Below, piece after piece: positions 1-63,329 of a stretch of DNA of 63,329 nt (position 1 is the first letter of the stretch; each line of letters begins with the position of its first letter). A program made the position numbers and the translations under genes. The stretch is from the NCBI GenBank assembly GCA_030613245.1, contig JAUWMI010000025.1, positions 1-63,329 of the forward strand, read 5' to 3'. The DNA is from Candidatus Sumerlaeota bacterium (GTDB taxonomy: Bacteria > Sumerlaeota > Sumerlaeia > MWCT01 > JAUWMI01). The notes beneath the pieces were generated by a model. The model was not told the origin of the DNA, ran no database searches, and saw only the letters and a list, made by a program, of their open reading frames with translations.

Positions 1-1
1 C

Positions 2-97
2 CTGAAGGTTACCCTGAAAGAGGCATTGCAATTTAACAAGCAGGATGCGCTGACCGCCGCTGGTACTGATTTTCAGGAAGAGAAAATCCCTTTATGA
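2..97 (+). CDS. 3' end of an unknown small protein, partner of hicA
   Basis: Only the last 31 codons are in the window, ending in EEKIPL and a TGA at 95-97. That stop overlaps the ATG of the next gene in an ATGA arrangement, the translational coupling typical of toxin-antitoxin pairs. By position this could be the antitoxin partner of the HicA-like gene, but the visible tail does not show a HicB signature and the order (partner first, hicA second) is only one of the known arrangements. The identity is inferred from context alone. Confidence 0.4.
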   Translation: MKVTLKEALQFNKQDALTAAGTDFQEEKIPL

Positions 98-282
98 AAA
101 GGGCCCAATTCCTCAGGTATCTTCGCTCTCATGGTTGCGAGATTGTAAGAGAAGGCAAGCGACATTCATGGTAGCACAATCCGGGATTGCATAAACGGTC
201 GGCCGTTCCGAGGCACTCTGAGATAGTTGACACTCTTGCACGGAAGATATGCAAAGATCTTGGGATTCCGTCGGTGAGATAA
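94..282 (+). pseudogene. hicA: HicA-family mRNA interferase toxin gene with in-frame stop
   Basis: Reading from ATG 94 gives a HicA-like protein of 62 residues: a start rich in basic residues, then HGCEIVREGKRHSW, then an in-frame TAG at 172-174, then HNPGLHKRSAVPRHSEIVD and a tail KDLGIPSVR. HicA toxins are small double-stranded-RNA-binding-fold mRNA interferases with a conserved GxRHxxxxNP stretch followed by a VPRH segment, and both halves are visible here. Family members often have a second aromatic residue where the stop lies, so a TGG to TAG change is the simplest explanation. Unless the stop is read through, the product is a 26-residue fragment. The gene overlaps its upstream neighbour by 4 nt and is followed within 2 nt by an attC-like half-site. 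Confidence 0.75.
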
Positions 283-283
283 C

Positions 284-306
284 AGCTAACAAAGCGCTGC
301 AGCCGG
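284..306 (+). repeat. attC-like half-site downstream of hicA
   Basis: AGCTAAC followed by AAAGCGCTGCAGCCGG sits immediately after the hicA stop codon. It resembles the left half of the attC-like sites at 43.9-47 kb (GCCTAAC, then a TCGCTGCAGCGG-type arm). A possible right half (TCCGCTGGCGCGGGCC then GTTATGC, ending at 428) lies 95 bases further on, so the site would be disrupted or decayed. Integron cassettes commonly carry toxin-antitoxin genes, which fits the position. Alone this is weak evidence. Confidence 0.35.
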
Positions 307-497
307 TCTATGTTAAAAATGGAGACAAAGACCTCAGCGGTCAAACGGAAATCAGTTTGCAGGGCGAGACAAACGCAAAGTGTTGACAGACAAGGAGTTG
401 TCCGCTGGCGCGGGCCGGCGTGTTATGCCGACAATGCGACAGATAAAGATTCTTATGCGGAAACCATATATACAATAGTTGGGCTCCAAGTACGGCC

Positions 498-1178
498 ATG
501 ACGAGGAAAAGAATAGACAAAAAAACCGAAAAAGACGTTTTGCAACTATCACGACGTCGTTGCGCAATGTGTTTTGGTCTTAACAAGGACACCAGTGTGA
601 AAAAAGGGCAAATTGCACATTTGGATCGCAAACCATCAAACAATAAATTAGATAATTTGTGCTTTCTATGTTTGGATCATCATAACGAGTATGATTCAAC
701 GCCTAGCCAAAGTAGAAAGTTCAATATCGCTGAAATCACAGAATATCGAGATAATTTATACGCCTTCATCCAAGATCAGATATCTAATCCAAAAATCGCC
801 AAAGGGGACTCCGATCAGGGTGACAGCCAATCCTGTACATTTGAACTCTATGAAAGAAGATTGAAAATCTATTACGGAATCAAAGCACTTCTCGATAAAA
901 TTATTGCTACAGACGGTGTTGAACTTGCAGACTTCAGAGCCTTTTCTACCAACACGGAGGAAGCCTACTTCCTTTTCGATGAAGCATTTAATAATTTTTT
1001 ATCCGAAATTTATCGCAAAGCTGCACGTCTGCATACAACTGGAAAAAAGCTAAAGCATTTACCAGCTGGTGCTGAACGGAGTACGGTTTGCGAAGAAGAA
1101 GAGAAAATTATTAACTGGATTTCAGAGAGTTATTCGGAACTTCGAAAGAAGATGAAGAAATTTACCAATGTTAGATAG
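498..1178 (+). CDS. HNH nuclease-like protein with C-terminal helical region
   Basis: The protein has 226 residues. The N-terminal 85 residues hold an HNH-type zinc-bound fold: CAMCFG near residue 22, QIAHLDRKPSNN around 37-48, and LCFLCLDHHNEYD around 52-64. The two CxxC pairs and the H and N residues expected for a beta-beta-alpha metal nuclease are present. The C-terminal 130 residues are charged, helical and unrecognised. This HNH variant is often seen in accessory or defence-associated proteins, and the position beside a broken toxin gene fits an accessory island. ATG 498 is the first start; an upstream frame at 310-501 is not supported. Sure of the HNH motif, unsure of the biological role. 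Confidence 0.7.
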   Translation: MTRKRIDKKTEKDVLQLSRRRCAMCFGLNKDTSVKKGQIAHLDRKPSNNKLDNLCFLCLDHHNEYDSTPSQSRKFNIAEITEYRDNLYAFIQDQISNPKIAKGDSDQGDSQSCTFELYERRLKIYYGIKALLDKIIATDGVELADFRAFSTNTEEAYFLFDEAFNNFLSEIYRKAARLHTTGKKLKHLPAGAERSTVCEEEEKIINWISESYSELRKKMKKFTNVR

Positions 1179-1630
1179 AGATTAACACCTAATTGAAGCG
1201 CAGAAAGACAGGCACAGGCGGCATTTTGGATCGTGCTTGGGAGGGAATTCGGGGACGAGGCTATTTTCTGAGCCGTATGAGAGCATGGCGTAGCGTCGAA
1301 ACTGCAGCAAGGTCAGGCTAAACCGCAAAAGAAATGAAATTGAGGTTGCTTTCCCTCATTTCTACCATTTATTTTTGTTCTAAGCGTGGCATCCGCCTAG
1401 GCGGATGAATCTACACGGGCAAGTTGAAAATGCGCCTGTGGCGTGATGCCCGTGCCACGTTAAATGGCACAGTTGAAGGCCAAGCATTCGAAGAAAAATA
1501 AGCCACTCAGCGGCTTTTTACTGTTTCTTTATTTATGCGGAAAGCAATAATAGGCAAACGGTATTAGAAAAAAGAGGGATCAGTTGACGATCCCTCTTTT
1601 CTTAAGTCGCGTCTACCTACGCTCTGACTG
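1179..1630. other. intergenic region with palindromes
   Basis: No gene is supported here. At 1391-1406 there is a perfect 16-bp palindrome (ATCCGCCTAGGCGGAT), and 1414-1454 is an interrupted inverted repeat with arms CACGGGCA and TGCCCGTG. The same arms recur at 58616-58634. A weak stem-loop with a T run lies at about 1497-1519, and the clpC terminator occupies 1569-1602. Confidence 0.6.
1569..1602 (-). terminator. rho-independent terminator of clpC
   Basis: An AAAAGAGGGATC arm pairs with GATCCCTCTTTT across a 7-base loop and runs into T residues on the minus strand, about 30 bases after the clpC stop. The stem is nearly symmetric, so it could also work on the plus strand. Confidence 0.8.
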
Positions 1631-4105
1631 TTAATCCACTGCTGGCGTGTCTACGAGGACCTTGCTCCGCTCAGTGGCGCGGAACCGAATCTCCTCATTC
1701 TCCAGATAGGCTTCGACGTCAGTGTTCTCCGGTATAGTGCCATCAATAATCAGCTGTGAGAGAGTATCTTCGATATAACGCTGGATGGTCCGCCGGAGTG
1801 GGCGCGCACCGTACTCTGGATCATAGCCTTTTTCTACCAGAAAATTCCTTACCTCTTCACTGATACGAATGGTGATGTTTTTATCAACCAGCCGCTCATT
1901 CACCTTCCGCATCATAATATCAACGATCGTTTTAATAGCTTCAACACTGAGGGGGCGAAATACAATAATTTCGTCAATCCGGTTCAGAAATTCAGGATTG
2001 AAGGTCTTCTTGACCTCAGCCATGACCTTATCTCTCATGGCTTCATAGCTCGCCTCCTCATCGTGCAAGTGGAATCCCATCCCACTGACCTTTCCGATGC
2101 GCTTCGTCCCGATATTGGAGGTCAAAATGACCACGGTATTGCGGAAATCCACCACATGGCCCCAGCTGTCTGTCAGACGGCCATCGTCAAAAACCTGCAG
2201 CAGAATGCTAAAGACGTCTGGATGGGCCTTTTCGATCTCATCCAGGAGTACCACGGAATACGGTTTCCGCCGTACCTTCTCGGTCAGCTGCCCTCCCTCT
2301 TCATAGCCTACGTAACCTGGCGGTGCTCCGAGTAGACGTGAGACTGAGTACTTCTCCATATACTCTGACATATCAATCCGCACCAGGGCATCTTCGTCGC
2401 CAAACAGGAACTCTGCCAGCGCTTTAGCCAGCTCGGTTTTCCCTACGCCAGTTGGGCCGAGGAAGACGAACGACCCTGTGGGACGTACGGGATCCTTCAG
2501 GCCTGCGCGAGCCCTGCGAATGGCTTTCGCGAGAGTGCCGAGCGCTTCGTGCTGACTGACTACCCGTTTAGAAACCTCGGCTTCCATCTTCAGAAGCTTC
2601 TGCGTCTCTCCCTCTTCGAGCTTCATAATCGGAATCCCAGTCCATTTGGAGACGATATAGGAGATATCTTCCGGGCCAATTACCTTCATGTAATTCTTAT
2701 TCAATCTCTTCTGATGCCATTCGCGAAAGAGTTGTTCTTTGCGGCGAACCAGCTCATCGCGGTGATCTTTGACTTCCTGGCATTTTTCAAACTCCTGGGC
2801 GTTCTTAAGCTGGCGCAGCTGTTCGTCGTAATCAGCAATCTGCTTCTCGATGTCTTTGAGTTCCTGGGGTTTGATGTTAGCCTGGAGTCGTGCGCGCGAT
2901 CCTGCCTCGTCCATCACGTCAATGGCTTTGTCGGGAAGAAAACGGTCGCTCACGTAGCGCTCTGTCACATGCACTGCTGTGTGGATTGCCTCGTCTGAGA
3001 TAATCACGCCGTGGTGCTGCTCATAGCGGCTACGCAGACCCTTGAGAATATCCACGGTCTCTTCAATCGTTGGTGGATTAATAGTAATCGTCTGGAAGCG
3101 GCGCTCCAGTGCGCCATCCTTCTCGATATATTTGCGATATTCCTCCTGGGTTGTTGCGCCAATGCACTGGAGCTCACCTCTTGACAGTGCGGGCTTCAGC
3201 ATGTTCGACGCATCAATAGCACCTTCCGCGGCGCCTGCTCCCACCAAGGTGTGGAGCTCGTCAATAAAGATCACCACGTCTTGCGACCGACGAATCTCCT
3301 GCATGATAGCTTTCAAGCGTTCCTCGAATTGGCCTCGGTACTTCGTGCCTGCCACAATAGCCGCCAGATCAAGCGACAGCAGGCGTTTGCCAGCCAAGAG
3401 CTCCGGGATGTCGCCGGCCACAATCTTCTGAGCGAGGCCTTCAACAATCGCGGTTTTGCCGACTCCTGGTTCACCCAGAAGAATCGGATTATTCTTGGTG
3501 CGCCGGCACAGTACCTGAAGAATCCGCTCGATCTCGTCTTCCCGACCAATCACCGGATCGAGTTTTCCTTCGCGCGCCAGCTGAGTCAGGTCACGTCCAA
3601 AGGTATCCAGTGCCGGGGTGCGCGATTTCTCAAAGTCGCCTTTCGACTTAGCACCCGTACCACTATTACCTTCAATGAGGTTAAGAACTTCGCGCTGCAC
3701 CTTGGCGAAATCAATGCCGAAATTCTTAAGGCATTTCGCGGCCAGCGTATTCTCCTCTTTGATCAAGGCCAGCAAGAGATGTTCCGTGCCGATCCAGCTA
3801 TGCTTCATATGTTGGGCAATATATTTCGCTGTTTCAGTAATCCGCTTTGCTTCGGTATTTGGCGGAAATAGGCCAACCGGCTGCCCTTTCCCAACATCCA
3901 TCATCCGCTCAAGCTCCATCTTCACGTCTTCGAGATCAATCTCAAGATTATGGAGCGTCTGCACCGCCAGGCCGTCGCCTTTGCGAATAATGCCCAGGAG
4001 ATAATGTTCAGGGCCGATGTAGTCATGTCCCAACCGGCCAGCCTCGGCCTTACTCATACGAATGACTTCTTTCCAGCCGGGGGTATATGGGACCTTTTCC
4101 AGCAT
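1631..4105 (-). CDS. clpC: ClpC, AAA+ unfoldase subunit of the Clp protease
   Basis: ClpC unfolds proteins in the cytoplasm and feeds them to ClpP; in Firmicutes it recognises phosphoarginine tags made by McsB. The 824-residue length matches ClpC. Visible parts are a double Clp-N domain (about 1-145), a first AAA+ module with Walker A GEPGVGKT near residue 212, a coiled middle domain (about 410-480) with a UVR-like helix, and a second AAA+ module with GPTGVGKT near 548. A hydrophobic MGF tripeptide in the second module is a plausible ClpP-docking loop. The gene lies downstream of mcsA-mcsB on the same strand but about 220 bases away and with its own candidate promoter. No ctsR or clpP is present in the window. 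Confidence 0.97.
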
Positions 4106-4178
4106 GAGCGCACGCTCCTCTCATGTTACAATTTTCACAAATACCTCGCACTTCACACTGTTAGAAGAATCAAGTATT

Positions 4179-4206
4179 AGAATATCAGCCCTACAGCAAA
4201 AGTCAA
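4179..4206 (-). promoter_or_regulatory. candidate sigma70-type promoter of clpC
   Basis: On the minus strand TTGACT (4206-4201) and TATTCT (4184-4179) are separated by 16 bases, about 75 bases upstream of the clpC start. An overlapping TTGACA lies at 4213-4208. No CIRCE element and no properly spaced CtsR heptad pair was seen. Confidence 0.45.
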
Positions 4207-4329
4207 TTGTCAAATCGTATAACCGAGCTTTGCATAACCTATTGAGGCAGGAACCTGGGCGACTGGACCACATTTCAACAGACTGCTGTGACTAGAAACC
4301 GAAAAGGGCAAAAAAAGGAAAACAGTCTA

Positions 4330-5409
4330 CTAATTATCAGAGATGATACCGTGAAAGCGCTTGCGCAGCAGGCCAGCTCTTGCTATGTCGCGGGCCTCGC
4401 TCCCAACGTTTCCTCCTTCCCTTAGATCCAGATGTGCAGGCTGAATTTCAATGATCAGCTTGTTCAACTCGCTATGGGTAAACGAGGAGAAATAGCCTCG
4501 GTCAATCCCCAGTCGAATGCGACTAAGCAGTTTCATTGCCTCGGACGAATCAATCATGCGGGCATTACTGAGCACTGCGTAGGAACGCCAGATAGCGTCG
4601 TCAATTGCGTTACTTTTCTTGGCAAACAGCTGCTCGCGCGCCTGTTGTTCCCTGGTGAGAATCTGTGTCACGACCTTGTCCAGAATCTCAACGATTTCTT
4701 CTTCGCTCTTACCCAGAGTCACTTCATTGGAGATTTGATAAAAATCACCGATGTATTCCGAATGCTCTCCGTAAAATCCGCGAATGGTCAGTCCATAGGG
4801 CTGAACAAGAGACAGGATCTTATCAATCTTCTGACTTAACGCCAATCCGGGCAGATGCATCATAACGGATACGCGAAGGCCAGTGCCCGTATTTGTGGGA
4901 CATGTTGCGAGATAGCCAAATTTTTCCGAAAACGCGTATTCTACCGACACATCCATGCGTCCATCAATTTCATCAATTGCTGTCAGCGTATTCCGGAGTT
5001 GAAGACCGGCCATGATACACTGCATCCGGATGTGATCTTCTTCGTTCACCATTACTGATCTGTTGCACTCATGGCTCAGGTAGACAATGCGGTGCTCCCC
5101 CCCTTTTTCTAACTCTGCACTGATAATACGGCTCTCCTTCAGATAGCGGCGTTCCAGCCGCGGGACCTTTGCAATGATGATTCTATCGCTGGCACCTAGC
5201 ACGTCCTGACTGGCGATAGACTTATCAACGGTTTCGACAATCTTTGCAAGCTCATCGGGCTTGGCGTAAGGAGCAAAGGGAAGTCCCACAATGTTACGGG
5301 CGTAGCGCGACCGCGTGGAAACTACAATATCCATATACGGTCCGGAGGTATCAACCCATTTATGCGAGTCAAGAACCATTGGATTGAACATATCCCAGCC
5401 TCTCGACAA
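4330..5409 (-). CDS. mcsB: McsB, protein arginine kinase
   Basis: McsB uses ATP to phosphorylate arginine side chains, marking proteins for ClpCP and tuning stress regulators. The 359-residue protein shows the guanido-phosphotransferase signatures: STRSRYARN near the start, VNEEDHIRMQ, CPTNTGTGLR and YGEHSEYIGDFYQISNEV. Near the C-terminus RDIARAGLLRKRF matches the RDxxRA phosphoarginine-binding motif that gives McsB its allosteric activation. It follows mcsA with only 3 bases between, so the two are almost certainly co-transcribed. Internal ATG codons near residues 7 and 11 are alternative starts. The kinase family outside Firmicutes is patchy, so the complete motif set is worth noting. Confidence 0.95.
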   Translation of the reverse strand: MSRGWDMFNPMVLDSHKWVDTSGPYMDIVVSTRSRYARNIVGLPFAPYAKPDELAKIVETVDKSIASQDVLGASDRIIIAKVPRLERRYLKESRIISAELEKGGEHRIVYLSHECNRSVMVNEEDHIRMQCIMAGLQLRNTLTAIDEIDGRMDVSVEYAFSEKFGYLATCPTNTGTGLRVSVMMHLPGLALSQKIDKILSLVQPYGLTIRGFYGEHSEYIGDFYQISNEVTLGKSEEEIVEILDKVVTQILTREQQAREQLFAKKSNAIDDAIWRSYAVLSNARMIDSSEAMKLLSRIRLGIDRGYFSSFTHSELNKLIIEIQPAHLDLREGGNVGSEARDIARAGLLRKRFHGIISDN

Positions 5410-5412
5410 CCA

Positions 5413-5937
5413 CTATTCCTCGTCCTGATTCTCAAGGGATTTAATCTTATCGCGCAACTGGGCAGCTAGTTCAAAATTCTCCTGCTCGATCGCCTCTTCC
5501 ATCTGCTTGCGCATCTGCCGAATGTCCCGCTGCATCGTGATCCTGGACTGAAAGCGCTTTGGCACCTTGCCCTGGTGGCGCGTACTCCCATGGAACTTAC
5601 GCAAATCGGCAAGCAAATGTTCGCCAAAACTGTCGTAGCAGTCGGCACAGCCAAGGAACAGGCTTTCACGGTATGTTGCAAACGGCAGGCCACATTCTCG
5701 ACACGTGATGTCAACGTCCGTAGTACGCTTCTTCTCTTTTTCATTGGCAAGCAGGCCCGCCAGAATACTGTCAAGATTCGCCTGAGCTCCCGCCAGCTTC
5801 TTCTGGTACGGGCTGATCTCCGCGGCGCAACTCTGACAGAGGTTCAACTCCTTCACGCGCCCATTTACGATACGAGTCAGCTTGACCGTAGCGAAACTCT
5901 TATTACATTTCATGCAGATTACTTTATTAACAAACAC
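5413..5937 (-). CDS. mcsA: McsA, zinc-finger activator of McsB
   Basis: McsA binds and activates the arginine kinase McsB. The 174-residue protein has four CxxC pairs (CMKC, CQSC, CREC, CADC) that can bind two zinc ions, and a C-terminal UVR motif (EQENFELAAQLRDKIKSLE) like that of UvrB/UvrC and the ClpC middle domain. It is the first gene of the mcsA-mcsB pair; clpC follows. There is no ctsR upstream, unlike the classical Firmicute operon, so the regulation must differ. No good ribosome-binding site precedes ATG 5937; the ATG at 5913 would cut into the first zinc finger and is less likely. Confidence 0.93.
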   Translation of the reverse strand: MFVNKVICMKCNKSFATVKLTRIVNGRVKELNLCQSCAAEISPYQKKLAGAQANLDSILAGLLANEKEKKRTTDVDITCRECGLPFATYRESLFLGCADCYDSFGEHLLADLRKFHGSTRHQGKVPKRFQSRITMQRDIRQMRKQMEEAIEQENFELAAQLRDKIKSLENQDEE

Positions 5938-6352
5938 AGCGCAACTCTACCCTTTCTCATTACCAATTTGCCAACCGGGTCAAGCGCCTTAGACGAAATC
6001 TAAATTTTTGTACGCACAGCTTGTGCGATCTAAAGAAAACTCATTTTTGTACCTATCAACTCAGGCGCCAAAGGTCAAGTCCGAAATGGGCTTCACTGTT
6101 GCTAACAGCATGAATATGTTCCTATCGATTCCACAGAACGTTCCACTTCCATTCTACCTTATTCTGAAGCGAAGCCTTTGGATGATCGCTCCTCGAAGTT
6201 ATCATCAAAGCAGAGCCAGCCAAATGTTCATCCTCCCCTGCGGAGGTGATTATTCGTTGACTTTATAGCAAATACCTCCGTATTATTACTCAATAAATAA
6301 ACCAGCACCATTATGGTGCAAGACCCTGCCTTCATCAAGAAAGGCGACTGCC
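5938..6352. other. divergent intergenic region mcsA / YYY protein
   Basis: This 415-base region separates divergent genes and should hold promoters for both. A hairpin-forming palindrome (CGCACAGCTTGTGCG) lies at about 6013-6027. A TTGACC hexamer upstream of mcsA has a poorly spaced -10. No gene is supported. Confidence 0.4.
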
Positions 6353-8734
6353 TTGGGTGACGTCATTGCCTTCATCTTCTCTTCGTTCACATGGTTTGAT
6401 GATAGCATGCGGTGGTGGCTTGCTTGCGAAGTCATCGGCATCGTAGCCCTGCCGATCGTCTTCTGGGTTTGCCGAAGTTTGCCAGACCGAGGGTATCCCC
6501 TCACCAAGTGCTTCGGCATTTTCTGGCTCATGCTTCTTAACTGGCTGCTGTGCGGCTATACGCCAGTGATTAATTCCTGGTGGTCTATTTTCGCTGCACT
6601 GGTTGTGCTGCTAGTGATCTCTCTGGTGGTGCTGCGGCGTGAGCGTCGGAAGCTGGCCGGGTTTCTAAAAAGCCGTTGGCGTTACGTGCTGGGCATTGAG
6701 ATTCTCTTTCTCCTTAGCTTTCTTTTATTTCTCAGCATTCGCTCGTATACACCTGATATCACGTTTGAAATACCACGAAGCGGAGCGGAGAAATTCCTCA
6801 ACTTTGCGTATTTGAATTCGCTCATGCGCAGCAGCCACTTCCCACCACTCGATCCCTGGCTTTCGGGATTTACGATGAATTATTACTACCTGGGGCACCT
6901 GGAGTGGGCAACGTTGGGGAACTTTGCAGGCTATCTCCCGCAGATCACTTTCAACATTGCACTGGCTACGATTTTTGCACTTACGGTGGTCAACGCCTTC
7001 TCGCTCGGCCATAACCTTACGCGCCGGATTGCGTTCGGATGCCTTGCAGCAGCTGCGATTGGAATATTTGGAAACCTTGATGGCATCATTCAGGTGGGAA
7101 GAAATCTTGGGAATGGCCAGCCATTCTGGGACGCCGTGTTTAACTATGATTTCTGGCGCAGTTCCCGCATGCTCGGCAATACCACCATTACGGAGTTCCC
7201 GTATTTTACGGCCATCCTTGGCGATCTGCACGCGCACCATTCTGCCCTCCCTCACGTCTTGCTTGTCCTGGCAATTCTCCTCAATTTGCTCTATAAACAT
7301 CGTGCACACCGATTGCTTCACGTTAAGTACTTTCGACTCTTCTGGCCGGACCTTTTATTCATGGCTATACTACTTGGAGGTCTGCCGGGTATTAACACCT
7401 GGGACGGCCTCACGATGGGCGCCACTTTTTTCGCTGTTTTACTCTATATTCACTATCGCATGTATGGCAAACTCGTGCCCGTGTTTCTCAGAACTGCCCT
7501 GGTATTGCTGATCGTAGCATTTGCAGCCCGACTTCTGGGACATCTATTCTGGGCGCACTTTCACCCGCCCTTTGCGGCCGAAATTGAGAGCGAAGGCCTG
7601 ATTGCACGGACTATTGAAAAATTTAAGGAGACCATTGTTCCGCTTCAACCGCGTAACCGGACTCACTTTCCAAAATACTGGCTGCATTTTGGTCTTTTTC
7701 TCATACCCTTTTGCCTGCTTTTGGTGGTGAAAGGAGTAGAAGTGCTGCGCAAATGCAAACTGGTGCAAATATCTGCTGTTGTCCTCGCCATGCTTCTCGT
7801 CTTATTGGTCGGCTATAACTATTTACACTATTGGCTGGGCAGCGTGACCATCATTCTGGCGCTCTGGTGTGCCGCACTTCTCCTGACGCAGCCGTTCGAC
7901 CGCACGGAAAGTCCGGCCTATCTTCTGGCGGGCATTGGATTTCTTGTCTCAACCTTTTGCGAGATCTTTTACTTCAATGACCGTTACAGTGGTGCGTATG
8001 AACGCTACAATACGGTGTTCAAATTCTACTACCCTCTCTGGTCATTCTTTGCACTGGCATGCTGCGCCAGCATTTCCGCGCTCTGGACCAGGTGTACCCA
8101 ACAACGAAATATCCTAAATATCCTAAAGCGCGTCGGACTCGGGATATTGGTGCTGGCAATAGTGGGACTGGGGCTGATTTATCCAATTGGGGCTACGGCA
8201 GTCCGAACAAACCGGCTTCATACACATTTCCCTTTCGGGCCTGGTGAGAGGAGTCGAACCCTGGATGGGATGGCCTACCTTGGTGAAATTCGGCTATTTG
8301 CCTCCGATTACGAAGCGATTCTCTTTTTGCAGGCAAATGTGAAGAACCAACCGGTAATCCTGGAGGCTGCCAAAGGAGACTCCAAGTATGAAGCCTATTC
8401 ACGGGTCTCCACGAATACCGGCCTACTCACTCTTGTCGGCTGGAGTCATCACGAAGCCCAGGTGCGAGCAGGCGGCGACAAAGAGTTTTGGAAGTACCTT
8501 GACGAGCGCGTACAAGCGGCAAAACGGATTTACGAATCCCCCGATTTTGAGTCTGTGCGCGATTTGATTGATAAGTATGAGATTCAGTATATCTTCGTTG
8601 GGGCGCTGGAGCGCCGTGACTACGATCAGGCCGGTCTAGCAAAGTTCGCCAGTGCGTGCACAGAGGTATTTCGCAGCGGTGATACGCAGATTTACATGGT
8701 ACCGCAGAGCACCGAGAAAGCGATTGATAAGTAA
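6353..8734 (+). CDS. YYY-family (DUF2298) polytopic membrane protein
   Basis: A 793-residue membrane protein with many hydrophobic segments. Residues about 174-181 read MNYYYLGH, the triple-tyrosine signature that named this family (chlor_Arch_YYY), first noted in Chloroflexi and archaea. The family is GT-C-like and probably transfers sugars from a polyprenyl-linked donor, but no member reaction is securely known to me. The next gene is Agl23-like, and these two families are characteristically neighbours, which strengthens both calls. The start is TTG 6353 with AAAGG 9 bases upstream; ATG 6407 is an alternative that keeps all membrane segments but the first. The C-terminal 130 residues are soluble. 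Confidence 0.85.
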   Translation: MGDVIAFIFSSFTWFDDSMRWWLACEVIGIVALPIVFWVCRSLPDRGYPLTKCFGIFWLMLLNWLLCGYTPVINSWWSIFAALVVLLVISLVVLRRERRKLAGFLKSRWRYVLGIEILFLLSFLLFLSIRSYTPDITFEIPRSGAEKFLNFAYLNSLMRSSHFPPLDPWLSGFTMNYYYLGHLEWATLGNFAGYLPQITFNIALATIFALTVVNAFSLGHNLTRRIAFGCLAAAAIGIFGNLDGIIQVGRNLGNGQPFWDAVFNYDFWRSSRMLGNTTITEFPYFTAILGDLHAHHSALPHVLLVLAILLNLLYKHRAHRLLHVKYFRLFWPDLLFMAILLGGLPGINTWDGLTMGATFFAVLLYIHYRMYGKLVPVFLRTALVLLIVAFAARLLGHLFWAHFHPPFAAEIESEGLIARTIEKFKETIVPLQPRNRTHFPKYWLHFGLFLIPFCLLLVVKGVEVLRKCKLVQISAVVLAMLLVLLVGYNYLHYWLGSVTIILALWCAALLLTQPFDRTESPAYLLAGIGFLVSTFCEIFYFNDRYSGAYERYNTVFKFYYPLWSFFALACCASISALWTRCTQQRNILNILKRVGLGILVLAIVGLGLIYPIGATAVRTNRLHTHFPFGPGERSRTLDGMAYLGEIRLFASDYEAILFLQANVKNQPVILEAAKGDSKYEAYSRVSTNTGLLTLVGWSHHEAQVRAGGDKEFWKYLDERVQAAKRIYESPDFESVRDLIDKYEIQYIFVGALERRDYDQAGLAKFASACTEVFRSGDTQIYMVPQSTEKAIDK

Positions 8735-8751
8735 TTTCCCGTGCGGCATAT

Positions 8752-11337
8752 ATGCACGAGGTTTATGTAGACCTTTCTGAACTGGAAATCATTGCGATGG
8801 GCAAGCAGAAAAAGAAAAAATCTGCCTCAAAATCTACTGGAAAATCTGTCCAAGAACAGCCCATAATGCTTTGGGGCTATCTGCGCACTGCTGCCATTGT
8901 GTTGTTGCTTACCTTTGCCTTCTGGTCACGCTTCTATCGTCTGGGCGATAAGCCCCTGCATCACGACGAAAGCCTTTTTGCCTACTACTCCTATAATCTC
9001 TCTCAAACTGGCAAGTATATATATATTCCTATGCTGCATGGGCCGTTCATGCTGGATGTCAATGCGCTGGTATATATTTTACTTGGCGACTCGGATTTCA
9101 CCTTGCGATTTGCCACGGCCTGCCTCGGCATGGGCATTCTGTTTCTCTTGTTTGCCTATCGGAATCGCCTGGGGACGGGAGGTTTTCTTGCAACCTTGGC
9201 ATTGGTCGTGATCTCGCCAACGCTGATGTACTACTCGCGCTTTTTCCGCCACGACATTCCTCTGGCCTTCTTTTGCCTTCTAGCAATCTGGTTTTATATC
9301 AAGTTCTTTACCGAAGGCAAGGGCTGGGCGTTGCTCTGGGGCACTGTGTGTACAATGATGCTAATTTGCATCAAAGAGAACTCGCTGATCTTTCTTTTTA
9401 CCATCGCGACGTTTGCAGTACTGCTATTTGTCGCTGATCTTGCCAAAGATCTGCACGCAAAACGCATTGGCTGGGAAACACTGAAGGAAGCCTATGCATC
9501 TTCGCTACGTCGTGATTTCCTCTGGATTCTTCTCGTCAATCTCATCCTCTGGGCGATTGTTTTCATCTTCTACAATGGCATTTTTGAACAGGTGTTCCGC
9601 AAGTTGTTTTCCACCAAAGCTTTTTTTGCCCTGTCTGCACCCGCATGGCAATATGTTCTAGTCTTGATTGCATTCCTGATAAGCTACCTTCTGCTCGCTT
9701 TGCTGCACACGTGGATCCAAGAACGCTACGGCGAAGATGCGCTCCTTTCACGCGTCTACAAGGCAGTATTACAGAATAAAATTTATCTCCTGGTCGGTAT
9801 TATTATTGCCCTGCTTGCCTATCTGCTGATCTTCACCACATTTCTAACTAATCCCAAAGGTTTCTTTCAGATCTACCGCGAAACTTTTGCCTACTGGTGG
9901 GGACAACACAAAGAGCATCGCATCTACGGGCCGTATCATTACTATTTGCCCATTCTCGGGATATACGAGCTTCCGGCTCTGCTTATCGTGCTGGGCGGTG
10001 GGCTCGCGGCCCTTCTGCGGAGCAAGTGGGGGCGCCGGGGGCTGGTTCCCGGATGGGTAGGCCTGTCCGTCCTGACGCTGATTCTCTACCATGCGTTGAA
10101 CATTAAATTCGATGCGGATAAATGGGACAAGGGCCTGTTTCACGTCTCATCGCCCTTACATATCTACATCATCATCAGCCTGGTGGTGTTTGGTGGTGTG
10201 CTCACCTGGATGTATCTCTGGCGCAAGGAGCGATTTACCGCTTTGCTGGTATATTGGACAATTGCAAGTTTCCTGATCTATTCCTGGGCAGGAGAAAAAG
10301 TACCATGGGTCAGTGTTCACATCGTGCTGCCCATGTTGTTGCTTGCCGGGGTGTACATACAAAAGTTCATTCAGACGAAGGCATATCAGAAATTTCCTTA
10401 CGTATGGCATGTGCTGGCAATCATTTTTGTTTTCTGGATATGGGACAAGGGCCTGTTTCACGTCTCCTCGCCTTTGCATATCTACATCATCATCAGCCTG
10501 GCGGTGCTCTGCGGTGTGCTCACCTGGATGAATCTCTGGCGCAAACAGCGTTTTACCGCTCTGCTGGTATATTGGACAACTGCAAGTTTCCTGATCTATT
10601 TCTGGGCAGGAGAAAAAGTGCCCTGGGTCAGTGTTCACATCGTGCTGCCCATGTTGCTGCTTGCTGGGATCTACGTGCAAAAATTTATTCAGACGAAGGC
10701 ATATCAGAAATTTCCTTATGTCTGGCATGTGCTGGCAATCATTTTTGTTTTCTGGACTCTGAGAAGCGCACTAATTCTCTGCCTTGTAAACTCGGCTAAC
10801 ACGGCCGAGCGCCTGATCTACGGCCATACGACCCAGAAGGTCAAACATGTGGTTGAGGAAATTGACCGCCTGGCGGAGCTGCTGGGTACTGGCAAGGACA
10901 CGCGCATCGTGGTGCGGGGCCAAATTATCTGGCCCATGGGGTGGTGGTATATGCGCCACTACAAACATTGGACCGAACACGAAAACATGAGCAGGACAAC
11001 CCACCCGATTCTTGTGATTAATTGGGAAGAAGCAAGCCAGACACCGAACGTTAAGGAGAACTACCATTGCACCAGATACAAGGTGCGCACATGGTGGCAA
11101 CCCAAATTTATGGACGTTGGCCGAATGCTGGCAATCTGGAAAACCATTATTCCAAAGCACCGGGTAGAGGGAAGCACTGTGGCTCAGGATATTCGTGATT
11201 CCAAGGATGAGTGGAATAAGCTTATCAACTACCTGTTACATAGATGGCATTTTGAGCATTATGCGGCCCCGTACCCGAGCATGAGCTCTGTTGACTTCGC
11301 CTTCTGCGTGAGAAAGGGTATCATTGAACAACAGTAG
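8752..11337 (+). CDS. Agl23-like GT-C membrane protein with internal duplication
   Basis: The 861-residue membrane protein has the LHHDESLFAYYSYNL segment after the first membrane helix, where GT-C enzymes carry their acidic catalytic/metal residues. This matches the flippase-activity-associated Agl23 family (TIGR03663), the usual partner of YYY proteins. It lies 17 bases after the YYY gene. Residues about 458-563 and 564-669 are near-identical copies, from a 318-bp in-frame duplication (10123-10757), making it longer than expected. ATG 8797, starting MGKQKKKKSASK, is a plausible alternative start. Its likely role is in export or transfer of polyprenyl-linked glycans; this is family inference. 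Confidence 0.82.
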   Translation: MHEVYVDLSELEIIAMGKQKKKKSASKSTGKSVQEQPIMLWGYLRTAAIVLLLTFAFWSRFYRLGDKPLHHDESLFAYYSYNLSQTGKYIYIPMLHGPFMLDVNALVYILLGDSDFTLRFATACLGMGILFLLFAYRNRLGTGGFLATLALVVISPTLMYYSRFFRHDIPLAFFCLLAIWFYIKFFTEGKGWALLWGTVCTMMLICIKENSLIFLFTIATFAVLLFVADLAKDLHAKRIGWETLKEAYASSLRRDFLWILLVNLILWAIVFIFYNGIFEQVFRKLFSTKAFFALSAPAWQYVLVLIAFLISYLLLALLHTWIQERYGEDALLSRVYKAVLQNKIYLLVGIIIALLAYLLIFTTFLTNPKGFFQIYRETFAYWWGQHKEHRIYGPYHYYLPILGIYELPALLIVLGGGLAALLRSKWGRRGLVPGWVGLSVLTLILYHALNIKFDADKWDKGLFHVSSPLHIYIIISLVVFGGVLTWMYLWRKERFTALLVYWTIASFLIYSWAGEKVPWVSVHIVLPMLLLAGVYIQKFIQTKAYQKFPYVWHVLAIIFVFWIWDKGLFHVSSPLHIYIIISLAVLCGVLTWMNLWRKQRFTALLVYWTTASFLIYFWAGEKVPWVSVHIVLPMLLLAGIYVQKFIQTKAYQKFPYVWHVLAIIFVFWTLRSALILCLVNSANTAERLIYGHTTQKVKHVVEEIDRLAELLGTGKDTRIVVRGQIIWPMGWWYMRHYKHWTEHENMSRTTHPILVINWEEASQTPNVKENYHCTRYKVRTWWQPKFMDVGRMLAIWKTIIPKHRVEGSTVAQDIRDSKDEWNKLINYLLHRWHFEHYAAPYPSMSSVDFAFCVRKGIIEQQ
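10123..10757 (+). repeat. 318-bp in-frame tandem duplication inside the Agl23-like gene
   Basis: Copy 1 spans 10123-10440 and copy 2 spans 10441-10757. Both begin TGGGACAAGGGCCTGTTTCA and encode the same 106 residues with few changes (for example SLVVFGGVL versus SLAVLCGVL). The unit includes about three hydrophobic segments and the AGEKVPWVSVH stretch. The period is a multiple of three, so the frame is kept. Confidence 0.95.
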
Positions 11338-11438
11338 GATTCTCTGCACGACCGGCAGGCAAGCAAGAGGCACAAGGGGACAGCTTCTACACCGCAGCAC
11401 GGTGTAGATTCCCAATTTCTATAACTGGTGTGGATCCT

Positions 11439-13061
11439 ATGGGCTCGCGACATCGCAAACTCGCTCTCCTTATTGCAGTACTGCTCCTGGCAGCTGCAAT
11501 GCGCTTCTGGGGTATTCAATTTGGCTTCCCCGGACTGTTTCGCCCTGACGAGGAGTATCTTGCGAACGCAGTCCTTTCCATTGACCGGGGCGATTTCAAT
11601 CCCCACTTCTTTTACTATCCGAGCTTCCATATGTACTTTAATGTAGTGGTCTGGCGCCTCTACGTGCTGGTGGAAATGCTGCTGGGGAATTACACGCCGC
11701 CACAACCGATAACGCAATTTCTCGCCCAGCATCCGAACATCATCTACCTCATGGGACGATGCGTGTCTGCCATCTTCGGCGCGGCCTCGGTACTGCTTAT
11801 CTACCTTATCGGACGGCGTTTTTATTCTGTGGGAACTGGGTTGCTCGGAGCGTTTTTTCTCGCGATAAACCCGGTTCATACGCTCAATTCCCACTTCTTT
11901 AAAAGCGATATCGCCACGACATTCTTCATCCTCGTTGCTCTGCTCTTTATTCTCCACTATATTGAGAATGGACGACGCAGGAATTTTATATGGGCAAGTA
12001 TTTTTACCGGCGTTGCTTTTTCAACGAACTACTATGGCGGCTTTCTCTTGATCCCGCTCGTGGCGGCTAAAGCCTTCCATGCGCTTCACGGGCACAAACG
12101 GCTGGGGCCGCTTCTGCGAGAATACGACACGTTCCTGGCTCCTATCATCGTGATCGTCGTGTTTCTGCTACTCTCTCCATACATCTTTCTAGATTATCAT
12201 AAATTCCTGTATCACTTCCACCGAATGCTCTTCTCCGACCGGGTTAATCTCTACAATACCATGGTGCAATATGGATTTACTGACTATTCCTTCCAGGCGC
12301 CACTGGTCTATAGCCTGCGATTTGGGTTGCGCCACGCAATGGGAATCGTGCCGGCGCTTCTGTCAGTTGCTTCGATTATCTATCTGGTGCTGCGCCGCAG
12401 ACCGATTGATCTATGCCTGGTGCTCTTTGTGCTGGTTTATTTCTTTATCATCAACACAGGGAAGGCAGTGTTCGTTCGATACTATCTAGGGATCGTGCCT
12501 CTGCTGAGCCTATTTGTGGCGGTAATGCTCGTTGCGGTATGGAAGCGCTTCTTCGAAAAATGGGGTATGCGAGGTGCTATCCCGGGCTGCGTAGTTGTGC
12601 TGCTCGTAGCCGCTGGGCCGATCTACACCACAATTCGGCAGAATAATCTTCTTTCGCAGCCAGATACGCGCACACTGGCAGCCGAGTGGATTGCCAAGAA
12701 CATTCCACCGGGCTCAAGGATCGCCGCCCCGCTCAAGTATCGCTACGGCAAGCCGCTGCTTGAGAAGGGATGCTCCTACGTAGCACTTGGGCAAGATCTG
12801 GAGAGGCATCAGAGGAGAGGTGTCAATTACGTGCTTATTGACGAGCATTTTCTCGGGCTGTATTCTCCACCGCCAAACCCGCCCCTGGCTGAGGAACTCG
12901 CCCGGCAAGCGGTTCTTCTGAAGCGCTTCTCCTTTAGCGATCAGGGTAGTCCGCATCCGATCTATGATCAACTGGATGGCTTTTACGTCCCGGTGGCGGG
13001 ATTTGCCGGACTGGATCGCCCCGGGCCTGAGATTTCTATCTATCAATTAAAACCGCGGTAA
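11439..13061 (+). CDS. GT39/ArnT-like glycosyltransferase
   Basis: A 540-residue polytopic protein of the dolichyl/polyprenyl-phosphate-mannose protein mannosyltransferase (PMT, GT39) superfamily. FRPDEEYLANAVL around residue 33 is the acidic motif in the first extracytoplasmic loop, and LNSHFFKSDIATTFF is typical of the family. About ten membrane segments are visible, with a soluble tail of about 110 residues. Such enzymes transfer a sugar from a lipid-phosphate donor to protein or lipid outside the membrane. It is the third gene in a same-strand run of GT-C proteins. GTG 11430 is an alternative start; ATG 11439 is preferred. Confidence 0.8.
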   Translation: MGSRHRKLALLIAVLLLAAAMRFWGIQFGFPGLFRPDEEYLANAVLSIDRGDFNPHFFYYPSFHMYFNVVVWRLYVLVEMLLGNYTPPQPITQFLAQHPNIIYLMGRCVSAIFGAASVLLIYLIGRRFYSVGTGLLGAFFLAINPVHTLNSHFFKSDIATTFFILVALLFILHYIENGRRRNFIWASIFTGVAFSTNYYGGFLLIPLVAAKAFHALHGHKRLGPLLREYDTFLAPIIVIVVFLLLSPYIFLDYHKFLYHFHRMLFSDRVNLYNTMVQYGFTDYSFQAPLVYSLRFGLRHAMGIVPALLSVASIIYLVLRRRPIDLCLVLFVLVYFFIINTGKAVFVRYYLGIVPLLSLFVAVMLVAVWKRFFEKWGMRGAIPGCVVVLLVAAGPIYTTIRQNNLLSQPDTRTLAAEWIAKNIPPGSRIAAPLKYRYGKPLLEKGCSYVALGQDLERHQRRGVNYVLIDEHFLGLYSPPPNPPLAEELARQAVLLKRFSFSDQGSPHPIYDQLDGFYVPVAGFAGLDRPGPEISIYQLKPR

Positions 13062-13074
13062 AGGCGTATCTCCA

Positions 13075-15225
13075 ATGGGCAGGCTGCAGTGCTGGGCACA
13101 ACGAAACCGGATTGAGTGCTGGCTGGGTGTTGTGCTGTTTTTCACCTTTGTGTATTTCTACCAGGCAGGCCAGCACAACGAAAACGCACGCTTTGATCAA
13201 ACACGCTCGATCGTTGAGCAGTTCAGCCTGAACATTGAAAGCTTCGTCTTCAATTCCGCTGATGTCATACGATACGAGAATCGCTGGTATCCCAACAAGG
13301 CGCCGGGCACATCGTTTGCAGGGGTAATTCCCTACTTTTTCGCTCGCCAGTTCATGCGCTTGTTTGCATTGCCCGAATGGGTTGAGCAAAATCTGATCTG
13401 CTACATAACAACAGTCTCGAGTATTGGACTGGCCTCGACTCTGTGCGCCGTTTTTCTCTTTCGACTGCTCATGATCGTGACCGGCTCAGCAGGTTTCGCC
13501 CTGTGCGTGACGTTGGCCTACAGCCTGGGCACCATAGCATTTCCATTTTCAACAATGTTTTTCAGCCACCAGCTCGGCGCCGCGTGCCTGCTGATTTCAT
13601 TCTACATTCTCTTTACCGCACGACAGCGTCAGGCGGAGGCACAGAAGCAGCACCCGGCCTTGCTCTTTGTGCTCTCGGGATTCCTGGCTGCCTACGCATT
13701 TGTCGTAGATTATCAGGCAATATTGCTCACTGCGGTCGTGGGGCTCTACTGTCTGGTCGGACTACGAAAAAAAACTGCGGTGCTCTATTTTCTGGGCGGC
13801 GTGATTCTGGCCGGGCTCATTCTGGTCTATTATAATCTCACTGCGTTTCATAAAGTCTTCTACATTCCGTACGAAGCATATACCGAAACAGCCAAAAGTG
13901 CATATCCAGAGCATCGAATGGGGTTTGTGGGTGTGACGTTTCTTCCCAGCCTATCCACGCTTTACAAAATCACATTCCATCCTCAGCGCGGCCTGTTTTA
14001 CTGTAATCCTGTATTGCTGCTGGCCATTCCTGGTCTGGTGATAGGCCTCGTGCAGCGCCGATTTCGACTGGAAGCTCTCTGTATCGGCCTGATGGCGCTG
14101 GTCGTCTTCTGGTTCAATGCCTCCTATGGCAAAACAATTGTCTACTGGGGTGGAGGCTATTCTACGGGGCCACGCCACCTCATTGCTCTGCTCCCATTTC
14201 TTGCTATTCTTGTTGCACTCGCAGCCCAGAAAGGAAAAATCCTCTTTTATCCCCTGGCGCTGGTTTCCATCTTTTTCATGCTCACAGCCACAGCAGTTGA
14301 ACCACGTCTGCCGTATGAATACTCCAACCCACTATGCCAATTCCTGATCCCATACTTCCTCCAAAGCGTACTGGCTATTGGCACAGCGGGCATTTTCACG
14401 AGCCATTTTCTCACGGAAAATTCAGTGTCGTTTAATCTGGGGAAATTCTGTCGACTGTTGCCGCAACTGCAGCTTCTGCCGCTCTACGTCTGGTGGGTGA
14501 TCAGTGCTATCATCATGGGGTCATTACTCAAGCGCCACATCCGGGAGAAAGAAGAAAAGGCAAGTGCTGGAGACGCTGTGCGTCTCCTTCCCGTTGAACA
14601 GTCGCCAGAGCTGCTACTCGGCTATGAAGTTGTCGCGGCTCCTGAAAGATCAGCAACCCGCCGCGGCGGGTTGCCCATGCGCCTATACTCGCCAACGGCG
14701 CGAGTAAGAGCCATCCGCATTGGCGTTCTCCTGATCACGACCTATATCGCCGCCCTCTTTATCGCTCCTATTGTCTACCAGTGGCGAAGTCACGGGCTGC
14801 TCCAACGCGAGGGAGGGCTTACAGGCCGGTACTATCGCGGCACGAAATGGAGCGGCAAGCCCTTCATGATTCGCAAGGACCGAGTAATCTTTTTTGAGTG
14901 GGATAAACAAGGCCCGCCTCTTCCCGGCTCTTTTAGCGTTGAGTGGAACGGCACCATCCAGATCGAAAAACCCGGTCTATACACTTTTATCACCGAGTCA
15001 GACGACGGGTCGATGCTATACATAGATAATCGGCTCGTTGTAGATAACGATGGGATTCACGCCCCTAAGTGGGAAATCGGGAGAATCCGTCTGGAACCAG
15101 GACGCCATAGCATCCGCCTGCGATACTACAACGCCAAGTTCGGTGCTGTCATGAAACTCTTCTGGAAGCCACAAGGCAAACATCAGGAGATTGTTCCCGC
15201 TAAGGTGTTTCATGACGCACCTTGA
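13075..15225 (+). CDS. GT-C-like membrane protein with C-terminal PA14 domain
   Basis: The first 480 residues carry about ten membrane segments and a periplasmic-loop pattern (NENARFDQTRSIVE, then KAPGTSFAGV) seen in GT39-like transferases. After one more membrane segment near residue 550, residues about 581-714 form a PA14 domain: GLTGRYYRG, FSVEWNGTI, YTFITESDDGSMLYIDN and GRHSIRLRYYN. PA14 domains are beta-barrels that bind carbohydrates in many enzymes and adhesins. The fusion suggests a transferase tethered to its glycan acceptor or product. It starts 13 bases after the previous gene, so it belongs to the same operon. Confidence 0.78.
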   Translation: MGRLQCWAQRNRIECWLGVVLFFTFVYFYQAGQHNENARFDQTRSIVEQFSLNIESFVFNSADVIRYENRWYPNKAPGTSFAGVIPYFFARQFMRLFALPEWVEQNLICYITTVSSIGLASTLCAVFLFRLLMIVTGSAGFALCVTLAYSLGTIAFPFSTMFFSHQLGAACLLISFYILFTARQRQAEAQKQHPALLFVLSGFLAAYAFVVDYQAILLTAVVGLYCLVGLRKKTAVLYFLGGVILAGLILVYYNLTAFHKVFYIPYEAYTETAKSAYPEHRMGFVGVTFLPSLSTLYKITFHPQRGLFYCNPVLLLAIPGLVIGLVQRRFRLEALCIGLMALVVFWFNASYGKTIVYWGGGYSTGPRHLIALLPFLAILVALAAQKGKILFYPLALVSIFFMLTATAVEPRLPYEYSNPLCQFLIPYFLQSVLAIGTAGIFTSHFLTENSVSFNLGKFCRLLPQLQLLPLYVWWVISAIIMGSLLKRHIREKEEKASAGDAVRLLPVEQSPELLLGYEVVAAPERSATRRGGLPMRLYSPTARVRAIRIGVLLITTYIAALFIAPIVYQWRSHGLLQREGGLTGRYYRGTKWSGKPFMIRKDRVIFFEWDKQGPPLPGSFSVEWNGTIQIEKPGLYTFITESDDGSMLYIDNRLVVDNDGIHAPKWEIGRIRLEPGRHSIRLRYYNAKFGAVMKLFWKPQGKHQEIVPAKVFHDAP

Positions 15226-15321
15226 CGTTCGGTTTCCATTCCACTCTTTCTTACCATTTCGAGATTTACGGCAAATTTTTGTCCTCAGCACGATCAAATA
15301 CTTTGCAGTTTTGATTTAACC

Positions 15322-15351
15322 TTGACGTGCTCCCTCCCAAGTCGGTATAAA
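15322..15351 (+). promoter_or_regulatory. sigma70-type promoter upstream of the ankyrin lipoprotein
   Basis: TTGACG (15322-15327) and TATAAA (15346-15351) are separated by 18 bases. They lie about 120 bases before ATG 15471, which has a clear AAAGGAG ribosome-binding site. Confidence 0.6.
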
Positions 15352-15470
15352 TCTTCTAACCCTAAAAAGCCGTCCCTTGCCATCCGCACATAAGGCTCAG
15401 GCTTGTTCCAAACTATGGGATACGGTTTACGCTCTCACATCGTTTAAGAAAAGACAAAAAGGAGCCGATA

Positions 15471-16214
15471 ATGAATACTAAATGGTGTTGGTTGATGACT
15501 GCGCTGGTGGTGGTGATATCTGGATGTGCAGGGCTGAGGTACTCGACGATATACGAGGCCGCTAATCAAGGAGACATCGCTGCTGTTGGGAGCCATCTTG
15601 AGCATGGGGTTTCTGTGAACGCAACGGATAGCCAAGGCAGGACACCGCTGCACTGGGCCGCATATGCAGACCAAAAGCCCGTAGCGATATTCCTGCTATC
15701 CGAGGGAGCTGACATCAACGCGAAGGACCAACACTATCAGACTCCCCTGGTTGTGGCGGCAGCCCGGGGCCATAAGCAGGTTGCGGAACTCCTACTAGCC
15801 AAAGGCGCAGATGTCAACGCTCGGAGTAACAGATCCCGAACCCCGTTGCACTTCGCGGCAAACGGAGGTCACAAGGACGCGGCCGAACTACTGCTTGACA
15901 AGGGTGCAGCTATCCACGCCAAGGCCGATGATGGCAGCACCTCGCTGCACAGGGCGGCAGGTCGAGGCCACAAAAACGTGGTTGAACTACTGCTGGTCAG
16001 GGGCGCAGATGCCAACGCCAAGGACAACCAGGGCGGGACTCCTCTGCACGAAGCAGCATATGCAGGCCACAAAGACATTGCGGAACTATTACTAACCAAG
16101 GGAGCTGAGGTTAACGCCAGAGACAACCACGCCAATACTCCGCTGATCTATGCGAGATCATACGGCCACCTCGACGTGGTGGAACTGCTTATAAGTCACG
16201 GCGGGATCGAGTAA
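15471..16214 (+). CDS. ankyrin-repeat lipoprotein
   Basis: The 247-residue protein starts with a basic residue and hydrophobic stretch ending in VVISGC, a lipobox whose cysteine (residue about 19) would be lipidated after cleavage. The rest is seven ankyrin repeats of 33 residues, each with the TPLH-AA-GH-ELLL-GADVNA pattern. It is therefore an exported, membrane-anchored protein-binding scaffold. AAAGGAGCC stands 6-8 bases before the ATG. It is flanked by the GT-C cluster and the giant secreted protein; its partner is unknown. Confidence 0.9.
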   Translation: MNTKWCWLMTALVVVISGCAGLRYSTIYEAANQGDIAAVGSHLEHGVSVNATDSQGRTPLHWAAYADQKPVAIFLLSEGADINAKDQHYQTPLVVAAARGHKQVAELLLAKGADVNARSNRSRTPLHFAANGGHKDAAELLLDKGAAIHAKADDGSTSLHRAAGRGHKNVVELLLVRGADANAKDNQGGTPLHEAAYAGHKDIAELLLTKGAEVNARDNHANTPLIYARSYGHLDVVELLISHGGIE

Positions 16215-16350
16215 GCCGCACACCAGAACGAAATTAGTCGCTGAAATCCTAGAAAAGGTTCGTGGGATAGAGCAAGGGTTAATCACCAAGGAGATAATGC
16301 AAAACTCAGACAGGAACCCTCAGGCCCGCATAGAATCGGCACTGAAGTAG
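16195..16350 (+). other. orphan open reading frame tail after the ankyrin gene
   Basis: A frame different from the ankyrin gene is open from 16195 to a TAG at 16348-16350 and encodes a protein-like sequence ending in EKVRGIEQGLITKEIMQNSD then NPQARIESALK. It has no start codon of its own of any quality. It may be a remnant of a longer gene or a frameshifted extension of the lipoprotein. I do not recognise it. Confidence 0.2.
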
Positions 16351-16470
16351 TACATTTGAACGTCAACCAGGTGTCGGCTGACTCATTATAACAGAAAAGG
16401 AGGTGAATCTGAATGATTTAGATGTTTTCAAAATCCATATATTTCCATGAGGAAGAGGTGAGGAAAAATC

Positions 16471-19400
16471 ATGTCGAAAACAATGAAAAATCCGAGACAC
16501 GGCTTGTTTGGTCTGGTCGCCGTTCTGCTAACCGTGTTCCTTCTGCTTGGTGCGTCCTCTCTCTCCGATCTAAAACAGAATGACCGCTCCTCATCAGAAG
16601 CACTAGTCCCCGACACTGTATCGTCTCTCGATCTTGCGACATCGAATGTCCAAGCGCTCATAGCACAAAGCGCGGGGCGGCAGGCCCTGTTTCCCCAGGG
16701 CAGCGAATTGATCAATCTTCACTTTGAGGACGACAGTGCGTTCGTCTATCTCTCCCTGCCCGAGACCTACTTGCGCAAGGAAATGACCATCACAGCAATT
16801 GATGATATTACGCACGACATTGTGCAGGAGATTATCTCTGCGCTATCCGTTCGCAACATCCACATTAAAGCGTATGACCCTGCTGACCAGACCTTCAAGC
16901 ATCTGCACGAATTTCTCCCACCAATTCCGCGCCCAGCTGAGAAAGAAGCTGAACAACCAGGCGCTGAAGACACCCAGGTGCCAGATGCATCTCTTCTGCC
17001 AAAGAAACCCATATCATCATCTGCTCCGTCCCCTCTGATTGCTAACAGCGCCGGTCATCCTCCTGCACCAGGCCAGCCGCAGCCAGCCGGTGCGCTCACT
17101 GGCAAGAACGTCTATTTGAGTCCGGGCCATGGCTGGTTCACAGATCCGGCAGACATACGATGGGAAACACAGCGGCCAGCGTTATTGAAAATGGTTGAGG
17201 ATTTTCAGAACGTTGATGCAATGACACAACTTCTGGTGCAATATCTCTACAACGCCGGTGCTCAGGTCTGGGTTGCGCGCGAACGGGGTCACAGCGACAC
17301 CATGCTCATCATTGACAACGACGACGTCTCCAACCCTGATGGCACCTACACAGAAACCGGCACGTGGGATACCTCCACTGCGATCGGCTTCGCCAATGGC
17401 TACTCGCCGTATGATTTTGACGACGACCCGTTTTCGCTCGGCAGCACCCGCTACTCCTACATCTCTACCAGCGGAGAAACCGCGCGCGCCACCTTTACCC
17501 CAGACTTCTCTGACCCAGGTTACTATGACGTTTACGTTGCCTACGCCTCATCGGCTAACCGCACGGCCAGTGCGCACTACATAGTGACTCACGCGGGCGG
17601 GACAACAGATTTCTACGTGAACCAACAGCTGCACGGCCACACCTGGATCTGGCTGGCCTGTTTTTACTTCAATGCCGGAACAGGTGGCTCAGTGGCGGTG
17701 ACCAATGAAGGAACCGATGGGAGCCAGGTGGTTTCAGCCGATGCGGTGCGGTTCGGCGCAGGCACGGGCGAAATCATCTGCGATGCTTCTTCCGGCCTGA
17801 GCGGCCAGCCCAAGCGCGAAGAGTGTGCCCGAGTCTATGTCCAGTATCTCGGCGCACCATACAGCGTGTATCATGCGCGAACAACGGATCGTGATTCAGA
17901 CGTTGTGGCGCGTCCCCTGTGGGCTGACTATGAAAACGCCACTGGCGAGGATTCGCTTTACTTCTCCTGGCACTCAAATGCCTTCAATGGAGCAGCAAGA
18001 GGTACGGAATCTTACATTCACGACACCTCCCCTTCACCCGGTAGTGCTCTCCTGCAGGATACAATTCACTGGGAGATTATCAATGACCTGCGCCAGGGAT
18101 GGGACGGCAGCTGGACAAACCGAGGCCAGTACACAGCAAACTTTGGCGAACTGCGCGAAGTGAATGAAATGCCGGCTACATTGTTCGAACTGGCATTTCA
18201 CGATAACAATGAAGACACTCGGTGCCTGCGTGATGCGCGCTTCCAGCAAATTTCTGCGCGCGCCTACTTCCAGGGAATGGTTAAGTACTTTGAACAGCGC
18301 GACACGATTGACCTGACGCTCCTGCCGGAACCTCCCGAACGCCTAGTGGTAAAGAATACCGGCACGGGTGGTGTCGTTCTGAGCTGGGCGGCATCGCCAA
18401 CCGATGCGGCCGACCTGCGCGGCGATGCAGCAACTGACTATAAGGTATACACCAGCAGCAATGGCAAATCGTTCGATAATGGTGTTAATACGGGTGGCGC
18501 TGCAACCTATACCTTCGGTAGTCTGACAGCGGGTCAGGTCTATTACTTTCGCGTAACAGGGCTGAATGATGGTGGTGAATCATTCCCCACGGCAACGCTC
18601 GCGGTGCGCGTTACCAGCAGCGGAAGCCCAACCATTCTCGTCGTCAACGGCTTTGACCGTATTGACGAAATGCAGTGTGTCTACACCCTGGAGAGCTGTG
18701 CCGGCGACACCCCAGTGACCAGTGGCGGCACGAGCAACATCCAGGTTGATCGCATGTGGCTGAAGGAGATGAATTCGTTTGACTACATTGTGCGATATGC
18801 CAAGGCGCTCGACGCATATCCTGCGGATTTTGAGTCGGCGTCTAATGAAGCCGTGGAATCTGGCGACATCAGCCTGACTGACTACGCACGCGTGATCTGG
18901 ATTCTTGGTGAACAGGCTGAAAAGCGAACAGATGATCCGTTCAATGACACCACCTTCAGTGCAACTGAGCAGAATTTAGTGGATACATTTTTAGCTCAGG
19001 ATGGTGATCTGTTTGTCTCTGGAGCCGAGATCGGCTGGGATCTCGACAGCGATGCTGATCAAAACGACGCCAACAGTCTGTTCTATAATCAGCAGCTCAA
19101 GGCTGATTATGTGAGCGACGATGCAGGGACATACAGCGTCGCTCCAATTGCAGGCGATATCTTCGACGGTACTGGCCAGTTCGATATAGACGACGGCTCG
19201 TATGGGACTTATGCCGTTGAGGCACCGGATCAGATCAATCCCGCGGACTACAGCTTTGCCGTGCTCTACTATGTTGGCGGCCTTGGTGGGTATGCAGCCA
19301 CGAAGTTCGACGCCTCGTATCGTGTCATCAACTTTGCATTTCCATTCGAAACTGTTGTGGGCGAAGCGACACGGAATGCCATCATGGCGCGTATCCTGGA

Positions 19401-22400
19401 CCTCTTCTTTACGCCGCATGGCACAGAACCGACTCCCACTCCTACGCCCTCACCAACGCCCACGCCGACGCCTGATCCGAATCAGATCGAGCTCGAAGAC
19501 TTTGAGGAATACTCAGTCGGGCAAGAAGTGATGTTTCAGGAACCAAGCTTCTCCGGTTCAACAACGGGCATTGAGCCGGGTTCGATATCAGCAGTGTCTG
19601 ACCTGGAGGCGAACGATATTAAGGATCCAGCAGCTGGCTCCATGGGTGTGCAGTCTGAGCGCTTCTACTGGGAATGGACTAATCCTGGCACCGGGTTCGT
19701 GCGCTGCACCACGTTCAACAGTTCCACCAAGCCGAATCCGCAAATTGACCTCTCAATGGGACTGTCGGTCTACTACAAGATTACGCAAGGCGAAGTGGAC
19801 TTCAGCTACTGGGTGCGCGAGACCAACACCAGCGGGCCAATTGGCAGCGATGGAGGCATTAGCGGAACCATCGAAGAGTGCACCAACTACCAACGCATCT
19901 CGGCGTCAAGCAGCTGGAACTACTTCTGGTGGGACGTACCCAATGAGTCGTACAGCGGGATTACCGGGGACGGCGTGCTTGATGGAAACTTCGGTACCCT
20001 GGAAGCGTTCGTCTTTAAGGCGGTTACAGGTAGCCCGGCCTCGGTCATCGAAATCTATGTTGACGATCTTTACCAGGGCCCGCAACAGACACCTGGCGGT
20101 GGGCCTACCCCAACACCAACACCAACGCCAACCCCATCTCCCACACCCACGCCGGTGCAATATGAGTGGCGGTCCTTTTGGGCTGATGCATGGCATGCGG
20201 GATTCAAGAACACCACTGAAGTGAGCAATATGGTGAACACGGCGAAGACGTACAACTATAATGCCATCGTGCCGGAGGTGCGCAAGCGTGGCGACGCCTA
20301 CTACTTCCCCACCGCGCCGAACACCGAACCGCGCGCAACAGATATCGCACCCGACTACGATCCGCTTCAGGACATGATCACCCAGGCTCACGCGCAGGGA
20401 CTCGAAGTGCATGCCTGGATCGTCACGTACTTGATCTGGAGTAACGAGGCAACGCCGCCGAGCGATCCTAATCACGTCTACAACCAGCATCCGGAGTACC
20501 TGATGAAGGATAGCCTGGGGAATACGTTCGTCGGGGAAGGCTACTTTCTTGATCCCGGCAATCCTGATGCGAACAAGTGGAACTACAACGTGGTGATGGA
20601 TCTGGTGACTAATTATGACATTGACGGCATTCACTTCGATTACATTCGCTATCCACAGCAGGACTCGGGCTACAACGATGTGGCCATCCAGCGCTATAAT
20701 GACGAGTACGGCCTCTCAGGCCAACCCGCGCCGGATGATCCGCAATTTTCCGAGTGGCGGCGCCGACAGATCACCGACTGGCTGCGCCATACCTACATTG
20801 ACGTGATCGCCGTGAAGCCGAACATCAAATTCACCGTGGCAACGTTTGCCTCGCGCAGCGATGCGTACGGCTATCGGTTCCAGGATTGGGCCGGATGGAT
20901 GGAACAGAAGATCGTGGACGCCAACGTGCCGATGAATTACACCTCCAATAATAGCACCTTCAACACCAGGTGTGACGATGCGGTGGCGAATAAGTTCCAG
21001 CGCCACCTCTTCATGGGCAACGGCGCGTACCTGAATAGCAAGGAAAACACCGTGACGCAGCTCAGCTACGCTCGCAGCCAAGGGTGCGAAGGTCTCATTC
21101 ATTACAGCTATCAGAGCACGAACAGCACTGGCGACCCGAATTCTGTCTTCTATCAGTACATCAAGGACAACCTGTTCACGTCAGCTGTCCCTGTGCCGGA
21201 TATGCCCTGGAAATCGAGTCCAACAGGCGGGTATCTGCGCGGAGCCGTCACAGACAGCGGGTCTGGCGATCCGATTTACAATGCCAATGTGACCATTGAT
21301 CAGCTGGCTCTCTCAACGAAAACCGATGGCGAAGGGAAGTATGCCTTCATAGAGGTCGCGCCTGATACCTACTCGGTGACATGCACAGCCACAGGCTACG
21401 AGGATCAGCAGAATAGCGGCGTCGTGATCACCGCTGGAAACGTCACCACATCGAACTTTTCAATGAGTCCAGCGCCGACCCCAACACCTACTCCAACTCC
21501 GACTCCGACTCCAACGCCAACTCCCACACCGACTCCAACACCAACCCCAACACCGACTCCCACACCGACCCCGACGCCAACTCCAACTCCGACACCAACA
21601 CCAACACCGACTCCTTCACCAACACCAGGGCCGGATGTGGATGACGTGGCCAATGCAGACTACCAGACCGAGATAGGCACGATTTCCAGTGGTTCATACG
21701 TTGACACCCAGACGCAGAATGACGTGCCGGAAGCACTGACTGAAGCGATTCTGGCCCAAGGGAAACCATCGTTGCGCCACGATGAACTGAGCCACATCTG
21801 GACTATCGACGTGACAGGCGGAAGCTGGGTTACCTTCTACCTGGATGCCTACAAAACCACTAGTCCGGATGGCGACGATTTCGTGTTCGCCTATTCCACT
21901 GATGCCTTGCAATACACTAATATGGTCACCGTGACCAAGATAGCGGACGACGATACGTATCAAACTTATGACCTTCCCAATGATCTAAGTGGCACGGTCT
22001 ATATCCGCGTACGAGACACTGACCGCACCCAAAGTAACCAGAATCTTGATAGCGTATACGTTGACCACATGTTCATCCGCTCGACGATCAGTGGCCCAAC
22101 GCCTACACCCACTCCGACACCAACACCTACTGCAACGCCAACTCCAACGCCCACACCAACACCAACCCCGGTACCAGGTGTGATGCACGTGGAGGACATC
22201 ACAATGGGGTCGGGCAACGCAGGCATCAACTATTGGGCCACGGCAACTGTGACAATCTGGGATGATGACAGTGCGGCTGTGGAAGGCGCTACTGTGTATG
22301 GCAGCTGGAGTGGCGCAACTCAGGAGGATCAGTCCGATGTAACTGATGACACGGGCAAGGTCACCTTCACATCGTCAAAAGTCAAGAATGGCGGAACGTT

Positions 22401-22491
22401 CACCTTCACGGTGACAGATGTCGTGAAAACCGACTGGACGTACGATCCAGCGAAAAACAAAGAGACCAGCGACTCAATCACCCTTCCATAG
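16471..22491 (+). CDS. giant secreted amidase / golvesin / GHL10-like multidomain protein
   Basis: 2006 residues with an N-terminal signal segment. In order: a GerMN-like region (about 60-145, tentative); an N-acetylmuramoyl-L-alanine amidase type 3 fold split by an insert, with ligand candidates in SPGHGW (218), WETQRP (232), SWHSNAF (about 499) and FELAFHDN (about 572); a golvesin-like beta domain as the insert (about 330-435); FN3 (about 618-715); an unrecognised domain (718-983); a beta-sandwich-like domain (1008-1210); a glycosyl-hydrolase-like GHL10/DUF187 TIM barrel (1231-1570) with [10 protein letters not shown]; a carboxypeptidase regulatory-like domain (1585-1667); another beta domain; and an Ig-like tail. 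Pro-Thr linkers separate the C-terminal parts. Likely an extracellular cell-wall or polysaccharide-degrading enzyme. GAGGTGAGG precedes the ATG. Confidence 0.88.
21475..21630 (+). repeat. Pro-Thr codon repeat tract, linker 3 of the giant protein
   Basis: About 26 Pro-Thr dipeptide units encoded by CCAACN/CCGACN codon pairs with varied third bases. Shorter similar tracts occur at 19429-19473, 20104-20157 and 22099-22173 in this gene, and at about 37748-37800 in the beta-propeller gene. Such tracts are flexible extracellular linkers and candidate O-glycosylation targets. Confidence 0.95.
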
Positions 22492-22534
22492 CGTTTAGTG
22501 GGGAAAATTACTGAGTGGGCATTGGGATTCCATT

Positions 22535-22581
22535 GTAGGGGCGGTTCGCGACTTGTGCGCCTCAGGCGTAACCGCCCCTAC
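22535..22581. repeat. 47-bp palindromic repeat, copy 1
   Basis: GTAGGGGCGGTT and AACCGCCCCTAC arms flank an asymmetric middle (GACTTGTGCGCCTCAGGC). The same element is at 37079-37125. It lies between the giant secreted protein gene and fmt and could also act as a transcript-end hairpin. Confidence 0.85.
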
Positions 22582-22748
22582 TACTTTTCCAAGAGCCCTT
22601 TCTCTCCTCTATCGAGCGCAAAGCATCGTCTAAAGCAGCCGTGATTTCAGAAAATATAGTGTGCCGCTGGCATAAATCTATTGTCATCCGCACCATGATA
22701 TGCTATCGAAATTTTACAACGATCCTGTTGTAAGGCCGAAAGCTGAAA

Positions 22749-23699
22749 ATGCAAATCATCTTCATAGGGACCCCCATACCCGCCATTCCAGTGCTGGAGA
22801 AGCTGTTGCGTTCGGAACACGCGGTTGTTGCCGTCGTGACGCAACCTGACAAGCCAGCGGGCCGGGGCCGCAAGCTGACACCTTCTCCAGTGAAAGCGCT
22901 TGCCCTTCAGCACCGGATTCCGGTTCTCCAACCCGCAAAGCTCAAAGGAACACATTTTGATGAGAAGCTGCGACCATACGCGCCAGATGCAATTGTGGTT
23001 GTCTCATACGGAAAGATTCTGCCACCAGAAATCCTCGAGCTTCCCCGGTTCGGGTGCATCAATGTGCATTTTTCGCTCTTGCCAAAATACCGCGGCGCAG
23101 CGCCAGTCCAATGGGCCATCGTCAATGGCGAACGGATAAGCGGCGTCACTATCATGAAAATAGATGAGACGCTGGATACCGGAGATATTCTCAGCCAGGA
23201 GCAGGTGGACATTCTCGAGGATGACGATTCAATTTCGTTAACCAACATGCTGAGCGTGATGGGCGCGGAATTGCTCATTCAGGCACTCGATCAAGCAGAG
23301 CAGACCGGCAAACTGGAAGGTCAACCCCAGGATCATGGCGCAGCCACCTATGCCCCAATGCTCAAAAAGGAAGACGGCCTGATTGACTGGAATCAGACCA
23401 CAGAAGAGATTCTTTGTCGCATTAGGGGCCTTGTGCCCTGGCCCTGTGCTTTCAGCCACCTGCGTGGTCATCAGGTGAAAATTCTGGGCACACAGCCCTA
23501 CGTGCAAGCCGCTCTGCCGTTACGGGCGGACGCAAAGCCCGGCCAGGTCACTCTGCTGCTTAAAAACACTGGCTTTACTGTGCGCACCACTGACGGAAAT
23601 CTGCTGGTTACAAAGGTTCAGCCTGAGAACAAACGGGTTATGAGCGGTGCGGATTTCATCAACGGTGGCTACGTCAAGGAGGGTGACCAATTTTACTGA
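22749..23699 (+). CDS. fmt: methionyl-tRNA formyltransferase
   Basis: Fmt transfers a formyl group from 10-formyltetrahydrofolate to initiator Met-tRNA. The 316-residue length is normal. MQIIFIGTPIPAIPVLEKL opens the Rossmann-like formyltransferase domain; HFSLLPKYRGAAPVQWAI and DETLDTGDIL carry the conserved catalytic-site and folate-site residues. The C-terminal RNA-binding domain starts near residue 210. The gene stands alone here, without def or the usual 16S methyltransferase partner. Upstream is a small AACAAC/GTTGT hairpin. Confidence 0.96.
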   Translation: MQIIFIGTPIPAIPVLEKLLRSEHAVVAVVTQPDKPAGRGRKLTPSPVKALALQHRIPVLQPAKLKGTHFDEKLRPYAPDAIVVVSYGKILPPEILELPRFGCINVHFSLLPKYRGAAPVQWAIVNGERISGVTIMKIDETLDTGDILSQEQVDILEDDDSISLTNMLSVMGAELLIQALDQAEQTGKLEGQPQDHGAATYAPMLKKEDGLIDWNQTTEEILCRIRGLVPWPCAFSHLRGHQVKILGTQPYVQAALPLRADAKPGQVTLLLKNTGFTVRTTDGNLLVTKVQPENKRVMSGADFINGGYVKEGDQFY

Positions 23700-23764
23700 C
23701 ATCCTGGCATGCAGGCATCTGATCAGTCGGGCGGTTTTTATAAGGCCACGGGCATAGATTTTCC

Positions 23765-23793
23765 TTGACAATTATTCAATTCAAGTGTGTGAT
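23765..23793 (+). promoter_or_regulatory. promoter for the FG-GAP gene leader
   Basis: A perfect TTGACA (23765-23770) is followed after 17 bases by TGTGAT (23788-23793), with an overlapping GATAAC. Transcription from here would give a leader of roughly 330 bases before ATG 24133. Confidence 0.5.
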
Positions 23794-23817
23794 AACCTCG
23801 TTTGATAAGAGTAGAAA

Positions 23818-23915
23818 GTGCAGAGACAACTCTGCACGAAAGCTCGCTTGAGAGGTCACAAACTCGCTCACTATAAGAGATTAAGCGAGCTTTTATAGTG
23901 CTTGGAAAGGAGGTG
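23818..23915 (+). promoter_or_regulatory. structured 5' leader with mutually exclusive stems
   Basis: A perfect 8-bp hairpin (GTGCAGAG / CTCTGCAC, ACAA loop) spans 23818-23837. AGCTCGCTT (23841-23849) can pair with AAGCGAGCT (23883-23891); CACTATAA (23869-23876) can pair with TTATAGTG (23893-23900). These two pairings interlock as a pseudoknot, and CTCGCT (23863-23868) competes for the same AGCGAG. AAAGGAGGTGG follows at about 23906-23915. This looks like a conformational switch but matches no riboswitch class I can confirm. The remaining leader to 24132 holds a GCCGTGG/CCATGGC stem and nothing else recognised. Confidence 0.45.
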
Positions 23916-24132
23916 GTATTCCGTAACAGTGAATATTGACAATGCCGTGGTAAGCGCCAGAGAGTTTGCTCGAAAATGACAAACCATGGCAGAGTTATTA
24001 ACGACAGGTAGCCATTCGCGCATAGCAAATGCAAAGCTCCGCTGCATGGAATGTATGAGCTTCGGCAGTGGGTGTAGCATAGCCAGGCCCGAAGGCTAAG
24101 AAATCACAAACTATTCTAAGGAGACGTGTATT

Positions 24133-25644
24133 ATGGTAAAAAAGGCATTTGTAATTCTGGCGATCCTTGCGATTGCCGCGATGTATGCCCAAGCGCAGGT
24201 GTTAACCGATGGCACGAGCGCATTTGGCCTTTCTGTTACAGGGCCCTGCCAGGGAGGTGCGTGGGGCGATTACGATGGCGACGGCGACGAGGACTTTGCC
24301 CTGGCGGTTGACGATGTCGGTGTCAAGATCTTCAAGAACAATGGCGGCACGTTTACCGAGGTAACAGGGGCAATATCCACGAGCATTTGCTCCGACGCCA
24401 ACACAGTCTGCTGGTTTGATTACGACAAGGACTATGACCTGGATTTGATTATCGGTGCTGTGTATAATGACGGTTTTATCTTTCGCAACGACGGGTCTGA
24501 TACCTTTTCCGATCAAACCTCAGCCCTGGGTATCGGACCAAGCCCGACCGAAGATACTGAGTTGACTAACAAATTTGCTATTGCCATTGCGGATTATGAT
24601 AACGATGGCTATCCCGACATTTACGCCGGTGTGTTTTCTGGTAGCGCGGGGGCCAACTATCTTTTGAAGAACAATTCGGGAACAGGTTTCTCCGAAGTCA
24701 CACTACCTCTATTCATGCAGGATCTGTATGCTCCACGTTCATCCACCGCCTTTGATTTCAATGAGGACGGACTCATGGACATATATCTGGCCACCGCAGG
24801 TAATAACTTTCTCTATCGCAACGACGGTAGCATGAGCTTTACTGACGTAACAGCCGCTCCCATTTACATAGGTGCCTATACGGCTGGCATCGCTGTGGCT
24901 GACTTTGACCTGGACGGTGATCTGGATATGTGTGCATCTAAGCAGCTCTTCCGTAATGATAGCTCTGGCGCTACCTCAACCTGGGTGGACGTAACATTTT
25001 CTGGCCTGAGTAGTATTTCAGGTGGGGTCATTTCCCCGGTTCCTTTTGATTACAATAACGACGGCAGGGTGGACATTTTCGTGGGCGAACTCGGTGCGGC
25101 CGGCGTTCCTGGCCACATCTTCCGCAATGATGGCAGTATGAGCTTTACTGACATCACCGCCACAGATGCCCCACATATGACAACAGCCTTGGGTGACGGA
25201 CGCGGCTCAGCGGCAGCTGACATTGATGATGATGGCGATCTCGAACTCTATCGCTCCCATGGACAGCCTACCGGTACCGCGTGGATCTACCTGAATGGCA
25301 CCAACGATAACAATTGGCTCAAGGTAAAGGTAGTGGGTGTTTCAAGTTCAACGGAAGGCATCGGGGCCAAAGTGAAGGTTTTTCAAGCTGGCACCAGCAC
25401 ATTGATGGGCTACAGCCAGGTCCTGGGCCAGAGCGGCTATTGTTCGCAAAACTCTCTGATCCAGCACTTTGGCGTTCCCAGCACTGGGACGTATGACGTC
25501 CAGGTGACCTTCCCATCCGGAACAGTGCAAAACAAAACCTCTGTCAGCACGGCGCAGACCCTTGAGGTCTGGGAAACAGGGGCAGCTCCAACTCCAACGC
25601 TTATACCGTTGTTTGTCGCGCCCGGCTGGGAACTCTACTACTAG
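24133..25644 (+). CDS. secreted FG-GAP/VCBS beta-propeller protein with ASPIC/UnbV end
   Basis: 503 residues with a signal peptide ending in AQAQ near residue 22. The body consists of FG-GAP/VCBS repeats, each with a calcium-binding-like DxDxDGxxD loop (WGDYDGDGDEDFAL, DYDNDGYPDIY, DFDLDGDLDM, DYNNDGRVDIF, DIDDDGDLELY) next to an FRNDGS segment, forming a seven-bladed beta-propeller. The last 100 residues (NWLKVKVVG, GIGAKVKVF, then HFGV) are the ASPIC/UnbV module that usually ends such proteins. It is extracellular and probably adhesive or ligand-binding. AAGGAGACG precedes the ATG, downstream of the structured leader. Confidence 0.9.
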   Translation: MVKKAFVILAILAIAAMYAQAQVLTDGTSAFGLSVTGPCQGGAWGDYDGDGDEDFALAVDDVGVKIFKNNGGTFTEVTGAISTSICSDANTVCWFDYDKDYDLDLIIGAVYNDGFIFRNDGSDTFSDQTSALGIGPSPTEDTELTNKFAIAIADYDNDGYPDIYAGVFSGSAGANYLLKNNSGTGFSEVTLPLFMQDLYAPRSSTAFDFNEDGLMDIYLATAGNNFLYRNDGSMSFTDVTAAPIYIGAYTAGIAVADFDLDGDLDMCASKQLFRNDSSGATSTWVDVTFSGLSSISGGVISPVPFDYNNDGRVDIFVGELGAAGVPGHIFRNDGSMSFTDITATDAPHMTTALGDGRGSAAADIDDDGDLELYRSHGQPTGTAWIYLNGTNDNNWLKVKVVGVSSSTEGIGAKVKVFQAGTSTLMGYSQVLGQSGYCSQNSLIQHFGVPSTGTYDVQVTFPSGTVQNKTSVSTAQTLEVWETGAAPTPTLIPLFVAPGWELYY

Positions 25645-25745
25645 CTCTGAAAAAAGTCGCTCTGCACGCAGGTGTTTTAATTAATCCTGTCGCGGGCATA
25701 GAAAGCAAAATGCAGTAGCGATTGTTCGAGAACATATTTCTATGA

Positions 25746-25780
25746 AGGTCCGGAAGGATGCCCTTTCCGGGCCTTTTTTT
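25746..25780 (+). terminator. rho-independent terminator after the FG-GAP gene
   Basis: AGGTCCGGAAGG pairs with CCTTTCCGGGCCT and is followed by seven T residues, about 100 bases after the stop. The rest of 25645-25984 holds no gene and no other signal I can support. Confidence 0.88.
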
Positions 25781-25984
25781 GTGCCCTGAAGGTCTGGGCA
25801 AAGGAAGAAGCGTAACTGCTCACATACCAGTAGCGGAGAATCATATGTCATGAGGAAATCGGTACTAATGGAGGCTTCGTCAGGGAGTGCTACTAATTTA
25901 CCTCACCTAGGGAATGCTGCTTAAATGCCGTGAACAGGAATGCCGCCTATACTAGGCGGCTTCCCCCGCAGTAGATCGTACTTC

Positions 25985-27802
25985 CTACAGCCCTCTACGC
26001 TTCTTCATCTGTTCACTGTATGCCAACATCAAGTCTCGCCGGGCCAGCATCCCGATGATTTTCCCCTCGTCCGTAGCATCAACAACAGGAAGTTCATCAT
26101 AGTTCGCCGCAATAATCTTCTTGAGCGCCACATTGAGATCGTCGTGCGGGTAGATGACTTCAATATTCGTCACGGCAATGTCCTTAGCAATGACCAGAGT
26201 GCCCAGGTCCTCTTCCAGAAACACACCGCGAATGTCATCCAATGAGATAATACCAAGGAGCTTCCCGTCTTCCCCCACAACAGGAAATGACGAGCGTTTT
26301 GTCTCGGTCACAAGTTTCAATATATTATCCAGATGCATCGTAGCTGGGATAAGTGGAATTTTCTCCTTGAGATTAATGATATCACTGACCTTCATCATTT
26401 CCAGTACATCAACCACAAAGTCGCCCTGATGTGCAGGGGAATCCACGCGCGCATCGACTTGTTTCTCGTAAATGGTAATCTGCGAGCTGATCGCCAGATA
26501 GGTGATAGCCACGACCATCATAATAGGCACCAGCAAAGCATAGCCAATGGTCATCTCCGAAACCATGATCAGGGACGCGATGGGTACCTTGGCCACACCT
26601 GCGAAAAACCCTGCCATCCCGACCAGCACAAAGGCTGTTGGCTGAATAACCATCTCGGGAAAGAGGATAGCACAAACCTGGCCAAATGCGCCGCCGAGCA
26701 GCCCCCCGATTACTATCGAAGGAGCAAACACCCCGCCACTTCCACCGGAGCCGATGGTCAGCGAAGTAGCGAGAATCTTCGCAAATCCCAGAACAAGCAA
26801 GAACCGCAGCGTAAGGTTTCCTTCGATTGCCTGCTGAATCCACCCGTAGCCCATTCCCAGAACCGGAGGGAAAAGGAATGCAATGAGACCAAGGAGCAGG
26901 CCTCCCAGTGCTGGTTTGAAGCAATTGCGAATCCGTAGCCGCCGAAATACCTTGTCGCGCAGCCCATAGAAAACCTTGACGTAGCCGACTCCGACCAGGG
27001 CCATAAGAATGCCGAGTATTGCGTAAAGGATCAATAACCGCGGATCACGAAAGGTAAACGCTTGTTGAGTCGTGTCGAAGATTGATCCCCATTTACCCCC
27101 GAGCAAGGAACAGTAGACTGAATAGCCCACGATCGAGGAGATAAAGGTCGGCATGACAGCCTCGAATTCAAACTCCGGCTCGCGGTAGAGCACTTCGGCA
27201 GCAAACAGCGCACCACCCAGCGGTGCACGGAAAATACTCCCAATTCCAGCACCCATGCCTGCCAGGAGGAGAATACGCCGGTCGCGATCCGAGAGCTTCA
27301 GCACCCGCGCAAAGTATGAGGCAAAGCCCGCCCCGATTTGCGCCACTGGACCTTCGCGTCCCGCAGATCCGCCTGTACCTATCGTCACGGCCGAGGCCAC
27401 GATCTTTACGAATGGCACCCGAAGACGGATCATGCCGCGAAACCGGTGGAACGAGTCGATCACCGAGTCAGTCCCATGACCCTCGGCTTCCGGTGCAAGG
27501 CCGTAGACTAGCAGACCCGAAATCAGTCCGCCAAGTGCCGGAATAATGAGCAATAACCAGCGGCGCATGGGGGCTATGTTGACCAGACTACCAGAAGCTT
27601 CAATTCCAGGGAGTGGAGGATAGTAACCAGCGATCTGGTTGAGGAAAATGCTGGTGGACAAATTCAGAAGATGCGTAAAGACAAGTGCCCCAATTCCCCC
27701 TACTATGCCAATAATAACGCTATAGCTGAACCATCGGCCAATATGCTTGATCGCCAGCCTGTCAATGTAACTGGCGATGCTCTTTCTTAGATCAATTCTC
27801 AT
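25985..27802 (-). CDS. ClC chloride channel/transporter with C-terminal CBS pair
   Basis: 605 residues. Residues 20-440 form the ClC membrane domain with its signature loops: GSAGREGP near residue 149, containing the gating glutamate, and GSGGVFAPS near 355. Residues about 470-600 are two CBS domains that usually bind adenine nucleotides and regulate transport. ClC proteins move chloride or other anions, as channels or proton antiporters; the gating glutamate is present but I cannot tell which mode applies. The gene stands alone, convergent to the FG-GAP gene. Confidence 0.94.
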   Translation of the reverse strand: MRIDLRKSIASYIDRLAIKHIGRWFSYSVIIGIVGGIGALVFTHLLNLSTSIFLNQIAGYYPPLPGIEASGSLVNIAPMRRWLLLIIPALGGLISGLLVYGLAPEAEGHGTDSVIDSFHRFRGMIRLRVPFVKIVASAVTIGTGGSAGREGPVAQIGAGFASYFARVLKLSDRDRRILLLAGMGAGIGSIFRAPLGGALFAAEVLYREPEFEFEAVMPTFISSIVGYSVYCSLLGGKWGSIFDTTQQAFTFRDPRLLILYAILGILMALVGVGYVKVFYGLRDKVFRRLRIRNCFKPALGGLLLGLIAFLFPPVLGMGYGWIQQAIEGNLTLRFLLVLGFAKILATSLTIGSGGSGGVFAPSIVIGGLLGGAFGQVCAILFPEMVIQPTAFVLVGMAGFFAGVAKVPIASLIMVSEMTIGYALLVPIMMVVAITYLAISSQITIYEKQVDARVDSPAHQGDFVVDVLEMMKVSDIINLKEKIPLIPATMHLDNILKLVTETKRSSFPVVGEDGKLLGIISLDDIRGVFLEEDLGTLVIAKDIAVTNIEVIYPHDDLNVALKKIIAANYDELPVVDATDEGKIIGMLARRDLMLAYSEQMKKRRGL

Positions 27803-27921
27803 AGGATATGGCAGAGCGTTTTTTCAGCTCCCTCAGTCATCCTGACAGCTGCCTGATCGGGTCTGCTGAGCGTGTGGTTGAGCTGATTCTAGAATCTGGC
27901 GCGGCAGTAAAAAAGAAAAAT

Positions 27922-28006
27922 GCCGGAGGTGGGAATCGAACCCACATGGACCGAAAAGCCCGCGGGATTTTGAATCCCGTGCGTCTACCAATTTCACCAC
28001 TCCGGC
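27922..28006 (-). tRNA. tRNA-Leu (anticodon CAA)
   Basis: 85 nt. GCCGGAG pairs with CTCCGGC as acceptor stem; the D-loop TGGTAGAC, the anticodon arm CGGGA-TTCAAAA-TCCCG with anticodon CAA, a long variable arm (class II) and the TTCGATT T-loop are all visible. The CCA end is not encoded. Confidence 0.95.
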
Positions 28007-28240
28007 ATTGCAACAAAGTCGTATACCTGATTTAGACAAGACCTCCACTTCGGTGTTCCGCTCTACTTAACTTCGAGACCGGCAAGCCAAGCAATAGCTC
28101 CATACGCACTACATCCGTGATTTTCTACACCCAGCGTGTCCCAGTCAAGCGTGAAATATGACAACGGCCTCGCAACATTAGCCATGTTATACCTGGAAGT
28201 ACCGAAAAATTGTCTTCTCCTAGGTGCGCATACCACGAGC

Positions 28241-29386
28241 TCAGGACTGCGCAGGATCCAGATCTTGAGGCGATAGGAGTTGCTTGCTGCGGAAAATCTG
28301 GTCGTGGTTCAGCTGCTGGCGATGAGAATTCGCGAACCCAAAAGGAGTAGTCTGCTTGCGCCTCGCCATCTCAAGCGCTAGCAGCTGAAGCGGAACAGCG
28401 CAGCCTAGCGGAGTGAATTCTTCCATAACGGGTCCCTCCACGGGAATGAAGACAACCCCATCCGAGACCACCTGCTGCCCCTCCGCGTTCGAAATGACCG
28501 CAACGGTTGCCTTCAAGGCCGTAGCTGCATGGGCAATCTCCATGGCGCGGTCAAAGCTTTTGCCGCGCGGAGCAATCAGAAGCATTGGCGTGCCCGGATT
28601 GGCAAGAAAGAAACCGGCGTGGGCCCATTCTTCGATCCCATAGCAGAGGCTCGGCTCTGCTGCCGCTTCAAGCAATTTCATGCATCCGTAAAGCGAGGTG
28701 CCATAATTTGGCCCGCTGCCAAGAATTTGATACAGTCCCTGCCCTGCAGCACGGTCAACGAGCTGGCTAATCAGTGGTGCGCTTTTCTGGTAGGTCTGTT
28801 CGTTCTGCATCCCGACTGACCGAATATTTTGATATAACTCCTCCGCTTCAGAATGATCAATTACGCGCCGCACCTCGGAGAAATACACCGCTGCGAGATA
28901 GAGGCCCAGAAGTGACCCGACGTACGAGAGCACACCTGGCATGGGCTGCTTATGTGATGGTACGGCAATGTGAAGAGCCAAATTGCTCTGTTTCGCCAGG
29001 CTGCTTTCCGGATTGCGTGTCAATGCAATTACGTAAAGGCCCTTCTGCCTGGCCAGTCGAGCTGCTTCAACCGTGCGGGCAACCTCGCCGGAACTGGAGA
29101 TGGCAAATAGCAGGGCGTTGGGCGGCGCTGCCCCAAGCTGATATCGCGAGAATTCCAGTGCGTGCAATGCCTCGGTCTCAATCTGCGCGTGCTTCTCAAA
29201 GGCCATACGCGCCGCAATCGCCGCACACCACGAATCTCCACACCCCACCAGATAAATCTTCGGAGCTCGCCTTACTTCCACAAGTCCGACATTCGTCAGC
29301 AGCTGGCGCACAATAGCTTGCACCTGAGTTTCAATAAAGACACGCTGTCCCTTGACCTGATCTTCCATCTCTTGATAATTGGTCAT
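28241..29386 (-). CDS. double-SIS-domain sugar-phosphate isomerase/deglycase-like protein
   Basis: 381 residues from ATG 29386 (MTNYQEME), chosen because GAAGAGG lies at good distance; TTG 29401 is an alternative. Two SIS domains are visible: the first with KIYLVGCGDSWCAA and FAISSSGEVARTVEA, the second with ILGSGPNYGTSLYG and IEEWAHAGFF. This equals the isomerase half of glucosamine-6-phosphate synthase without the glutaminase domain, as in AgaS, FrlB and NagB-II type proteins. The likely substrate is an amino-sugar phosphate or fructosamine phosphate; which one cannot be told. No sugar-pathway genes are adjacent. Confidence 0.85.
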   Translation of the reverse strand: MTNYQEMEDQVKGQRVFIETQVQAIVRQLLTNVGLVEVRRAPKIYLVGCGDSWCAAIAARMAFEKHAQIETEALHALEFSRYQLGAAPPNALLFAISSSGEVARTVEAARLARQKGLYVIALTRNPESSLAKQSNLALHIAVPSHKQPMPGVLSYVGSLLGLYLAAVYFSEVRRVIDHSEAEELYQNIRSVGMQNEQTYQKSAPLISQLVDRAAGQGLYQILGSGPNYGTSLYGCMKLLEAAAEPSLCYGIEEWAHAGFFLANPGTPMLLIAPRGKSFDRAMEIAHAATALKATVAVISNAEGQQVVSDGVVFIPVEGPVMEEFTPLGCAVPLQLLALEMARRKQTTPFGFANSHRQQLNHDQIFRSKQLLSPQDLDPAQS

Positions 29387-29642
29387 ACCCATCCTCTTCA
29401 ATCATGAATTGCTGACGGAATCTCGAGCAGACCACATGCCGAGGCGGACCTCAAGAGAAACTCACCGAGCCCGAGTCTGTAAAAACTCCTTCAACGCCAT
29501 GCTTCGTACTGTGAAGATTGCTGACAAGAACTTCGTGCCAGTGGCGTATTTTTCTGTTGCACAAATCCTGTAGATCAATTAGTGATTCTGACACGCATGG
29601 CAAAATTGCGATGTGTATTCTGGAATCCCAAGAGATTGGTCA

Positions 29643-32600
29643 ATGAGAAGAACGCAGGTTGTGCTAGCTGTATGGGCACTAATGTGTCTGGGGACGTTCG
29701 ACGCGTTGGCCGGCCCTGCTAGCCTTGTTTCCGTACCGGCCGGCAAGCAACACGCCATTGCTCACCATGGCGCGCGTTATCCGGAAGGTAAAATTGCGGT
29801 GAAATTTCGCGCTCAGACCAATAGCGCACGCATCCACGAGCTTAACTCATCGGTGGGCGCAAAAGTAAGAAAACGGTATCGCTTTTCCGATGCGTGCATT
29901 CTCGAGCTCCCACCCGGGCTCTCCGTTATGCAGGCCCTTAAGATCTACCGCGCTGATCCGCGGGTCGAATATGCAGAGCCGCTTTTCTATCGCTATTTCT
30001 ACGGCACCAAACGTTCGCCCCAGGCCAATTTTCTCCCCAACGATCCGCGCTTCCCCCAGCAATGGTACCATCACAATACCGGGCAGCAAGGGTCTGGAAC
30101 GTTTATGGACCCGAGGATTGCCGGACTTCCAGGGGCCGACATTAATTCGATTTCCGCCTGGGACATTCTCACCACAAGCTCCGGTGCGGTGATCGCTTAC
30201 ATTGACTCGGGATTCGACTATACAAATCCCGAGCTGATTGACAGTTTGTGGGTCAATACGAATGAAATTCCCGATAACGAGATTGATGATGATCAGAATG
30301 GCTACGTGGATGACGTGATTGGATGGGACTTTGTGGGCGACTGGCTCGGTCCGGGCGGAACCTCCTTAAACCCTGACAACGACCCCCTGGATCAGGATGG
30401 CCACGGGAGTTTTGGCATCGGATGCGTTGCGGCGCAAGGAAACAATCTCGTGGGAATTGCTGGAGTGAGCTGGCGTGGGAATATCATGGCACTGAAAGTA
30501 AGCGATAATGAAGCCACAATAGCGGATGAGGCGATCTTTGAAGCGTACGACTACGCCATTGCTAACGGAGCTGCCATTATTAATACCTCTTTCGGAGGCC
30601 CAGACTATCTTCAAACCGAGTACGATCTCCTCAGCGCCGCGAATGACGCCGGCATACTGGTCGTTTCGGCAGCAGGCAATGATGCGCAAAATAGCGACAG
30701 GATCCCTGCATACCCCGCTAATTACGACCTGCCTAACATTATTGCCATTGCCGCAACTGCGCGCGATGATACGCTGGCCAGCTTCAGCAACTTTGGCCGC
30801 ACGTCGGTGGACATTGGCGCTCCAGGCCAAGGAATCTTATCCACGCTCCTGAACTACGATCCGAATCCACAGTATTCGCAAAATACCGTTGACTTTGCGC
30901 AGCCCCGCTATGACGACGATGGGAATGGTATTGCAGAATACGGGTTTCTGGCGGGTACATCCTTTTCAGCGCCATTGGTTTCGGCCTGCGCCGCACTGGT
31001 GAAAACGCAATTCCCAGAACTTTCGCACCTGGAGATTAAAGATCGTATTTTGCGCGCTGCAAATCCCGTGCCGGATTTGAGGCCTTCGAGCGTAGTCACG
31101 GGAAGCCGGCTGAATGTTGGCCAGGCCGTCTCTTCGGCCTTGTTCATCCAGCGCACAGAGCCATCTGCTATCACGGTTGGGCAGCAGCAAGTCGCGCTCG
31201 ATCTCTTTGGAGTAAACTTTCAACCCGGCGCTGATGTGACAATCTCCGGCAGCGGAGTAACTCTTGATGAACCGCCCCGGTTTGTTGACCCGACAAACTT
31301 TGAGCTGATACTCTCTGTAGCTCCGTGGGCAGAACGCAGCCTGCGCACAATTACCATGACCAATCCAGACGATTCATCAGCTACACGAGAAGAGTGTCTC
31401 TATATCCGGCCAGAACCCGTTGAACTCCTCGACATTGCGATGCTGCGGATTCCTGATTTCAATCCTTTGGGAGTCAGGCGGTCGCTCGAGCTGCCTGTGG
31501 ATCTCCATATTGACGACATTGAGGTAAGTCTCAACATTATGCATGAGTGGATTGGCGACCTGAAGGTTCTCTTGATTGCACCGGACGACACCCGGGTGTT
31601 CCTGGTGGAGCAGCCAGGAAATGGATTGGATTTTTCACAAGATATCGTTACTACGTTTCCCACGGTCCTGCGTCCTGCCCAGAATCTCGACGTCTTGAAA
31701 GGAAAGAATGCAAAAGGAACGTGGACACTCATCGTCTCTGATGTTCAGCAAGTGGACATCGGAACGCTGAATTCATGGATGCTGAGATTCTATGACAACT
31801 CGCTGCTGGAATTTCAGTTTGATGACAGTAGCACGAAAGGATGGACATTCTCCGGGCCTGTGCTTCCTTTTGCCCCGCCGACAGCTTTCCTGCAAGGTGG
31901 CCTCGCCTTGCAATCATCCAGCAATACAAATACATTTGGCTTCTGGATGTCTCCGCCCGATTCGCTACCACTCCTGTCAGACTTTCTCTATCGCGCCACA
32001 TTCAGCATAGCGACAGACGAACCAGACCCGAGCAAGGTTCCTTCCGTGCGACTGCGTGCTTTCAGTCAAAAAGCCGAACTGTGCTACAGCCTCTGCATTG
32101 ATAGCAACAGTGAAGGCGAGTATTCACCAATTCCTGAAGGAAAAGCCTATCCGCTTTACTTCGAGCTACAATCCGCCTTGAGCACTTTTGAGGAGTCAGG
32201 CGACGATTTTGCATTTGCAGTTGACCTGCTAAACTTCAATCCTGCTGATGCCGCCGATGCTACAGTGATATGTCAGGGCCTGACCATAGATAGAATCCCC
32301 CTTGATTCCCTGTCAACACGTTCCCTCGTAGCCGAGTACACATTTGACACTGACGCCGACGGATGGGCACCTATCATCGCTGAACAATTTTTTACTCCGC
32401 CGGTCTTCAGCGTAGCCGATGGGGCTCTTCTTCTCACGGCAACCACAACGACTGACACATTCGGCGGATGGGGCAGTCCTCCTATTACTCCTCTCGACGC
32501 TGCGCAGCTCTATTGCCTGACGTTCACTGTTGCCACCAACGTCACCGATCCAGTACGTGTGCCCTCCCTCAGGCTGAGGGCGCAGCATGAGCACTTCCAG

Positions 32601-32816
32601 ATGTGCAGTCTGCTGGAGATCATCAGCACACCCTGGGCCCAGAGCGTCCCAACTCCCACACCCCGCCTCTATCGTCTCTATTACACCTTGCCTGGTGGAA
32701 GTACGAGCGGCAATCTCATCGCGGCCTTTGACCTGCTGAACTTCGACCCGGCTGACGCACCGGACGGCTCTCTCCAGCTCCATCATCTCAAAATCGAGCG
32801 TCTGGATTTGCCTTGA
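29643..32816 (+). CDS. secreted subtilase (S8) with P-domain and two C-terminal modules
   Basis: 1057 residues from ATG 29643; GTG 29613 is an alternative. A signal peptide is followed by a fervidolysin-like propeptide (EGKIAVKFRA to RVEYAEPLF), then the S8 catalytic domain with Asp188 (IDSG), His254 (DGHGSFG), the AAGND oxyanion region and Ser440 (GTSFSAP). The His motif is DGHGSFGIG rather than the usual DGHGTHVAG. Next come an IPT/TIG-like stretch (about 500-585), a proprotein-convertase P-domain (about 590-720, from LLDIAMLRIPDF to VSDVQQVDIGTLNSW), and two copies of the roughly 160-residue module shared with two other secreted proteins here. An active extracellular protease is likely. 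Confidence 0.92.
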   Translation: MRRTQVVLAVWALMCLGTFDALAGPASLVSVPAGKQHAIAHHGARYPEGKIAVKFRAQTNSARIHELNSSVGAKVRKRYRFSDACILELPPGLSVMQALKIYRADPRVEYAEPLFYRYFYGTKRSPQANFLPNDPRFPQQWYHHNTGQQGSGTFMDPRIAGLPGADINSISAWDILTTSSGAVIAYIDSGFDYTNPELIDSLWVNTNEIPDNEIDDDQNGYVDDVIGWDFVGDWLGPGGTSLNPDNDPLDQDGHGSFGIGCVAAQGNNLVGIAGVSWRGNIMALKVSDNEATIADEAIFEAYDYAIANGAAIINTSFGGPDYLQTEYDLLSAANDAGILVVSAAGNDAQNSDRIPAYPANYDLPNIIAIAATARDDTLASFSNFGRTSVDIGAPGQGILSTLLNYDPNPQYSQNTVDFAQPRYDDDGNGIAEYGFLAGTSFSAPLVSACAALVKTQFPELSHLEIKDRILRAANPVPDLRPSSVVTGSRLNVGQAVSSALFIQRTEPSAITVGQQQVALDLFGVNFQPGADVTISGSGVTLDEPPRFVDPTNFELILSVAPWAERSLRTITMTNPDDSSATREECLYIRPEPVELLDIAMLRIPDFNPLGVRRSLELPVDLHIDDIEVSLNIMHEWIGDLKVLLIAPDDTRVFLVEQPGNGLDFSQDIVTTFPTVLRPAQNLDVLKGKNAKGTWTLIVSDVQQVDIGTLNSWMLRFYDNSLLEFQFDDSSTKGWTFSGPVLPFAPPTAFLQGGLALQSSSNTNTFGFWMSPPDSLPLLSDFLYRATFSIATDEPDPSKVPSVRLRAFSQKAELCYSLCIDSNSEGEYSPIPEGKAYPLYFELQSALSTFEESGDDFAFAVDLLNFNPADAADATVICQGLTIDRIPLDSLSTRSLVAEYTFDTDADGWAPIIAEQFFTPPVFSVADGALLLTATTTTDTFGGWGSPPITPLDAAQLYCLTFTVATNVTDPVRVPSLRLRAQHEHFQMCSLLEIISTPWAQSVPTPTPRLYRLYYTLPGGSTSGNLIAAFDLLNFDPADAPDGSLQLHHLKIERLDLP
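31804..32813 (+). other. novel C-terminal module, two copies in the subtilase
   Basis: Copy 1 (about 31804-32302) and copy 2 (about 32332-32813) share five anchors with the propeller and FN3/LTD proteins: a DxxxxGW start, SNTNTFGFWMSPP / TTTDTFGGWGSPP, VPSVRLR / VPSLRLR, DLLNFNPADA / DLLNFDPADA, and an end in LTIDRI / LKIERLDLP. Predicted all-beta. I do not recognise the family. Confidence 0.8.
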
Positions 32817-32910
32817 CATTGACTGTCAGAACTCCAGAAAATTATTCCTGGCTTCTCACCAGCAAACGCTAATCGTGCCTGTCTCTTTACATTTCACGAT
32901 TTGAGATGGG

Positions 32911-33120
32911 GTGAATCACATGCCAGGGTTCTGGTATGCAAGCTTCGTGTTTCTAGGCTTGTCGCTCTTAATTGGCCTGTTGATCTTCATGGTTCACAGA
33001 GAACGCAGCAAGGCCAGAAAGGGCAAGCACGGACACACCCGCCCGGGCTCTAAGGACATGTCCGGACAATCCAAAAGCCCGCTCGAAGAACTCGAAGACA
33101 AGTATGGCAAGAAGGGCTAA
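32911..33120 (+). CDS. small single-span membrane protein
   Basis: 69 residues from GTG 32911 or 66 from ATG 32920, with GATGGGG just upstream. One hydrophobic segment (SFVFLGLSLLIGLLIFMV) is followed by a basic, charged tail ending in LEELEDKYGKKG. Its stop overlaps that of the convergent GNAT gene by 3 bases. No family is recognised; the clean membrane-plus-charged-tail build makes a real gene likely. Confidence 0.55.
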   Translation: MNHMPGFWYASFVFLGLSLLIGLLIFMVHRERSKARKGKHGHTRPGSKDMSGQSKSPLEELEDKYGKKG

Positions 33121-33581
33121 ACTCTCGGCGGTCGACGGCCTTTAGAGGCAGCAGGCAATACTAGCACATAGGCTGAGGTTCCATCGGGATAATAATTAGT
33201 AATAACACGCCGGATCTTGAAGCCTGCTCTCAGGTGCAACATAAATGAGGGAACATTCGTCGTAGCTACCTGGGAGAAGATGGTTCGTACTCCTTTTCGG
33301 CGCATCCGATCAATTGCCTGGCCTAGCAATTCCTTTCCTAACCCTCTTCGTCTATATTCTGGGTGAACGTCAAGCGTGATAATCTCTCCGGTTTCGCTAT
33401 TGCACAGGACAAAGGCAATCATCCTCTTGTCATCCCATTTTCTTAGTAGACATGCTCCCTGTTGGCGCACAAAACGGCGCATCATGTCCAAGGTATAGTT
33501 CAACGGCGCTGGAAAGCATAGAGCATCCAGCTCATATAATTCCCGAATCTCCTTTTTGGTCAAGCGTAGCATGGGAAGCAA
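33117..33581 (-). CDS. GNAT-family N-acetyltransferase, RimI-like
   Basis: 154 residues. The acetyl-CoA binding motif is clear: ITLDVHPEYRRRGLGKELLG (motif A, RRRGLG) near residue 70-90, followed by SFMLHLRAGFKIRRVITNYY, the hydrophobic strand and tyrosine region typical of RimI and related N-terminal or small-molecule acetyltransferases. The substrate is unknown. Possible starts are ATG 33581 or ATG 33572. The gene is convergent with the small membrane protein. Confidence 0.88.
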   Translation of the reverse strand: MLPMLRLTKKEIRELYELDALCFPAPLNYTLDMMRRFVRQQGACLLRKWDDKRMIAFVLCNSETGEIITLDVHPEYRRRGLGKELLGQAIDRMRRKGVRTIFSQVATTNVPSFMLHLRAGFKIRRVITNYYPDGTSAYVLVLPAASKGRRPPRV

Positions 33582-33729
33582 CCCGAAGAAAATCCTTGCG
33601 TCAGTAATGCAGCCAAAGTATTCTTACAATAGCCCAGATATAGCGCGATAAACAACCCTCTTTTCTCACTATATTACATTCTAACGCACAATTGCAGCGA
33701 AGTTCAGAAGCTGAGCAGGTGCAAGCACA

Positions 33730-34848
33730 ATGGCCAAATGCCGGGTCTGTGGCAAAGAGAATGCCTTGATTTCAAAATTTCTCGGACTATGCAAGCGCTG
33801 TATTGCTGAGCGCTTTTCCAATGTCAGACGCCGCCTCAAAAACCTGCATCACACCACCCGAATAGCCTTCAACCTCCCATTGGAGCCCCCAAATACGCCG
33901 ACTGGTATCGTCTGCCAGCAATGCGTCAACCAGTGCCGCATGGGCAAGGGTGAGTCGGGATTTTGCAGCTTGAGAACGAACGAGCACGGCAAAATTGTTC
34001 AGAAAGCCGGCACCGAAAAGATTGGGTTTGCACAGTATTACTACGATCCTCTGCCGACCAACTGTGTGGCCAGCTGGGTTTGCCCCGAGGGCAAGGAAAT
34101 GGAGAGTGTGGAGGACCGTCTGATTGTGTCACCATGGCGGCGCGAGAAGAACCTGGCAGTCTTTTACGAATCCTGTACGTTTAACTGCCTATTCTGCCAG
34201 AACTGGCACTATCGTCAACGTCTCGAGAGTCCCACCCGGATCTCCGCAGCCGAATTAGCCGCTCAGGTTGACGACGAAACCAGCTGCATTTGCTACTTTG
34301 GTGGGGATCCTGCCTCTCAGATGGCCCATGCTCTGAAGACCTCAAAGCTCGCCATTGAGGCACGCAAGAGCAATCCGCCCCGCATTTGCTGGGAAACCAA
34401 CGGCAGTATGCGCCGCGATCTGCTAAAGTCTGCAGCAGAGCTGAGCCTGAAGAGCGGGGGCTGTGTGAAATTCGATCTCAAGGCATTTAACCGTGACCTG
34501 CATTGGGCGCTGACAGGCTGCTCAAATCACCAGACCCTGTCAAACTTTAAATGGCTCGCTGCCTTTGCCAAACGACGCAAGGAGCCTCCCCTTCTCATTG
34601 CCAGTACACTATTGGTGCCTGGCTATGTGGATGAACCGGAGATCGAGCAGCTCGCCCGATTCATCGCTTCTGTTAATCCTGAAATCCCCTACTCGCTCCT
34701 GGCATTTCGTCCCCAATTCTATCTGTCAGACCTGCCAACTACGTCCTTACAGCATGCGGAGACCGCGCGCGACATCTGTTTGCAGGCCGGCCTGCAGCAA
34801 GTCAACATTGGCAACAAGCATCTCCTCACCCCAAAAACATACTCATGA
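33730..34848 (+). CDS. radical SAM protein of the AmrS/PflA-like group
   Basis: 372 residues. Near residue 149 CTFNCLFC is the CxxxCxxC motif that binds the 4Fe-4S cluster for S-adenosylmethionine cleavage. The N-terminal region has two zinc-finger-like cysteine sets (CRVCG ... CKRC, and CQQCVNQC ... GFCSLR), a layout seen in AmmeMemoRadiSam-type and PflA-like activases. FGGDP and WETNG segments continue the barrel. The substrate is unknown. The next gene starts 13 bases later and a nitroreductase follows, suggesting a small redox operon. Its usual Memo and AMMECR1 partners are not in the window. Confidence 0.85.
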   Translation: MAKCRVCGKENALISKFLGLCKRCIAERFSNVRRRLKNLHHTTRIAFNLPLEPPNTPTGIVCQQCVNQCRMGKGESGFCSLRTNEHGKIVQKAGTEKIGFAQYYYDPLPTNCVASWVCPEGKEMESVEDRLIVSPWRREKNLAVFYESCTFNCLFCQNWHYRQRLESPTRISAAELAAQVDDETSCICYFGGDPASQMAHALKTSKLAIEARKSNPPRICWETNGSMRRDLLKSAAELSLKSGGCVKFDLKAFNRDLHWALTGCSNHQTLSNFKWLAAFAKRRKEPPLLIASTLLVPGYVDEPEIEQLARFIASVNPEIPYSLLAFRPQFYLSDLPTTSLQHAETARDICLQAGLQQVNIGNKHLLTPKTYS

Positions 34849-34861
34849 AAGGGCCCAACCC

Positions 34862-35200
34862 ATGATCGAGTCCTACTCATTCGGACAAATCTGTGTCAGA
34901 GGAACGACCTATCGCGCAGATCTCATCATTTTCCCTGGCCGCATTCTCAGCAACTGGTGGCGCAAAGAGGGCCATGAGCTCCACATGGATGATCTTGAGG
35001 AGGTGATGCGCGAGAAGCCGGAGGTGCTCATCATCGGCACTGGGCAGGCCGGCGTTATGACCGTGCCACCTGACGTTATGAAGAATCTGGAAAAGACTGG
35101 CATCAAGGTGATCGTCAAGAAAACACCTGAGGCATGCAAAACGTATAATCAGTTGCACGAAACGGACAAGGTAGCTGCGGCGCTGCACCTGACTTGCTGA
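34862..35200 (+). CDS. Mth938-like domain protein
   Basis: 112 residues, starting at ATG 34862; the same frame is open further upstream but there it overlaps the radical SAM gene. SYSFGQICVRGTTYRADLII then VLIIGTGQAGVMTVPPDV and VIVKKTPEACKTYNQL are characteristic of the Mth938/NDUFAF3/AAMDC family, a small alpha-beta fold of unclear biochemical function. It is 13 bases downstream of the radical SAM gene, so probably co-expressed. Confidence 0.85.
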   Translation: MIESYSFGQICVRGTTYRADLIIFPGRILSNWWRKEGHELHMDDLEEVMREKPEVLIIGTGQAGVMTVPPDVMKNLEKTGIKVIVKKTPEACKTYNQLHETDKVAAALHLTC

Positions 35201-35466
35201 TTGACATAATGGAGTAATCAACTGCGGGGCAGATAAATTTCGGCAATCCCGAGGTAATGGTGCGAGGCACCACAGTGGCACGTCTGGCCAGGCGCCCCCT
35301 TCTACTGTCAGCCGCTATTGCTTTAAGGGCATGAGAGAATTGGAAAGGCTTCTGGTAATGAGCAAACAGGCGTGAGCGCGGACGGTAGCAGTCTGCAGCG
35401 CATGAATGGGCCAAAACCGCAAAGACAAAAACACGCACAGGGTTATCCTGGAGGAGGACTTGACAA

Positions 35467-35985
35467 ATGGATCTGCTGCGCACGATAAAAGAACGGCGAA
35501 GTATTCGTGCGTTTCATCCGGAAAAAGAGATTCCGACGGCTGAGCTTGACCAACTGCTCGAGGCCGCAATCTGGGCCCCCAGTGCTGGAAACGTGCAGCC
35601 GTGGAAATTCTACGTCATCTCCGATCAGCGCCTTAAGGAGGCCCTGGTTCGCGCGGCCTATGGCCAGAGCTTCATTGCCGAGGCGCCAGTAGTTCTGGCT
35701 GTCTGCGTGGAGATCAACGAAGCTTCGATGAGCTATGGAACGCGCGGGGCCACGCTCTACTGCATCCAAGATACTGCTGCAGCGATTCAGAACATCTTGC
35801 TTTTAGCTCACGCGCTGGGGTTGGGCAGCTGCTGGGTAGGGGCCTTTGAAGAATCGGAGGCCGCCTCAGCACTGGGCTGTCCTCGTGGCCAACGTCCCAT
35901 TGCTATCATTCCGATCGGTTATCCTGCCGAGCAGGCTTCTGCGCCGCCACGAAAGGCGCTCAAGCACGTCGTCATTAGACGGTAA
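35467..35985 (+). CDS. nitroreductase-family flavoprotein
   Basis: 172 residues. ERRSIRAFHPEKEI at the start, APSAGNVQPWKFYV near residue 38-51, and GLGSCWVGAF near 118 are the FMN-binding signatures of the nitroreductase family, homodimeric NAD(P)H-dependent reductases. GGAGGAGG stands 6-13 bases before the ATG. The gene follows the radical SAM and Mth938 genes after 266 bases with no evident gene or terminator in between. The physiological substrate cannot be inferred. Confidence 0.92.
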   Translation: MDLLRTIKERRSIRAFHPEKEIPTAELDQLLEAAIWAPSAGNVQPWKFYVISDQRLKEALVRAAYGQSFIAEAPVVLAVCVEINEASMSYGTRGATLYCIQDTAAAIQNILLLAHALGLGSCWVGAFEESEAASALGCPRGQRPIAIIPIGYPAEQASAPPRKALKHVVIRR

Positions 35986-36028
35986 CCCAGAACGCCCTCA
36001 TACCCAAGTTGCCGGAAGAGACGGGCAG

Positions 36029-36853
36029 TCAGGGAAGATATGGTAACGGATTTATAGCAACGGAGTCTTTACGGATTTCAAAGTGGAGATGAGGAAGCTC
36101 CGACCGGCTGGCACGCCCGACAAGGGCAATGACATCGCCTTTTCTAACACGCTGGTTGATTTTCCTGGCCAAATTTTTCCGATTATTCGCATAGAGGGTA
36201 GCGAAACCGTCACCGTGATCTATAATAATTAAATTGCCATAACCCGGGATTATGTCGCCGCTATAAATGACCTGCCCATTGCGCGCAGCGACGATGGACG
36301 TTCCTTCGGGCGCGGCAATGTCTATCCCTTTGTGTATATCCGCTAAATCATCGCTAAACCAGCGTACAATGCGACCACGAACAGGATAGCCGAATCCATA
36401 CCTGCCTTTGGCTTTTCCAACCTGGCGCTTCAATGCGGGATTTCGCGAGGGAGCAACGGAGCGCTCCAAGCCATTTCCCTTTGACACAGATGCGCGCTGC
36501 GCCTTGCTCGACTCTGCCGAGGCCGTTCTGTAGGTATTCCTTTTCAGTGATGGCGGATAGATATTACGCGGAGGTATATAAAGGTAATGTCCAATGGGTA
36601 GTCGCTGGGGGTCCCGCACGCCATTCAGCTGCGCAAGGAGATTTACATCCCGCCCGTACCGCTTGGCAACGGCATACAGCGTTTCTCCCTCACGTATCTT
36701 GTGGTACCAGCCATTGCTATAATCGTACGACGTAAGAGAGCGCGCGGGGCCGTAAGCACAACTCAGGAGGGCGAAACACAGAAGCAAAATTCCAGCGAAA
36801 AGGCAGAACCGTACGCCTACAAGTACCTGGGTATCGCGTCTTCCCACTTTCAC
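36029..36853 (-). CDS. LysM-M23 lipoprotein, NlpD/EnvC-like
   Basis: 274 residues. The N-terminal hydrophobic segment ends in ALLSC, a lipobox. A LysM domain (YHKIREGETLYAVAKRYG to LYIPP, about 48-95) binds peptidoglycan. The M23 domain (about 150-270) has HKGIDIAAPEG (HxxxD) near residue 174 and HLHFE (HxH) near 256, so the zinc ligands of a lysostaphin-type endopeptidase appear complete, unlike the degenerate NlpD and EnvC activators. It may be an active cell-wall endopeptidase or an amidase activator. Confidence 0.92.
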   Translation of the reverse strand: MKVGRRDTQVLVGVRFCLFAGILLLCFALLSCAYGPARSLTSYDYSNGWYHKIREGETLYAVAKRYGRDVNLLAQLNGVRDPQRLPIGHYLYIPPRNIYPPSLKRNTYRTASAESSKAQRASVSKGNGLERSVAPSRNPALKRQVGKAKGRYGFGYPVRGRIVRWFSDDLADIHKGIDIAAPEGTSIVAARNGQVIYSGDIIPGYGNLIIIDHGDGFATLYANNRKNLARKINQRVRKGDVIALVGRASRSELPHLHFEIRKDSVAINPLPYLP

Positions 36854-37078
36854 GGCATTCCCCCCACATCTTACAGCATTCCACTATCCACGGTCACGCG
36901 TCAGCAGCTTCTCTGAGAGCTCCAGGGGATTCTGAGCCTCAGCGTCTTCAATCGCTATCGCACAGATTCGGATTCGCCGAGAAGACAGGTTAAAAAATCT
37001 GTTCTGTGACTTCCTAGCTTTCTACCCAATAAAAGTAGGAGAGAGAGAGGCAAGCTGTCAACCATTATCCAACAAGCC

Positions 37079-37125
37079 GTAGGGGCAGTTCATGACTTGT
37101 GCGCCTCAGGCGTAACTGCCCATAC
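37079..37125. repeat. 47-bp palindromic repeat, copy 2
   Basis: GTAGGGGCAGTT and AACTGCCCATAC arms with the same asymmetric middle as 22535-22581. It lies in the 398-base gap 36854-37251, which holds no gene that I can support. Confidence 0.85.
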
Positions 37126-37251
37126 TTTGGCACGTCAGACATGGGCCAGCCTGGGAACTGAAGGCCACAAATTGTTTCAAAGGCAAGGCTGTGCGAAAAT
37201 CGGGAAAATCGGGGAAACTTATGGCAACCAGGCGGCCTATCGCACAACCAC

Positions 37252-37745
37252 CTATGGAGAAACCGACACCTCCTCGATAGTTACGGATTCGAGGTATATC
37301 CAGGCATTGCCATCATCAGATGGGTCAAAGTTCAAGATGTCAAAGCTCAGTGTTACTATTCCCTCTGCGCCTGAGAATAATGGCGTGAACAATAGGTCAT
37401 AGGTACGAGGGGTATTTAGTGGTGCTCCTCCTCCATCGCCACCGCTAATGACTTCACGTGTTGCTGAACCATAGCCGTTTACCTGATTAGCTCTCAAACG
37501 GCACTGTGGAACCAATTCACCTGTTGATAGGCTACTTGCAAGAGAGAATTCGGCTTTATATGTCACTCCATTATGCACCGAAATTTCCGGACTATTCCAG
37601 AACCCAAAGCAGTAAGACGAACCTGACGGACTTAATCCGAGGTGTCCCCCTGAAGATGTCTGTGCTCCAGAATCAAAGGGAATAATTGTGCCGCTAAAAA
37701 TCCAACCGTCAGCCCCAGTATCAAAATTGAAGGTATATGGCGGTG
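37252..37745 (-). other. novel C-terminal module in the beta-propeller protein
   Basis: About 160 residues with the anchors FDTGADGWIFSG, SYCFGFWNSP, VPQCRLR, DILNFDPSDD and an end in VTIEEVSVSP. It follows a Pro-Thr linker at the extreme C-terminus, as expected of an independent domain. Confidence 0.8.
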
Positions 37746-40029
37746 AAACAGGAGTGGGGGTTGGAGTAGGTGTGGCTGTTGGCGTGGGAGTGGGGGTCGG
37801 CACAGAGACTTCATCAAATACAGCGAATCCGTCCCGGGCACGGGAACCGATTGAAGTGAAGCCGCCTCCTATGCAAAGTGTTTTCCCGTCTTGTGATAGT
37901 GCCAGTGCATAGACGATACCATTCGCACCAGGATCCCATGCTGTGGCGTTGCCGGTTGAGGCATCCAGTGCCGCGATATTGCTGCGGTTTTCGCTTCCAA
38001 TATAACTGAACCCACCCCCAGGGTAGACCGTCGAGCCATCCGGTGATATTGCAAGCGAAAAGACGCCGCCGTTTGGATTTGGATCCCAGGATGTGGCATG
38101 TCCCGTCGAGGCATCGAGCGCAGCGATATTGTTACGTGCCTGGCCGCCGATGGAGTCGAAGTTCCCTCCGACATAAACCGTCGAGCCATCCGCCGACACC
38201 GCAAGTGAATCAACGTAAGGATACGGGCTACCGCTTGCAATTGGATTCCAGGCTGTGACGTTGCCAGTCGAGGCATACAGAGAAGCGATATTCTTGCGCG
38301 CGAGACCACCAATGGAGGTAAAGTCTCCTCCTACGTACACAGTATTACCATCTGCCGATAGTGCAACGGCTCTAACCTCGCTATCCGGATTGGGATTCCA
38401 GGCTGTTGCATTCCCGGTCACGGCATCAAGTGCAGCGATGTAATTTCGTTCCTGACCACCGATGGAGGTAAACACACCCACGGCATAGATCGTTGTACCA
38501 TCTGGTGACACTGCCAGCGATGAAACGTAAGGGTATAAGAGCCAGCCACCGCTGGCATTTGGATTCCAGGCAGTAACGTTGCCAGTTAAGACATTCACCG
38601 CAGCGATACCGTTGCGCTCCTGGCCTCCGATTGAAGTGAAGGGCCCTCCAACATAGAGTATTGTATCGTCCGGTGACATCGCCAGAGAATATACCGGACC
38701 ATCCACATTAGGGTTCAAAGCCGTAACCTGTCCTGTTGCTGCATCCAGCGCGGCAATATTATTGCGCACCTGGCCTCCAATCTGCGTGAAGCCGCCTGCT
38801 ACGTAAAGTGCCGTTCCGTCTTGTGATAGTGCCAGTGCATAGACGATACCATTCGCACCAGGATCCCATGCTGTGGCGTTGCCGGTTGAGGCATCCAGTG
38901 CCGCGATATATTTCCGCCTGTGTCCGCCGATCTCACCCCAGGCGAATTCACCTCCAGCATAAACTGTTGTGCCATCTGGCGACACTGCCAGCGCAATGAC
39001 AGCCCCTCTAGCATCAGGATCCCATGCCATAGCATTACCCGTCAATGCATCCAGTGCGGCAATCCGATTGCGTAACCAACCGCCGATTTCGGTGAATCCA
39101 CCTGCAGCGTACACTATCGTACCATCTGGCGATAAAGCCAGGGCAAGGACACCCCAGTTAGCATCAGGATTCCAGGCCGTAGCGTTGCCGGTCGAGGTTT
39201 CCAGCGCGGCAATATTATTGCGCACCTGATTGCCAATAGCCATAAATATGCCCCCAGCGTAAACTGTTGCTCCATCTGGCGAAACTGCCAGCGCAACGAC
39301 GTCACCGTCTGCCCTGGGGTCCCATGGCGTAACATTACCGCTCAAGGCATCCACTGCCCCGATATAATTGCGCCATTGGCCGCCCACAGAAGTAAAAGCA
39401 CCAGCCAAGTAAAGCGTCGTGCCATTTGGCGACATAACCAGCGCAGATACAAAGCCATTCGTGCCAGGATTCCAGCTCGTCGCATAGCCGATAGTGGGAT
39501 CCAGGGCTGCGATATTACTGCGTGATTGGCCTCCGATCTGGGTAAAGTTGCCCCCTGCGTAGACCGTGGCACCATCTCCTGAGATTACAAGTGAACTAAT
39601 AGAGCCATCAGCGTTGGGATCCCATGCTGGATCAACACTTCCATCGGACAGGATGTGGGCAATATTGTTACGATCTGCGCCACCTACAGATGAGAATAAA
39701 CCACCGATATACCAGCCTCCTGTGCCATCTGAGATTACAGCGAGAATTAGTCCGTCCACTTCCGGAAATCCAGGCACCAAGAGCCCTGACGTTGTGTCAA
39801 TAGCCGCGCCACTACCCGTTTGAGGACTTACCCGCGTGAACTCGCCGCCGATGTAGATGGTATTTTCGGTAAGCGCGATAGCATATACCCCCCACCCATC
39901 CGTTACCCAAAACTTCGGGTTGGGATTCTCAGACAGCTCCGCAGATGCCAGCAGCGCGCCGAGAACCACAACCATTGCAGCCAGTCCCAATCGTACCGCT
40001 TTTCCGATCACATTGTTCATCATTACCAT
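37252..40029 (-). CDS. secreted beta-propeller repeat protein with C-terminal module
   Basis: 925 residues with a signal peptide ending near ASAEL. From about residue 40 to 750 run some 15 repeats of 45-50 residues with the pattern NNIAALDASTGNATAWDP then LAVSPDGTTVYAGG then FTSIGGQ, close to the DUF5122 beta-propeller family. A Pro-Thr linker (about 755-770) leads to one copy of the module also found in the subtilase and FN3/LTD protein. Two 94-bp stretches in the repeat array are identical, pointing to recent gene conversion or duplication. It is extracellular and presumably a binding or scaffold protein. Possible starts are ATG 40029 or ATG 40020. Confidence 0.88.
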   Translation of the reverse strand: MVMMNNVIGKAVRLGLAAMVVVLGALLASAELSENPNPKFWVTDGWGVYAIALTENTIYIGGEFTRVSPQTGSGAAIDTTSGLLVPGFPEVDGLILAVISDGTGGWYIGGLFSSVGGADRNNIAHILSDGSVDPAWDPNADGSISSLVISGDGATVYAGGNFTQIGGQSRSNIAALDPTIGYATSWNPGTNGFVSALVMSPNGTTLYLAGAFTSVGGQWRNYIGAVDALSGNVTPWDPRADGDVVALAVSPDGATVYAGGIFMAIGNQVRNNIAALETSTGNATAWNPDANWGVLALALSPDGTIVYAAGGFTEIGGWLRNRIAALDALTGNAMAWDPDARGAVIALAVSPDGTTVYAGGEFAWGEIGGHRRKYIAALDASTGNATAWDPGANGIVYALALSQDGTALYVAGGFTQIGGQVRNNIAALDAATGQVTALNPNVDGPVYSLAMSPDDTILYVGGPFTSIGGQERNGIAAVNVLTGNVTAWNPNASGGWLLYPYVSSLAVSPDGTTIYAVGVFTSIGGQERNYIAALDAVTGNATAWNPNPDSEVRAVALSADGNTVYVGGDFTSIGGLARKNIASLYASTGNVTAWNPIASGSPYPYVDSLAVSADGSTVYVGGNFDSIGGQARNNIAALDASTGHATSWDPNPNGGVFSLAISPDGSTVYPGGGFSYIGSENRSNIAALDASTGNATAWDPGANGIVYALALSQDGKTLCIGGGFTSIGSRARDGFAVFDEVSVPTPTPTPTATPTPTPTPVSPPYTFNFDTGADGWIFSGTIIPFDSGAQTSSGGHLGLSPSGSSYCFGFWNSPEISVHNGVTYKAEFSLASSLSTGELVPQCRLRANQVNGYGSATREVISGGDGGGAPLNTPRTYDLLFTPLFSGAEGIVTLSFDILNFDPSDDGNAWIYLESVTIEEVSVSP
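37886..37979. repeat. identical 94-bp segment, copy 1
   Basis: This stretch, from CCGTCTTGTGATAG to GCCGCGATAT, is identical over 94 bp to 38816-38909. It encodes part of one propeller repeat (TAWDPGANGIVYALALSQDG). Neighbouring repeats are far more diverged. Confidence 0.95.
38816..38909. repeat. identical 94-bp segment, copy 2
   Basis: This is the second copy of the 94-bp segment at 37886-37979, 930 bp away in the same gene. Sequence on either side diverges at once, as expected for gene conversion between repeat units. Confidence 0.95.
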
Positions 40030-40788
40030 CCCCTGCTTTTTATATTCCCTATTCTATTCATTATTAAAAAGCCCTAAGGCTCATACGTTGAATACGGTCT
40101 CGAGTTTGACTATGTGCATTCAATGGTCTTACTTGCCAAGGTCATGTAGGAATTCATTTGACTACTCGTCTTATTTGTCTCATATCCTTCACCCCGCTTC
40201 TAACTGAATCCCTTTTCTCCAGTCTAGAACCAAGGCAAGAGTATAGGTTATGGATAATATTGTCAAGTGACTTAATAACCAAATAGTGCTATTTGCAGGA
40301 AAACCTGCCAAAACTTCGGGTCAAGGTGCGTCCGAGCTCTGGTATTTTAACGCATTCTGTTTTGATGGAGAAAATTTTCCGGACTGCAAACCATCCTCTA
40401 AACCAACCGTTAAGCGATCGTTTCAAAGTAATGGTATCTGTTTTTAAATTGGTTTTTGCTGATGTTTTCTGCTATAGAACAGTATATCTATAGAATGGAT
40501 ACGCTTCGTTACCTGAGATTATATACTTCAGTACTTCTGTTTGTGAGGTCAATCTTACCGTATAAACAAAAACGGCCGACTTCGCTCTTTTGAGCTAAAG
40601 CCGGCGCTGTGGTCACGACACCGCTCGGGACATGCAAAAACTTATTTTCTGCGGAGGAAGGAGATCAGGCAAACATGAGAAATCCCTCCATGAAATAGGA
40701 GGGATTTCTTCACGTCATATTTCGTTCCAATTGACTACATAATGGAGATTACTATGTCCAAACCTGAAGGCTGAATTCCTGCTTCCCT
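40030..40788. other. long AT-rich intergenic region
   Basis: The first 250 bases should hold the promoter of the beta-propeller gene (minus strand). The rest contains no supportable gene. The only clear structure is the terminator-like hairpin at 40679-40708; a weaker GCCG/CGGC hairpin lies near 40573-40604. Confidence 0.5.
40679..40708 (-). terminator. terminator-like hairpin downstream of the frameshifted gene
   Basis: GAAATCCCTCC pairs with GGAGGGATTTC around a short loop, about 80 bases past the stop at 40789. The T run is short on both strands, so the direction is uncertain. Confidence 0.6.
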
Positions 40789-41447
40789 TTAGCTTCTCCC
40801 CCTTCGCGCCGCCACCTGCTTCCACTGCTCCAGCTGTTCTGCGGCAAGAATGCCTTCCATGGCCTTATCCAGCTTGTCGCGGAGTTCCTGAAATTTCGGC
40901 CGCATTTCCCGATAGCTGCCGCTTTCGCGGGCTTCCTGCATCAGCTTCGCCGAATCAATAACGTAAGCATTCACTTTGTCGAGCGCTTTGTTTAGCTGCT
41001 TATCTTCAAGTTTGTACCCGGCCAGCGCGTCCAACATCCGGTCCCACGATGTGTTGAAGGTCCCGAGGGATTCCATGGCTTTCGTCACCTGCTTCTCTTT
41101 CAGAAACTTGGCCAACTCACCCTCGAGTTTCTTGCTCTCTTTGTCGGAAAGATCCCGGTATGCCTGGAAGTCGCGCGATCCTTCGCTTCTGAGCGCCTGC
41201 CTCGCATCTGTGAGGCTCTTTCGAGCTTTCAAGTACGCTGCCGCTTCGAGGTGTTATCGTCGGAGAGTTTCAGTTTCTTCGCAATGTATTGTGCCTCCAT
41301 TTTCTGAGCCGCCTCTTGCTTCTCCGGGGATAACGCAGTTCTCTGCTGGGCAAAGGAATTGGCTCCGCTGTAGAATAAGAAAAGCCCCGCGATCATCCAC
41401 AAACACACCCGTCCCCATACACTGCTGCCGTACCTTGCCTTTTGCAT
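40789..41447 (-). pseudogene. Spy/CpxP-like periplasmic helical protein gene, frameshifted
   Basis: Two minus-strand frames join into one protein. The first (ATG 41447, GGAGAGGAG upstream) has a signal peptide ending NSFAQQ and runs to KLSDDNTSK before going out of frame with a stop near 41229. The second frame continues AAAYLKARKSLTD to the stop at 40789. Loss of one G in an AAGGCGG-like run at about 41250 explains it. The joined protein is about 220 residues, highly charged, helical, with an end (GILAAEQLEQWKQVA) like the LTxxQ motif of Spy/CpxP envelope chaperones. A sequencing error is also possible. Its leader matches that of the gene at 41536. Confidence 0.65.
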
Positions 41448-41458
41448 CGTACTCCTCT

Positions 41459-41518
41459 CCTTTCGATAGATTTGTTCAGGGGAACATAAGGACCGCTCCC
41501 CCGGCTTGTTGAACATAT
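41459..41518 (-). promoter_or_regulatory. shared upstream leader element, copy 1
   Basis: About 60 bases directly upstream of the Spy-like gene are nearly the same as 41981-42041 upstream of the next gene. On the minus strand they hold a GGGGGAGC ... TTCCCC stem flanking CGGTCCTTATG, then the CGAAAGGAG ribosome-binding site. A one-base length difference puts the two copies in different frames relative to their genes, which argues that the element is not coding. Confidence 0.75.
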
Positions 41519-41535
41519 AGATGTCAATTTCTCTT

Positions 41536-41970
41536 TTATTCCTTGGTTAGAACAAAACCCCGGATATTACCAGAACGCTCAAAAGAGGTTGGCCTTGTAT
41601 CCACTCCTGGTTCATTCCCAGCTAAGGTTAAAGTATTATTTTCAATTTTATAGATAACTCTTGCGAGCTTGCCTACGTACTTAGGAGCAGGGCATTCTTT
41701 GATGAGAGTATCCATACATTTCGGCTTAGCCTTTTCATCGAGGGTAAATGTAGCTTTATACCACTCTTGGGGATGGGCACCACGGAACTCTATATTATTT
41801 CCTGAAACGGTTAATGTGCACTTCTCATCTTCATGACCAACTTCATGTCCGATCCAAATTCCCTGAAGAAGTTCCTGATCAGGCAACTTAGTCGAGTCAG
41901 TCGAGGTGCAACCAATTGTCAAGAATACGGACAAAGCTACTAGCACAATAATCCTAAACGACTTTTTCAT
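41536..41970 (-). CDS. TIGR03067-type lipoprotein
   Basis: 144 residues from ATG 41970, chosen because CGAAAGGAG sits just upstream and because the preceding codons lie in a repeated leader. The signal segment ends in FLTIGC, a lipobox. LLQGIWIGHEVGHED opens the mature domain, and KAKPKCMDTL, RVIYKIENNTLTLAG and TRPTSFE follow the pattern of the TIGR03067 domain, a small beta-barrel frequent in planctomycetes and of unknown function. Confidence 0.75.
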   Translation of the reverse strand: MKKSFRIIVLVALSVFLTIGCTSTDSTKLPDQELLQGIWIGHEVGHEDEKCTLTVSGNNIEFRGAHPQEWYKATFTLDEKAKPKCMDTLIKECPAPKYVGKLARVIYKIENNTLTLAGNEPGVDTRPTSFERSGNIRGFVLTKE

Positions 41971-41980
41971 GCTAGTATCT

Positions 41981-42041
41981 CCTTTCGATGGATTCGTCCA
42001 GGGGAACATAAGGACCGCTCCCCCCGACTGGCTGATCATAT
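41981..42041 (-). promoter_or_regulatory. shared upstream leader element, copy 2
   Basis: This is the partner of 41459-41518: the same order of elements (GGGGGGAGC ... TTCCCC stem, CGAAAGGAG), with about eight differences and one extra G. Confidence 0.75.
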
Positions 42042-42263
42042 TGCCCGAGATTTCCCATAGACCCTATGAAGAAGGTATAAGGTATCGGGCCATTCATTAT
42101 AGGAATTTAGATTCACCGGTTGGCATTGTCAAGTGATTTCCTGGCAATGGGAAACTGGGGGCAGACGATATTCTTGCTTTCTCTTGAAGCACGATTCAAA
42201 ATGTCGTCTGTCCCTATTTTACCACTATTTTATCCCAACCTGACCTTCTCTTGGGTGTTCTTC

Positions 42264-43037
42264 TTAATGTTCACCTGAACCTGACTCTGGATGGGCCTTC
42301 CACCAGCTGAAGGATTGTCCGGCTGCCGATAGCTTGACGCTTGCCTTTTTGCCGGGTGCGAGATCAATAGGTCTCGTCGGACCCAGTTCCGTTCCGTTGG
42401 AAAGGTGAACTTCTACACGCACAGATCTTATGGTTCTGTTGGTTGCGTTCTCTACAGTTCCAATGAAAGACGAAGAATCTTTATCGTAAGCCAAAATTAA
42501 CCGCACACCTCGGCGAACTTTATCGTAGGTCTCGTTGAGAGTGAAGGTCTGTCCAGACTCTTCTCCTTCACCTGAATGTTCGCCCCGGCCTTCCTCTGAA
42601 TGTTCACGTGACCTTGCCTCCGCGGGTGCCTTTGTCACCTCTTTGTGGCTCAACAGGACCTTGCGAATGTCTCCTCGCAATGCGCGGAGTTCGCTGCGTA
42701 GCAACTGGGCCTCGTTGTAGATCATCTTCAGTTTGGGATCCGTGGGTTCGCTTCCTTCCAACTCGCCGGGCTCGCGGCCTTCGTCCTTACCTTCCTTGTC
42801 GTGGCTGCTAGGGTCGCGGGCATGCTCACCGCGCTCGCTGTCGTGCGTCTCGCCGCGACTTTCGCCGCTCTCCAGAACCTTACCCGTGATCTCAGCCCGG
42901 ATGGCGCGGACGTCTATACGCGCTTGATGGATCAACTCGTAGATGCTGTCGAGATCATCGTGCGCCAACACTGATACTGCTGGTACAACAAGGAAAATTG
43001 CCAGTAAGACAATACCCATCATGCCATATTTCTTCAT
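42264..43037 (-). CDS. secreted charged protein with C-terminal Ig-like/FxLYD-like domain
   Basis: 257 residues with a signal peptide ending SVLA near residue 25. The middle (about 55-160) is low-complexity and very rich in Glu, Arg, Gly, Ser and His, around a helical segment (AQLLRSELRALRGDIRKVLL). The last 80 residues (SFIGTVENATNRTIRSVRVE to GKKASVKLS) resemble the FxLYD-type fold that recurs in exported bacterial proteins. AAGGAGAT precedes the ATG. The function is unknown; the anionic stretch could bind cations. Confidence 0.75.
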   Translation of the reverse strand: MKKYGMMGIVLLAIFLVVPAVSVLAHDDLDSIYELIHQARIDVRAIRAEITGKVLESGESRGETHDSERGEHARDPSSHDKEGKDEGREPGELEGSEPTDPKLKMIYNEAQLLRSELRALRGDIRKVLLSHKEVTKAPAEARSREHSEEGRGEHSGEGEESGQTFTLNETYDKVRRGVRLILAYDKDSSSFIGTVENATNRTIRSVRVEVHLSNGTELGPTRPIDLAPGKKASVKLSAAGQSFSWWKAHPESGSGEH

Positions 43038-43189
43038 GATTTTATCTCCTTGTATTGGTTTTATGTGAATTCTCCAACCTTAAACTGTTATGAGTATTAC
43101 AATCGAGCTCACCTGCGGCAATGGAACGCATTTATTGGGTGGCAAAGAGTCCCCATTGTTGCCATAGCCTTACGCGGCTCACTCGCCAT

Positions 43190-43882
43190 CTAAGCGAACG
43201 CTACGGAAACCGCCTCCTGCGCATGAATGGCCGTAGTATCGAACAACGGAATATCTGTATGTTTCTGCTGCACTAGCATGACAATCTCTGTACAACCTTC
43301 GATAACGCCTTCGGCACCCTCCTCGTGCATCCTGTTTATTATTCTCAAGTACTCTTCGCGGGATTCAGCCTTGACGATTCCAAGACATAACTCTTCGTAA
43401 ATGATACGGTGGACAATTTGACGGTCTGCTGCGGAAGGTATAATTACAGTAAGTCCATGCTTTTCGATCAGACGTCCCTTATAGAAATCTTCCTCCATCG
43501 TAAAATTGCTTCCTAACAGCCCGACCGTTTTCATTCCTCTTTCCTTTATTCGACGAGCCGTAGCATCAGCCAGATGCAGGATGGGGATGTTGATCGCACT
43601 TTCTATTTGAGGCACAACCTTGTGCATCGTGTTTGTGCATATCACAAGGAAGTCGGCACCTGCCGCTTCAATACGTCTAGCGGCTTTACTGAGTACTTCA
43701 CCGGCTTGTTCCCACTCGCCGCTGTGCTGTAGCTTGTCGATTTCCTGGAAGTCCACACTCACCATCGCAATTCTAGCCGAATGAAGGCCGCCCAGTTTCT
43801 CTTTAACACCCTCGTTTATCCAGCGATAGTAAAGTTCGGTACTTCCCCAACTCATACCACCAAGTAACCCAATCGTTTTCAT
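43190..43882 (-). CDS. aspartate/glutamate racemase-family protein
   Basis: 230 residues from ATG 43882 (MKTIGLLGGMSW). GLLGGMSWGSTELYY, VICTNTMHKV near residue 83-92 and GVIEGCTEIVML near 193-204 carry the two catalytic cysteines of cofactor-independent aspartate/hydantoin racemases, which move a proton at C-alpha. It lies directly after the attC-like site at 43946-44005 and may be the last gene of the relic cassette array, though no attC-like site follows it. Confidence 0.92.
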   Translation of the reverse strand: MKTIGLLGGMSWGSTELYYRWINEGVKEKLGGLHSARIAMVSVDFQEIDKLQHSGEWEQAGEVLSKAARRIEAAGADFLVICTNTMHKVVPQIESAINIPILHLADATARRIKERGMKTVGLLGSNFTMEEDFYKGRLIEKHGLTVIIPSAADRQIVHRIIYEELCLGIVKAESREEYLRIINRMHEEGAEGVIEGCTEIVMLVQQKHTDIPLFDTTAIHAQEAVSVAFA

Positions 43883-43945
43883 CAGCACTTCTCTTCGAGT
43901 GTCAGCTATCTCAAGATCTTGCTTTGTCGGGCTCAGTCGATAGCC

Positions 43946-44005
43946 GGCTAACGGCTGCGAGCTGAGCGGCCCCCGCGGCGCGTCCGCTGCAGCGACTGGT
44001 TCGGC
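43946..44005 (-). repeat. attC-like site A
   Basis: Read on the minus strand: GCCGAAC, then CAGTCGCTGCAGCGGAC, a GC-rich turn, CCGCTCAGCTCGCAGCC and GTTAGCC, 60 bp in all. The outer heptads and the CGCTGCAGCGG / CCGCT...AGC arms form the imperfect inverted repeat expected of integron attC sites (RYYYAAC ... GTTRRRY). It lies 42 bases after the stop of the DUF2061 gene. Confidence 0.75.
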
Positions 44006-44046
44006 AACTTGTTACGAATGTGAAGTCTGACACTGGCCCCTGGAAA

Positions 44047-44268
44047 CTAAATCTGATACTCTGGATCCCGGATGCGGCCAAAAGAAATGCGGTTCCATAG
44101 TCGTTCGTGAAAGTAATAGGCGACAAGCTTGATGACCGTATCGATTCCCCCAATAATGACTCCAAACCGTAAGCTCCCCGTGATGATCCAGGCCACTGAG
44201 GCGGTTATGAGAAGGGCCACCACACGCCAGCTCAATGCTTTTACGATGCTTCTCCGATGAGATTCCAT
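44047..44268 (-). CDS. DUF2061 small membrane protein
   Basis: 73 residues. KALSWRVVALLITASVAWIITG and FGVIIGGIDTVIKLVAYYFHERLWNRI match the DUF2061 family, which has two membrane segments and a conserved RxxSFGR-type end; the function is unknown. It is bounded by attC-like sites A (downstream) and B (upstream), as a single-gene cassette would be. The overlapping frame 43911-44165 is a shadow. Confidence 0.88.
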   Translation of the reverse strand: MESHRRSIVKALSWRVVALLITASVAWIITGSLRFGVIIGGIDTVIKLVAYYFHERLWNRISFGRIRDPEYQI

Positions 44269-44443
44269 TCTTTTTTCATTCCTTTTCTGCTGGTCTGAAT
44301 GACTGAAAAACCCTTAAAGAGCGTGTTAAACGTAGATTCAATATCATCGTACGCGTTGACTTTGCATTTGACCATCTGAGGTCGCCAAGTTCCTTCGCAC
44401 TGTTGATGATGCTCACGAACGCCCCCTTAATGGCCCATTACAG

Positions 44444-44501
44444 GCCTAACTCAGAGCTCAGCAGCCCGCCGCGGCGGGTCCGCTGCAGCGAATTGTTAGG
44501 C
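44444..44501 (-). repeat. attC-like site B
   Basis: On the minus strand GCCTAAC, AATTCGCTGCAGCGGAC, CCGCCGCGGCGGG turn, CTGCTGAGCTCTGA and GTTAGGC, 58 bp. The outer heptads are perfect complements. The two arms pair with unpaired extra bases, the hallmark that sets attC apart from plain palindromes. The rest of the gap 44269-44651 holds nothing recognised. Confidence 0.85.
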
Positions 44502-44651
44502 ACATCTGTTTCTGGAATCCTAAATCGCGATCATTATACAATCATATTATGTTACACAAATCTATCTTGAAGGCTTTAAAATGTGATGTAACGTAGATTT
44601 CATTAATCTAAATGTTGGATATCCAAATTGTCTAGCAATGAAATCTACAAC

Positions 44652-44885
44652 CTAGTATTCTTCTTCAAGTTTGAATTCTTGCCGCAGACTGTTGTAACGC
44701 GCTATTAATGCGCGTTCATGTCGAACCTCATCTTGATAGAAACCCTCAAAGACTTTCTTCAATAGTTCATCATCACACAACTCCTTTGCGTCTTTATACA
44801 TTTCCTGGGCTTTTCGTTCCGCTTCAATAGCTTTCTTAAACATAAGAAAGAGTTTTTCAATCTTCTCAGGTAGACCTGATGTCAT
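44652..44885 (-). CDS. small ferritin-like (rubrerythrin-type) protein
   Basis: 77 residues from ATG 44885, preceded by AAAGGAGGAG. KKAIEAERKAQEMYKDAKEL and FYQDEVRHERALIARY carry ExxxxxxxY and DExxH helices that contribute metal ligands in rubrerythrin-like four-helix bundles. At this size it would form only two helices, so it must dimerise to bind a di-iron site. A role in peroxide or iron handling is family inference. It lies between attC-like sites B and C. Confidence 0.75.
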   Translation of the reverse strand: MTSGLPEKIEKLFLMFKKAIEAERKAQEMYKDAKELCDDELLKKVFEGFYQDEVRHERALIARYNSLRQEFKLEEEY

Positions 44886-44966
44886 CGGTTCTCCTCCTTT
44901 GCTTTCAATCAATATCCCACTTTTCTTTGGTGGGTGTCATTTATTATTCGAAGGCATTAATCCAAA

Positions 44967-45026
44967 AGCTAACCTGGTAAGAAAGCGCTTCAGCGTGTGT
45001 CCGTCAGGTTCGGCGATTTGTTAGGC
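44967..45026 (-). repeat. attC-like site C, partly degenerate
   Basis: On the minus strand GCCTAAC, AAATCGCCGAACCTGACGG, then a weakly pairing middle, CAG and GTTAGCT, 60 bp. The left half matches sites A and B; the right arm is eroded. It overlaps the last 12 codons and stop of the radical SAM gene, as attC sites often abut cassette gene ends. Confidence 0.6.
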
Positions 45027-46765
45027 TTTTTACTGAATACCCGCTTATGCAGATAGCCGATAGCAGACTGAGTGCCATTGTCTAGCTCAGAAAGCAGTTC
45101 AAGAGATGGTACATAATTAGGATCTATTCGGAGGGATTCTTGTACCTGAGCCTGGGCATCTTCTTTTCTGCCTATTTGCAACAACGCCTTGGCCAATAAA
45201 TGCCGGGCTTCCAGATTTTCTGGCTGAATCCTTATGAGCCGCTCGTAAAATTCGATCGCTTTGGATGGCCGCCCAGTGCTCAAATAAAGCCAAGCCAGAT
45301 GTCCCAAGGCGGAAGCTCTTGTCGAGTAACGGCGGGCCAGTTTCTTCAGTTGGCGTATGCTATGATCAATTTCACCAGAACGAGCCGTCTCAAGCGCTCT
45401 TTCCAGAGCGGCTTGCTTCGAATGTTCTCGATGAACCAGGACGCGAAGCAGATAAGGCACGCGGCAGCATAATCGCCAGGTTAAAGCGGAAAGGCTTACA
45501 AGATCTGCGCTGACAGGTTGTTTCCACCTTTTGTTCATCAATGTGATGTAGTTCTTAATAAGAATTTGATTGCGAGCAAGGGATTTGAATTTGGGACGAT
45601 GGACGTGGCGGGCGATATGATTCCAATTTGTGTTGATGATATCCTGTTTGCATTTATCCCAAAGGTGCGTGCCTGGAAACGGGGTAACTTGACTGACGTT
45701 AGTTAGAGTAGGCTGTGTTTCCCGGACAAATTCGAGGGAGAGTTTCATATCTTCCTCGGTCTCTCCAGGATAACCGACCATCATATTGCACCAGGTATTG
45801 ATACCGAGTTCGTTGCAGGTTTTAATGAATACTGCGTTCTTTTCAACCGTGTTTCTCTTATTCATTAAGTCAAGCATTCGTTGGGAACCGCTTTCGGCAC
45901 CAACGATAACCAAATCGCAACCGGCGTCGCGCATGGCAGTCAGTGTTTCACGGTCGATGTCACTCCGGCTCTGGCAAGACCATTTGAGCCCTAGAGGCCT
46001 GGCAGCCTCACAGAATTCAAGCACGATGCTTTTGGGATATGGAAAAGTATCATCGTCGATGGCGAAGCGGGTAATGTTAAATCGGTGGATTGCATCCTCA
46101 ATTTCAGCAACAATGTTTTCAGTGCTGCGCCTGCGAACTTTTCTCCCGAATAGTAGTCTCTTTGTAGGTTGACAGTAGTTGCACTCGAACGGACATCCGC
46201 GGGAGGTGGTCATGTTGATGCTACGCAGGCGAGCAGGAAGGTCTCCATACTTCTCTCGCGCTGGAAAGGGAAGAGAGTCGAGATCCTCAATGAAGGCCTC
46301 TCCATGATAATGCTTCCACTTGCTGCCATTGGTTTCGCGTATCCAAGCACGTTCGATCTGATGCGGCTTTCCTTTAATATAGTTCAGGTACTGAATAAAG
46401 CTATGCTCGGCTTCACCTATGAATATCGCATCGACGCAAGATTGGCTCATGAGGTGTTCCGGAGCAACGCTTGCATGCGGGCCGCCGAATACCAACTTCC
46501 CTGAAAAACCTGCCTTTCGAGCGCGCTTCGCCAAGTTTAGGGCTGTCCTGGCCTGCATAGTCATTGCGGAAAAACCGATCACATCATAGTCGTTGATGTG
46601 TTTCATACGGGGAAATTTACGTCCATGGCGTGCATCATAAACGTCCACAGTTGCCCCAAGAACCTTTTCCGCAACAGCGGCAAGATACAGGATGCCCATC
46701 GGCAGGCAATCGGGCAGGACTTTTCTATCGATTTCGGTTGCGGGATAAACCAAAGCAATTCGCAC
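44990..46765 (-). CDS. B12-binding-type radical SAM protein with C-terminal TPRs
   Basis: 591 residues. Residues 1-140 resemble a cobalamin-binding domain (DVIGFSAMTMQA, VFGGPHASVAPE). Near residue 192 SRGCPFECNYC gives the CxxxCxxC cluster motif; IVGAESGSQRMLDLMNK and MVGYPGETEEDM are typical of this class B-like group. Residues about 455-580 hold three TPR-like repeats (ALGHLAWLYLSTGRPSKAIE, ARHLLAKALLQIGRKEDAQ). Members often methylate or rearrange lipids, natural products or tRNA; the substrate here is unknown. It fills a 1.9-kb cassette-like interval between attC-like sites D and C. Confidence 0.88.
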   Translation of the reverse strand: MRIALVYPATEIDRKVLPDCLPMGILYLAAVAEKVLGATVDVYDARHGRKFPRMKHINDYDVIGFSAMTMQARTALNLAKRARKAGFSGKLVFGGPHASVAPEHLMSQSCVDAIFIGEAEHSFIQYLNYIKGKPHQIERAWIRETNGSKWKHYHGEAFIEDLDSLPFPAREKYGDLPARLRSINMTTSRGCPFECNYCQPTKRLLFGRKVRRRSTENIVAEIEDAIHRFNITRFAIDDDTFPYPKSIVLEFCEAARPLGLKWSCQSRSDIDRETLTAMRDAGCDLVIVGAESGSQRMLDLMNKRNTVEKNAVFIKTCNELGINTWCNMMVGYPGETEEDMKLSLEFVRETQPTLTNVSQVTPFPGTHLWDKCKQDIINTNWNHIARHVHRPKFKSLARNQILIKNYITLMNKRWKQPVSADLVSLSALTWRLCCRVPYLLRVLVHREHSKQAALERALETARSGEIDHSIRQLKKLARRYSTRASALGHLAWLYLSTGRPSKAIEFYERLIRIQPENLEARHLLAKALLQIGRKEDAQAQVQESLRIDPNYVPSLELLSELDNGTQSAIGYLHKRVFSKKPNKSPNLTDTR

Positions 46766-46886
46766 TATAACTGCCTCATTACGGCTTCTTGCATTTTGCT
46801 TAATCCTTCACCAAGGCAACGCACCGCCTCTGCTTTTGCCCCCATCTTTTAAGGGTGTCTCTCACTCATTTCCGTGAACAAGATCT

Positions 46887-46946
46887 TCCTAACGCTGTGC
46901 ATCAGCCGTCCGCCGCAGGCGGATCGCCTGCAGTGAATGGTTCGGT
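46887..46946 (-). repeat. attC-like site D
   Basis: On the minus strand ACCGAAC, CATTCACTGCAGGCGATCCG, CCTGCGG turn, CGGACGGCTGATGCACAGC and GTTAGGA, 60 bp. ACCGAAC is the exact complement of GTTCGGT at 47232-47238, the point where the first cassette would begin, as expected for a cassette that once circularised. Confidence 0.75.
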
Positions 46947-46952
46947 TCCTGT

Positions 46953-47204
46953 TTATTCCGAATTGCTTCTCTTATTGCCTCGAAACATGCCGAGTATGCT
47001 CGAAAGAACAGCTCTGTCGGACACTTCGGCTGCTTTTTTCAAGATGATGGCGAAGAATGCACCAGTAATTATGCCAATGCCCAAGAGTCTGAGTTCGCCG
47101 TCATGCAAGAAGACAACAACCAAACCCAGCAACGAGGGTATGGCTAACGCAAGAACCGTTGAATAAGGAGGAGGAATTCTGTCCAGTTTTCGAAAGATGT
47201 TCAT
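46953..47204 (-). CDS. small two-span membrane protein (first cassette)
   Basis: 83 residues from ATG 47204, which has GAAGGAGGG upstream. Two hydrophobic segments (TVLALAIPSLLGLVVVFL, LLGIGIITGAFFAIIL) sit between basic ends. I do not recognise the family. It is the gene nearest the relic integrase and is followed at once by attC-like site D, the position of the most recently captured cassette. Confidence 0.7.
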   Translation of the reverse strand: MNIFRKLDRIPPPYSTVLALAIPSLLGLVVVFLHDGELRLLGIGIITGAFFAIILKKAAEVSDRAVLSSILGMFRGNKRSNSE

Positions 47205-47231
47205 ACAACCCTCCTTCGTGTTTTTCCTGGA

Positions 47232-47305
47232 ACCGAACATTAATTATCTGGGTCAATATAAGACACCAAAAATGCGAACCCGACAGTATAAGATGCCAGA
47301 AAAAT
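47232..47305 (-). repeat. attI-like region with direct repeats
   Basis: The minus strand reads GTTCGGT at 47238-47232, a cassette-junction core. Immediately upstream are two direct repeats on the plus strand, CAATATAAGACACCAAAAAT (47254-47273) and CAGTATAAGATGCCAGAAAA (47284-47303). Integron attI sites carry a core plus accessory direct repeats bound by IntI. The call depends on position between the integrase remnant and the first cassette. Confidence 0.45.
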
Positions 47306-47344
47306 CGTCCTAAGAATTGGAACGAGTCCTCTCTTTTCAGTTAT

Positions 47345-47718
47345 TTACATTGTGTTACGGTCTTTAGCTTGGAGTCTTATACTGATCCGTATAATACTCT
47401 TTGCATAGATCATAAACTGCAAAGCATGCGCCGGACTCCGTACCCCTTTGCCTCCTCGATTAAGCACATGCGTGTACATCATCGCGGTTTTGAGATCCTT
47501 AGATTCATTAACAAGAAAATATATCTTAGCCGCTGACGTGCTATCAAGCTTTTTTCCCTCTTGCCAATCCCAATAATAGCATGACGTAATAATCCTTTTT
47601 CGCTTACCCTCTTCGGGCCTAATGACGATGCGCCCGTTACCGATGTCCGAGTCTTTAAGCCGGGTAACCTCCCGTCACAAGCTGGAGGAAAAAGCCAGTT
47701 CCAATAAAATCCAGCATC
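47345..47718 (-). pseudogene. intI: decayed integron integrase (IntI) remnant
   Basis: Minus-strand fragments in order: FIGTGF (about 47710), then after a frame change and stop REVTRLKDSDIGNGRIVIR (about 47670-47610), then EEGKRKRIIT, a non-homologous stretch, and finally KDLKTAMMYTHVLNRGGKGV with RSPAHAL (about 47490-47420). The last segment is the characteristic IntI C-terminus, with the catalytic tyrosine in MMYTHVLN and the GGxGVRSP tail. The HxxR box and most of the catalytic domain are missing, so it is dead. It reads the same way as the cassettes, unlike class 1 integrons. No clear N-terminal domain is visible in 47719-48091, which holds nothing else recognised. Confidence 0.75.
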
Positions 47719-48091
47719 CAATTGTTTAACTTAACGAGGAACTCCTTGCGTGGTAAGCAGACAAGGTTTTTCAGTCGTCAATTGGGAAAAACCCACATGA
47801 AATGAAAGCATCGGTTGGAGGGATTCTAAAAAGAATGAGGATTTTATCATTGAGCGAGGGCATAAAGTTTATATACCCAGAGCGTAGGCTTCGTTTTGCA
47901 ATCCCGAGATGCTTCAGGGAAGAAACACAGATGGCTTCCACTTATTGTACAAGGCAAGACTTGTTGTCTACATTTGTAGTCAAAATGCGTCCACTTTGCG
48001 TCCCAAAACGTCCTTTCTTATCGTTTTCAAATTGGGACAGTTAAAAAGTTACCTGCACTTTATGCCATTGATATCGTTAAAAATAAAATGG

Positions 48092-48164
48092 AGCGGGATA
48101 CGGGGATCGAACCCGCGACTTTCAGCTTGGGAAGCTGACACTCTACCAGCTGAGTTAATCCCGC
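48092..48164 (-). tRNA. tRNA-Gly (anticodon CCC)
   Basis: 73 nt. GCGGGAT/ATCCCGC acceptor stem with discriminator T, anticodon arm TCAGC-TTCCCAA-GCTGA with anticodon CCC, and T-loop TTCGATC. CCA is not encoded. Confidence 0.95.
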
Positions 48165-48261
48165 TCACATGTATTCGAAACATACACTTCCACGAGATCA
48201 CTTCGCAAGTCAAGCGAAAAAAGCCTGTGTCAAATGGTTGTCCGGAGAAGAAAAAACAGGG

Positions 48262-48290
48262 TTGACGTCCGGCACTGCTTGGCATATATC
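48262..48290 (+). promoter_or_regulatory. sigma70-type promoter of the FHA-GAF-HD-GYP gene
   Basis: TTGACG (48262-48267) and TATATC (48285-48290) with a 17-base spacer, 32 bases before ATG 48323; GAAAGG stands 11 bases before the start. Confidence 0.7.
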
Positions 48291-48322
48291 TGTTTCTAGT
48301 TCGCTAGAAAGGCATAATACGG

Positions 48323-49915
48323 ATGCGGCTGTATTGTCAAAAGGGAAGCGCGAAAGACAAGAACTGGACGTTGAAGATCCCGAAGACCACTATTGGCCGA
48401 GACGCAATTTGCGACATTGCCCTGGACGACCCAAAAATCTCCCGGATTCATGCGGAGATTGTGAGAGAAAAAGACACGTTCGTCTATACAGACAAGAACA
48501 GCACTAATGGATCGTTTATTAATGGCTATCGGGTAAAGCGGCAAATCATGTTGCCCGGCGATGTGATTACAGTTGGCAACACAGAACTTATTGCGCTGGA
48601 TACACAACAGAAAGGAATCGTTGAATGGCGCGACGGCGACGACTCCGAGATTACCTCAACCATTCCACTGGATGTCTTCTCGAAGAAGTTTCATGAAGTT
48701 AGCACCAAGGCTGCGGTAGAGTCAATCGAGAGTGAGGTTGCAGCGGTTGACACCAAGACCCCGACGCCTGATCTGGTTGACACGAACAAGATGATTCGCA
48801 ACCTCCAGAATATCTATGACGTGACTGAAGCGATCAACTCAGTGATGGTGCTCGATGACCTCTTCGATTTGATTATAAAGCAGATTTTCAAAGCCTTTGC
48901 CGACGTACAGCGCATTTGCGTCTTGATGCGCGATGAGAAGCAAGAGTTTTCACCCCGGGTGGTGGCTCATCGGGATGAGGAAGGTACGCGGCCGTTCATT
49001 ATTAGCAAGAGCATTTTCCAACACTCCATTGAAAACCGCGTGAGTATCCTGGCGAACGATGCGACTCGCGACGAACGCTTTTCCCGTGCCGATAGCGTTA
49101 TAGACCTGCACCTCCGTTCGGTAATGTGCGCTCCCCTTGTGTCGAAAGACAAGGTTCTGGGCGCGATCTATCTCGACAATCGCGAAAAGCCCTTCTGCTT
49201 TGACCAGGAGGACATCGAGCTCCTGACTGCCTTTGCAAATCAGGCAGCCATCGCCATTGAAAATTCAAAACTCTACGAAGAAATCCAGAAAGCCTATCAC
49301 GATGCCATTCTGGCGTTGATCAATGCAATCGAGGCAAAGGATCCATACACGCGCGGCCATACCCAGCGCACCAGCCGCTATGCGCTGGGGATTGCGCAAG
49401 AAGTCGGCTTGACGAAGGATCGGTACGAAAGGCTAAAGACCGCGGCTGAACTTCACGACATCGGAAAAATCGGCGTTCGCGAACAGCTTATTGATAAAAC
49501 CGGCCATCTCTCAGATTCGGAATTTGAATCTATTCAGGCCCACGTAGTCACAGGCGAAAAAATACTCAAGCCCATTGAGTATCTGCAATTTGCCATCCCC
49601 ATTATTCGCGGCCATCATGAACGGTTCAATGGTTCTGGGTATCCCGATGGCTTGAGCGGCGAGGCAATTCTGCTCGAGTCTCGAATTCTGGGTGTTGCTG
49701 ATGCGTTCGATGCTATGACAACTCAGCGCCCTTACAATAAGCCACTCTCATTGAAGGACGCCGTTGCACACTGCAAACAACATGCCGGTACTCAATTTGA
49801 CCCCCAGGTAGTTGACGCACTGGAGCGGTTCATGACGGCAAACCATGACTTCATTGAAAAAGAACTCGAAAAGATCAACGCTGAGCTAAAAGCAGAAGCT
49901 GAACTGCATACCTGA
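48323..49915 (+). CDS. FHA-GAF-HD-GYP phosphodiesterase
   Basis: 530 residues. An FHA domain (1-92: TIGRDAICDIALDDPKISR, NSTNGSFING) reads phosphothreonine; a GAF domain (about 160-320) senses a small ligand; an HD-GYP domain (about 325-515) has HDIGKIG near residue 378 and HHERFNGSGYP near 431, the metal and GYP motifs of active cyclic-di-GMP phosphodiesterases. It thus links serine/threonine phosphorylation to c-di-GMP breakdown. No cyclase or kinase partner is adjacent. Confidence 0.95.
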   Translation: MRLYCQKGSAKDKNWTLKIPKTTIGRDAICDIALDDPKISRIHAEIVREKDTFVYTDKNSTNGSFINGYRVKRQIMLPGDVITVGNTELIALDTQQKGIVEWRDGDDSEITSTIPLDVFSKKFHEVSTKAAVESIESEVAAVDTKTPTPDLVDTNKMIRNLQNIYDVTEAINSVMVLDDLFDLIIKQIFKAFADVQRICVLMRDEKQEFSPRVVAHRDEEGTRPFIISKSIFQHSIENRVSILANDATRDERFSRADSVIDLHLRSVMCAPLVSKDKVLGAIYLDNREKPFCFDQEDIELLTAFANQAAIAIENSKLYEEIQKAYHDAILALINAIEAKDPYTRGHTQRTSRYALGIAQEVGLTKDRYERLKTAAELHDIGKIGVREQLIDKTGHLSDSEFESIQAHVVTGEKILKPIEYLQFAIPIIRGHHERFNGSGYPDGLSGEAILLESRILGVADAFDAMTTQRPYNKPLSLKDAVAHCKQHAGTQFDPQVVDALERFMTANHDFIEKELEKINAELKAEAELHT

Positions 49916-50402
49916 GATACCCCCTCACCCGCTCTGTTCTCGCTTTTTCATGCTGCCTGGAGTGTTTCCTTTTTAACATTTTTTGCCCCCCTGGCATTTC
50001 TTCTCTATGGTTTCCCTCACTATTTTGCGGTACCGAACGAGCTCCCGATATAGTGCCTGATTGCGACTTTACCCTCCATGTTTAAAAGAGAAGATGCGAT
50101 TTCTGATTCTGTGACCTCTTCGCAGCCCCCTTTGCACAATCAGCGCACGCTCCCTCATTGTCCAACTCTCTCTGGCTAAAAAACATTTGCCTTTGTGCAA
50201 TGCCATTTGATATAGGAACAATAATTGTGCTGTCGGTATCGTCTTTTACTTGTCACGAGCGAAAGCTCTTTCTGTGTGCTTGCGCTTTCTAACAGCAAGC
50301 GTACCACACTAACCGTGTATGACCGTATAGCTTATAACATGGCCCACGTGACCATCAGAGTGAGCGCTTATGATGGTACGGCTGAGTAGACTGTGAAGCC
50401 CA
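49916..50402. other. intergenic region without visible gene
   Basis: I see no gene, terminator or repeat that I can support in these 487 bases. It probably contains the promoter of the DUF4911-ligase pair. Confidence 0.4.
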
Positions 50403-50684
50403 ATGCAATACAAGAAATACCCACCATTCAAAGGAGACGTTCAAATATTCGTAGCGGCGACTGATCCGAAAGAAATCGGATATATTAACAGCATTATTGA
50501 AAGCTACGAAGGCATAGGCTTGGTGCGAACGCGAGATGAAACACAGGGCGTTATTGAATTCTGGGTTGCCCCTGACTTCCTCGACCTGTTCCATCAGGTG
50601 CTACACAGTCTGAGCACCGAGCTGCCAATTACTCTTGTCAGCACAGAGTCTGAGAACTATGGCCAAACACGCACGAACCCGTAA
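50403..50684 (+). CDS. DUF4911 domain protein
   Basis: 93 residues. DPKEIGYINSIIESYEGIGLVRTRD then GVIEFWVAPDF fits DUF4911, a small alpha-beta protein thought to act as a regulatory or binding subunit; its function is unknown. It overlaps the next gene's ATG 50659 by 26 bases in another frame, so translation is probably coupled. Confidence 0.7.
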   Translation: MQYKKYPPFKGDVQIFVAATDPKEIGYINSIIESYEGIGLVRTRDETQGVIEFWVAPDFLDLFHQVLHSLSTELPITLVSTESENYGQTRTNP

Positions 50685-53031
50685 AGTACGCTATGCTGGA
50701 GCCCATCTTGCATTTGTGTGCACCTTCATTATCGTAGGCCTCATTATTTTTCTTTTTACCCCTTTGACCTACAACCTGGACGAGATAAAGGTGTCGCTCC
50801 TCTACTGTTTTGGTCCCCTTCTAGTTTGTCTCTACCTCTACCTGCTCATGCGGGGCGATCTCGTTCCACTGCCGAGAAGCATACTGATACCTCTTGGCCT
50901 TTATTTTCTGGCTATGCTAATCTCCACACTGTTCTCCCCGCATCCCTGGATTGGCTTGATCGTCACAGGATTTCAGCTCGCGGTCCTCGGACCTTTTCTC
51001 TGCCTGGCAGGGTCGTTGCGCAAGGAGAAGCTGATTGTCAACGCATTCTGGATATACATCGTCTTTGGATTCGCAACAGCGGTTTTCGGACTACTGCACT
51101 ATGGCGGGCTTTTCATCTTCCTCCATAATTTCCTTTACTTTGGCCGTTCTCCCTCCCCCCTGGATAGTGGCCTGCACAGTCTGATTTTTACCCTGCATCA
51201 TTCTCGCGATATGATCTCGACCATTCTAAATCGCGATTTTTTTGGAAGCTTTCTGGTGATCTTCATTCCGCTAACAATAGCCGGTACTTTTGTTTTCAAA
51301 ACAGCTGGCCGCCGATTGTTTTCAGCCATTGCAGGACTTCTGATGATCTTATGTCTCTATCTTGCGTTCTCAAAAGACAGCGGTGTGGCATTCATCCTGT
51401 CCATGTTGGTGTTCGCCATAGCTTACTACAAATACGAAAGCGAGAAAAAAATCCGCATTCCGCATCTTCATATCTGGATCATTGGATGCCTCATCCTTGC
51501 GCTGACATTGGTGTTCTTTACGCAGGGTATTCTTGCCGAGAGACTAAAAGGTGTAGGGTTTACACTTACTTCGCGTATGATTATCTGGGCCGGTGGTGTA
51601 AACATCTTTATTGAATCGCCGCGTACAATACTTTTCGGAGCCGGCCCCGGCAGCTTCCGCCTCCTGTTTCCGCAATTTCGAAGTCCTGACTACCATTTGT
51701 GGGATATTTCTAATGTCACACTCTTCTCGCACAACAACTATCTAGACTTGCTTGCTGAAACCGGTGTCCTCGGATTCATCGGGTACATGTGGTTAGTGGG
51801 GGTGATCCTTTACTTTGGATTAAAGCTCATCCGAGGATGTCAGAACGCGAATTTGCGTGTGTGTCAGATCGCGATACTATCCAGTCTCTGCGCCATGTTA
51901 TTCACCAATTTCTTCAGTCCCAATGCGCGCTGGGCCGTTGTGGGAATAAACAACTGGGGAGTGCTGGGGCTTTCGCTCGGATGCTACCTCTGCTGGCAAC
52001 AAAGTATTGCCAAACCCGGCGGTACGCATCGTTTGGCCAGCACTCCAAAACCCATCACCATGCTTGGGCTGCTCGTTCTGTCACTCCTTATCAGCGTTCT
52101 CTCAATCGTCTACGGTATTCACTATTTCCTCGGCGCGTACTACAATAAACAGGGATTGGACTATAGCATCGTTCGACAGTATCCAATTGCCATTACGAAT
52201 TTTAAGAAAGCTCTCGAGTATAATCCAACCTTTATCACTACCTATTATAAACTTGCCCACGCCTACAACCAGAACGGCCAGACCGCCCTTGCCCTGAAGA
52301 CGTACGAGGACTTGGCAAAATACGCGCCTGATTATTCCGAGATTCACTATAATCTCGGTGTCATGTACTCCGCCCTGGGTAACAATGCGGCGTCGTCTAA
52401 GGAATTCGTCAAAGCAGCCGAAATGTCGAACAAAGTGAACGTCCAATACACCATGGCCCAGGTCTACCAGAAGAATGGTCTATATGAAAAAGCTAGAGAT
52501 GTCTTAATAAAAATGCCACAATACAAGAGAGATCCGCGCGATGAACAAATGACTACAGAGAAAGAGGCACAATTTAAGCTCCGTGCCAAGGAGCAGCTGG
52601 TTCAGGTTGCCGTGTCACTCGGGGATTACGCACTGGCTGAAAAGACACAGTACGAGCTCTTTCGCCAAGATCCAGGGAATCCTAAATACATTCGCGGTTT
52701 GATCAATATCTATAAACTCACCAGAAATTATGACAAGGCCTACAAGTTCCTCCAGCAGGCATTACAGAATAACCCTCTGGATATTTTCTCATACTCGCAG
52801 ATGGTCGAGCTGCTCAGGCACACAAACCGCTACCAGGAAGCCCTCAAACATGCCAAAGTGGTCGAAAATCTCCGGCCGAAAAACCAAGAGAACATGTATA
52901 GACTCGGACAGATTCATTCCAATCTTAATAACCCGGAAAAGGCACGATCCTACTATCAGAAAACGCTTGACCTCGATGCCTCAACCTCCTTCGGAAGGGC
53001 TGCCCGCCGAGCGCTAGATCAACTCCCCTAA
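50659..53031 (+). CDS. O-antigen-ligase-like membrane protein with C-terminal TPR domain
   Basis: 790 residues from ATG 50659; ATG 50635 is less likely. Residues 10-490 hold about twelve membrane segments and the Wzy_C/O-antigen-ligase region (ILFGAGPGSFRLLFPQFR, SHNNYLDLLAETGVLGFIGY near 352-372), whose large periplasmic loop binds the polyprenyl glycan donor. Residues about 500-785 are six or more TPR repeats (NPTFITTYYKLAHAYNQNG, YSEIHYNLGVMYSALGNNA). Proteins of this build either ligate glycans to lipid A or act as protein O-oligosaccharyltransferases (PglL type). Which one is uncertain; the TPR domain suggests protein partners. Confidence 0.85.
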   Translation: MAKHARTRKVRYAGAHLAFVCTFIIVGLIIFLFTPLTYNLDEIKVSLLYCFGPLLVCLYLYLLMRGDLVPLPRSILIPLGLYFLAMLISTLFSPHPWIGLIVTGFQLAVLGPFLCLAGSLRKEKLIVNAFWIYIVFGFATAVFGLLHYGGLFIFLHNFLYFGRSPSPLDSGLHSLIFTLHHSRDMISTILNRDFFGSFLVIFIPLTIAGTFVFKTAGRRLFSAIAGLLMILCLYLAFSKDSGVAFILSMLVFAIAYYKYESEKKIRIPHLHIWIIGCLILALTLVFFTQGILAERLKGVGFTLTSRMIIWAGGVNIFIESPRTILFGAGPGSFRLLFPQFRSPDYHLWDISNVTLFSHNNYLDLLAETGVLGFIGYMWLVGVILYFGLKLIRGCQNANLRVCQIAILSSLCAMLFTNFFSPNARWAVVGINNWGVLGLSLGCYLCWQQSIAKPGGTHRLASTPKPITMLGLLVLSLLISVLSIVYGIHYFLGAYYNKQGLDYSIVRQYPIAITNFKKALEYNPTFITTYYKLAHAYNQNGQTALALKTYEDLAKYAPDYSEIHYNLGVMYSALGNNAASSKEFVKAAEMSNKVNVQYTMAQVYQKNGLYEKARDVLIKMPQYKRDPRDEQMTTEKEAQFKLRAKEQLVQVAVSLGDYALAEKTQYELFRQDPGNPKYIRGLINIYKLTRNYDKAYKFLQQALQNNPLDIFSYSQMVELLRHTNRYQEALKHAKVVENLRPKNQENMYRLGQIHSNLNNPEKARSYYQKTLDLDASTSFGRAARRALDQLP

Positions 53032-53760
53032 TAAAACTAATTACTCGCACTGGCGACGTCCGCCTATACTATTATCACGTCTCTTTCTGCCCTCGAGCAT
53101 AATCAAGTAAGGCTGATCCCTGTGATAGAGCCACCGAGACACAGTGAACCTAAGGCTCATAAAAGTATGCACGAGATCGATAGCTTGCCCGAAACGATTA
53201 TGTGCTGTGCGATCGGTGTCCACACTTTTTGAAAATCTCTGTGTCTCCGCGTTTCTGTGGCAGTTTCAATCAATGTAGGCCATAAGGAAATTGGGGGCTC
53301 AGAGGTATTGGGTATCTGCCGGAAATTATTTCTGCCCAATTGTGATGCATCGTGAGAAAGCGTAACAAATCTTTGTACAATATTGATATTATAAATCTTA
53401 CGCGGCGTGACATTGCTTCAAGCACTTCTTGTGGATCAGTTTTCCCACAGGAAATGCACAATTCTGTGATTTGTAGATCTCTGAAATGATATGTCTTGCG
53501 ATTTTGTCAATTTTTCTGTTGATTCTTGCCCAGCAAATGTATATCAAATTTAAGTTTCCAATGCATATTCCTCTCCCCTGCTCTTCTTGTTGGGTGAATC
53601 GGTAAAGGGGTGCACGACAACTCGGAATTCTTGATTGCAGGGGATCCCTCCCGACGTCGTGGTTCGCTGATTGCCAGTCCTCACTGTTGCAAAACACCCT
53701 GGTTGTGTAACAAAACAGGCAAACTGGCGTAGTGTGCATTGCCAGCATGAGGATGTAACT
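53032..53760. other. 729-base intergenic region with inverted repeats
   Basis: GAGCCACCGAGACACAG (53128-53144) and CTCTGTGTCTCCGCGTTTCT (starting 53237, to 53263 with GTGGCAG) are imperfect inverse copies. A minus-strand frame 53398-53955 is open but overlaps the better-supported membrane gene and is not protein-like. Nothing else is seen. Confidence 0.45.
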
Positions 53761-54231
53761 GTGTTCTATACGAGATCCCTGGCGCGTCTTCACGAGACTC
53801 CCCTCAATCAGAAAGTGCTGTTGTTCATCAGTATGTTGGCCTGCACGTTTATACTGAACTTGCAGCTGCTTTCGATCCAACACAGCGTGCACACATTCCC
53901 ATTGATCATCGTCATCGCATTGCACGGATTCTGCATATTGCGTCTGCTCGCCCATGTCCCTTCAGGGTTTCAGGATATCTCGCCACGCATCCGCCTGGGT
54001 CTTGAAATCTGTCTGATCGCACTTATCCCAATTATCTATTCGACTCCGCTCGCCGTGGATTTTGTTGGCAAAGAGCTTCTTGCGGGTCACATCCTAACAG
54101 CCACCGAGTGGTTTAACGATCTGGCGGAGGGTCTCTTTTTCCTCGCTACCGTGGCCACGATGGAAAGTCTCTACTGCCTCGTTCACCACAGAAAACCTGC
54201 ACACGCCGAAAGCGATCCAACCAAAGCATAA
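53761..54231 (+). CDS. four-span membrane protein of unknown function
   Basis: 156 residues from GTG 53761, chosen for GAGG 8 bases upstream; the same frame is open further upstream to 53671 but without hydrophobic content or a good site. Four hydrophobic segments are visible (VLLFISMLACTFILNLQLL, FPLIIVIALHGFCILRLLA, LEICLIALIPIIY, GLFFLATVATMESLYCLV). No family is recognised. Confidence 0.6.
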   Translation: MFYTRSLARLHETPLNQKVLLFISMLACTFILNLQLLSIQHSVHTFPLIIVIALHGFCILRLLAHVPSGFQDISPRIRLGLEICLIALIPIIYSTPLAVDFVGKELLAGHILTATEWFNDLAEGLFFLATVATMESLYCLVHHRKPAHAESDPTKA

Positions 54232-54429
54232 CCTCCCAGACTGAAGCCAAGCCCCTGAGACTTAGTACCTATTCTCCGACATACACAGTGTTTTCAGTAC
54301 TAATTGCAGCACATCCAGCAATTGCCTGCCCGCCGTTCTTGTCATCAGTCGGTTAGGTTGATAGAGGAAGATTAATCATAATAACCTGTCAACGTGCAAA
54401 TGAGGCCAAGAAAATCGTATTCCTTCAAG

Positions 54430-54456
54430 TAGAGGCGTTAAATTTAACGCCCTACT
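54430..54456. repeat. 28-bp palindromic repeat family, copy 1
   Basis: GTAGAGGCG-TTAAATTTAA-CGCCCTAC. It belongs to a family of near-perfect palindromes between 54.4 and 61.2 kb. Confidence 0.85.
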
Positions 54457-54502
54457 CAATATACAATAACCAGGCTTGCATTGACGCGGAAGGACTGAAA
54501 AA

Positions 54503-55523
54503 TTACGGAAGGTGTGGCACTTCCAGGCGTTCCAGAACAACCTGGTCAACGCCAAGGATCGCCTGTGCGGAATCCGCGGGATCGAAATTCATGATGTCCC
54601 ACGCTGCGAATATATTCTGAATCGGCCCTGAGATCATCTCCTGAGGCGGGTAAAAGTAGATCTCATATTCGACCGGAGTTGTTGAAGGTGAACAGTCGCC
54701 ATTCCCCGTGGAATTGATTACAAGATTGGTTGACACCTGCCAATCCTGACTGTGGAGACGCAGCCGCACGGTTGGGACGATTGACCGATCTGTCTGATCT
54801 GAATGCACAAGAAACCGCACACGATAGACAGTATCCCCCCAGATAGGAATTTCTGCCGGACTGTTCCACCCACCAAAGGTGTTCGTATTGCTCATTGACT
54901 GAAGACCCAGGCTCCCATTTGAGGACGACGGCACAGGCTCGCGGAATACCGTGGGAACACTAAAGAAACTCCAGCCCTCCTCTCCGCTCTCGAACGTATA
55001 AACCTTCGCCCGCGTCACTCCTTCCAGCTGGCGCTTCGCAATCCGATTGACCGTGAGTGAATGCAAAAAGAGGCTCGCATGAGGACTGTCCAGGGGATTA
55101 AAACCCATGAGATCCATAGCCGCGCTGAGACTCTGCGCTCCGCCCATATTGCCCCCATCTCCAAACGATGGCGAAAAGTAGAACCAATACTCTTTCGGGC
55201 TGGAAGTTGGCGCGACAAGCGCATTGGCCACACTATCCACGACCATCGCGCCGTTCAATTGATTATTATCAAGATTGAGGCGAAGGCGAAATTGCGGAAC
55301 CTGGAGTGGAGTCGTCTCGTCTGTGGAGATCAGAAACCGAGCCTCATAGAGGCTGTCGTCAATCAGGGGAATATCTGTGGTCGGGCTCGACCAGAAGCCA
55401 AAGTTGCTGGTATTGCTCGTTGCAGTAATTTGCAAGCTGCCGCCAGGCCCGATTCCTGATTGCGGTTCGGCGAAGACTGCAGGCGTGGTAATAAAGCTCC
55501 ATGTGGAAAATCCGGCGTACGCG
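54503..55523 (-). other. novel C-terminal module, two copies in the FN3/LTD protein
   Basis: Copy A (about 55028-55523) has FSTWSF, SNTSNFGFWSSP, VPQFRLR, DLMGFNPLDS and LTVNRI. Copy B (about 54503-55008) has EEGWSFFS, SNTNTFGGWNSP, VPTVRLR, DIMNFDPADS and an end in VLERLEVPHLP. The anchors and spacing match the subtilase and propeller copies. Confidence 0.8.
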
Positions 55524-57616
55524 TCGCGGCGGACGAAATCGCCGTTGCAGGCTCCAGGGGTAGGGTGCTTTGCATTTACGCCACAGGTATTCTCCCAGTC
55601 GCTCCCCGTGTCGTGATCTGAGGACTGATCATCGCGACCCAGAGTGTGGCCGTAGGTATTGCTCCGCGCCGAAGGCGGGTTAGTGTCTAACCAGGCTGTG
55701 CCCGGTGGCGGTGACGCTGTGGAACTGCCCCAGCGCACAAAATCCACGCCTTGCCCTGCGGCATTCACCAGCGCACACGAGCCACCTCGCTCTTCATACC
55801 AGCGTATCTCGCTATGCGTATAAATCTCCCCTGGCCCGTTGGTCCCCGGGCCTTCCCTGATCAGCAAGTATCCGTGCGAGGGTAGAACCACGGACGGCAG
55901 CGTAAAGCTGCCTGAACCGAGGTGTGTATCCGTCCATTCAATACGCCAGTTGGTTAAATCATACGAACTTGCAGAGCGGTTATAGATCTCGATCCAATCC
56001 AGATCTCCAAGATCCAGCTCATTGATAACAACTGGCGTCCCCGAAAGCGTGGTGAATGAATAACAGTTGCCATTCTGATCATCAATAGTCGTATTCCCAG
56101 ACGCATCTGACGCAACGACCCGAAAATAATAGGTCGTGCCGGGATGTAAGCCCGAGAGCGAAAGAGAATGCTGGGTGACTGGAACCGAGGAGTAACCGGA
56201 GCTAATCAAAAATGAACAGGCAGGGCCATACTCAATAAGGCTCTCCGTGGGTTCGTCTGTTGTCCATTCGATCGTAGCGCTGGTGTCCTGAATATTGATA
56301 ATTTGAACGTTCGAGATTGCGGGGCCTGTGCAGTCAATCGTAGCCGTGGCTATAACTGTTCTCCCTGTCCCTGTACCATCGTCCGCATCGTAGTAGGCCA
56401 CTGTCACGAGGTCTCCTGAGCTGATCTGTAACACACCGTCAGAGACCGGTGGCCCTTCAGCAATTACCAGGCTCCCGGAGAAAATGCCGTGTGCCGTCTC
56501 TACAAGAGTTACGCTCTCCGTGGTGGCTTCCGTTGTGCTGGTCGTATACACTGTATATTGACCCAGGTCTGCAAGATCGCCGTCCACGAGCGTGATCATA
56601 ATTACGTCGGTGCACCTATAGACAGCGCGATCCAGGCTGAGCACCCCGCGCGAACTCACACACCCAACCCGCTCCGCCAGCGCCACGTCGTCCAGATACC
56701 AGCCCGGGTACTGGGGGTAGCCGATCCCTATGTCCGTGGCCACGCGAAATCGAATCAGGCGGCCTGACCCTTCAAGGCCGTCCAAGTCAATGGCCACCTT
56801 CGCCATCGCGCCGATCTCCCCACCGGTCCACGCCATGCGTCCATTCAGCGGTGTTGCGCCGTAAATGGAGTTTGTATATCCACCCTGGGTAATCCGGTCG
56901 CCCAGATCCGTCCAAGTGCTGCCTTCGTCAACGGAAATTTCGACCACCGCACCGTCGAATTGAGGTTCCAATCTAAAGGTATGCCAGAAGATCAGAAGCG
57001 AGTTGGCTGGAATTTCTAGCGGCGGGGACTGCAGTACGTCATCCTTGACTTGATCCAGATCCTTGCAATACCAGACATGGGTGGGACTATGGGCAGAGGC
57101 GAAACTCTCGCGCACCCATTCGGCCGGGCCACTGAGAGAATACGCGGTCCAGCCCTGGCTATCCGCTGATTCGAAATCGTATATAAGAATCGGACTAATG
57201 ATTTTCGTGGAAAACACGTAGCAGGAGCCTGCGTTGTTATTGACTGTTTCCTGCCCATGCACGTTCGTCGAGGCGACTTCGAAGAAGTAGGTGGTACATT
57301 CTTCCAGTCCCGTGATCGTAATGGCGTGAACGGTCACATAGTCTGTTGAGACAACCGACGAGGTCAGCTGCCTGCATTCCAGACCGTAATTCACTTTGCT
57401 TGTTGCAGGCTCGTTAGTTTGCCAGGTGATCTCTGCCTGGCTTTCTGTTACCCCCACCACCTGAACATCACTGATCACCGGAGCTGCCAGGCATGGTTCG
57501 CAAAGTAGGGGCGTAAAATTTAACACCCCTACGGCAAAAAGCATCACCGCCCAGACCCAGACAGACCCTGTCGGGACGAACGAATAACTGCCTATGAAGG
57601 TCCTCACTACCTTCAT
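54503..57616 (-). CDS. giant secreted FN3 / lamin-tail protein with two C-terminal modules
   Basis: 1037 residues. A long signal segment is followed by an FN3-like domain of the purple-acid-phosphatase N type (about 46-137), a jelly-roll region (about 145-310), a beta domain (about 315-420), a second FN3-like domain (about 430-523), a lamin-tail domain (about 527-650: VINELDLGDLDWIEIYN to GVDFVRWG), and two copies of the module shared with the subtilase and propeller proteins. No catalytic motif was found, so it is probably structural or adhesive. The hydrophobic core of its signal peptide (VGVLNFTPL) is encoded by a mobile-type palindrome at 57505-57532. Confidence 0.88.
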   Translation of the reverse strand: MKVVRTFIGSYSFVPTGSVWVWAVMLFAVGVLNFTPLLCEPCLAAPVISDVQVVGVTESQAEITWQTNEPATSKVNYGLECRQLTSSVVSTDYVTVHAITITGLEECTTYFFEVASTNVHGQETVNNNAGSCYVFSTKIISPILIYDFESADSQGWTAYSLSGPAEWVRESFASAHSPTHVWYCKDLDQVKDDVLQSPPLEIPANSLLIFWHTFRLEPQFDGAVVEISVDEGSTWTDLGDRITQGGYTNSIYGATPLNGRMAWTGGEIGAMAKVAIDLDGLEGSGRLIRFRVATDIGIGYPQYPGWYLDDVALAERVGCVSSRGVLSLDRAVYRCTDVIMITLVDGDLADLGQYTVYTTSTTEATTESVTLVETAHGIFSGSLVIAEGPPVSDGVLQISSGDLVTVAYYDADDGTGTGRTVIATATIDCTGPAISNVQIINIQDTSATIEWTTDEPTESLIEYGPACSFLISSGYSSVPVTQHSLSLSGLHPGTTYYFRVVASDASGNTTIDDQNGNCYSFTTLSGTPVVINELDLGDLDWIEIYNRSASSYDLTNWRIEWTDTHLGSGSFTLPSVVLPSHGYLLIREGPGTNGPGEIYTHSEIRWYEERGGSCALVNAAGQGVDFVRWGSSTASPPPGTAWLDTNPPSARSNTYGHTLGRDDQSSDHDTGSDWENTCGVNAKHPTPGACNGDFVRRDAYAGFSTWSFITTPAVFAEPQSGIGPGGSLQITATSNTSNFGFWSSPTTDIPLIDDSLYEARFLISTDETTPLQVPQFRLRLNLDNNQLNGAMVVDSVANALVAPTSSPKEYWFYFSPSFGDGGNMGGAQSLSAAMDLMGFNPLDSPHASLFLHSLTVNRIAKRQLEGVTRAKVYTFESGEEGWSFFSVPTVFREPVPSSSNGSLGLQSMSNTNTFGGWNSPAEIPIWGDTVYRVRFLVHSDQTDRSIVPTVRLRLHSQDWQVSTNLVINSTGNGDCSPSTTPVEYEIYFYPPQEMISGPIQNIFAAWDIMNFDPADSAQAILGVDQVVLERLEVPHLP
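57505..57532. repeat. 28-bp palindromic repeat, copy 2, inside a coding region
   Basis: GTAGGGGCG-TAAAATTTAA-CACCCCTAC lies within codons about 29-38 of the FN3/LTD protein gene and keeps the frame open. Confidence 0.9.
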
Positions 57617-57650
57617 GATTGGACTACCATATTCTCAAAACCAGGCGCTG

Positions 57651-58355
57651 TCAGGCCGAGCGATGTCCTTTCACCTGCTCGACCATAGCCCTAACTTTTT
57701 CTGGATCTTTTACCCCAGGGGAGAGTTCCACTCCACTACTCACGTCTATACCGGCAGGGCAAAGGCCCGCGATCGCCTGACTGACGTTATCAACATTCAG
57801 ACCACCCGCCAGAAAAACGCGCACAGGCGGGAGACCGCCTGCCTGCGCTTTTAGATGCGAGATGAGTGTCCGAAAAAATTGCCAGTTAAAGGGCCTCCCT
57901 GTGCCACCGTACCGCCGCTGACCTTTTTGTACGTCGGAGGTATCAAAGAGTAATGTATCAGCGCCTGCTGCAACGTAGGCGCTAATGCGCTGCTCGAGGT
58001 CGCGCTGATCATCCGGCTCTTCAGTACCTGGCGGCAGATGAATCACCTTCCACACTTCGCATCTCAGACGCGCCTTGGCCCGACGTACCTCCTCTGGCGG
58101 CTCATCCCCGTGCAATTGCACTGCATGGAGCCCAAGCTGCTGCCAGACGCGTTCAGCAAACTCTAGCGGCTTGTTTACCAGAACACCTACTACGCGAATC
58201 TTCGCCTCCGCAAAAATCTCCCCAGCCTGTTCTACTGTGACAGACCGCGGCGAGGGCGGAAATTCCAATATCACACCACAGTAATCTGCACCGGCACGTT
58301 CGACTAAGAGCCGATCGTCCCGTCGCGTGATTCCGCAAATTTTTAGCTCCGCCAT
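57651..58355 (-). CDS. trpF: phosphoribosylanthranilate isomerase
   Basis: TrpF catalyses the Amadori rearrangement of phosphoribosylanthranilate in tryptophan synthesis. 234 residues from ATG 58355 (MAELKICGITR), with CCGGAG 8 bases upstream; ATG 58430 would add a non-homologous extension. The catalytic Cys lies in KICGITR and the catalytic Asp in LLFDTSDV; VRVFLAGGLNVDNV and GIDVSSGVE form the phosphate site. No other trp gene is nearby. Confidence 0.95.
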   Translation of the reverse strand: MAELKICGITRRDDRLLVERAGADYCGVILEFPPSPRSVTVEQAGEIFAEAKIRVVGVLVNKPLEFAERVWQQLGLHAVQLHGDEPPEEVRRAKARLRCEVWKVIHLPPGTEEPDDQRDLEQRISAYVAAGADTLLFDTSDVQKGQRRYGGTGRPFNWQFFRTLISHLKAQAGGLPPVRVFLAGGLNVDNVSQAIAGLCPAGIDVSSGVELSPGVKDPEKVRAMVEQVKGHRSA

Positions 58356-58715
58356 GTCAATACTCCGGCGTTTTTTAAACGAACATTTGGGAAGTAACCC
58401 GCCCACGACGGCACGACGCGAATGCCCCATAGACGCATTAAAAATTCAGAATGTTAGGGCGACCCGTCCGCCGCGGCGGATCGCCCCTACTCCCGCCGTG
58501 TACGTTGTGTCGTAGTGGTTTATGCGCCTTGGGCGCGTTAGAATGTCATTTTGATAGTCTTTCTTGGAGCTCCTAACAAGAGGACTTGCATCCTATGTCC
58601 TTCTCTCTTCGCATACACGGGCAGGATGCCCGTGCCACCTCCTTATGTAAGATTTCGAAATATCTAAGTCTCGGAGATGTTCAAAACATTCATTTTGTTA
58701 GGGGCTCTTAGATGA
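58356..58715. other. repeat-rich intergenic region
   Basis: 58453-58490 is a palindromic element (GTTAGGGCGACCCGTCCGCC and GGCGGATCGCCCCTAC). GAGCTCCTAACAA (58567-58579) and TTGTTAGGGGCTC (58695-58707) are inverted copies with one mismatch, enclosing 115 bases that include CACGGGCAGGATGCCCGTG (58616-58634), also found in the 1.4-kb region. No gene is supported. Confidence 0.65.
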
Positions 58716-59594
58716 TTAGCCCTTCTGCCTCTCCGTCTCTTCACGTACCTTCCGTTCAATCAGCGGCTTTGCCTCGTCAAAAAATGGCCGCGCCATTTCC
58801 ATTGTCCAGGTCCGCTCCTCAAACGAGCGTTTGCTCATCTGGTCAAGAAAGCGCGACTGGAAATCCGCCAGACGGCTTCCGTAAATGTGGTACGAATCAG
58901 CCATATGAACGTAACGGCCCACGCTGACGGTTCTCCCTGACCGTTCGGCAATCTGCTGTGCCATGCGCTCCTGCAAGGCGATCAAGGCAAACATGTTCAG
59001 AAACGCAGCTTCGTAGGCGTCATTGGAGCGAAAGCGAACATTCATGTTGAGCACCACGTCAGAAGAGTTCTCTGCCATGGGCACCAGGCGACACCAGATT
59101 GATTGGAGGCAAGCCGGATCGTCAATATGGAGATCTTCCCATACTTTCCACGTCACGGCCTGTGCCCTGCGCGAGTGGGGCTTCTCAGCTAATCGCGAAA
59201 CAATATATTGAATCTGATCCACCCACTTCTCCTCTCCCCTACGGGTCATAAAACGGTATGCACACAGCCGTTCGTGATACGTATATTCCCAGCGGGTATC
59301 GTTCGGATCGTCCTTATTGCGAATCCAGTGATCTTTAATTCCGTCAAGCACCTCCTGGCGATATTCTTCGAGAAAGTCCAGCCCAGCAGGAAAACTGCGA
59401 TGAATCCGTGGCTCAGACAGCGGCTCCTTGACTTCCACAATCATCGTGGCGTCAATACTTGGTGGGTCGCTTGCCTTATCGTATTCCGTCCTGATCCGGA
59501 TTCCATGCGCATAGAGCAGCTGGAGCGACTTCTCCCATGCCTCAGCCAGACTTTTCCCCCGCGCAAAAAGCACGGGAATGTTTGATTGCGTCAT
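58716..59594 (-). CDS. thymidylate synthase-like protein
   Basis: 292 residues from ATG 59594. RRAQAVTWKVWEDL, DPACLQSIWCRLV (candidate catalytic Cys in DPACLQS), MNVRFRSNDAYEAAFLNMFA and YVHMADSYHIYG correspond to the R-R, PC, RS-D-G and H-x-Y landmarks of the ThyA/dCMP hydroxymethylase superfamily. The N-terminal 150 residues differ from bacterial ThyA and look more like the archaeal type. It probably methylates or hydroxymethylates a pyrimidine deoxynucleotide with folate. The glycine- and asparagine-containing substrate loops are altered, so the substrate is not certain. Confidence 0.75.
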   Translation of the reverse strand: MTQSNIPVLFARGKSLAEAWEKSLQLLYAHGIRIRTEYDKASDPPSIDATMIVEVKEPLSEPRIHRSFPAGLDFLEEYRQEVLDGIKDHWIRNKDDPNDTRWEYTYHERLCAYRFMTRRGEEKWVDQIQYIVSRLAEKPHSRRAQAVTWKVWEDLHIDDPACLQSIWCRLVPMAENSSDVVLNMNVRFRSNDAYEAAFLNMFALIALQERMAQQIAERSGRTVSVGRYVHMADSYHIYGSRLADFQSRFLDQMSKRSFEERTWTMEMARPFFDEAKPLIERKVREETERQKG

Positions 59595-59775
59595 CGCGCC
59601 AGTTCTCCTCATCAAGCAAATGTGGAGTCGTGTATCACAACGATATCTACTATTGCCACTTATTCAGTCAGCGTCAACGACATTTTTGAATAATCAAGGA
59701 GGGAAAAAAAGGGTCATAAAAGTGGATTGAAGTGTTACGTGCGGAGGGTATTCAGACGGGAAGACCTGAGCCGGG

Positions 59776-59802
59776 CAAGGGCGTTCAATTGAACACCCCT
59801 AC
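59776..59802. repeat. 28-bp palindromic repeat, copy 3
   Basis: CAAGGGCG-TTCAATTGAA-CACCCCTAC, a diverged member with a TTCAATTGAA centre. Confidence 0.75.
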
Positions 59803-59858
59803 CTAATCGGGCAATAAAAGCCCCCTGCATTTTATGTACGGCGACCGCGGGTATCTAC

Positions 59859-60143
59859 CTATTTCGGCAGCCGGAGAAGCGCACGGCGTATAGCTCCCTG
59901 GACTTTCTCCCCCGATATGGTGGGATATTCTTCGCAATCACGCTCTTTCAGGAAGAACGCCGCCTCACTGTTCCCCCTTCCCAGAGTCACCACATATTTC
60001 TCATCGTAACAATCCGGACAGATTGCAACTACCTGCGCCTCCTCTCCAATATGCTGAAGCGCATCTTTGACGATCAACTCAGCAGTCCGGATGCTAATCT
60101 CCACTTTTGCCAACTCTGCGCTTCTCTTCGCCGGGCGTATCAC
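59859..60143 (-). CDS. small protein of unknown function
   Basis: 94 residues from GTG 60143. The sequence has an amphipathic first half (KVEISIRTAELIVKDALQHI), a CPDCYDEKYVVTLG segment that could be a single zinc knuckle or redox pair, and a basic helix at the end. No family is recognised. It is followed by no clear terminator. Confidence 0.5.
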   Translation of the reverse strand: MIRPAKRSAELAKVEISIRTAELIVKDALQHIGEEAQVVAICPDCYDEKYVVTLGRGNSEAAFFLKERDCEEYPTISGEKVQGAIRRALLRLPK

Positions 60144-60940
60144 ACCGCCCTCAGCTCACTCATGGCTCAAAGAAGCAGAAAGATGATCATTTTGCCCCGT
60201 GCTCCATAAGCCAATGCCTTACCCTGGGGCATTCAGAAACACCTTCGCATTCAGCCCATCTGTATCATTTAATACCAATAATGTGCTTTTGTCAACATGA
60301 CCTAGGCAATCCGCATTACGCTGTCCATAATAATGACATGAATTGAAAAAAATCCTAAAAAATAGTTGCCAAACTTATGGCGGCTCCTCTTGATGCCAAT
60401 GCCGTAATGTGCTTTCAATGGTTCGTGGCGTTAATGATATGGTGATTGTTAGGAATAATGGTATCGTATCTTTATGAAAATATATTCTTAATAAAAATAT
60501 TGGCTTGTCAAGCTTTTTTTTGAAAAAATTATAGTGATCTTGTCTTCGGTGGTGGCTCGCCCCAGACGAGGTTCTTGCCCAACCTGTCAGGCAGGTTTGC
60601 AGCATTCCGATAAAGCTCACACCATAGCGCAATAGGCAGTGTGGAAGAGGGGGAAATGCAATGATTGAAAAATTACGGCTGGGTAAATTTGGCTGGCGAC
60701 TTACGGCTCTAATTCGTAATTATAGTGACGTGTCTTAATACCAATGGTATTGAGGCTCTTCACTTCGTTCAGAATGGCAAGCCCGCCTCAGGCGCACAGG
60801 CGCTGTCTTTCTGAGTCGCCGCAGGTTGAGAATGCGCCTTGTGCGTAGAGATGAGCTCTCCTCTGAAATACTAACTCATTTGACAAAGAGCCACTTTATT
60901 TTCTGCCAGAATTTCCAGATACGAGCCGCCTGCCTCTGCT

Positions 60941-60970
60941 GTAGGGGCGTTAAATTTAACGCCCCACTAC
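60941..60970. repeat. 28-bp palindromic repeat, copy 4
   Basis: GTAGGGGCG-TTAAATTTAA-CGCCCCACTAC, with a two-base insertion near the right end. Confidence 0.85.
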
Positions 60971-61116
60971 ACATGGATAGTATCGAGCACGAACGCACAA
61001 GTTGGAGCATTCGAAGGATCAAAGCTCAGAATGTTAAATCCAGGGAAGATGCTGTTCCTACAGGAGGCCCCTGTCTCTGCTTCGGTCCCCATTAGAGATT
61101 TCTCCAGATAGAAATA

Positions 61117-61144
61117 GTAGGGACGTTAAACTTAACGCCCCTAC
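61117..61144. repeat. 28-bp palindromic repeat, copy 5
   Basis: GTAGGGACG-TTAAACTTAA-CGCCCCTAC, just downstream of the REC-XRE gene stop. Confidence 0.85.
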
Positions 61145-61187
61145 CAGTCTGATCACTTTCTTCAACAGAAAAAAAACTAGCTGCAAC

Positions 61188-61787
61188 TTACGCAAAGAAG
61201 TAAGAAATTTCGACATTGAGTGCCACGGCCAGCTTAAACAGTGTGGAAAGCGACGATGCGCAATCACCCCGTTCAATTTTGGAGATCAGGCTAAGTGAGA
61301 CACCGGCACGGTTACTGAGCTGGCGCAAGGTGAGGGCCTTGTCCTTACGCAATTCACGCATTTTCCGGCCAATTTCGCACATCAGCTGCCGTTGCGGGTC
61401 AGCCTTGATTCCTCTCTCGTGAACATAGCGGTTCATGATGTCAACAAGTTCTGCCATTTTGAACGGCTTCTTAACATAGTCATAGGCCTGGAGCTTAAGC
61501 GTCTCAACTGCCGAATCAATGGACGGATACGCAGTGATTATAATCACACCGATGTCGGAATCGAACTTCCGGATTTCCCTTAGCACAGTCGCCCCGTCCT
61601 TTTCTGGCATGCGTAGATCGAGGAGCACGAGCTGATAGCTCTTGTTCTTCAACTCGCTCAGGGTTTGCCCCGGATCAGTAATGCCAAAAGCCCCAAATCC
61701 TTGCTCAGTCAGAGACTCGCGCAAAGATTGATTAAAATCGCGATCATCGTCAACAACTAGAACATTCACTTTACCCTTTTCGTTCAT
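61188..61787 (-). CDS. response regulator with receiver and XRE helix-turn-helix domains
   Basis: 199 residues. The receiver domain (1-125) has the acidic pair VVDDD, phosphoacceptor Asp57 in LLDLRMPEKDG, Thr in IIITAY and Lys in YVKKPF. Residues about 139-196 are a Cro/C1-type helix-turn-helix (LTLRQLSNRAGVSLSLISKI). Receiver proteins usually carry OmpR, NarL or NtrC-type outputs; an XRE output is uncommon. It lies 112 bases downstream of the sensor kinase, its likely partner. Confidence 0.92.
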   Translation of the reverse strand: MNEKGKVNVLVVDDDRDFNQSLRESLTEQGFGAFGITDPGQTLSELKNKSYQLVLLDLRMPEKDGATVLREIRKFDSDIGVIIITAYPSIDSAVETLKLQAYDYVKKPFKMAELVDIMNRYVHERGIKADPQRQLMCEIGRKMRELRKDKALTLRQLSNRAGVSLSLISKIERGDCASSLSTLFKLAVALNVEISYFFA

Positions 61788-61899
61788 TGTTTCTCAATCT
61801 CCTTTCCTTTTTGTTAAACCTCGCCAAGCTCAATATGGCGATTTGCGGTTTACCTTTTCTCTATCGTCCTCTCACACGCTGTACCTCCTTTATGGCACC

Positions 61900-63329
61900 T
61901 TAAGTAATATCGTGCCGTGCTATTGTAGGATCCACGGGGAGTACTACAGTAAAGACGGCTCCTTTGCGCGCACGACTCTCAACCTCAATACTTCCGCCGT
62001 GGCCGATGACAATCCCCTGGGAAATAGCCAGGCCAAGTCCGACCCCATTAGACTTGGTCGAGAAAAACGGCTCAAATATCCGGGGCTGAATCCGTGCTGG
62101 GATACCCACACCTTCATCTTTAAACACAATGTGCACCTGTCGTCTAGCCGCAAAGGATTTTGTGCTAATCGTTAGGCTACCACCACTATGTAAAGCCTCA
62201 AGTGCATTCACGATGAGATTGGTGAAGACCTGTCTTATTTGATCACTGTCAACCGGTACATGCGGCAGACTCCGGCCATATTTACGAACAATCTTTTTTC
62301 CCTCTGTCCGGAACCGCTGCTCCATCATCGAAATGCTATCATCCAGGATAGTATGGATGTCCACAGTTCGCTTTTCCAGAACCCGGTGTTTTGACAGATC
62401 CAGCAGCCCTTCCACTGTGCTGGAAATCCTCTCAACCACATCTAACATCCGCTTATATGCCTGGGCTGGCTGGCCGTTCGGCTTAGAGCGATTGCGCAGC
62501 CGCTCAAGATCCAGGGAAATAGAGGCAAGCGGGTTGTTGATTTCGTGTGCCACACGCGCTGCCACCTGGCCGACCATGGCGAGGCGTTCCAGATGGCGCA
62601 TGCGCTCTTCACTGCGGCGAAATTCTGTAATGTCGCGAATCGAACCAGCCATTCTGGTAGCCTTGCCTTCTTGGTTCCAGGTCGCCTGCCCACGACCACT
62701 GAACCACCTGTATTCCCCCGATTTCGTACGAAGCCGGTACTCCACGTCAAAGAGGACGCGCCTCTCCAGGTGGTCGCGCAACGTATCCATAACCCGGTCG
62801 TGGTCCTCAGGATGTAACCGTGACTCCCAAGTTTCATAAGAGCTTTCGATTTCATGATCTTCGTAACCAAGCAGCTCCTTGAATCGAGGAGAGTGGTAGA
62901 TTTCATTGGTGATGATGTTCCAATCCCACAAACCCTCGTTGGACCCCCGAGCAGCCAGATTAAACCTTTCCACACTTTCCTGCAGTGCCTGCTCCGCCTG
63001 CTTGCGCTCGGTAATGTCGCTAACTAAAGAGAAGAAGCCTTTGGTCTTCCCCTGGTCGTCGACATCTGGAACGTACTCAGCAACCACCCAGCGCGTACCA
63101 CCGTGGATGTTCGGAATGGCATTTTCGTAGCACACCCGTTGCCCTGACAATGCCGCCTCGATGCGGTCTTTTATCTGCTCATAGGTAGCCTCACCGAGAA
63201 CCTGCCTGCAGTGCTTTCCAATGATCTCTGTTCGCGGGATTCCAAACCACTCTTCGTATTGTTTGCTGACGAAGCGGTAACAGCCGTCCGCGTCGACATA
63301 TGAAACCAGGCCCGGAACGTTATCGGCGA
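61900..63329 (-). CDS. PAS-PAS sensor histidine kinase, 5' end outside the window
   Basis: The frame is open to the window end, so the first codons are missing; the ATG at 63150 is internal. In order: a PAS domain (NVPGLVSYVDADGCYRFVSK onward), a second PAS (WDWNIITNEIYHSP to GSIRDITEF), a HisKA segment with the phosphoacceptor in VAHEINNPLASISLDLE, and an HATPase domain with QVFTNLIVNALEA (N box), DEGVGIPARI (G1), FEPFFSTKSNGVGLGLAIS (F and G2). No membrane segment is visible in this part. It resembles NtrB-type kinases and presumably phosphorylates the REC-XRE regulator. Confidence 0.93.
   Translation of the reverse strand, partial: ADNVPGLVSYVDADGCYRFVSKQYEEWFGIPRTEIIGKHCRQVLGEATYEQIKDRIEAALSGQRVCYENAIPNIHGGTRWVVAEYVPDVDDQGKTKGFFSLVSDITERKQAEQALQESVERFNLAARGSNEGLWDWNIITNEIYHSPRFKELLGYEDHEIESSYETWESRLHPEDHDRVMDTLRDHLERRVLFDVEYRLRTKSGEYRWFSGRGQATWNQEGKATRMAGSIRDITEFRRSEERMRHLERLAMVGQVAARVAHEINNPLASISLDLERLRNRSKPNGQPAQAYKRMLDVVERISSTVEGLLDLSKHRVLEKRTVDIHTILDDSISMMEQRFRTEGKKIVRKYGRSLPHVPVDSDQIRQVFTNLIVNALEALHSGGSLTISTKSFAARRQVHIVFKDEGVGIPARIQPRIFEPFFSTKSNGVGLGLAISQGIVIGHGGSIEVESRARKGAVFTVVLPVDPTIARHDIT

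Follow-up and report, generated by a model that had tools for sequence, protein, structure and literature searches.

What is the run of minus-strand genes and palindromes that stands behind a broken recombinase gene in this DNA, and is it really a dead structure? The window, by which we mean the whole stretch of 63,329 nucleotides that was analysed, is contig C49 of a Candidatus Sumerlaeota MAG (4.29 Mb, 97 contigs, 96% complete). A sequence-only reading had taken the locus for a relic integron with a dead intI, an attI and attC sites, and had considered its array frozen. We agree with the first part of this claim. The second part needs to be changed, as the cassettes were probably still mobile after the death of intI. 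The explanation that we favour, with fair though far from complete confidence, is that the locus is the relic of a reverse-type integron, that it is one of several platforms derived from a copy in which intI had been deleted, and that their cassettes were moved by an integrase acting in trans.

The attC sites were searched with R1, a covariance model independent of the window, for which only plasmid-borne sites were used, namely ten attC sites that belong to class 1 integron cassettes (aadA1, aadA2, aadA5, aadA16, aacA4, blaVIM-1 and others). Run without speed filters, R1 gives as its best four matches in the whole 63 kb exactly the four sites of the sequence-only reading, all on the minus strand. 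The best preserved is attC 3 at 44444-44501 (46.9 bits, E 1.6e-9), which ends cassette 3, followed by attC 4 at 43946-44005 (28.9 bits, E 6e-5) at the end of cassette 4 and attC 1 at 46887-46946 (22.9 bits, E 0.002) at the end of cassette 1. The degenerate attC 2 at 44967-45026, which ends cassette 2, comes fourth (13.8 bits, E 0.46); it is weak and near chance alone, and we believe in it because it lies between two genes and on the correct strand. The E-values of our models are rough. At least three hits in one orientation is what that reading had asked of such a search as support. The locus thus has attC sites between its cassette genes in one orientation, as a complete integron does, four in number and one of them weak. 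An alignment was made of 18 R1 hits, which come from the genome itself (three window sites included) and in one case from a relative. Its paired columns show covariation far above that of shuffled and slid controls; the alignment was fitted to the structure of the model and leans toward it. A Blast search with attC 3 against plasmids returned no match. We had also considered that the R boxes might pair better along cassettes than along sites; the hand count over the whole array (24/28 vs 22/28) is uninformative, and we dropped this argument.

Ahead of the array lies the intI pseudogene (47420-47859, minus strand, the 5' limit being uncertain), with patch I near 47665 and the IntI tail at 47500-47423. 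In a profile search this minus-strand tail matches positions 289-314 of TIGR02249 with an E of 1.6e-7, in agreement with the IntI tail that had been recognised by reading alone. Comparison of the remnant with IntI and XerC/D models had been proposed beforehand as a check. With E-values up to 10 admitted, the P0002 frame at 47674-47346 matches integron integrase models only (TIGR02249 at 1.6e-7 and PRK15417 at 1.5e-4) and no XerC/D model, and an origin of the remnant from XerC or XerD was rejected. Patch I and YTHVL are separated by 159 residues (477 bp) both in intact IntI1 and in the L131 IntI, as against about 180 bp in the window relic. The deleted stretch, about 95 residues long, has the HxxR box within it. 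The earlier suggestion of an integrase without HxxR is therefore correct, while the simple frameshift that went with it has to be replaced by an internal deletion, decay and a lost stop: the frame at 47674-47346 is free of stops, and the normal stop after ...SPxDAL is gone (TTTGCAG in the window, TTTGTAA in the relic on contig C30). A further correction concerns orientation: the relic reads into the cassette array instead of away from it. Its homology to the relic on C25 extends upstream to about 47859.

Between this relic and the first cassette lies the attI region (47232-47422, minus strand), with its core at 47264-47233, the junction GTTCGGT at 47238-47232 and the hexamer GATAAT just before the junction. 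The core, TTATRYNGA-N(13-16)-GTT, is common to the window, C65, G003:C99 and the Candidatus Methylomirabilis locus L118; its GTT is the junction, and the shared core lies about 23 bp ahead of that GTT. The direct repeats ATCTTATACTGTC and GTCTTATATTGAC described earlier are indeed present at attI, and they belong to this core, which is found at many other loci. The complement of the junction, ACCGAAC, stands at 46946-46940 in the attC closest to intI. This had been pointed out in the sequence-only reading, and the match goes further than was then claimed: the junction and the extended R'' box of attC 1 are exact complements over 10 bp. As a control, 775 other 15-mers of the window that end in AAC were compared with the same interval, and 0 of them matched as well. 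A unique junction match of 9-10 bp is found at the three other loci of the same layout (C65, G003:C99 and L118). R2, which models the attI core by sequence alone, gives the window site an E of 0.006 in its own genome, the site having been in the training set. Judging from these features the attI of the window is real, and it adjoins intI as in a complete integron, so far as sequence can tell. Of the 13 units examined, 10 have a hexamer 4-5 bp before the junction that agrees with TATAAT in 4 or more of its 6 positions; it is a match to consensus only and would suit a cassette promoter.

A second attI core lies at the opposite contig end (451-482, plus strand; R2 E 2.5e-4, this site too having been used in training), and no IntI tail was found upstream of it. 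On that strand positions 95-482 hold, in order, a short HicA-like frame (recognised by eye, and interrupted), a degenerate attC-like sequence GCTAACAAAGCGCTGCAGCCGG...GTGTTATGCC, which R1 does not score, and the attI core.

The four minus-strand cassettes carry one gene each. Cassette 1 (46953-47204) encodes an 83-aa hydrophobic protein that belongs to no Pfam family, and cassette 2 (44990-46765) a 591-aa protein with radical SAM, B12-binding and TPR families of Pfam, the 3' end of this gene overlapping attC 2. In cassette 3 (44652-44912) there is an 86-aa ferritin-like protein, its match to Pfam Ferritin (E 3e-4) being under the curated cut-off, and in cassette 4 (44047-44268) a DUF2061 membrane protein (Pfam E 2.4e-22). 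In their present state they are probably fixed genes that are read from the side of attI. A racemase gene follows at 43888-43190, beyond attC 4, and is not counted among the cassettes.

To what kind of integron do these parts belong? At the window, C65, G003:C99 and L118 intI and the cassettes are on the same strand and attI lies behind the 3' end of intI, which is the layout of the reverse type. Such chromosomal integrons, with intI transcribed toward the array, have been described in Treponema, where a junction heptad equal to an R' box was used to locate attI (PMC3607928). In the loci described there intI is intact, whereas here it is a relic and is present in many copies. What the window locus lacks of a complete integron is a functional intI, and with at least two attC sites and no integron integrase it is, as it stands, a CALIN that kept attI. 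CALINs are clusters of attC sites without an integron integrase and have been proposed to be degraded integrons (IntegronFinder, PMC9024848). The window resembles them in its several attC sites of the same orientation and its want of a functional integrase, but it differs in keeping an attI and an intI tail, and in that the attI platform occurs about 14 times in one genome.

The genome holds further remains of this kind. A search with TIGR02249 found no intact IntI in the 4.29-Mb MAG, which could miss an intact integron; the best match, a stop-bearing N-terminal piece on C10, reaches 68 bits, the cut-off being 265. This piece (L031, G000:C10, 5432-5725) is the N-terminal third of IntI with three stops, lies at a contig end, and is the sole N-terminal intI fragment seen in the MAG. 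Over 61 genomes no IntI above the cut-off turned up. The high-scoring IntI-like matches in G004, G022 and G045 lie beside IS91-type transposases and were rejected as not IntI. Further attC sites of the MAG are on C19, C2, C52, C25, C30, C65 and C37, and R2 finds 14 attI cores on 11 contigs at E of 0.02 or less. Those on C41, C87, C8, C15 and C97 are outside the training set of the model, and the remaining nine are inside. Decayed 3' ends of intI precede attI on C49, C65, C30, C25 and C86, at two out of three sites on C19, and on C52, where the attI hit is weaker; C37 has a relic without attI. In the class as a whole, 7 of 39 genomes have attC sites and 5 have the attI core. Four of these 5 are attC-positive too, an overlap that is not fully independent, as R2 was partly trained on sites from these genomes. 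G003, which belongs to the same order and another family, has about 10 attI cores.

The history of these platforms can be read to some extent from their divergence. The same internal deletion is found in five intI relics (C49, C30, C37, C25 and C86), as judged over some 200 bp per copy. These relics are 70-77% identical, except for C30 and C37, which are 94% identical. A deletion that is common to all five must be older than most of their divergence, and several platforms would then descend from a single copy with intI already deleted. Cassette 1, on the other hand, has a second copy on C37 that is identical at 300 of 316 positions (95%), against 140 of 198 (71%) for the intI relics of the window and C37 (P 6e-14). 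Together with the shared deletion, this difference indicates that cassettes probably moved after intI died. Cassette and relic do differ in constraint, yet the cassette has also changed little at its silent and non-coding sites: 7 of 84 third positions and 4 of 63 non-coding sites differ between the two copies. Of the 84 codons, 6 show a silent difference and 5 a replacement. Their homology begins at the R' junction, behind attI in the window and behind another attC on C37 (recognised by eye, with only 9.3 bits from R1). At the 3' end it stops inside attC and not at the cut site, and hence one of the two sites must have changed later. The attC sites of the two copies, 46946-46887 and L208 6211-6142, have the same 5' half and different loops and 3' halves.

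A similar contrast is seen between the window and C30, where attI is 91% identical over 187 bp and the adjoining intI relic 74% (P 1.2e-6); the identity of attI stops at GTT and the sequence beyond is unrelated. The relic on C37, which has lost its own attI, has its start exactly on the R' box of an attC 134 nt long (30.8 bits, E 5e-7). That on C30 has the same starting point; the sequence in front of it resembles a decayed attC by eye and gets no score from R1. Cassette DNA is shared by one more pair of platforms: L211 (G000:C25) and L212 (G000:C52) agree in attI (86% identity over 229 bp), in a segment of a gene (79%) and almost completely in attC (96%). In another organism, Candidatus Methylomirabilis, locus L118 (2987-4255) holds two copies of intI tail plus attI with about 1 kb between them. 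Their identity is 93% over 258 bp, and each ends at GTT and is followed by a cassette and an attC of its own.

In our opinion, the cassettes were probably mobile after the deletion of intI by means of an integrase in trans, which the divergence suggests, rather than demonstrates, as the simplest reading. Such an integrase, since lost or absent from the assembly, would have kept inserting and moving cassettes. The claim of a frozen array hence holds for the present state, as no integrase is found in the genome, and it probably does not hold for the past, given that cassette 1 is present twice on platforms whose relics have diverged.

It may be objected that there is no integron here at all, only chance palindromes and a stray recombinase fragment. 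GC-rich palindromes are common and attC 2 by itself is at chance level, but the four best R1 matches in the 63 kb lie between genes and on one strand, and an IntI-specific tail, an attI with its junction test and a cassette present twice would have to be coincidences as well. The attC covariance and IntI-versus-XerC/D tests, both proposed beforehand, contradict this view, and we regard it as extremely improbable. A more serious objection is that each dispersed unit was acquired separately as a complete integron and then lost its own intI, with nothing acting in trans. Several attI types coexist in the MAG and recur in relatives, the relics of G003 carry other truncations, and intI pseudogenes are common in general (PMC2426708). 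Separate losses would nevertheless have to produce the same internal deletion in five relics, and they leave unexplained a cassette that is 95% identical between platforms whose relics are 71% identical; hence we find this explanation unlikely.

Dead platforms might also have multiplied by transposition or segmental duplication, the cassettes being carried along or swapped by homologous recombination without any integrase. The close similarity of the C30 and C37 relics, and the attI and attC shared by C25 and C52, speak for this, and either gene conversion or segmental duplication could produce part of the pattern that we read as movement. Against this, homology ends at GTT junctions, unrelated cassettes follow nearly identical attI sites, and a general all-against-all comparison showed neither common transposon ends nor common flanks. 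We therefore consider it very unlikely. Spread by targeting of tRNA genes was also considered and rejected, as just two units have a tRNA nearby, namely the window (tRNA-Gly) and C25 (tRNA-Lys).

An extension of the trans-acting integrase, which we put forward only tentatively and think rather doubtful, is that the platforms form a non-autonomous family: a platform without the catalytic middle of intI would have multiplied and been refilled in trans by an integrase coded elsewhere, the intI tail and attI travelling together like a cassette bounded by GTT cut sites. On this view a genome would carry many such units, dispersed and headed by attI, and at least two families of the same order would be involved. 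An attI fragment can act as a movable end in the delta-attI-type cassettes of clinical class 1 and class 2 integrons, where it sits inside arrays (PMC12901181). Those are short attI1 or attI2 ends that follow resistance genes in the presence of an active integrase, whereas here an intI tail plus attI stands ahead of the cassettes and recombination is inferred.

Inactivated integron integrases are not new as such. Pseudogenes of intI are frequent and some come from duplication within a genome, and those described have frameshifts, stops or indels in single genes (PMC2426708); the difference here is one internal deletion common to at least five dispersed copies. A limited literature search, which is weak evidence of absence, found nothing on many dispersed attI platforms in a single genome. 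Tools that count intact intI and attC would see at most a CALIN at such a locus. About 14 attI platforms without an integrase suggest that platforms can spread and be served in trans, like non-autonomous transposons, and that attI may outlive intI by carrying the cassette promoter or by remaining a target of recombination. The attI core offers a pattern for detecting such platforms elsewhere, and it lets the idea of one IntI serving many attI sites be tested.

Two repeat regions were seen in the course of this work. Just upstream of the intI relic of L032 (G000:C65), at about 5070-5640, there is a diverged array of 'TTTACAAGATTCTTTACG...' repeats, and similar repeats occur on C26 and C37. In the window, positions 37847-39577 show strong internal repetition over about 1.7 kb, with 62-67% self-similarity, and are possibly a gene for a repeat protein.
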